Virus record (IMG/VR): IMGVR_UViG_3300015192_000009
Coordinates: 1 to 21,432 of that record
DNA: 21,432 nucleotides
DNA from: a virus
Reading direction: 5' to 3' (one strand)
Shown in pieces: positions 1 to 21,432 of this stretch (its first letter is position 1; each line of letters opens with the position of its first letter). Under the pieces are notes generated by a model that did no database searches, was not told the DNA's origin, and worked only from the letters and a program-made list of their open reading frames with translations. The translations under genes and the position numbers were made by a program.

Positions 1-256
1 CGATTACGGCCGGGAACTTGTCTCCACGCTTGACCGACTCGGTGTAGAGCTCGACGGTCTCAGGGTCGATGGGCTCGAAGCGTGCCTGGTTGTGCTGACT
101 CTTTTCGGCGTCGAAAGCGTTATTGCGCACCGAGCCGTGGTATTGCCAGTCGACATGGTAAACATTGGTCAATTCGTGCTCAATATCGGGCCTTCTGCCG
201 GCCTGTGATTCTTCGCCAATCTCCGTCATTCTTGTGTCTTCTGTTTCAATGGTCAC
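1..256 (-). CDS. ParB-like nuclease-domain protein, N-terminal part (cut by window edge)
   Basis: The minus-strand frame opens at a GTG (254-256) that overlaps the TGA of the upstream gene as GTGA and runs off the left edge, leaving about 85 residues. A run of AAGGG lies about 8 nt before the GTG, which favours it over the internal ATG at 227-229. The visible part has an acidic, poorly conserved leader and then HNQARFEPIDPETVELYTES followed by a short basic stretch and PAVI. This matches the start of ParB/sulfiredoxin-like domains, where an N-Q/R-R-x-x-x-(I/L)-D-x-x-x-V segment precedes the nucleotide/DNA-binding core. In phages such proteins act as DNA-binding regulators or nucleases. The catalytic core lies outside the window, so the activity cannot be judged. 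Confidence 0.6.
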   Translation of the reverse strand, partial: MTIETEDTRMTEIGEESQAGRRPDIEHELTNVYHVDWQYHGSVRNNAFDAEKSQHNQARFEPIDPETVELYTESVKRGDKFPAVI

Positions 257-825
257 GACGATTTCCCTTCAGATCGAGCTACGGTGAGTATTTCTCTGTT
301 GATGAGATCAACAACGACTTTTAGGCCGTTGCCTTCATGCACTTCGGAGCGCCCAGTGAGTGTGGCGAGTCCCCCGTCATATGGTGTGGCCAGTCTTGTG
401 ACTTCTGGGTTGGTTGCGACTCGTAAAACGTCCACGGCCCTGATGTTGTGCTCGGTCATCCGGCCGATGGAGTGTTCGGTGAACGCCCACCGGCGCCCGT
501 CGATCTCCGCGGATACCGTCAGGTTGACCTTCGGCGCCGGCTTGGGCGTGTGGGCGGCTTCCTTGGCTCGCAGCTCCGCGGCGCGGCGGGAGCCCGCCAC
601 GTACGTTTCGTCGAACTGGTGGCCTCCGGGTGTCCACTCTTCAAGCTGCTCGCCGAGGCGACCCCAGGCGAACATTTCCCGCTCGAGTCGTTTGTTGCAC
701 TCGACGCACAGCTCGAGTTTCCAGCGGGTCTTGTCCAGGCCGAGGACCACGCTGGTATCGACCGGCTGCTCGTGACCTACGGGGCAGCGGTCGCAAACTC
801 TGACGATCTTCTTGACACGTGCCAT
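253..825 (-). CDS. Zinc-ribbon protein with C-terminal DUF4258-like domain
   Basis: 190 residues. The start ATG has GGAG 5 nt upstream. The N-terminal third carries CDRC (residues 11-14) and CVEC (about 40-43), a likely four-cysteine zinc site. The VLGLDKTRWKLELC stretch between them recalls the Lsr2-like fold of actinobacterial nucleoid proteins in which a zinc site has been added. A charged Ala/Lys/Pro linker (about 80-100) leads to a C-terminal domain with HSIGRMTEHNI, a central GGLATLTGRSE strand and a final VVVDLINREILTV strand. That pattern is typical of DUF4258, a small RelE-like fold. The gene overlaps the downstream ParB-like gene by 4 nt, so the two are probably translated together. 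A DNA- or RNA-binding role is inferred only. Confidence 0.65.
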   Translation of the reverse strand: MARVKKIVRVCDRCPVGHEQPVDTSVVLGLDKTRWKLELCVECNKRLEREMFAWGRLGEQLEEWTPGGHQFDETYVAGSRRAAELRAKEAAHTPKPAPKVNLTVSAEIDGRRWAFTEHSIGRMTEHNIRAVDVLRVATNPEVTRLATPYDGGLATLTGRSEVHEGNGLKVVVDLINREILTVARSEGKSS

Positions 826-937
826 GAGACTCCAATACCTGAAATGAACGTCGACACTCGGACCTTAGCGTAAAAGCTCTCGGATTCGCACCAGGCCCGT
901 CGACGAGGTTAGACACACCGCCAACGAAGGAGTAGTC

Positions 938-1207
938 ATGAGTGAGCCCGAGTCCCAGCCCCGCGACGAAGCCGGAGAGTTGATCCCCACGCCCGCTGAG
1001 GTGGCGGTCGACCCGGCGCCCGAGCCCGAGCCCGTCGTGGCCGAAGAGACCCCAGCCGAAGAGTCGCCAGTTGAGGAGGACTTCGTCGGCACGCACCGGA
1101 CGCCGGTCACCCATCTCGAGTCGCAGGTCCAGGTGCCCTACCAGGTCCCCGCGGACTTCAAGGGCCACACCGCCTTCAGCGAGGAGAACGTCCGCCACAT
1201 CCTCTGA
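938..1207 (+). CDS. Small acidic Pro/Glu-rich protein of unknown function
   Basis: 89 residues, with AAGGAG about 9 nt before the ATG. The first 50 residues are dominated by Glu, Pro, Ala and Val, with repeated PEPEP and EE-type segments, and are probably disordered. The last 35 residues are less biased and end FSEENVRHIL. No known domain is recognised. It is transcribed divergently from the minus-strand genes at 1-825 and is followed immediately by a strong terminator, so it looks like either a one-gene unit or the last gene of one. A virion-associated or adaptor role is possible, but nothing in the sequence proves it. Confidence 0.6.
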   Translation: MSEPESQPRDEAGELIPTPAEVAVDPAPEPEPVVAEETPAEESPVEEDFVGTHRTPVTHLESQVQVPYQVPADFKGHTAFSEENVRHIL

Positions 1208-1218
1208 GGCTTGGGAAG

Positions 1219-1249
1219 GCCCCGGCTAGGAGATGGCCGGGGCTTTCTC
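1219..1249 (+). terminator. Rho-independent terminator after the 938-1207 gene
   Basis: A perfect 8-bp GC stem, GCCCCGGC at 1219-1226 and GCCGGGGC at 1236-1243, encloses a 9-nt loop and is followed by TTTCTC. It starts 12 nt after the TGA at 1207. Confidence 0.85.
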
Positions 1250-1256
1250 ATGTCCG

Positions 1257-1270
1257 GCAACGCACGTTGC
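1257..1270. repeat. Palindrome containing AACG-CA-CGTT
   Basis: GCAACG, a CA spacer and CGTTGC form an inverted repeat in the short gap between the terminator and the next gene. Its core is the reverse complement of the AACGTGCGTT at 4096-4105 and 9990-9999. It may be an operator or another protein-binding site. Confidence 0.4.
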
Positions 1271-1326
1271 CGCCTCAGATTTGACCTGCTCGAGCCGATG
1301 TCACCTTCAACGAAAGGAGTGCCCCC

Positions 1327-1542
1327 ATGGCCCTCGTCAAGAGCACGTACACCCAGGCCGCTCGCCTGAGCTTCCAGGACTCCGTCATCTCTCCGGCCAC
1401 TCTGGCCGCTGGCACCCTGCGGCAGCGCTTCGACACCCTCGCGTTCCCGCAGAAGGGCGTGAAGTTCACAGGCACTCGCGGCGCCGGTGAAGCCGTGGTC
1501 GTGCCCACCGCGCCGCGCACCACTCACGGCGCGGGTTCGTGA
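1327..1542 (+). CDS. Small protein of unknown function, coupled to a virion-like gene
   Basis: 71 residues. AAAGGAG lies about 8 nt upstream of the ATG. The sequence is rich in Thr, Ala and Arg, with no cysteine, membrane segment or recognised motif; the C-terminus ends in a basic, Pro/Thr-rich tail. Its stop codon overlaps the GTG start of the next gene (GTGA at 1539-1542), so the two should be translationally coupled and may work as a pair. The neighbour resembles small virion beta-domain proteins, which makes a structural role for this one plausible but unproven. A programmed frameshift joining both frames cannot be excluded from sequence alone. Confidence 0.6.
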   Translation: MALVKSTYTQAARLSFQDSVISPATLAAGTLRQRFDTLAFPQKGVKFTGTRGAGEAVVVPTAPRTTHGAGS

Positions 1543-1805
1543 ACGTCACCGTCGGGCTCACCCCTGTTCCGATGCCGACCCCACCGTTCGTGTCGCCCAC
1601 GATCCAGAATCTGGGGCCAGGAACGGTGTACTTCGACCGCGTCGAGACCGTAACGACCGAGACGGGCGTGAGGATCGCCGTGAACACGTCGTACTCGGTC
1701 CCCGGCCTCGACCCGTTCGGCCGCGGCGGCAGCGGCCGCGACGGCGGCTCCCTGATCTGGCTGGTTGCCGACATCGCGGCAACTGACGTTCGATTCTTCA
1801 CGTAG
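1539..1805 (+). CDS. Small beta-rich virion-like protein
   Basis: 88 residues from a GTG that overlaps the previous stop by 4 nt. After a Pro/Thr-rich start comes VSPTIQNLGPGTVYFD, then a T-E-T-G-V-R-I strand and a Gly/Arg-rich loop, ending SLIWLVADIAATDVRFF. The order 'NLGPGTVYFD ... GVRI ... LWLVAD ... TDVRF' is typical of small beta-sandwich proteins found as head or neck decoration or adhesion modules in phage structural operons; this is recalled family knowledge and was not searched. It lies about 8 kb from the head genes in this window, so it may belong to the end of a tail module in the circular map. The function is inferred. Confidence 0.6.
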   Translation: MNVTVGLTPVPMPTPPFVSPTIQNLGPGTVYFDRVETVTTETGVRIAVNTSYSVPGLDPFGRGGSGRDGGSLIWLVADIAATDVRFFT

Positions 1806-1813
1806 GAGGCATC

Positions 1814-2062
1814 ATGGTTGACATGAACGAACTGGCTCAACCCCGGGAGACCGGCTCAGAGAAGTCCGGCTTCACCTGCAAGCTGTGCGGCGCGCAGTTG
1901 CCCGCCGTCACCTCCATCTATGGCTCCGTCTCCCCAGGCGCGTGCCCGTCCTGTTGGCCGGCTGTGGCCCCCACCCAGCTCGCTGCTCAGAAGGCTGCCG
2001 CCGATGAGCCAGTCGAGCCGGCCCCCGCGCCAGCGATTGACGGTGGCTCAGTCTCCGCCTGA
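1814..2062 (+). CDS. Small CxxC...CxxC zinc-binding protein
   Basis: 82 residues, with TAGGAGG 6 nt upstream of the ATG. Residues 17-50 contain CKLC and, after a 22-residue spacer including a G-S-V-S-P turn, CPSC. This is a likely four-cysteine zinc ribbon. The remaining C-terminal third is Ala/Pro/Glu-rich and probably disordered. It starts 8 nt after the previous stop, so it is likely the third gene of a 1327-2062 operon that ends at the terminator at 2071. It may bind nucleic acid or act as a structural zinc knuckle; no specific role can be assigned. Confidence 0.6.
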   Translation: MVDMNELAQPRETGSEKSGFTCKLCGAQLPAVTSIYGSVSPGACPSCWPAVAPTQLAAQKAAADEPVEPAPAPAIDGGSVSA

Positions 2063-2070
2063 GCCCGCAC

Positions 2071-2112
2071 GCAGCGAAGCCCGCCTCTTCACGGGGCGGG
2101 CTTCGTGCTGCC
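2071..2112 (+). terminator. Terminator closing the 1327-2062 unit; left copy of a repeated pair
   Basis: GCAGCGAAGCCCGCC and GGCGGGCTTCGTGCTGC form a long stem with one short bulge and a small loop. The T-run is internal to the right arm rather than after it. A near-identical copy lies at 3114-3154. Confidence 0.8.
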
Positions 2113-2220
2113 TAGGTATGGACTTGCCCATTTCTTGGTCACGGTTTGGTAAAGGCCCTTTTCATTTTCGGGGCGGAACTGTTTCGATACAGATTCCTGA
2201 AAACCAACTCGGAGGTAGTT

Positions 2221-2889
2221 ATGCGGCTCAGAAAACCCCGACTCCTGATGATCCCCCTGGTCGTGATGATGGCAACCGTCCTCACGGCCGGACTCGGCGC
2301 CCAGATAGCCAGCGCTGCGACTAGTCCGACTCCGGCCCAGGTGCAGCTTCTGCGCACCACACTGGCGGCTCGAGGTGCGACTGCAGCAACCATCGACGCC
2401 GTCATAGCAGATCCAGCACTGGCGGCGTCGATCCCTGTTTCATCCGACACTGTCGTCACTGTCAGCAAGCCCACCGCGGGATCGACCAGAACGAGTGGAG
2501 TAGTCCCCCTCTCCACGGGCGGCACCTGTACCGGCTATAGCAGGACACTGACGGTAACGAACAACATCAGGTCCCTCACGACTGTGGTGCTGGGCACGTT
2601 CACCATTAGGACGTTCTGGTGCTACAACTACTCGGTGGTTACCTTTGCCACTAGCACTCGCTCAGGGAGCGTGACCCTGGCCGGAACGATCGGTGGCCTC
2701 TCCTACGACGGCGAGCAGAGTTTCAACGAGTACATCTACTCCAGCTACGGCTCCTACGCCTTCTCGCAAGGCAAGTTCACCCAGAGCCCATTCCATATCG
2801 GCACCCTAGGTGCGGTCTATCCGACCAACGAGACATGGGTTCACAGGGACGGAACCTACGGCTACAGGACCACCTGCAATGGATGTTGA
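2221..2889 (+). CDS. Secreted protein of unknown function (moron-like)
   Basis: 222 residues from the ATG at 2221, chosen because CGGAGG lies 7 nt upstream and because it gives a clean signal peptide: a basic MRLRKPR start, a hydrophobic core at about residues 8-29 and an Ala-Ser-Ala site at 30-32 before ATSP. The frame is open back to 2146, but that region has no ribosome site. The mature part starts with a helical segment (about 35-70), then a Thr/Ser-rich linker and a beta-rich domain with short T-V-T and S-V-T-L strands. It contains four cysteines (GTC, FWC and a CNGC-type end), consistent with disulfides outside the cell. A phage virion protein would not need a Sec signal, so host-surface modification (superinfection exclusion or lysogenic conversion) is the natural inference. 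Confidence 0.7.
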   Translation: MRLRKPRLLMIPLVVMMATVLTAGLGAQIASAATSPTPAQVQLLRTTLAARGATAATIDAVIADPALAASIPVSSDTVVTVSKPTAGSTRTSGVVPLSTGGTCTGYSRTLTVTNNIRSLTTVVLGTFTIRTFWCYNYSVVTFATSTRSGSVTLAGTIGGLSYDGEQSFNEYIYSSYGSYAFSQGKFTQSPFHIGTLGAVYPTNETWVHRDGTYGYRTTCNGC

Positions 2890-3097
2890 GACCCAGCCCG
2901 CCATTCGCCAACGGAGCCTCTGGCTGGTGGTGGTCGGTGGGCTGCTTGGCTTCCTGATCCTCGGTCCGCTGCTGACCGGGATCGGCTTGGCCACCTACGC
3001 CGGCGTCAAGAGAAACGTCCTAATCGGGCTGGTGGCTGGCGTGCTCATCCTGTATGGCCTGATCTTCTCATTGGCGCCTTGGTGGTATCCCCGCTAG
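2879..3097 (+). CDS. Small two-helix membrane protein
   Basis: 72 residues from an ATG at 2879 that overlaps the end of the secreted-protein gene by 11 nt; AGGA lies about 9 nt upstream. An upstream in-frame start at 2810 would bury the first 69 nt in the previous gene and is less likely. Two strongly hydrophobic segments (about residues 16-38 and 45-65) are separated by a short basic loop, YAGVKRN, and followed by an APWWYPR tail. The length and topology fit a holin, an immunity protein or a superinfection-exclusion protein. The tight coupling to a secreted protein and the flanking terminators suggest the pair acts at the host envelope. It is far from the endolysin at 18.6 kb, which weakens but does not exclude a holin role. 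Confidence 0.65.
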   Translation: MDVETQPAIRQRSLWLVVVGGLLGFLILGPLLTGIGLATYAGVKRNVLIGLVAGVLILYGLIFSLAPWWYPR

Positions 3098-3113
3098 GCC
3101 TCACGCACTGAAA

Positions 3114-3154
3114 GCAGCGAAGCCCGCCCCTCACAGGGCGGGCTTCGTGCTGCC
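3114..3154 (+). terminator. Terminator closing the 2221-3097 cassette; right copy of the repeated pair
   Basis: The left arm GCAGCGAAGCCCGCC and the right arm GGGCGGGCTTCGTGCTGCC are the same as in the copy at 2071-2112. Only the loop differs, by a few bases. Confidence 0.85.
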
Positions 3155-3188
3155 GGCCCTTCCCCGGCTCGAGCCCGTCCTGTAGAGG

Positions 3189-3212
3189 GCCGTAAGTTGC
3201 GTGCTTTACGGC
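3189..3212 (-). terminator. Hairpin at the end of the 3206-3442 gene
   Basis: GCCGTAA (3189-3195) and TTACGGC (3206-3212) form a perfect 7-bp stem with a 10-nt loop, and the right arm includes the stop codon of the minus-strand gene. No strong T-run follows. It faces the plus-strand terminator at 3114-3154, so the two units converge here. Confidence 0.5.
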
Positions 3213-3442
3213 TCCTCGAGGACGAAGCCCATCAGCGACATTCGCATGGCGACCGCGTGAGGAGTGCGCTGGAGAGCCTTAGCCATCCACTCCACTGACT
3301 TCACCTGGTACCGAACCTTGAGGAAGTAGTCCTCAGTCCTGGTCCACGCCAGTCCTGCCCGTGCCGGTGGCGGGCCCACCCAGGACTGCTTCTTCCGCTC
3401 AGATGGTGTGCGTGCTTTGCGAGGCTCAACGATGGCCTTCAT
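3206..3442 (-). CDS. Myb/SANT-like helix-turn-helix protein
   Basis: 78 residues. The first 30 are basic and Pro-rich (RKARTPSERKKQS), probably a flexible DNA-contacting arm. The second half reads WTRTEDYFLKVRYQVKSVEWMAKALQRTPHAVAMRMSLMGF, here split as W-T-x-x-E-D-x-x-L, W-M-A-x-x-L-x-R-T and A-V-x-x-R-x-x-x-(L/M)-G. That is the pattern of Myb/SANT-type three-helix domains in phage regulators and GcrA-like proteins. The ribosome site is weak (AAGG about 10 nt before the ATG). The gene is preceded by about 260 nt of gene-free, hairpin-rich DNA and ends in a hairpin overlapping its stop. A DNA-binding regulatory role is likely. Confidence 0.6.
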   Translation of the reverse strand: MKAIVEPRKARTPSERKKQSWVGPPPARAGLAWTRTEDYFLKVRYQVKSVEWMAKALQRTPHAVAMRMSLMGFVLEEP

Positions 3443-3503
3443 GCGGCGCGTGCCTTGTTCCAGGCAAAAGCTGTTCTGGCCAAAAGCATGGGCTCCCTCG
3501 CGC

Positions 3504-3578
3504 GCGCGTACGCGCCTCTAGCGTTTCGCTAGTTCTTGTTGATGCGGTGGGTGTGTGGATTGGACTTCGTCCATCCAC
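3504..3578. other. Cluster of three palindromes in a gene-free gap (3443-3704)
   Basis: Three inverted repeats sit within 75 nt: a 12-bp GCGCGTACGCGC palindrome (3504-3515); CTAGCG-TTT-CGCTAG (3518-3532), followed on the plus strand by TTCTTGTT; and GTGGATTGGAC-TTC-GTCCATCCAC (3555-3578), a 10-bp stem with one bulged T. The surrounding 262-nt gap has no convincing gene. It could be a structured leader RNA for the gene at 3206-3442, a regulatory or terminator cluster, or an attachment or replication site. Confidence 0.45.
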
Positions 3579-3645
3579 CCCCCTCATCTCGCTGCGGGTG
3601 ATCGCGAGGCGCCCCGTTGTGCGGTAGCTAGGATGCAAATAGGAC

Positions 3646-3674
3646 AATAGGCTCAACTCGAACATGGCTGTCAA
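3646..3674 (-). promoter_or_regulatory. Possible promoter for the hairpin leader and the 3206-3442 gene
   Basis: On the minus strand a perfect TTGACA (3669-3674) is followed 17 nt later by CCTATT, or 19 nt later by TATTGT. The -35 is excellent but the -10 is weak. If used, it would give a leader of about 200 nt containing the palindromes at 3504-3578. Confidence 0.3.
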
Positions 3675-3704
3675 ATCGAAATCTGCGTTTTGGGAAAATT
3701 ACTC

Positions 3705-3860
3705 TTAGAGCGTAATCGGGTCGATCAAGGGGTGCGCGTCGTGCCCGTCGTCGGGGTGGATGAGGTGCGTCCAGTAGCCGCCATGGGAGCAGTCGGTCCA
3801 GAAGATCTGTCCGTTGCAGCGTTTGCAGGGTCGCATCGAGGATTTCTCCATGACGTCCAT
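3705..3860 (-). CDS. 51-residue zinc-ribbon-like protein
   Basis: This short minus-strand gene starts at an ATG (3858-3860) that overlaps the TGA of the alpha-CTD-like gene as TGATG; a second in-frame ATG lies 9 nt further on. It ends at the TAA at 3705-3707. The protein contains CKRC near residue 12 and TDCSHGGYW about 10 residues later. A His-rich tail follows, with HLIHPDDGHDAHP. One CxxC plus later Cys/His residues suggests a single zinc knuckle. The pattern C-x2-C-x8-C-x-H, followed by aromatic residues and His, resembles the small zinc-finger proteins common in actinophage accessory operons. There is no good ribosome site, so translation probably depends on the upstream gene. It may be a partner of that protein. 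Confidence 0.6.
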   Translation of the reverse strand: MDVMEKSSMRPCKRCNGQIFWTDCSHGGYWTHLIHPDDGHDAHPLIDPITL

Positions 3861-4057
3861 CACAGGAGGTCCAGGGGCTCTTCGCCGTGGCGGGTGAGGG
3901 CCAGGTTGATCCGGTCGAGGGTCTTGGTGTTGATGTTGAAGTTGTGGCAGAGGTTCTTGGTCGTGAGCACGCGCAGGAGGCCGGTGGTGGTGATGCCGCC
4001 GGCTACGAGCTTGATGGTCAGGGGTGAGGGTAGTCCGAGGTCGATGATCTGCTTCAT
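3860..4057 (-). CDS. RNA polymerase alpha C-terminal-domain-like protein
   Basis: 65 residues from the ATG at 4055-4057 (an in-frame GTG at 4070-4072 would add five). Nearly the whole protein aligns without gaps, by eye and against my memory of the E. coli sequence, to the alpha-CTD core that begins DLELTVRSANCLK. Shared are the DLxL start, the hydrophobic helix, the GI/T turn, L-T-x-x-x-L, the N-x-x-x-K-(S/T)-L-x-x-I helix-hairpin-helix and the final L-x-x-x-G; about 16 of 53 positions are identical. The residues equivalent to Arg265 and Asn268, which touch UP-element DNA, are Pro and Ile here, while the Lys298 equivalent is kept. The domain may therefore bind a protein or act as a decoy rather than grip DNA. 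Its stop overlaps the start of the small zinc protein. Confidence 0.55.
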   Translation of the reverse strand: MKQIIDLGLPSPLTIKLVAGGITTTGLLRVLTTKNLCHNFNINTKTLDRINLALTRHGEEPLDLL

Positions 4058-4095
4058 GGGCGCATCTTGCACTAAATCGGACTACTGGACGTGTG

Positions 4096-4105
4096 AACGT
4101 GCGTT
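4096..4105. repeat. AACGTGCGTT palindromic motif
   Basis: It lies in the 54-nt gap between two minus-strand genes. The extended form AACGTGCGTTGTCA recurs exactly at 9990-10003, just before the terminase gene, and the core recurs inverted at 1259-1268. Confidence 0.4.
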
Positions 4106-4111
4106 GTCAGG

Positions 4112-4564
4112 TCATGTAGCGAGCTGGGCTGCGAGGTTTGCGCACTCAGCTCGGACGTAGGTGATGTCGCGGTAGGTGTTCAGGTCGCCGAAGTCCAGCA
4201 TCGGGTCGGGGATCTTGTCCATGTAGTGGGAGCAGTCGAAGCCGAACCACCAGACGTCGTCGGGGCGGCCGGGTTCGGGGATGTGGCAGATGTTGCCTTG
4301 GCAGGGGTTGGAGTAGGTGAGCCCGCCGTGGACGTCGGGGTAGTCGATGTCGAGCCAGCCGAGGATTCTGATGTCGTCGTAGAAGCGGCCGTACCCGTGG
4401 TGGTGGTTGGGGACGCCGACGTAGCCGCAGAGGGCGCCGAAGGGGCCGCGGACGATGAGGCAGTCGAGTTCGGTGGTCTTGTCGACCCATTGGAGTCGGT
4501 CGGGTTCGTTGGTCCAGGGGCCGGGTGGGAGGTATTGGCCGCGGTGGTTGGTCCAGGTTTTCAT
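4112..4564 (-). CDS. Conserved phage protein of unknown function
   Basis: 150 residues. The order of motifs is characteristic of a family repeatedly seen in actinophage accessory regions (recalled, not searched): an opening MKTWTNH, then LIVRGPFGALCGYVGVP, an H-H-x-x-Y-G segment, VHGGLTYS, a CQGNICHIPEPG segment, DDVWWFGFDCSH and a final TYRDITYVRAECANLA. The conserved Cys, His and Trp residues suggest a compact globular protein, possibly metal-binding. It is the first gene of the minus-strand cluster and is divergent from the large plus-strand operon at 4653; the 88-nt divergent gap holds the promoter and operator of that operon. No function is known to me for the family. Confidence 0.7.
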   Translation of the reverse strand: MKTWTNHRGQYLPPGPWTNEPDRLQWVDKTTELDCLIVRGPFGALCGYVGVPNHHHGYGRFYDDIRILGWLDIDYPDVHGGLTYSNPCQGNICHIPEPGRPDDVWWFGFDCSHYMDKIPDPMLDFGDLNTYRDITYVRAECANLAAQLAT

Positions 4565-4593
4565 CGCTGAAATCTACCAGAAGTGTCGGGACC

Positions 4594-4622
4594 TTGCGGG
4601 GTGATCTTTCTATGTGTAGTCT
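4594..4622 (+). promoter_or_regulatory. Promoter of the 4653-8070 operon
   Basis: TTGCGG (4594-4599), a 17-nt spacer and TAGTCT (4617-4622) fit a primary sigma-factor promoter; TG two bases before the -10 strengthens it. It is 30 nt from the first start codon, and the local sequence is AT-richer than its surroundings. Confidence 0.6.
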
Positions 4623-4623
4623 T

Positions 4624-4639
4624 GTCGTATTACCACGAC
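4624..4639. promoter_or_regulatory. Inverted repeat at the transcription start: candidate operator
   Basis: GTCGT-ATTACC-ACGAC begins two bases after the -10 hexamer. A repressor bound here would block initiation or escape. The gene just downstream encodes a winged helix-turn-helix, so autorepression is the simplest reading. Confidence 0.5.
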
Positions 4640-4652
4640 GAGAGGGTTCGAC

Positions 4653-4877
4653 ATGACTGGCGTGAAGACGCGGGCGGGCAAGCTGACTCGAGAGGGCTTG
4701 ATGACCTTCATCCGTGAGTTCGAGGATGAGAATCATTATCTTCCGAACATTGCGGAGATGGCACGCGCCACCGGCATCTTCAGGACTGCAGTGGCGTGGC
4801 ACCTGGACAAGCTGCGCGACGAGGGCAAGCTGACCTTCGTGGACGGCAACCTGGCCAGAACGTTCCGGCTGCTGTGA
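4653..4877 (+). CDS. LexA-like winged helix-turn-helix protein
   Basis: 74 residues, with GAGAGGG 6 nt upstream of the ATG. The whole protein matches the N-terminal DNA-binding domain of LexA: LTREGLMTFIREF (helix 1), then Y-L-P-N-I-A-E-M-A-R-A-T-G (helix 2), FRTAVAWHLDKLRDEGKL (recognition helix and start of the wing) and a short wing ending FRLL. It lacks the S24 autoprotease domain, so it cannot self-cleave like LexA. It is the first gene behind a promoter with an inverted repeat at the start site, which suggests it represses its own operon. Its stop overlaps the next start as TGATG. Confidence 0.75.
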   Translation: MTGVKTRAGKLTREGLMTFIREFEDENHYLPNIAEMARATGIFRTAVAWHLDKLRDEGKLTFVDGNLARTFRLL

Positions 4878-5053
4878 TGGGGATCAGCCACCTGACGCAT
4901 GACCACCCGCGGACGAGCGCTTCCCGGGCGCAGTGCCGCAGGGACCGTGAGCGGGAGTCTCTGGTGAGGGAGCTTGACGCCTTGGAGGTGTACCTCGACT
5001 CGTTGCCTGCTTATGTCGCGGACCTGCGGGCCCGGATTCTGAGGTTGAGGTGA
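4877..5053 (+). CDS. Small coiled-coil protein
   Basis: 58 residues from the ATG at 4877, which shares one base with the previous stop; a longer in-frame ORF reaching back to 4796 would lie inside the winged-helix gene and is rejected. After a His/Arg-rich start, residues 25-58 read as a continuous amphipathic helix (RESLVRELDALEVYLDSLP, then AYVADLRARILRLR) and probably form a coiled coil. No family is recognised. It could be an oligomerisation partner of the upstream regulator or of the next small protein. Its stop overlaps the next gene's GTG start as GTGA. Confidence 0.6.
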   Translation: MGISHLTHDHPRTSASRAQCRRDRERESLVRELDALEVYLDSLPAYVADLRARILRLR

Positions 5054-5214
5054 GCAAGGTCCGGCCGATGGAGGATTTCGCGGCGCACTGCCGCGAGATG
5101 GCCTCGAGGGGGCCCGATGCCGTGTTGTGGACCCAGCTCGCCGACGAGATCGCGGCGTACCTGTGCGGGGATGAGATCGACGAGCAACTGCGACTGTTCA
5201 TTGAGGAGGGGTAA
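5050..5214 (+). CDS. 54-residue hypothetical protein
   Basis: It starts at a GTG (5050-5052) within a GTGA overlap and ends at a TAA (5212-5214) that shares its last base with the next ATG. The sequence begins MSKVRPMEDFAAHCREMASR. It continues with alternating acidic and hydrophobic residues (LWTQLADEIAAYL, then DEIDEQLRLFIEEG), suggesting two amphipathic helices. There is no zinc site (two isolated cysteines) and no membrane segment. The overlaps on both sides, the good coding bias and the strong GAGGAGGGG near its end, which serves the next gene, support it as real. The function is unknown. Confidence 0.6.
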   Translation: MSKVRPMEDFAAHCREMASRGPDAVLWTQLADEIAAYLCGDEIDEQLRLFIEEG

Positions 5215-5822
5215 TGGCGGCGGTATGGAACGCAACCCCCTACCACGGCTTGGCGTCCAGGCCCCTTCTATTCGCGGGGGGGCAGTTGTCGTCGTCGTCG
5301 ATGTCGTCGGAGCAGTTGGGGGTGGTGCTCTCTGAGCGCGACCTGCCCAAGACCTCGTACGCGGTGGCCGCGGAGACCCATCGCGGACTCGCCCGGGTCC
5401 GTGTCCACCGGCTGAAGGCCCAGAAGGGTCATATTGACGGTTTCCCCATGGCGGTCACCGAAACCCACTACCTCGACGGCGGTGGTGTGCGGTTCGCGGT
5501 CTGCGAAACCATGGCCGCGGACAAGCCGTGGATTCACATGGAAGAGATGAAGGCTGATATGGCGTATGTAATCCCGACCGGTGGGCCGGCGCGGACGAGG
5601 AACGTGGTGGACTTCGGCCGGCTGACGCAGGCGGCGGCGGCGCTGGCGACCACGATGGCCCGGTTCCCTCCGGACGCTGAGATCAGTTCGGAGCAGCTCG
5701 CGGTGTTCATCAACGGGTTCAGGAGCCTGCAGGAGTGGCGCCGGGTGGTCCGGGAGCAGATGGCTGAGGCTGAGGGCCAGATCGACTTGGTCGAGACGAT
5801 GCTGCGGCAGATGGTGGAGTGA
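5214..5822 (+). CDS. Conserved-looking phage protein of unknown function with C-terminal coiled coil
   Basis: 202 residues from an ATG that overlaps the previous TAA by one base, with GAGGAGGGG close upstream. The N-terminal 150 residues alternate short beta-like stretches (YAVAAETHRGLARVRVHRLK, then FAVCETM and DMAYVIPTGG). The last 60 residues are helical, with EEWRR-type heptads (SLQEWRRVVREQMAEAEGQI). No catalytic motif is apparent. It is the largest unassigned protein of the operon and is cotranslated with the membrane protein that follows. It might be a DNA-metabolism accessory or a recombination mediator, given the RuvC-like gene in the same operon, but the sequence does not decide this. 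Confidence 0.65.
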   Translation: MAAVWNATPYHGLASRPLLFAGGQLSSSSMSSEQLGVVLSERDLPKTSYAVAAETHRGLARVRVHRLKAQKGHIDGFPMAVTETHYLDGGGVRFAVCETMAADKPWIHMEEMKADMAYVIPTGGPARTRNVVDFGRLTQAAAALATTMARFPPDAEISSEQLAVFINGFRSLQEWRRVVREQMAEAEGQIDLVETMLRQMVE

Positions 5823-6154
5823 TGCTGCACTCGCGCAGGACGGTGATCCTGTTCCGCATCGCGGTGCCTCTGATACCGGTGCCGGTGCTGCTCATCTTGG
5901 CGGCTATCTGGACCCCAGGGCTGCTCCATACGCGCCTTGAGCAGACGGGCTTCTTGATGTTCATCGTGGCGGCGATCATGGTCGGCGCGGCGGCTTTCAG
6001 TCACGATGACGACAAGTACATGCAGAAGGAGTTGAAAGAGCAGGCGCAGGAGCGTAAGCGCCTCCTTGAGGAGGAGCGCGCCCGGTGGGCGGCTGGTGCG
6101 CCTTCCGACATCCAGGACACGCCACGCAACGATGCGGGGTCGCGGTCATGGTGA
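5822..6154 (+). CDS. Two-helix membrane protein with cytoplasmic coiled coil
   Basis: 110 residues from the ATG at 5822, which shares one base with the previous stop; a GTG at 5819 is also possible. A basic start (LHSRRT) precedes a hydrophobic helix at about 9-32 and a second at about 43-59. The rest is cytoplasmic by the positive-inside rule and starts SHDDDKYMQKELKEQAQERK, a highly charged helix likely to form a coiled coil. It has the arrangement of a small inner-membrane anchor. A role in localisation, exclusion or lysis timing is possible; no family is recognised. Confidence 0.6.
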   Translation: MLHSRRTVILFRIAVPLIPVPVLLILAAIWTPGLLHTRLEQTGFLMFIVAAIMVGAAAFSHDDDKYMQKELKEQAQERKRLLEEERARWAAGAPSDIQDTPRNDAGSRSW

Positions 6155-6366
6155 TCGAGGAGGGTAGCTGGCGCCGTGAGCGCTGGATCATCGTGGACTC
6201 CCGCAATCCGAAGTGGCGCTTCGGGATGAACTGCTACCTGTCGGAGGCGCAGGCCCTTCAGTCGATCCACCAGTTCACAGCCCGGGACGCCCGCGGTGGA
6301 CGCCTTGATCTCCATGACAAGATCCCGTTCATGGTGCCCCGACGACTTGAGGACGATGAGACATGA
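6148..6366 (+). CDS. Small hypothetical protein
   Basis: 72 residues from the ATG at 6148, which overlaps the previous gene by 7 nt; a GTG at 6151 would give a 4-nt overlap. The N-terminus is VIEEGSWRRERWIIVDSRNP, then a beta-like segment with MNCYLSEAQALQSI and a basic C-terminus ending RRLEDDET. Trp and Arg are abundant and there is one Cys. The pattern 'W-I-I-V-D ... Y-L-S-E-A-Q-A' resembles small alpha/beta phage proteins with a short sheet and one helix, but no named family is recognised. Its end overlaps the next gene as ATGA. Confidence 0.55.
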   Translation: MVIEEGSWRRERWIIVDSRNPKWRFGMNCYLSEAQALQSIHQFTARDARGGRLDLHDKIPFMVPRRLEDDET

Positions 6367-6602
6367 GCGAGCACATCCGGGCGCCTTTCACTGCCGAGCA
6401 GGCCGCAGCCCTCAACGGTTTCCAGCAGGCGGGCAACATGCACCCGTTCACCTGTGCTCGCGGGCACCTGTCCGGTCACGTGTCGCTGGTCGCCGTGGCT
6501 GAAGCCGGGTGGATCTGCCCGGTGGATACCTGCGACTACACCCAGGATTGGGCGCACGACTTCATGCTGGTCCCCGACGTGGGGAAGGTCGTTCTTCGAT
6601 GA
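6363..6602 (+). CDS. Small zinc-ribbon phage protein
   Basis: 79 residues. It starts with APFTAEQAAALNGFQQAG and MHPFTC, then ARGH, and later WICPVDTCDYTQDWAHDFM. Cys/His pairs at about residues 31-35 and 52-57 form a likely zinc ribbon. The layout 'R-x-P-F-T-x-E-Q-x-x-x-L-N, H-P-F-T-C, W-x-C-P-x-C-D-Y-T-Q-x-W-A-H-x-F-M' is a recurring actinophage accessory protein (recalled). Both neighbours overlap it as ATGA. The conserved short family and tight context make it a confident gene, though its role is unknown; nucleic-acid or protein binding through the zinc site is likely. Confidence 0.75.
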   Translation: MSEHIRAPFTAEQAAALNGFQQAGNMHPFTCARGHLSGHVSLVAVAEAGWICPVDTCDYTQDWAHDFMLVPDVGKVVLR

Positions 6603-6958
6603 ACGGCTGGTTCGGCGAGCCCTGGAACGGCGTCCTTGACGACGACGGTAAGCCCGAGGAGTCTTCGCGCATCCCGATCCCGGTCGGCGAGCCGTGTGGG
6701 TGGTGCGGCGACCGGATGCTGGCGACGGACAGTGGCCAGGTCATCCCCACCATCGGCATCGGCATGAAGGTCGAGCTCATCCCCATGCACCTGGAGTGCA
6801 TGTTGCGTTCGGTGGTCGGCGGGCTAGATCACCTCGCGGGCCGGTGCTCGTGCCATCCCGGTGGTAAGGCGGATGGCCTCGGGGGTTTGGCGGATGGCAT
6901 GACCGCCCATGAGGAGGCGCTGGCGGTGCAGGAGCACGTGGCAAGGCACGGCATATGA
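6599..6958 (+). CDS. Zinc-finger phage protein (CxxC...HxxC type)
   Basis: 119 residues from the ATG at 6599, which gives an ATGA overlap. The upstream in-frame extension to 6509 lies inside the previous gene and is rejected. The core has PVGEPCGWCGDRML, then a beta hairpin, then HLECMLRSVVGG and HLAGRCSCHPGG. The C-x2-C ... H-x2-C set is a treble-clef-like zinc site, with a further C-x-C. The pattern is widespread in actinophage genomes (recalled), where it is a conserved protein of unknown function. The last 30 residues are a helix (AHEEALAVQEHVARHGI). It may bind nucleic acid. Confidence 0.75.
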   Translation: MNGWFGEPWNGVLDDDGKPEESSRIPIPVGEPCGWCGDRMLATDSGQVIPTIGIGMKVELIPMHLECMLRSVVGGLDHLAGRCSCHPGGKADGLGGLADGMTAHEEALAVQEHVARHGI

Positions 6959-7125
6959 AGCAGCGGGGTCCGGCCGTGCATGTGGTCATCAAGGTGGGAG
7001 ACAAGCTAGTAATGGATTGGATCGGCGACTGGAACGGTGCGGCCTATGCGCACGCACTGAAGAAGACCCTGATCCGCCCGGTGGTCCACCCGCCGGTCAA
7101 AGTGAGTCGGAGGCGGCGGCGATGA
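6955..7125 (+). CDS. 56-residue basic protein
   Basis: It starts in an ATGA overlap with the previous stop and ends in one with the next start. The sequence opens MKQRGPAVHVVIKVGDKLVM and continues DWIGDWNGAAYAHALKKTL. It ends in a run of five arginines (SRRRRR). The first half suggests a small beta hairpin, the middle a helix and the basic tail possible nucleic-acid contact. No family is recognised. The unbroken overlaps on both sides, with no other frame able to fill this stretch, are the main support for the gene. Confidence 0.6.
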   Translation: MKQRGPAVHVVIKVGDKLVMDWIGDWNGAAYAHALKKTLIRPVVHPPVKVSRRRRR

Positions 7126-7301
7126 TGACCGCCCGCTCGTGCATCCACTGCGGACGTCCGTTGCCGCCGTTTCACTGGTGGCAGTGGCCGGGCCCGCCAC
7201 CGTTCTGCCTCAAGGATCGTGAAACGTGCTGGCGTCTGCTTCTGATTCGACTAGGCGTGAAGCCGGAGAACATCGACAACAAGGATCTGTGGGACCTGTG
7301 A
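7122..7301 (+). CDS. Small zinc-binding protein
   Basis: 59 residues, from tandem ATG codons at 7122 and 7125, with an ATGA overlap upstream. An early CIHCG and then, after a Trp/Pro-rich loop (FHWWQWPGPPPFC), CLKD and C-W form a probable C-x2-C ... C-x6-C zinc site. The C-terminal third is a helix (LLLIRLGVKPENID). It resembles the small zinc-ribbon proteins that flank resolvase genes in phage DNA-metabolism operons. Its stop overlaps the GTG start of the RuvC-like gene, so the two are coupled. A longer reading frame starting at 6909 belongs to shadow sequence. Confidence 0.65.
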   Translation: MMTARSCIHCGRPLPPFHWWQWPGPPPFCLKDRETCWRLLLIRLGVKPENIDNKDLWDL

Positions 7302-7831
7302 GTACCGTTGTGGGTATTGACCCTTCGCTGACGAGCCTAGGCCTGTGCGGGATCGTCGACGGGGTGATCGGCAACACGTCCCGCGTGAGGAGCAAGGGCA
7401 AGGAGGATGCGACGCTGGCTCAGCGCGACGCCCGGCGCTCGATCATCATGGTGGCGGTGATGGCCTACGTGGACCTGTACCAGCCGGATCTGGTCTGCAT
7501 CGAGGGCCCGAGCTATGCCAGCAGGAACGGCCACCCCCACGACCGCTCAGGGCTGTGGTGGGGGCTGGTCGCTGACCTGTTGGCTTACGGCTGCGTGGTC
7601 GTGGAGGTGCCACCCACGAACAGGATGAAGTACGCCACGGGCAAGGGCATGATCGCGAAGGACATGGTGCTGGCGGCGGCGATCAAACGCTATCCGGAGG
7701 CGAACATCACCGGCAACGACGAAGCTGACGCGGTGATTATTGCGGCGATGGGCGCGCGCCACCTCGGGGAGCCGGTGGAGGCTTCGATGCCGAAGGTCAA
7801 CCTGGATGCGATGAAGGCGGTGCATTGGTGA
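7298..7831 (+). CDS. RuvC-like Holliday-junction resolvase
   Basis: 177 residues from a GTG inside a GTGA overlap, consistent with the normal 150-180 residue length of RuvC-type nucleases. It opens VVGIDPSLTSLGLCGI, the first RNase H-fold strand with catalytic Asp8. It continues DLVCIEGPSY with Glu69, and near the end NDEADAVIIAA gives Asp141 and Asp144. These are the four acidic residues of the RuvC two-metal site. A GLVADLLAYG helix and VVEVPPTNRMKYATGKG lie between, as in the family. The enzyme would cut branched DNA (Holliday junctions or replication forks) before packaging. It acts in the cytoplasm and is cotranslated with the flanking genes. Confidence 0.88.
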   Translation: MSTVVGIDPSLTSLGLCGIVDGVIGNTSRVRSKGKEDATLAQRDARRSIIMVAVMAYVDLYQPDLVCIEGPSYASRNGHPHDRSGLWWGLVADLLAYGCVVVEVPPTNRMKYATGKGMIAKDMVLAAAIKRYPEANITGNDEADAVIIAAMGARHLGEPVEASMPKVNLDAMKAVHW

Positions 7832-8070
7832 AGGGCAAGTGGACGTACTCGAGGTATGTCAGTCAGTCCAAGTCGGGCAAGACCGAGATCTGGGTGATAG
7901 CGGCGGTCGCTGACAACACGCCGCTTGGCCAGGTCTACTGGTACGCAAGCTGGCGTCAGTACGTGTTCTACCCCGCGGATCACACGCTTTGGAACGCGGA
8001 CTGTCTTGAGGAGGTCAGCGAGTTCGTGCGCTCGCTCACTGTTGCTCACCGGGCAAGGAAGGTAGTCTGA
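7828..8070 (+). CDS. Small conserved phage protein after the resolvase
   Basis: 80 residues from the GTG at 7828, which overlaps the resolvase stop as GTGA. It contains GKWTYSRYVSQSKSGKTEIW, VIAAVAD, LGQVYWYASWRQYVFYPAD and CLEEVSEFVRSLT. The shape is a small beta-sheet followed by one amphipathic helix, rich in Trp and Tyr. Proteins with the 'W-x-x-S/G-Q-Y-x-F-x-P-x-x-x-T-x-(F/W)' pattern recur next to DNA-metabolism genes in actinophages (recalled), with no assigned function. It is the last gene of the operon and is followed by the structured gap at 8071-8319. Confidence 0.65.
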   Translation: MKGKWTYSRYVSQSKSGKTEIWVIAAVADNTPLGQVYWYASWRQYVFYPADHTLWNADCLEEVSEFVRSLTVAHRARKVV

Positions 8071-8090
8071 TAGGCGCAATGAACGCCGGT

Positions 8091-8233
8091 CCAGGGATCG
8101 CACCTGCGGGTGGCCTGGGGAGCTAATGAAGGCGACTTGCGGAAACGGCACGGCCCCTCTCGGTTGGGCGCTCGACACAAGCGCTCTTCCCCCTCCGAGG
8201 CGGGGCCGTGTCTATGTCGCCCGTTAGGCGACA
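8091..8233 (+). ncRNA. Candidate structured RNA in the gene-free gap 8071-8319
   Basis: Three stem-loops follow each other. HP1 is CCAGG/CCTGG (8091-8118) capped by CACC-TGCG-GGTG. HP2 (8149-8210) is long: CACGGCCCC pairs with GGGGCCGTG, CTCGG with CCGAG and GCGCT with AGCGC around a 7-nt loop. HP3 (8215-8233) is TGTCGCC-CGTTA-GGCGACA. No open frame with a ribosome site spans them. HP2 and HP3 could act together as a terminator for the operon ending at 8070, or the set could be a processed non-coding RNA. The strand is not certain, since inverted repeats fold on both. It has no tRNA features. Confidence 0.4.
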
Positions 8234-8319
8234 AAGTGTGCAATACTCCGGTGACGGCTAAGGCCTCCTGAAACTCACGCAGCTCGCGTTCCCACTGTCC
8301 TTTCGACGCTGGAGCTCGC

Positions 8320-8976
8320 GTGACCGTAATGCCCGCCGGGATGCTCGGCGTCCAACCACCCATAGTGCTCTTCTCGGTGGCCACCCCAAGTGGCCAGACC
8401 ATCGAGGTCCTGGGAGACTCCGAGCGGCTGTTCTATGAGAGCCAATGCACGGCTTACATGCACCAGAACAAGTTCACCAACACCTCCGACTTGCTCGACC
8501 TCGACCGGCTGCTGTTTCTCGAGCTGCTGGTCTATCGGGCCACCGCATGGATCGGACGCGGCCAGGATTACGACGGGATGCCGCTGTCCGACCGCGACGA
8601 CGTGCTGCAGCGCAGGAGCCTCAAAGAGACCTCGGTGCTGATCTCGGTCATCAAGAATGACCTCGGCCTAACCCGCTCTCAGCGCGACAAGGCCGCGTAT
8701 GAGTCCGTGGGTGCCTACGTCATCCTCCTGAAGCAGAGGGCCAAAGAGTTCGGCATCCACCGGCAAGTCCAGCTAGCCACGGGCATCACCCTGTGCAAGC
8801 AGCTCTTTGCCATAGTCGGCGCCTTTGAGCGTAGTGATGACGTGGAGCGCAGGAAGATCGGTTTCGAGAACGCTGACGAGGTGCTCGACTGGATCACGAC
8901 CGTCATGATCCCCGAGTTCAATAAGGTCGACGATGAATGGATCAAATCCAATCAGCGTTACTGGACGGATCTCTAG
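8320..8976 (+). CDS. Probable terminase small subunit-like protein
   Basis: 218 residues. The GTG start has GGAG 5 nt upstream; an ATG at 8332 is in frame but has no ribosome site. The protein is almost entirely helical. It has FTNTSDLLDLDRLLFLELLVYRA, DVLQRRSLKETSVLISVIKN, LTRSQRDKAAYES, AKEFGIHRQVQLATG and a C-terminal DEVLDWITTVMIPEFNKVDD. Such Arg/Lys-rich helical proteins just before the large terminase are usually TerS or a packaging partner. It is separated from TerL by an HNH gene and an HTH gene, which complicates the assignment: the 9440-9991 protein is the other TerS candidate. Confidence 0.5.
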   Translation: MTVMPAGMLGVQPPIVLFSVATPSGQTIEVLGDSERLFYESQCTAYMHQNKFTNTSDLLDLDRLLFLELLVYRATAWIGRGQDYDGMPLSDRDDVLQRRSLKETSVLISVIKNDLGLTRSQRDKAAYESVGAYVILLKQRAKEFGIHRQVQLATGITLCKQLFAIVGAFERSDDVERRKIGFENADEVLDWITTVMIPEFNKVDDEWIKSNQRYWTDL

Positions 8977-9443
8977 TGGTCCGGTACGGGACGGCCCAGG
9001 AGCGGCTTGAGGCGAGGTTGGTGCTCAGTCCGACCGGATGCCTTGAGTTCGAGGGATCTCGTCGGCCCGTCGGGTGTGGCTATGGCCTGATTGGCGACGG
9101 CAACGGCAAGGTCGTCGGCACCCACATCCTTGCCTGGACGTTGGCGCATGGCCCCATCCCGCCCGGGATGAAGGTCCTCCACCACTGCGACAATCCGCCG
9201 TGCTGCCAGGCGTACGGCGACGACCACCTGTTCCTTGGTACCGACGCGGATAACGCCGAGGATCGAGCCGCCAAGACGCGCGGGTACCACCAGGATCACG
9301 CCTACTGCCCGCAGGGTCATCTCTATGACGGGACCTATACGCGGCCAGGCTTTCCTAGGCGTCGGAGATGTGCTCCTTGTGACCGCGAAACCAGCAGGCT
9401 CTATCAAGCTGCCCGTCGCGCTCGAATCAAGGCTGCGCGATGA
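8976..9443 (+). CDS. HNH homing endonuclease (free-standing)
   Basis: 155 residues from a GTG at 8976, whose first base is the last of the previous TAG. An ATG at 8937 is in frame but would overlap the upstream gene by 40 nt. The central part shows the HNH_3-type layout: CLEFEG, YGLIGDG, HILAWTLAHGPIPPGMKVLH, HCDNPPC, HLFLGTDADN and D-R-A-A-K-T-R-G. The C-terminal 40 residues form a zinc ribbon, C-P-Q-G-H ... C-A-P-C, plus a basic helix, a common DNA-binding addition in homing nucleases. It would make a double-strand or nicking cut at a specific phage site and spread by repair. Its start and stop both overlap neighbours (ATGA at the end), which is unusual for a recent insertion. Confidence 0.85.
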   Translation: MVRYGTAQERLEARLVLSPTGCLEFEGSRRPVGCGYGLIGDGNGKVVGTHILAWTLAHGPIPPGMKVLHHCDNPPCCQAYGDDHLFLGTDADNAEDRAAKTRGYHQDHAYCPQGHLYDGTYTRPGFPRRRRCAPCDRETSRLYQAARRARIKAAR

Positions 9444-9991
9444 AGAACGCGGACTGGGACCGAGCGAAGGCGCTGTGCCCGCCTGACCGTTACGGGTCCG
9501 CGGACTGGTTGGAGCACTACCAGCTCAACCCCGACATCCTGACGAAGATGCTCGGTGACATGTACCGGACCTACAAGTCCGAGGAGTCCAAGCGTGCGGG
9601 TACTGCTAACCCCTCCGGCGGCCGGCGCAAGGCGCATATCAACGGCAACCTCGACGAGCTTTGGGCGATCATCACGCCCCGGTTCTCCGTGCAGCCATTC
9701 CACCTGGCGTTCGCCGAGCTGAAGGGGTCGCGCTCACTGCGGGCGTACGCCATGAAGTCCGGCGTCGACTTCCGGACCTTGTCGCGCCTGGTGAAGGCCA
9801 GCTCGGGAACGCTCGTTGGCAGGCAGTGCGAGCTGACCAGGTATGACCTCGAGCGGATCGCGAAGGCTGGTGGCGTGCATCCGGCGTTCTTCATGGAATG
9901 GCGGCTCATGGTCGTGCAGGACCTGGTCCGGGACGTTTTCGCTGGTCAGCCCAATCTTTCGGTTTCTGTGCTGAGAGCCCTTTCCCGCTAA
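9440..9991 (+). CDS. Helix-turn-helix protein before the terminase (alternative TerS candidate)
   Basis: 183 residues, starting in an ATGA overlap with the HNH gene. The N-terminal part has LEHYQLNPDILTKMLGDMYR and GGRRKAHINGNLDEL. The middle carries SLRAYAMKSGVDFRTLSRLV, an HTH in which a GV turn separates two helices. TRYDLERIAKAGGVHPAFFMEWR follows and may be a second helical DNA-contacting unit. The size, basic character and position directly upstream of TerL fit a small terminase subunit or a regulator of the packaging genes. Only one of this protein and the one at 8320-8976 is likely to be TerS, and sequence alone does not decide. Confidence 0.55.
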   Translation: MKNADWDRAKALCPPDRYGSADWLEHYQLNPDILTKMLGDMYRTYKSEESKRAGTANPSGGRRKAHINGNLDELWAIITPRFSVQPFHLAFAELKGSRSLRAYAMKSGVDFRTLSRLVKASSGTLVGRQCELTRYDLERIAKAGGVHPAFFMEWRLMVVQDLVRDVFAGQPNLSVSVLRALSR

Positions 9992-9999
9992 CGTGCGTT
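9990..9999. repeat. AACGTGCGTT palindromic motif before the terminase gene
   Basis: The motif lies 28 nt before the TerL ATG. AACGTGCGTTGTCA is identical to the copy at 4096-4109, and the wider GCTAACG-N-GCGTT-NN-CACG resembles the copy at 18991-19009. It may be a regulator or promoter-associated site. Confidence 0.4.
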
Positions 10000-10027
10000 G
10001 TCACGTCCACTAGAAGACTGGAAACCT

Positions 10028-12700
10028 ATGGCCGCCATCCAGGCGCTCGACGACGAGGAGGTCTATCTTGCTGCGTTGTTGGATGACCCGAGCGGCATCG
10101 ACCTCTCCGAGGCGTTCTTCACCGACGACACCCCGGGGCGCTCGCACCGGCGCTGGCGAGTGTGGGACTTCCAGTGGGAGCTCTACCGCAAGGAGGACAC
10201 CTACCAGGCGGACCTGTGCGCGCGCTCCGTGGGTAAGACCACCGGGATCATCATGCGGGCCTGCGCGTTCCCGCTGAACTTCCCCGGCCAGGAGATGCTC
10301 ATCACCGCTCCTGAGCTCAACCACCTCGGCCCGATCGTGGACAAGATCGAGGAGAAGTTCAAGCAGGTCCGGCTGCTGCGGGAGATGCTGCCCAACGTCA
10401 AGGGTGGCGGGATCAAGCACCAGCCGCAGTTCCAGGCCACCTTCGTCAACGGGGCCCGGATCATGGGCCGGCTCCCCCAGCGAACGGGCGTCGGCGTCAA
10501 AGGATCAATAGGTGCTGGAGCTCTCATAACTACCCGCCGCGGTCAGGTCCCGGTCGAGGATGTTGTGGTCGGTGATGAGGTATTCACCCATGAGGGCCGC
10601 TGGCAGCCGGTCGAGCACATCGTCGCCTACTTCAACCCCGACGTGGTCACGGTTAATGGTGGCGGCCACAAGGGTCTGGTGATGAGCCGGAACCACCGGA
10701 TGTTGGCTCGCAGGAACACGGCCGGGCCTAAGGCGAAGCGTGCGCTGGCGCAGCCGCAGTTCCTCATCCCCGGCGAGGAGTCGGGGACTGACTTCTACTT
10801 CGGTTCCCCCATGCGCTTTGAGCCTGAGGTTCCCGCCGACTGGGCCGTCAATGAACTGGGTGGACTGAGCGGTGAGATCCTGTGGCTCGCGGGCAGGTAT
10901 GTCGCTGACGGCTACCTGTCATTCCAGCAGAAGCACGCTGAGACCAGCGGCCGTGTGCTCATCATCGCGGAGCCGCACGAGGTGGTCGACCTGCAAGCTC
11001 GCATCGCCGCGGCGGGTTTGACGCCGTCAGCGGTCGTCACGCGGCCCAATGGCACTATCCAGATCGGGTTCTGTAACACGGCTCTCGCGCGGGTGTGGCG
11101 GGAGGAGTTCGGTGAGCACGCGGACGGTAAGCGGTTGCCGACGTGGCTGCTGGGCGCCACCATGGGGCAGCGGCGGGCGTTCCTGGATGGCTACCTCAGT
11201 GGTGATGGTTGCTGGGATGAGGGCCGGGCGCGGTGGACGTTCAGCAGCGCCTCGAAGGAGCTCGCCATCGGGCTTCGGCTGCTCGGTCAGTCACTGGGCT
11301 GGGCGGGGTCCTATAGCTGGGTGGACCCCAAGGTCACGGAGATCTGCGGACGGACGTTGAAGGCCAAGCCGAAGCGTGCCCACCGGGTCACCCTTGGCGG
11401 GTCGAAGACCCGCGCGGTCATAGAGCAGGGCCGCCAATGGCAGAAGGTCCGCTCGATTACCCCTGCCGAACCGCAGATGGTCTACGACCTGCACGTCAAG
11501 GACGACCACTCATACCTCGCTGATGGCATGTTCAGCCACAACCAGCACCCACTGGTCATCGAGCAGGACGAGGGCCAGGACTACCCAACCCGCGGGTGGA
11601 TGGAACTCATCGAGACCATGAAGACCGGCGTCCCAGGCGCCCAGTGGCGGGTCCACGGGGTGTCCAACGGTGTGCGGGACATGTACCACACGGTCACCAG
11701 CGGTGAGGGTGACATCCCGTTCTATGTGCACAAGTACCCGGCCATGTTCCGGCCCACCTGGTCAGACGAGGAACGCAAAGCCAAGATCAGCATCTACGGC
11801 GGCTCCCGGGACAACCCGGACTACAAGCGCAACATCTACGGCGAGCCCGGCGACGTGTCCAACAAGGTCTTCGTGCTGGCCCGCCTGATGGCGTGCGTGC
11901 GGATCAACGAGTCCTCCTGGGCCACGGACTACAACGAGTCCATCTACTGCCAGATCAAGATCGAGGGCGAGTCCCTCGAGCGGCGCCCCATCGAGTCCTT
12001 CATCCACCTGCCGGCCAGCCACCTCCACAAGAGCTACACGTCCTACTGGGCGGGCATGGACCTCGGCTTCACCAACGACCCCTCCGAGTTGCTGATCTAC
12101 GGGGTGATCCGGCAGAAGCGCAACGACCAGGAAGTCGACGTGCTGCGCCTCCTGACCCGCATCCACCTGATGAGGATCAGCGCCGTGGATCAGGAGCAGG
12201 TCATCGAGGAGGTCTTCAAGTTCTACGGGCCCCGCCTGCGGGCCCTGAGCTTGGACAAGACCGGCGTGGGTCTGCCCATCTGGCAGCACATGGACAACAA
12301 CCGGGAGCTCCGGGATCGGGTCAAGGGGTATGGCTTCTCCGAGAAGAAGGCCGTGGAGTTCGATGACCGGCCACTGGTGGGCCGGGAGACCCAAGCTGAC
12401 GCGGTGATCGAGAAGAACGTCATCGAGTACGCCACCGACAAGCTGAGGGAGATCGTGGACGCCGGCATGATGGAGCTGCCGTACGACAAGGAGCTGCTGA
12501 CCGAGTTCCAGGGGCAGGTGGTGGTCTACTCCCGGGAGTCTGACGGCGCCGGTAAGCGCCGCACCCGGTACGGCGGCGGGTCGTTCCACACGTTGGACGC
12601 CGCGAAGCTGATGATCCTGGGCAAGGAGCTGGAGGCCATCGAGCTGGCGCTGGCTCCTCGGCGCCGTCGCGGCCCGGTCCTCGACGGGTTCTTGTACTAG
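10028..12700 (+). CDS. terL: Terminase large subunit, interrupted by an intein
   Basis: 890 residues in the precursor and 544 after removal of the intein, within the usual 450-600 range. The ATG at 10028 is preferred over the in-frame TTG at 9998. The N-terminal ATPase domain has the Walker A CARSVGKT (residues 64-71) and ITAPELNH. After the intein (residues 160-505), Walker B and the catalytic acid appear as LVIEQDEGQ (D514, E515). The RNase H-like nuclease follows, with Asp678 (AGMDLGFTN), Asp743 (LDKTGVG) and Asp857 (HTLDAAK). TerL drives ATP-dependent DNA translocation into the prohead through the portal and cuts concatemers. Because the intein separates Walker A from Walker B, the precursor should be inactive until spliced. 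The portal follows one gene downstream. Confidence 0.95.
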   Translation: MAAIQALDDEEVYLAALLDDPSGIDLSEAFFTDDTPGRSHRRWRVWDFQWELYRKEDTYQADLCARSVGKTTGIIMRACAFPLNFPGQEMLITAPELNHLGPIVDKIEEKFKQVRLLREMLPNVKGGGIKHQPQFQATFVNGARIMGRLPQRTGVGVKGSIGAGALITTRRGQVPVEDVVVGDEVFTHEGRWQPVEHIVAYFNPDVVTVNGGGHKGLVMSRNHRMLARRNTAGPKAKRALAQPQFLIPGEESGTDFYFGSPMRFEPEVPADWAVNELGGLSGEILWLAGRYVADGYLSFQQKHAETSGRVLIIAEPHEVVDLQARIAAAGLTPSAVVTRPNGTIQIGFCNTALARVWREEFGEHADGKRLPTWLLGATMGQRRAFLDGYLSGDGCWDEGRARWTFSSASKELAIGLRLLGQSLGWAGSYSWVDPKVTEICGRTLKAKPKRAHRVTLGGSKTRAVIEQGRQWQKVRSITPAEPQMVYDLHVKDDHSYLADGMFSHNQHPLVIEQDEGQDYPTRGWMELIETMKTGVPGAQWRVHGVSNGVRDMYHTVTSGEGDIPFYVHKYPAMFRPTWSDEERKAKISIYGGSRDNPDYKRNIYGEPGDVSNKVFVLARLMACVRINESSWATDYNESIYCQIKIEGESLERRPIESFIHLPASHLHKSYTSYWAGMDLGFTNDPSELLIYGVIRQKRNDQEVDVLRLLTRIHLMRISAVDQEQVIEEVFKFYGPRLRALSLDKTGVGLPIWQHMDNNRELRDRVKGYGFSEKKAVEFDDRPLVGRETQADAVIEKNVIEYATDKLREIVDAGMMELPYDKELLTEFQGQVVVYSRESDGAGKRRTRYGGGSFHTLDAAKLMILGKELEAIELALAPRRRRGPVLDGFLY
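10505..11542 (+). mobile_element. Intein with LAGLIDADG homing endonuclease inside terL
   Basis: 346 residues (160-505 of the precursor), starting SIGAGALITTRRG (block A, Ser1). Block B is VMSRNHRML with the His at 223. The two DOD motifs are LAGRYVADG (287-295) and FLDGYLSGDG (385-394), with catalytic acids D294 and D393 present. Block F is VYDLHVKDDHSYLADG and block G ends GMFSHN. The insertion lies between GVGVKG and QHPLVIEQDEGQ, a conserved TerL segment just before Walker B. All splicing blocks are present except a nucleophile at +1: the first C-extein residue is Gln, not Cys, Ser or Thr. It lacks the Trp/Cys/Thr signature of class 3 inteins. The endonuclease looks intact, so it should still be mobile. 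Confidence 0.9.
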
Positions 12701-12750
12701 GCGGATAACTCGGGATTCCGTACGAAAACACCGGATATGAGGACTCCCGC

Positions 12751-13203
12751 ATGAAAGCCACCCTTACCGGCAACGACGAGGTCGGGTACCTGCCGGCTCG
12801 CGCTCCGGACCCTGCGCTCCTCGCCGCGCTCGCCCACTCCATGGCTCCGCTGCGGCCCAGCCGGCCCGAAGCTTTCGGAACTGGAGAGTTGCGCCCCATG
12901 CCAACGTCCGTTGGCAGCCACGCTGAACTTTTGCTCGAGCTGGCCGGGATCAAGGCCGCGATCAGGACGTGGCACGACAAGCAGCCCGACGAGGTGATCC
13001 GGGAAGCCTCCGCGTACTCCGCCCGGCTCACGGAGGTCTGGACTGAGTTGCGCATCCTCGAGAGCTATGACCGTCAGTACACGCAGCTTCGCACCATGCA
13101 AGTCACCCCGGTCCTCGACGAGATCGACCGGCAGTACAAGTTCGCCCAGTCCCGGATCGCGATGTCGCGCCAGGACCTTGATCTGAACAGGACAGGCGCA
13201 TGA
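12751..13203 (+). CDS. Helical protein between TerL and portal
   Basis: 150 residues, with GAGGA about 8 nt before the ATG. The first 55 residues are Pro/Ala-rich and look flexible. From about 56 it is almost wholly helical: HAELLLELAGIKAAIRTWHD, EVIREASAYSARLTEVWTEL, RILESYDRQYTQLRTMQ and VLDEIDRQYKFAQSRIAMSR. This is a likely coiled-coil bundle. Its stop overlaps the portal start as ATGA, so its dose is tied to portal synthesis. Small helical proteins at this place are sometimes packaging adaptors or portal-assembly factors, but no family is recognised here. There is no zinc site and no signal. Confidence 0.6.
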   Translation: MKATLTGNDEVGYLPARAPDPALLAALAHSMAPLRPSRPEAFGTGELRPMPTSVGSHAELLLELAGIKAAIRTWHDKQPDEVIREASAYSARLTEVWTELRILESYDRQYTQLRTMQVTPVLDEIDRQYKFAQSRIAMSRQDLDLNRTGA

Positions 13204-14918
13204 GCGAGACCATCATCGAGCGTGAGCTCGGCAGCGAACGTGAGGTCGGCACCCCCGGCGAGCGGCTCACCGAGCAGGTGAACGTGATCTACGGCAACGG
13301 CACCGGCGGGGTCGCTGGCCTGGACAAGGGCATGAGGCAGATGGCCTACCAGCTCCAGTCCTGGGTCAATAACATGCGGGCGGTCACCGGGCAGGCTTCC
13401 CTGTTCGACCGGGGCAAGTACGTGTCCAACGACAACGTCTTCACCCAGATGCTCACCGCCCGGGCCGCGGTCAAGGACGACGACATTTGCTCGGCGGTCG
13501 CCGAGCTCACTGAGGGCATGGCCTTCAGCGGGGTGAAGTGGGAGTCCTCCGACTGGGACACCACCGACCTGTTCAACCAGATGGCCGCCGAGCAGGACCT
13601 GGACAGCCTCGTGCGCAAGATCTGGCGTGAGGAGTTCACCTACTCCCAGGCCGTGTGTGCGTTCTGGTGGGATATGGGCGAGTTCACCGTGCGCGGCTCC
13701 ACCGACGCTGGCAACAAGAAGAAGCGCAAGGTGAAGGTCTGGTATCCCCGCGCGATCACCATGCTCGACCCGGTCAAGGTGGTCCCGGTGGGGCTGCTCG
13801 CCTTCGGCCAGGAGCGTCTCGCCTGGAAGGCCACCCGCCAGGAGTCCATCGCCTACAACGCGATCGTCACCGGCGACCTGCAGGACGAGCTCATGGAGCG
13901 CTTCTACACGGGGCAGTACATCCCCCGTGACGGCGATGAGATGCAGGAGCTGACCTCGTTGCAGATCGACGTGTCCCAGCTCCTCCTGCTAGATGACCGC
14001 TACGTGGCCCGGCACACGACGACCAAGCCGGACTACGAGCGCTTCCCTGACGTGCGGCTGCGGTCGGTGTTCCGCCTCCTGGACCTCAAGCAGCAGCTCA
14101 TGGAGTCCGACCGGGTGAGCCTGATCGGTGCAGCCAACTACATCCTGCTGGTCAAGAAGGGCGACAAGGACGACCCGGCGTACCCCGAGGAGATCGCGAA
14201 CCTCAAGGAGCACTACCAGACGCTGGCGAAGCTCCCGGTGATCTTCTCCGACCATCGCCTCAACATCGAGATCATCTCCCCCAAGACGGACTTCACCTTG
14301 AAGGCTGACCGCTACGACGTGCTCGACAACAGGATCGCCGCGCGACTGCTGAACACGCTGAACTCGGCCGGGTCCAGCGCAGGCCAGCGCAGCGACAACA
14401 CGCTGACGATGAGCCGGCCGGTCGCCCGGTCCATGGAGGGCCACCGTCACCAGATCCGCCGGTTCCTCGAGCGGCAGATCGCCAAGGCCGTGGTGGAGCA
14501 CCCCAAGAACGCGGGCGTCTTCACTGAGGGCGCCCCGTCCATGGCGTACACCCCACCGAACATCCAGCTCGATGAGGACAACGGCGTTGCCCAGGTGCTC
14601 ATGCAGGCCCGGACCACCGGTGACTTGTCCCGTGAGTCGTTCCTGGACTACTTCGGCTTCGACCAGGAGGTCGAGGCGATGCGGGTGAAGCTGGAGTCCG
14701 ACAAGTACGACGACATCTTCCAGACCCGGGTGCCGTTCGACTCCCCGAGCAACAACGACGCCCGCAGTGGCAGTGCGGGCGCCAAGCAGCCCGGCACTGG
14801 CACCGGCACCTCACCGGCCGCCCGGGCCGGCAGCGGCGCCAGTGGTGGTCGGCCAGTAGGTGGCGGCAAGCCCAAGCAGAGCCCCAGTGGTGCAACCAAG
14901 ACAGGAAGTGCGAAGTGA
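13200..14918 (+). CDS. Portal protein
   Basis: 572 residues, starting in an ATGA overlap with the previous gene. The position between TerL and the protease, the length, and the alpha/beta pattern with a long helical middle fit the dodecameric portal ring through which DNA enters the head. Segments supporting this are DDDICSAVAELTEGMAFSGV, WYPRAITMLDPVKVVPVGLL, HTTTKPDYERFPDVRLRSVF (crown side) and ESDRVSLIGAANYILLVKKG. Near the end, LLNTLNSAGSSAGQRSDNT and RSMEGHRHQIRRFLERQIAK resemble the stem and clip region. The last 60 residues are Gly/Ser/Ala/Thr-rich and probably disordered. Its stop overlaps the protease start. Confidence 0.85.
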   Translation: MSETIIERELGSEREVGTPGERLTEQVNVIYGNGTGGVAGLDKGMRQMAYQLQSWVNNMRAVTGQASLFDRGKYVSNDNVFTQMLTARAAVKDDDICSAVAELTEGMAFSGVKWESSDWDTTDLFNQMAAEQDLDSLVRKIWREEFTYSQAVCAFWWDMGEFTVRGSTDAGNKKKRKVKVWYPRAITMLDPVKVVPVGLLAFGQERLAWKATRQESIAYNAIVTGDLQDELMERFYTGQYIPRDGDEMQELTSLQIDVSQLLLLDDRYVARHTTTKPDYERFPDVRLRSVFRLLDLKQQLMESDRVSLIGAANYILLVKKGDKDDPAYPEEIANLKEHYQTLAKLPVIFSDHRLNIEIISPKTDFTLKADRYDVLDNRIAARLLNTLNSAGSSAGQRSDNTLTMSRPVARSMEGHRHQIRRFLERQIAKAVVEHPKNAGVFTEGAPSMAYTPPNIQLDEDNGVAQVLMQARTTGDLSRESFLDYFGFDQEVEAMRVKLESDKYDDIFQTRVPFDSPSNNDARSGSAGAKQPGTGTGTSPAARAGSGASGGRPVGGGKPKQSPSGATKTGSAK

Positions 14919-16165
14919 GCAATCCCCGCGATGGCGGTCGCGCCCACGGCTTTGTGTGGCCCAAGGGGTTGCCGCCTTGCGCCATGTGCGGGCGCGACGC
15001 CAACGACAACATCCATGTCACCCCCCACAAGGGCGGCCTCATGGGCAGCTCCATGATGCCGATCCTGTCGGCGGACACGGCCCACAAGAACCACCCGACC
15101 CGCGCGCACGGCTTCATGCTGTCCTCGCCGTCGCTGACCGCGGGCATCACCTGCCAGACGTGTGGGGAGACCATCAACAGCGGCATTCACACCATCGGGC
15201 TGCCGTCGGGCATGGTCCCGCTCAGCTCGAACTCCGGGCTGTACGGTTCGGGGCTGGCGGCCACGCTGAGCAGCGTGGACGGCAACGCCCACAAGACCAC
15301 GAACCACCCGTTCGTCCCGAAGGATCAGGGCGCGCTGGCCGTGGACGAGTGCGCCGAGTGCGGCCTGCCCAGGGACGCCAAGGTGCATATCGCCAAGGCG
15401 CCACTGAGCAAGCAGACCGCGTTCGTCGCTGAGATTGGCCACCGGTTGGTCTTCGCCGCACCGGTGACCACGGAGTTCGACAACAGCCAGCTACCCCGTG
15501 AGGTCGCCTCTGCGTGGGAGAAGGCCAAGCAGGACAACCCGTACTTCATGTGGATCGCGGGCCGCTACGTGGAGGCCGACCGGCCGAACCGCAACTCCGC
15601 GTACTGGTCCACCGCTGACCTCGAGCTGGGTCAGCCCACCGTCACCCACGGGCCGATCAACTGGCTCCATGAGGAGCGGCACATCGTGGGCGCCATCGCG
15701 GGCTCCGAGATGGTCCACGTCGACAAGGAGACCGCCTCGGCGTCGGGGGTGGGCAACCACATCGTCATGCTCGGCGCGATCTGGTCCCACATCTACCCCC
15801 AGGAAGCCAACGTCATCCAGCGGGCCAGCGAGAACGGCAAGCTGTGGGCGTCGATGGAGTGCGTCTCCCAGGAGGTCGCGTGCCTGGCCTGCAACAAGAC
15901 CATGGGGTACGCGGACTACATGAAGCAGGAGGCCCGCTGCGATCACATGAGGCAGGGGATGCCGCGTCGGTTCAAGGACCCCACGTTCGGCGGGGTCGGC
16001 ATCATCGTGCCCCCGGTGCGCCCAGGTTGGGCCAACGCTGACGTGCGGGTGCTGATGCCGCAGGCCGCGAAGCTGGCCGAGAGTCAGGCCGCGAGCTTTG
16101 GGGGGATGAGCACGCTGGAAGCTGAGGAGATCGTCGCCCAGATTCTGGGATCTGTCGCCGAGTAG
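14915..16165 (+). CDS. Capsid maturation protease with three N-terminal zinc-knuckle repeats
   Basis: 416 residues, starting in a 4-nt overlap with the portal. Residues 10-160 contain three diverged copies of H-x-F-x(8-13)-C-x2-C-G-x(6-7)-(I/V)-H. In order they are CAMCG (22-26, His34), CQTCG (80-84, His92) and CAECG (146-150, His158). Each is preceded by an (A/N)H(G/P)F. From about 183 the protein looks like an actinophage prohead protease. It has WIAGRYVEADRPNRN, then HGPINWLHEERHIVGAI with His252 or His256 as the candidate catalytic His. KLWASMECVSQEV gives Ser313 as the candidate nucleophile, followed by CLAC, CDHM and GGVGIIVPPVRPGW. It should cleave scaffold and capsid proteins during head maturation. 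The repeats are a large extra domain compared with the usual length of about 250. Confidence 0.75.
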   Translation: MSNPRDGGRAHGFVWPKGLPPCAMCGRDANDNIHVTPHKGGLMGSSMMPILSADTAHKNHPTRAHGFMLSSPSLTAGITCQTCGETINSGIHTIGLPSGMVPLSSNSGLYGSGLAATLSSVDGNAHKTTNHPFVPKDQGALAVDECAECGLPRDAKVHIAKAPLSKQTAFVAEIGHRLVFAAPVTTEFDNSQLPREVASAWEKAKQDNPYFMWIAGRYVEADRPNRNSAYWSTADLELGQPTVTHGPINWLHEERHIVGAIAGSEMVHVDKETASASGVGNHIVMLGAIWSHIYPQEANVIQRASENGKLWASMECVSQEVACLACNKTMGYADYMKQEARCDHMRQGMPRRFKDPTFGGVGIIVPPVRPGWANADVRVLMPQAAKLAESQAASFGGMSTLEAEEIVAQILGSVAE

Positions 16166-16180
16166 GCGACAGATCCTTTC
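16148..16180 (+). terminator. Terminator overlapping the protease stop codon
   Basis: GGATCTGTCGCC, the loop GAGTA and GGCGACAGATCC form a perfect 12-bp stem followed by TTTC. The TAG stop (16163-16165) spans the loop and the first base of the right arm, so the last four codons of the gene are part of the hairpin. Confidence 0.8.
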
Positions 16181-16184
16181 GCGT

Positions 16185-16236
16185 AACGCCCGTTGCCATG
16201 CCCTACACCAAGGGCTTCGTAACGGGCGTTTTCTTG
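16185..16236 (+). terminator. Second terminator immediately after the first
   Basis: AACGCCCGTT (16185-16194) and AACGGGCGTT (16221-16230) pair, with an inner CCCT/AGGG stem and the T-run TTTTCTT. Two strong terminators in 90 nt should separate the packaging genes from the scaffold and capsid genes, which then need their own promoter. Confidence 0.75.
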
Positions 16237-16309
16237 GATTCGCTCCAGGTTTGCCGATGCCACTTCCAGAGCCGGTCATTCCCGTCCGGCATTTAGCTGA
16301 GGAGGGCAG

Positions 16310-16903
16310 ATGGCAGACCGTACCTTCACCGAGGGTGAGGCCTACGCACTGGTCGATGACGCCGTCAAGCGAGAGACCGCAGTCGCCACGGAGCGAACCT
16401 CTGTACTTGAGGGCGAGAACACTGCCCTCAAGAACGCCAACGACGTCCTCGCGACGGAGAAGGCCGCAGAGACGCAGCGTGCAGACCAGGCCGCGCAGGC
16501 ATTGATCGACTTCAAGGACGGCATCGAGCAGGAGACCGCGCGGGTGGCACTTCGCACCGAGCGGGTAGCGGCTGTGGCTGACGCCACGACCCTCCTGGAG
16601 ATGACGGACGAGCGGGCAGACCGCATCGTCGCGATGGACGAGGCAGCTTTCGCCTCCTACGTCAGCGACCTGCGCGAGATCGCTGCGAAGGCGCCGAAGG
16701 AAGACCCCAAGAACGACCCCGACGCGGCGGCTGACGCCAAGGGCGGGGACGACAAGGACGCGGACGACGTCAAGGCCAAGGAAAAGGCCAAGGGCAAGAT
16801 GCCGCGCGAGTCTGCCGCATTCGGCGGCACGGCTTCCACCGCCAAGCCCACAGGAACGGTTCTCGGCGTCGTTGGCGCCGGCCGTGCCCTGCGGGTCGGC
16901 TGA
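16310..16903 (+). CDS. Head scaffolding protein
   Basis: 197 residues; TGAGGAGGG lies 4 nt before the ATG. It has a short start, then a long coiled coil at about 20-85 with VKRETAVATERTSVLEGENT, LKNANDVLATEKAAETQRAD and QAAQALIDFKDGIEQETARV. A second helical region follows (about 88-125), then a Lys/Asp/Ala-rich disordered segment. The C-terminus is basic and Gly-rich, ending VGAGRALRVG. The coiled coil, the acidic middle and the basic tail are typical of phage scaffolds that nucleate capsid assembly and are removed by the protease. The position between protease and capsid genes supports this. Confidence 0.75.
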   Translation: MADRTFTEGEAYALVDDAVKRETAVATERTSVLEGENTALKNANDVLATEKAAETQRADQAAQALIDFKDGIEQETARVALRTERVAAVADATTLLEMTDERADRIVAMDEAAFASYVSDLREIAAKAPKEDPKNDPDAAADAKGGDDKDADDVKAKEKAKGKMPRESAAFGGTASTAKPTGTVLGVVGAGRALRVG

Positions 16904-16920
16904 GAAGGGAGGAAATACCA

Positions 16921-17454
16921 ATGGCATCTGACTACGGACTCAACTTTGGGTTCCGTCGCTCTGATGAGAGCACTCGGACTTCCGAGGGTCGTCTCAAGAC
17001 TCCGCTGGCTGGGACCTTCCGTCTCGGCTCGCTGGTGGCTTTCGACCCAGCAAGCCCCGGGTACCTCAAGGCGGCTATCGCCAACCAGGTCGGTGAAGGC
17101 GCGACCGTAGGGCTGCTTCTCCAGGAAGAGATCTGGAACCGCAGCATCTACGACACGAACCACCTCGACTCCTTCGGCCTGGGTGTGGCGTACAACAACC
17201 GCCCCTCGGTCATCACGTCCGGGTCCGGCACGAAGATCTGGCTGGCCAACACCGCCGGTCAGACTCGCGCCGACGGTCGCGTCATCGCGGCGGTGACCAT
17301 GGTCGACCTGACCACGGGCGCCCCCGCGGTCATGGACTACCTCGCCTGGAACGGCACCCAGTTCGTCAAGGGCACCGGAGTCGCCGACTCCATGCTTCGG
17401 ATCACCGCAATCGACGCGACCGCAGGCACCTGCGAAGCCGTCCTCACCCGCTGA
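16921..17454 (+). CDS. Capsid decoration-like protein
   Basis: 177 residues; GGGAGGAAA lies about 8 nt before the ATG. It starts MASDYGLNFGFRRSDESTRT, followed by a beta-rich region with GTFRLGSLVAFDPASPGYLK, VGEGATVGLLLQEEIW, WLANTAGQTRADGRVIAAV and LRITAIDATAGTCEAVLTR. The alternation of short strands and Gly turns and the place directly before the major capsid protein match head decoration proteins of siphophages, which trimerise on the capsid surface. One Cys, no membrane segment. It is separated from the capsid gene by about 15 nt containing a ribosome site, so the two are cotranscribed. Confidence 0.7.
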   Translation: MASDYGLNFGFRRSDESTRTSEGRLKTPLAGTFRLGSLVAFDPASPGYLKAAIANQVGEGATVGLLLQEEIWNRSIYDTNHLDSFGLGVAYNNRPSVITSGSGTKIWLANTAGQTRADGRVIAAVTMVDLTTGAPAVMDYLAWNGTQFVKGTGVADSMLRITAIDATAGTCEAVLTR

Positions 17455-17468
17455 AAGGAGTGACTGAC

Positions 17469-18443
17469 ATGAAGGACACAATCAAGACGCTGGCCCGCAC
17501 CCGTGCGGCAGTTGACCCATGGGGCCGCTCCCCTCAGCTCGCTGAGGAGTACCAGAAGGCCAAGGAAGAGCTCAACCTCGCCGCGCGCGAGCGTTGGGAC
17601 GACCCGACCTTCCACCGTCAGGTGGCGGCTGACCTGGAGTCGATCCTCGACTACCAGTTCACCTTCGAGAACCTCTTCTCGACGTACTTCAATGTGGAGA
17701 ACGTCGGCGAGTGGGACAAGGTCATCCTGCGCGAGCGTAGGGGCCTGAAGGTCTTCCAGAGCTCTCGTGGCGGCTACATCGAAGAGAGCCAGCTGCGCTC
17801 CGAAATGTGGGAGCTGCCTCGCGAGACGATGGGCTTCCACGTCTCCGAGCACATCGACAAGCTGCGGATGAACTTCGCCGAGACCATCGAGGACCTCGTG
17901 TCTCTCGGCGGCCAGCGCCTCGAGGCTGAGGTCAACCGGCGGATCTTCAACCTCCTGCAGTTCGCGGTGCCGAACACCAGCCCCTTCTACCAGAGCGTTG
18001 CCGGCATGGCCAAGACCGACTTGGACACCGCCATCCGCAACGTCCGGGACGCGATCAAGCCGAACGGGATGGGCCCCGTGCCCGTCACGATCATCGGCCG
18101 CGCGTCGATGGTCGACCAGATCAGCGACTTCAACCTTGGGTTCGACCCCGAGGCCACTGAGGAGATCCGGGCCAAGGGTCGCCTCGGTGTGTACCGTGGC
18201 GCGAACATCATCCAGGTGCTCAACTACACCGACGATGCAGGCAAGTCCTTCATCCCGGCCAACGAGCTCTGGGTCTTTGGCGGCACCGTGGGCAAGTTCG
18301 CCCTCTACGGCGGCCTCCAGGTCAAGTCCTGGGACGAGAACACCGTGGACTACCGGCACTACCGGGCCCGCAAGGACATCGGCGGTCTGGTGCATCACTC
18401 GGAGCAGGCTCGTCGGATCGTCGACTCGACGGTCACTGCCTGA
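17469..18443 (+). CDS. Major capsid protein (HK97 fold)
   Basis: 324 residues from the ATG at 17469, with AAAGGAG about 8 nt upstream; the GTG nine bases earlier lacks such spacing. It is of ordinary capsid length and lies just after a decoration gene and before a strong terminator. An N-terminal helical arm (KTLARTRAAVDPWGRSPQLA) precedes a core rich in the expected segments: LDYQFTFENLFSTYFNVENV, RSEMWELPRETMGFHVSEHI (spine helix region), RIFNLLQFAVPN, MGPVPVTIIGRASMVDQISD and RGANIIQVLNYTDDAGKSF. A V-D-x-R-H-Y-R-A-R-K-D-I-G-G-L-V-H strand lies near the end. It forms the shell after protease cleavage. Confidence 0.85.
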   Translation: MKDTIKTLARTRAAVDPWGRSPQLAEEYQKAKEELNLAARERWDDPTFHRQVAADLESILDYQFTFENLFSTYFNVENVGEWDKVILRERRGLKVFQSSRGGYIEESQLRSEMWELPRETMGFHVSEHIDKLRMNFAETIEDLVSLGGQRLEAEVNRRIFNLLQFAVPNTSPFYQSVAGMAKTDLDTAIRNVRDAIKPNGMGPVPVTIIGRASMVDQISDFNLGFDPEATEEIRAKGRLGVYRGANIIQVLNYTDDAGKSFIPANELWVFGGTVGKFALYGGLQVKSWDENTVDYRHYRARKDIGGLVHHSEQARRIVDSTVTA

Positions 18444-18465
18444 TCTGCACGTAGTATCAACGCGG

Positions 18466-18502
18466 AGCCCCCCACCGTCACCGCGGTGGGGGGCTTCGTT
18501 GT
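18466..18502 (+). terminator. Terminator after the major capsid gene
   Basis: AGCCCCCCACC (18466-18476) and GGTGGGGGGCT form an 11-bp GC-rich stem with a short loop, followed by TTCGTTGTTG. It starts 22 nt after the stop. Confidence 0.9.
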
Positions 18503-18561
18503 TGGTTCCCGGTGAGTGGGTGCCGAGGACCAGGTCACCTACTCGCCAAGGGAAGAAACCC

Positions 18562-19350
18562 ATGACCACAGCACAGAATGTCCTTGATGTAGCTCGCAGC
18601 CAGATCGGCTACCACGAGGTTGGCACGAACTGGACGAAGTTCTGGCAAGAGCTCGAGCCGTCCATGCAAGGCCAGCCGTGGTGTGCGGCCTTCGCCAGCT
18701 GGGTGTTCAAGCACGCCGGCTTCCCGCTGCCAGCCATCGACCGGGCTTACGGCTACGTCAGCGCGTTGGACGGGATGCGGTACGGCCAGTCCCACGGTCT
18801 GTGGGACACCTCAGGGCACTACGCGCCCGGTGACCTGATGATCTTCGGCGGTGGCGAGCACACCGGTATCTGTGAGTCCGATGATGGCGTCACGTTGCAC
18901 ACCATCGACGGCAACTGGGGTGACCAGGTCACGCGGGTCGTTCGCAGCCACGGGATCTACGTGAGCGGCGCGGTGAAGACGTCCCGTCTGCTAACGGGCG
19001 TTAGCACGGCACCTGCGCCGACTCCGGCAACTCCGGCCGGTACCCGCAACCTGGCGCAGACCCAGGCCATCCAGAACGCCGTCCATGTCACCGCCGACGG
19101 AGCGTGGGGTGACATCACCTCGCACGCCGCGACCGTGGTGATCCGCAGGGACCTCACCAACGTGCGCTACCTGCAGGCCCGGGTCGGCGCGATCCAGGAC
19201 GGCATCTGGGGTTCGCTGTCCGAGGCCGCCCGTGTCGGTGCGGTCAAGGCCATCCAGTCGGCGATCGGCACCAGCCCCGACGGTGCATGGGGTCCGAACA
19301 GCCAGGCTGCGTGGAACGTCGCCCTCGCCAACAACTACAAGAAGTTCTGA
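18562..19350 (+). CDS. Endolysin: CHAP domain plus PG-binding-like repeats
   Basis: 262 residues from the ATG at 18562, with AAGGGAAG about 6 nt upstream; the open frame reaches back to 17998 but only as a shadow inside the capsid gene. Residues 1-140 are a CHAP amidase/endopeptidase domain: PWCAAFASWVF with Cys41, HYAPGDLMIFGGG, GEHTGICE with His100 and TIDGNWGD with Asn118. A Thr/Pro/Ala linker (146-160) follows. The C-terminal 100 residues have three DG(A/I)WG units at about 179, 213 and 240, as in peptidoglycan-binding repeats. It would cut host peptidoglycan. There is no signal peptide and no holin next to it. It is unusual in lying directly after the capsid gene instead of at the end of the tail genes. 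Confidence 0.85.
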   Translation: MTTAQNVLDVARSQIGYHEVGTNWTKFWQELEPSMQGQPWCAAFASWVFKHAGFPLPAIDRAYGYVSALDGMRYGQSHGLWDTSGHYAPGDLMIFGGGEHTGICESDDGVTLHTIDGNWGDQVTRVVRSHGIYVSGAVKTSRLLTGVSTAPAPTPATPAGTRNLAQTQAIQNAVHVTADGAWGDITSHAATVVIRRDLTNVRYLQARVGAIQDGIWGSLSEAARVGAVKAIQSAIGTSPDGAWGPNSQAAWNVALANNYKKF

Positions 19351-19351
19351 G

Positions 19352-19921
19352 ATGACAGTCAGCACGGACATGACGGGGATTAACGTCCCCACGGCGCGCA
19401 CTGAAATGGGCCCGCAGGTCAAGGCCCGCAACGCCGACGAGGAGGTGTGGGGGATGCAGGTCGCCGGTGCGGTGTCGCTGCGGGTGACCCAGTTCAACCG
19501 CTTCGGCCAGCCGGTGGAGGCCAGCTTGACCATGGGCCCGAACAGGCAGGGGCAGCAGTTCCGCATCCAGAAGATTGACCGGGAAGAGAACCAGGCCCGG
19601 TGCATGAGCAAGGACCACGACCCGTTCTTGAACGGGATGCTGGTGCGGATCGACGCGGACCAGCAGGAGGACCCGATGACCGCCTCCACAGATGCCTTGT
19701 CCACCGAGCAGCTCCTCGAGATCTACGACCTGGACACCAAGAAGTTCCAGGCCCGGGTCAAGGGTTTGGGCGAGCTGCCGATGCGCCGCCTCGCCGAGGT
19801 GGGGGAGTCCATGGACTGCTCGCACCTGCAGATCACTTTCGTGCGGGACCTGATCGCCGAGCGGTATTCGGTGGGCGGTCCCCAGACCACGATGGACCTC
19901 GGGGAGCGGATGTCCTCATAG
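19352..19921 (+). CDS. Virion-associated-looking protein of unknown function
   Basis: 189 residues from an ATG one base after the endolysin stop. There is no separate ribosome site, so it probably depends on re-initiation. The first part has TDMTGINVPTARTEMGPQVK, then VWGMQVAGAVSLRVTQFNRF and MGPNRQGQQFRIQKIDREEN, which read as beta strands. The second half is helical with ALSTEQLLEIYDLDTKKFQA, LGELPMRRLAEV and LQITFVRDLIAERYSV. There is no known motif. The position between the endolysin and small head/tail-like genes suggests a structural or assembly role, but no family is recognised. Confidence 0.6.
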   Translation: MTVSTDMTGINVPTARTEMGPQVKARNADEEVWGMQVAGAVSLRVTQFNRFGQPVEASLTMGPNRQGQQFRIQKIDREENQARCMSKDHDPFLNGMLVRIDADQQEDPMTASTDALSTEQLLEIYDLDTKKFQARVKGLGELPMRRLAEVGESMDCSHLQITFVRDLIAERYSVGGPQTTMDLGERMSS

Positions 19922-19927
19922 ACCCGG

Positions 19928-19985
19928 CGGGGGCCGGGGGATGACGGCCGGCGAGGCGCGTGAACCCGCGGCCCCCGTTGGCTTA
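19928..19985 (+). terminator. Long-stem terminator-like hairpin
   Basis: CGGGGGCCG (19928-19936) and CGGCCCCCG (19969-19977) form a 9-bp stem around a 32-nt GC-rich loop, followed by TTGGCTTATT. The T-run is weak, so termination may be partial. Confidence 0.55.
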
Positions 19986-20032
19986 TTGCACCAGCAACCG
20001 ATGTATTCATTGACCTACCCGAAGGAGCTCCA

Positions 20033-20254
20033 ATGATTCTCTCCACCTGTGACCAGTGTGGTCTGACCGACGACCACCCGAAGGTCATCTCCTTCGGTGG
20101 GGGCAATCATCACCACGACTGCCTCCCGGCAGCCCAGAAGGCCGAGATGATCGCCGCCGAGCCCCAGGTCGCCTTGATCATCGCTCAGGCTGAGTCCGGT
20201 GTCACCGGGGATGCTCTGCGCACGTTCATCGAAGCTCTTCCCCCCGAAGCCTGA
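20033..20254 (+). CDS. Small zinc-binding protein
   Basis: 73 residues; GAAGGAG lies 6 nt before the ATG. Near the start it has TCDQCG, then a beta turn and GGGNHHHDCLPAAQ, so C-x2-C ... H-x2-D-C gives a possible zinc site. A helix rich in Ala and Glu (KAEMIAAEPQVALIIAQAE) and a short C-terminal helix follow. The gene stands alone after a hairpin and 14 nt before the next structural gene. No exact family is recognised; zinc knuckles of this size are common between phage structural genes. Confidence 0.6.
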   Translation: MILSTCDQCGLTDDHPKVISFGGGNHHHDCLPAAQKAEMIAAEPQVALIIAQAESGVTGDALRTFIEALPPEA

Positions 20255-20268
20255 GAGGCTGATCAAAA

Positions 20269-20667
20269 ATGGCTGCACTCGTTCAAGTTCACGCGAACAA
20301 CATCCTCGACGCCTCCTTGGGCACTGCGGCGTTCACCGCGACCACGACCCCGCTGAAGTGCCGCCTGATGACGGCCATCGGTTCGGCCACCGCGGCTGGC
20401 ACTGAGCTGGGCTCTGGTGGTTCCTACGTCGCGGGCACCGGCCTGACCCCGGCGACCATGGCGGCGGCTGCTGCTGGCTCTGCGGCCTCTTCGGTGGCGC
20501 TGACCCAGACCAACATGCCTGCGGCCACGATCACGGCCATCGAGCTGTGGGACTCCGCTGGCACCCCGCTGCGTAAGTGGTACGGCGCGCTGACCGCCAA
20601 CAAGACCACGAACGCCGGAGACACCTTCACCATCGCTGCGGGCTCGCTCACCGCCGCCCTGACCTGA
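20269..20667 (+). CDS. Phage virion protein, tail-fibre-annotated family
   Basis: 132 residues; GAGAGG lies about 10 nt before the ATG. It contains ILDASLGTAAFTATTTPLKC, LMTAIGSATAAGTEL, GGSYVAGTGLTPATM, NMPAATITAIELWDSAGTP and LRKWYGALTANKTTNAG. It ends DTFTIAAGSLTAAL. That order is a highly conserved small beta-sandwich family in actinophages, often annotated as tail fibre or minor virion protein (recalled). It would sit on the virion surface and may help adsorption or head decoration. The low complexity (Ala, Thr, Gly) reflects the beta-rich fold and is not a repeat. Confidence 0.7.
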   Translation: MAALVQVHANNILDASLGTAAFTATTTPLKCRLMTAIGSATAAGTELGSGGSYVAGTGLTPATMAAAAAGSAASSVALTQTNMPAATITAIELWDSAGTPLRKWYGALTANKTTNAGDTFTIAAGSLTAALT

Positions 20668-20691
20668 CCCTTAGCCTGAGAGGGGCCAGCT

Positions 20692-21432
20692 ATGGCGGAG
20701 TCTTCTGTCCCGATCACCGCCGGGGCTGGAACGAGTATTGCGACGTGGACTGACCCTGCCGGGTTCGCTCGGCAGATCATGCTTCAGGGTGACTCGATCA
20801 GCGGGGCGGTGGCCGGGGTCACTGCGAACGGCCGGGTGAAGACCGGCCCGGATCACCTGCTGTTCCATGGGATGTTCGCTTCTGCCGCCCAGAACACTGG
20901 AGTGTGGAAGTACATCTCGGGGTCGGGTATGACCGCCAGCCAGTCCGGCGGGTTCCTGTTGTTGAACGCGACCAGCAACTTGACTTCCGGCACTGGTTGT
21001 TCCATGCAGTCGTGGCGGTACGTGTCATTCATCGACTCCACGACGTGCACGCTCACCATCCAGGTGCTCATCACTGCCGGTAACATCTTGGCCGGTCAGG
21101 TGATGGAGTGGGGCTTGTTCGTGCCCACGACCTTGGCTCCAACGGAGGGTGTGTACTTCCGGTACACCTCAGCTGGGCTGATCGGCGTGGTGAACAACAA
21201 CGGCACTGAGTCCACGGTGGCACTCGGTGGGGTGAACTACTTCACGTTGAACGTGGGCAGTGACACCTCGGTCGTCGTTGATGAGCGCAGTGTCCAGTTC
21301 TTTGTCGCCGGCGCCCTGCTGGGGACGATCAGTATCGGTGCGGCGAACAGCAATATCTTTGAGAACCTGGGTCTGCCCATCGGTCTTCAGCAGCGCAACT
21401 CGGGTACGGTCACGGGCACCGCGGCCCAGCTG
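20692..21432 (+). CDS. Virion appendage or fibre-like protein, truncated by the window edge
   Basis: The frame from the ATG at 20692 (GAGAGGGG about 6 nt upstream) is open for 247 codons and runs off the right end. It reads MAESSVPITAGAGTSIATWT, then AGFARQIMLQGDSISGAVAG, a run of beta-strand candidates with WKYISGSGMTASQSGGF and TCTLTIQVLITAGNILAGQV, LAPTEGVYFRYTSAGLIGVV and VVVDERSVQFFVAGALLGTI. The pattern of short strands and Gly/Ser turns is that of jelly-roll receptor-binding or adhesion proteins. There is no signal peptide and no Cys-rich domain. It follows the small virion protein by 24 nt and is probably in the same operon. The C-terminal half is outside the window. Confidence 0.7.
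   Translation, partial: MAESSVPITAGAGTSIATWTDPAGFARQIMLQGDSISGAVAGVTANGRVKTGPDHLLFHGMFASAAQNTGVWKYISGSGMTASQSGGFLLLNATSNLTSGTGCSMQSWRYVSFIDSTTCTLTIQVLITAGNILAGQVMEWGLFVPTTLAPTEGVYFRYTSAGLIGVVNNNGTESTVALGGVNYFTLNVGSDTSVVVDERSVQFFVAGALLGTISIGAANSNIFENLGLPIGLQQRNSGTVTGTAAQL

What the first reader, a model, noticed from the sequence alone, without database searches (positions are those of the whole stretch)
10505..11542. Terminase intein with Ser1 but Gln at the +1 position
All splicing blocks and both LAGLIDADG motifs look intact, yet the residue after the terminal His-Asn is Gln (codons CAC AAC CAG at 11537-11545). Class 1 inteins need Cys, Ser or Thr at +1, and the class 3 Trp/Cys/Thr signature is absent. 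TerL is essential, so either this intein splices without a +1 nucleophile (as proposed for A-type bacterial intein-like domains), or it only cleaves, or TerL is made inactive. It separates Walker A from Walker B, so unspliced TerL cannot work.
Basis: partly seen in the sequence, partly recalled or inferred. Interest (0 to 1): 0.65.

Follow-up and report, generated by a model that had tools for sequence, protein, structure and literature searches.

The report
Terminase intein lacking the joining residue
A phage DNA-packaging enzyme carries a self-excising protein insert that lacks the amino acid normally needed to rejoin the two halves; seven relatives sit at the same spot, and in two of them the enzyme is permanently made as two separate proteins, which suggests that this insert may cut itself out without rejoining its host.

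Summary
In detail: a 346-residue LAGLIDADG intein (Ser1...His345-Asn346) interrupts TerL and is followed by Gln. It is not an error or a decayed copy. Intein-free homologues read VKG|QHP, so Gln is ancestral and the insertion is scarless. Searches of IMG/VR found seven more inteins at the same TerL site. Five keep His-Asn, with +1 Gln, Gln, Met, Ile and Thr; +1 is generally the residue of the nearest intein-free TerL. The eight form one clade (SH-aLRT 99). The 93 other relatives in the tree all have Cys1 and Cys/Ser/Thr+1. Between the window and its sister (both Ser1/Gln+1), intein and TerL are under equal purifying selection (dN/dS about 0.13). In the last two members the intein has lost His-Asn and the block-F His, and the C-terminal half of TerL is a separate gene whose ATG replaces the +1 codon (TGATG overlap); ligation looks dispensable there. 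My best reading: the intein cleaves itself out at both ends and TerL works as two associated pieces, ligation being absent or minor. The main rival is A-type-BIL-like ligation by the free +1 amine. A splicing assay would decide.

The parts
10028..10504 (+). TerL N-terminal extein (159 aa from ATG 10028; in-frame TTG at 9998 possible)
   Evidence: 62-77% identical to TerL of L002, L003, L015, L277
10220..10243 (+). Walker A, ARSVGKTT
   Evidence: GK conserved in 46 TerLs
10505..11542 (+). Intein, 346 aa, Hint domain with LAGLIDADG endonuclease, Ser1 to Asn346
   Evidence: boundaries fixed by intein-free VKG|QHP homologues
10505..10507 (+). Ser1 (TCA); sister L277 uses AGC and L280 uses TCG
   Evidence: Cys in 93 of 93 relatives outside the clade
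10685..10696 (+). Block B, Ser61-Arg-Asn-His64 (S-x-N-H instead of T-x-x-H)
10880..10912 (+). First LAGLIDADG motif, LWLAGRYVADG, Asp135 intact
11177..11209 (+). Second LAGLIDADG motif, AFLDGYLSGDG, Asp234 intact
11477..11542 (+). Blocks F and G, MVYDLHVKDDHSYLADGMFSHN, with His335, Ser344, His345, Asn346
11543..11545 (+). +1 residue Gln (CAG); ancestral TerL residue
11543..12697 (+). TerL C-terminal extein (385 aa), Walker B to nuclease
11549..11572 (+). Walker B region, PLVIEQDE
   Evidence: E-x-DE invariant in 46 TerLs

Best explanation
This is a member of a single, old clade of phage homing inteins that settled at a TerL site whose +1 residue is usually not a nucleophile. The intein probably leaves the precursor by two uncoupled cleavages: hydrolysis of the ester formed at Ser1 (or thioester at Cys1) frees the Walker-A half, and cyclisation of Asn346, helped by His345 and His335, frees the Walker-B/nuclease half beginning with Gln. 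Ligation is not needed, because the cut lies in a loop just before the Walker B strand and the two halves of TerL can work as an associated pair. Shown: the anatomy, the clade, the purifying selection, and two relatives in which TerL is encoded as two polypeptides at this exact point. Inferred: that those two-piece terminases work, that the window intein mostly cleaves, and that its halves associate. A minor ligated fraction is possible.
For: (1) Members that keep His-Asn have +1 Gln, Gln, Gln, Met, Ile and Thr; for the window and for L176, L174 and L175 the nearest intein-free TerL carries the same residue. In the Met and Ile members a single base change would give Thr (Thr or Ser for Ile), and Thr is found at this position in natural TerLs (4 of 78), yet it was not fixed: a +1 nucleophile seems not to be needed. 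(2) In L280 and L281 the same intein has lost Asn, the block-F His (DHSY to DFSY) and Ser317, but keeps block-B His64 (and Ser1 in L280). The C-half of TerL is a separate ORF starting at ATG exactly at +1, with a TGATG stop-start overlap in both contigs and no intein-C fragment, so neither cis- nor trans-splicing is possible. The C-half of L281 evolves under the same constraint as intact TerL (dN/dS 0.20 versus 0.215), and its 90%-identical intact relative L070 has Gln at +1. C-cleavage residues are therefore kept where C-cleavage frees the C-half, and lost where translation does it. (3) Ser1, in three codon forms (TCA, AGC, TCG), occurs in three members of this clade and in none of 93 relatives; Ser suffices for cleavage but is poor for aminolysis (general chemistry, not tested). 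(4) Intein and TerL have equal dN/dS (0.131 versus 0.112-0.129) over dS about 1.5, so an intein with Gln+1 has long been maintained. (5) The site is a loop, residues 150-164, in the TerL model. (6) Domains without a +1 nucleophile mostly give cleavage products (PMC4031507; PMC7664689).
Against: No biochemistry exists for any member that I found. L280 and L281 come from metagenomic contigs (9.8 and 5.0 kb), L281 is cut at its 5' end, and neither phage is shown to be viable. Selection on the L281 C-half may partly predate the split. A-type BILs can ligate some product, and TerL may be needed in few copies, so low-yield ligation could be enough. Cutting an ATPase between Walker A and Walker B is a severe demand on reassembly.
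Confidence: 0.5

Rival explanations
1. Splicing without a +1 nucleophile, as proposed for A-type bacterial intein-like domains: the ester or thioester at residue 1 forms, Asn346 cyclises, and the freed alpha-amine of Gln+1 attacks the ester, ligating a scarless 544-residue TerL.
For: All residues for both half-reactions are conserved in the six members with His-Asn (residue 1 unknown in L274). The extein is preserved exactly. A-type BILs are reported to do this (PMC4031507). The profile matches the Clostridium thermocellum BIL structure 2lwy (E 5e-10; fold Z 16.4). A low yield could be enough for a motor protein.
Against: [quoted passage not shown] Ser1 gives an oxoester, a poorer target for an amine. 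Two relatives cannot ligate at all, yet keep TerL reading frames under constraint.
Confidence: 0.34
2. Splicing through a surrogate nucleophile near the junction (clade-specific Ser344 at G:5, Ser317, or the invariant +2 His of TerL) that takes over the branched-intermediate step.
For: Ser344 is in 5 of 6 members with His-Asn but in 3% of relatives, Ser317 is invariant in the six, and both are replaced in the split members. His at +2 is invariant in 46 TerLs.
Against: Ser at G:5 also occurs in some ordinary inteins (3 of 93 relatives) and is Gln in L174. The +2 His is conserved in intein-free TerLs, so it is a TerL residue. No clade-wide Cys is present. No precedent known to me.
Confidence: 0.07
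3. The intein is dead, decaying or a recent misinsertion, and this TerL is inactive (pseudogene or defective prophage), or the contig is mis-assembled.
For: A pseudogene intein has been described (PMC3196547, title and abstract). The first 12 codons of the intein have GC3 0.33 against 0.92-0.94 in TerL, a local composition break.
Against: Same junction in independent contigs. dN/dS of the intein against its sister is 0.13 (0.09 in the Hint domain). Both endonuclease Asp residues and the Hint catalytic positions are intact. The ORF is open over 900 codons.
Confidence: 0.05
4. The unspliced precursor is itself a working terminase, the intein being tolerated in a loop.
For: The insertion lies in a loop of lower confidence (mean pLDDT 73 for residues 151-160).
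Against: Hint residues for both cleavages are conserved in all members with His-Asn, which would not be expected if excision were irrelevant.
Confidence: 0.04

Closest known systems
Class 1 inteins with LAGLIDADG endonuclease (phage methylase inteins at the PC|CQ motif, TliVMA, PI-SceI)
   Same: Hint fold, blocks A, B, F and G, His-Asn end, LAGLIDADG endonuclease; 21-33% identity to phage methylase, RNR and TdS inteins; fold Z 23-29
   Different: No Cys/Ser/Thr at +1, so the transesterification step that defines class 1 splicing cannot occur as written
A-type bacterial intein-like (BIL) domains
   Same: N-terminal nucleophile, His-Asn end, non-nucleophilic +1; predicted to cleave or to ligate by aminolysis
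   Different: Sits in a conserved phage enzyme at a fixed site, carries a homing endonuclease with intact motifs, forms a clade inside phage inteins, Ser or Cys at position 1 with host-determined +1
Mycobacteriophage TerL inteins, sites a to g (PMC5050341)
   Same: Inteins in the TerL ATPase domain, several splicing-competent and homing-active
   Different: The five tested ligate normally. Their sites are described as Walker A, a helix, Walker B, the C-motif and the end of the ATPase domain; the KG|xH loop site before Walker B is not named in the passages I read
Fractured genes with split inteins (from my own knowledge)
   Same: Host gene broken at the intein site into two ORFs (L280, L281)
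   Different: No intein-C fragment precedes the second half; it starts at the +1 residue, so trans-splicing is impossible

Membership tests
Class 1 intein | Hint fold with blocks A, B, F, G and terminal His-Asn | tested here: met
Class 1 intein | Cys or Ser at position 1 | tested here: met
   Ser1, TCA
Class 1 intein | Cys, Ser or Thr at +1 | tested here: not met
   Gln in window, L177, L174; Met in L176; Ile in L175; Thr only in L274
Class 1 intein | Ligates its exteins | not testable with these tools
   needs a splicing assay
Class 3 intein | Trp B:12, Cys F:4, Thr G:5 with no nucleophile at position 1 | tested here: not met
   Met B:12, Asp F:4, Ser G:5, Ser1
A-type BIL domain | His-Asn end with non-nucleophilic +1 | tested here: met
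A-type BIL domain | Cleaves, with some ligation by amine attack | not testable with these tools
   needs a splicing assay
A-type BIL domain | No homing endonuclease, variable flanks rather than a conserved insertion site (my own knowledge of BILs) | tested here: not met
   Both LAGLIDADG Asp residues present; one conserved TerL site in eight members; same-site clade SH-aLRT 99 within phage inteins
LAGLIDADG homing endonuclease | Two LAGLIDADG motifs with catalytic acidic residues | tested here: met
   Asp135 and Asp234 in the window and in the five other members with His-Asn; L280 has lost the first
Large terminase (host gene) | TerL ATPase plus nuclease fold | tested here: met
   Model of intein-free homologue L017 matches P74-26 TerL and T4 gp17 ATPase domains, Z 22, and TerL nuclease domains, Z about 16; PHROG 5909; annotated homologue GX15bay TerL

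The most novel reading that the evidence does not exclude
A homing intein lineage that has given up protein ligation: it cuts itself out and leaves an essential motor ATPase in two working pieces, and in one branch it has turned into a mobile gene splitter, with the C-terminal cleavage replaced by a translational restart at the +1 codon.
Probability: 0.4. Interest if true: 0.85.

Novelty: new variant of a known kind. Interest (0 to 1): 0.7.

Why it matters
Inteins are thought to survive in essential genes only because they rejoin what they interrupt. A conserved clade with no +1 nucleophile in a terminase, plus relatives in which the host gene has become two genes at the same residue, would show a natural route from splicing intein to cleaving intein to gene fission. 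If instead it ligates, it would be a homing intein that splices without a C-extein nucleophile and so tolerates many +1 residues, which would be useful for traceless protein ligation. Either way, cloning the members with Q, M, I or T at +1 makes the question directly testable.

Tried and rejected
Sequencing or assembly error at 11543-11545: rejected, the junction recurs. Misplaced boundary: rejected, intein-free VKG|QHP homologues allow only Ser...Asn. Class 3 mechanism: rejected, no W/C/T set. Hidden conserved Cys as nucleophile: none across the clade. Second TerL copy in the contig: none found. The same-site pattern in genome contigs (84,980 species genomes) gave only chance matches by inspection, so I found no prophage copy. 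GenBank phages: related inteins only at 24-31% identity, in other genes. Programmed frameshift joining the L280/L281 ORFs: no slippery sequence seen at the overlap (by eye). Further split TerLs: a pattern scan for an MH/VH/LH start found only the same two. A search of genome contigs with the intein alone gave nothing. Literature searches for non-nucleophilic +1 in homing inteins or for split terminases found nothing direct; that library holds no preprints and few subscription papers, so novelty is not proven.

Full report
Observation. The window is a 21.4 kb phage contig. TerL runs from 10028 (ATG; an in-frame TTG lies at 9998) to 12700 and is interrupted at 10505-11542 by a 346-residue intein, Ser1...His345-Asn346, followed by Gln. 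Pfam Hint_2 and LAGLIDADG_3 and the NCBIfam intein C-terminal model match above their cut-offs. The predicted structure is confident (pLDDT 93.6) and aligns over its whole length with endonuclease-bearing inteins (TliVMA Z 29, PI-PkoII Z 28, PI-SceI Z 23). The host protein is a true large terminase: an intein-free homologue (L017) folds into the T4 gp17 / P74-26 ATPase and TerL nuclease domains (Z 22 and about 16).

The empty site. Intein-free homologues read GVKG|QHP (L002, L015) or GVKG|xH with x = Met, Leu, Gln, Ile, Thr or Val (78 unique sequences: M25, L24, Q15, I7, T4, V3). The insertion is exact and Gln is the ancestral residue. It was not mutated away from a nucleophile; the intein sits at a place that usually lacks one. 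The site lies in a loop (residues 150-164 of the L017 model) just before the Walker B strand.

Relatives of the intein. Ten GenBank phage representatives, and the other viral-contig inteins, often sit in methylases (many at the PC|CQ motif), ribonucleotide reductases and other genes. In a tree of 101 inteins, all 93 from other sites have Cys1 and Cys (83), Ser (8) or Thr (2) at +1. One further exception outside the tree set is L132, a different TerL, with Cys1 and +1 Ala.

Same-site members. A DNA pattern for HN-x-H-xxxx-E-x-DE[AGST]QD found four inteins at exactly this TerL site: L177 (Ser1, +1 Gln, 75% identical to the window intein), L174 (Cys1, Gln), L176 (Cys1, Met) and L175 (Cys1, Ile). 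A looser pattern added L274 (5' end missing, +1 Thr). A profile search added L280 and L281. The eight form one clade (SH-aLRT 99; one change on the tree against a shuffled mean of 7.8). For the window, L176, L174, L175 and L177 the closest intein-free TerL carries the same +1 residue; for L274 (Thr) it does not. So +1 is mostly a host residue that the intein tolerates. In the Met and Ile members a single base change would supply Thr, which other TerLs bear at this position, yet it was not fixed.

Activity. Between the window and L177 (read as L277) the intein has dS 1.5 and dN/dS 0.131; the TerL segments next to it have 0.129 and 0.112. The Hint part is more constrained (0.09) than the endonuclease part (0.17). 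dS of this size is near saturation, so the ratios are approximate, but the intein is clearly not decaying. Both LAGLIDADG Asp residues are present in all six members with His-Asn.

The split members. In L280 and L281 the reading frame of TerL-N plus intein ends in ...DFSYIGDGVVHRGSAFLPNGDKAD* and ...DFSYVGDGIVHKGSRFLPSDDEVL*. The stop overlaps the ATG of a second ORF (TGATG) whose first residue is exactly the +1 position: MHPKKLEMDEAQDYPE... and MHPKKLEMDEAADYPDAGW.... No ATG, GTG or TTG lies upstream in that frame after the last stop, and no intein fragment precedes it, so the halves cannot be joined by splicing. The block-F His, the terminal Asn and Ser317 are lost, while block-B His64 is kept in both and Ser1 in L280. 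The C-half of L281 is 90% identical to the intact, intein-free TerL of L070, which has Gln at +1, and evolves under the same constraint (dN/dS 0.20 at dS 0.39, against 0.215 between two intact relatives). L280 and L281 inteins are only 56% identical, so the split junction is old. Because L281 TerL is closer to an intact TerL than to L280, the split form may have moved between TerL lineages, perhaps by homing; this is inference.

Mechanism. Reviews state that domains without a +1 nucleophile cannot form the branched intermediate, mostly cleave, and in the A-type may ligate by attack of the freed amine on the N-terminal thioester (PMC4031507; PMC7664689). Two observations favour cleavage here. 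First, the residues for C-terminal cleavage are kept exactly where cleavage is needed to free the C-half, and lost where translation restart does it. Second, Ser1 appears in three members of this clade (TCA, AGC and TCG codons) and in none of 93 relatives; an oxoester is less suited to aminolysis but adequate for hydrolysis. I therefore put 0.5 on excision by double cleavage with a two-piece terminase and 0.34 on BIL-like ligation. Mixed products are likely under either model. The step from two-piece coding in L280/L281 to two-piece function in the window is an inference and has not been tested.

Membership. It is an intein by fold, blocks, endonuclease and descent. It fails the +1 criterion of class 1 and the signature of class 3. 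It works, on paper, like an A-type BIL, but differs from BILs in carrying a homing endonuclease and a fixed site in a conserved gene. I call it a new variant of a known kind. The library searched holds no preprints, so an unpublished or unindexed description cannot be excluded.

Noticed in passing
L132, ORF 720+, junction VENNA|CFAPG...IVHN|AQDF: An intein in the nuclease region of a different TerL has Cys1 but Ala at +1: a second, independent non-nucleophilic junction in a homing intein. I did not establish its empty site.
   Followed up: partly
window 10505-10540: The first 12 codons of the intein have GC3 0.33 against 0.92 and 0.94 in the flanking TerL and 0.80 over the intein: a local composition break at the N-junction.
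   Followed up: no
window 10505-10507, L277, L280: Ser1 is coded TCA, AGC and TCG in three members; TCN and AGY cannot interchange by one silent step, which hints at repeated Cys to Ser change.
   Followed up: partly
window 8937-9443: A gene for an HNH endonuclease (PHROG 1872, 826) lies two genes upstream of TerL, overlapping the small gene 9440-9991.
   Followed up: no
L280, L099, L277, L274, L175: TerL genes with two or three inteins: class-3-like ones at GK|S and DK|TG (first residue Ala or Met), class 1 ones at DEA|SD (QD elsewhere), DEAQDYPE|SGW and LMA|CV.
   Followed up: partly
L066 and L112, TerL near residue 30: Related class 1 inteins (Cys1, Cys+1) after D-x-AEF near the TerL N-terminus, a site outside the ATPase motifs.
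   Followed up: no
window intein residues 61, 65, 317, 335, 344: Clade-specific active-site set: Ser61 for Thr, Arg65 for Pro, Ser317, His335, Ser344 for Val; the last three are lost in the split members.
   Followed up: partly
L008 1492-2514 (phage P1 dmt), L010, L011, L012: Phage C5-methylases, including P1 Dmt, carry related LAGLIDADG inteins exactly in the catalytic PC|CQ motif (Cys1, Cys+1).
   Followed up: no
window 17460-18443 and 7226-7831: Probable major head protein and a RuvC-like resolvase by PHROGs; most other window proteins tested have no PHROG match, so the phage is poorly represented.
   Followed up: no
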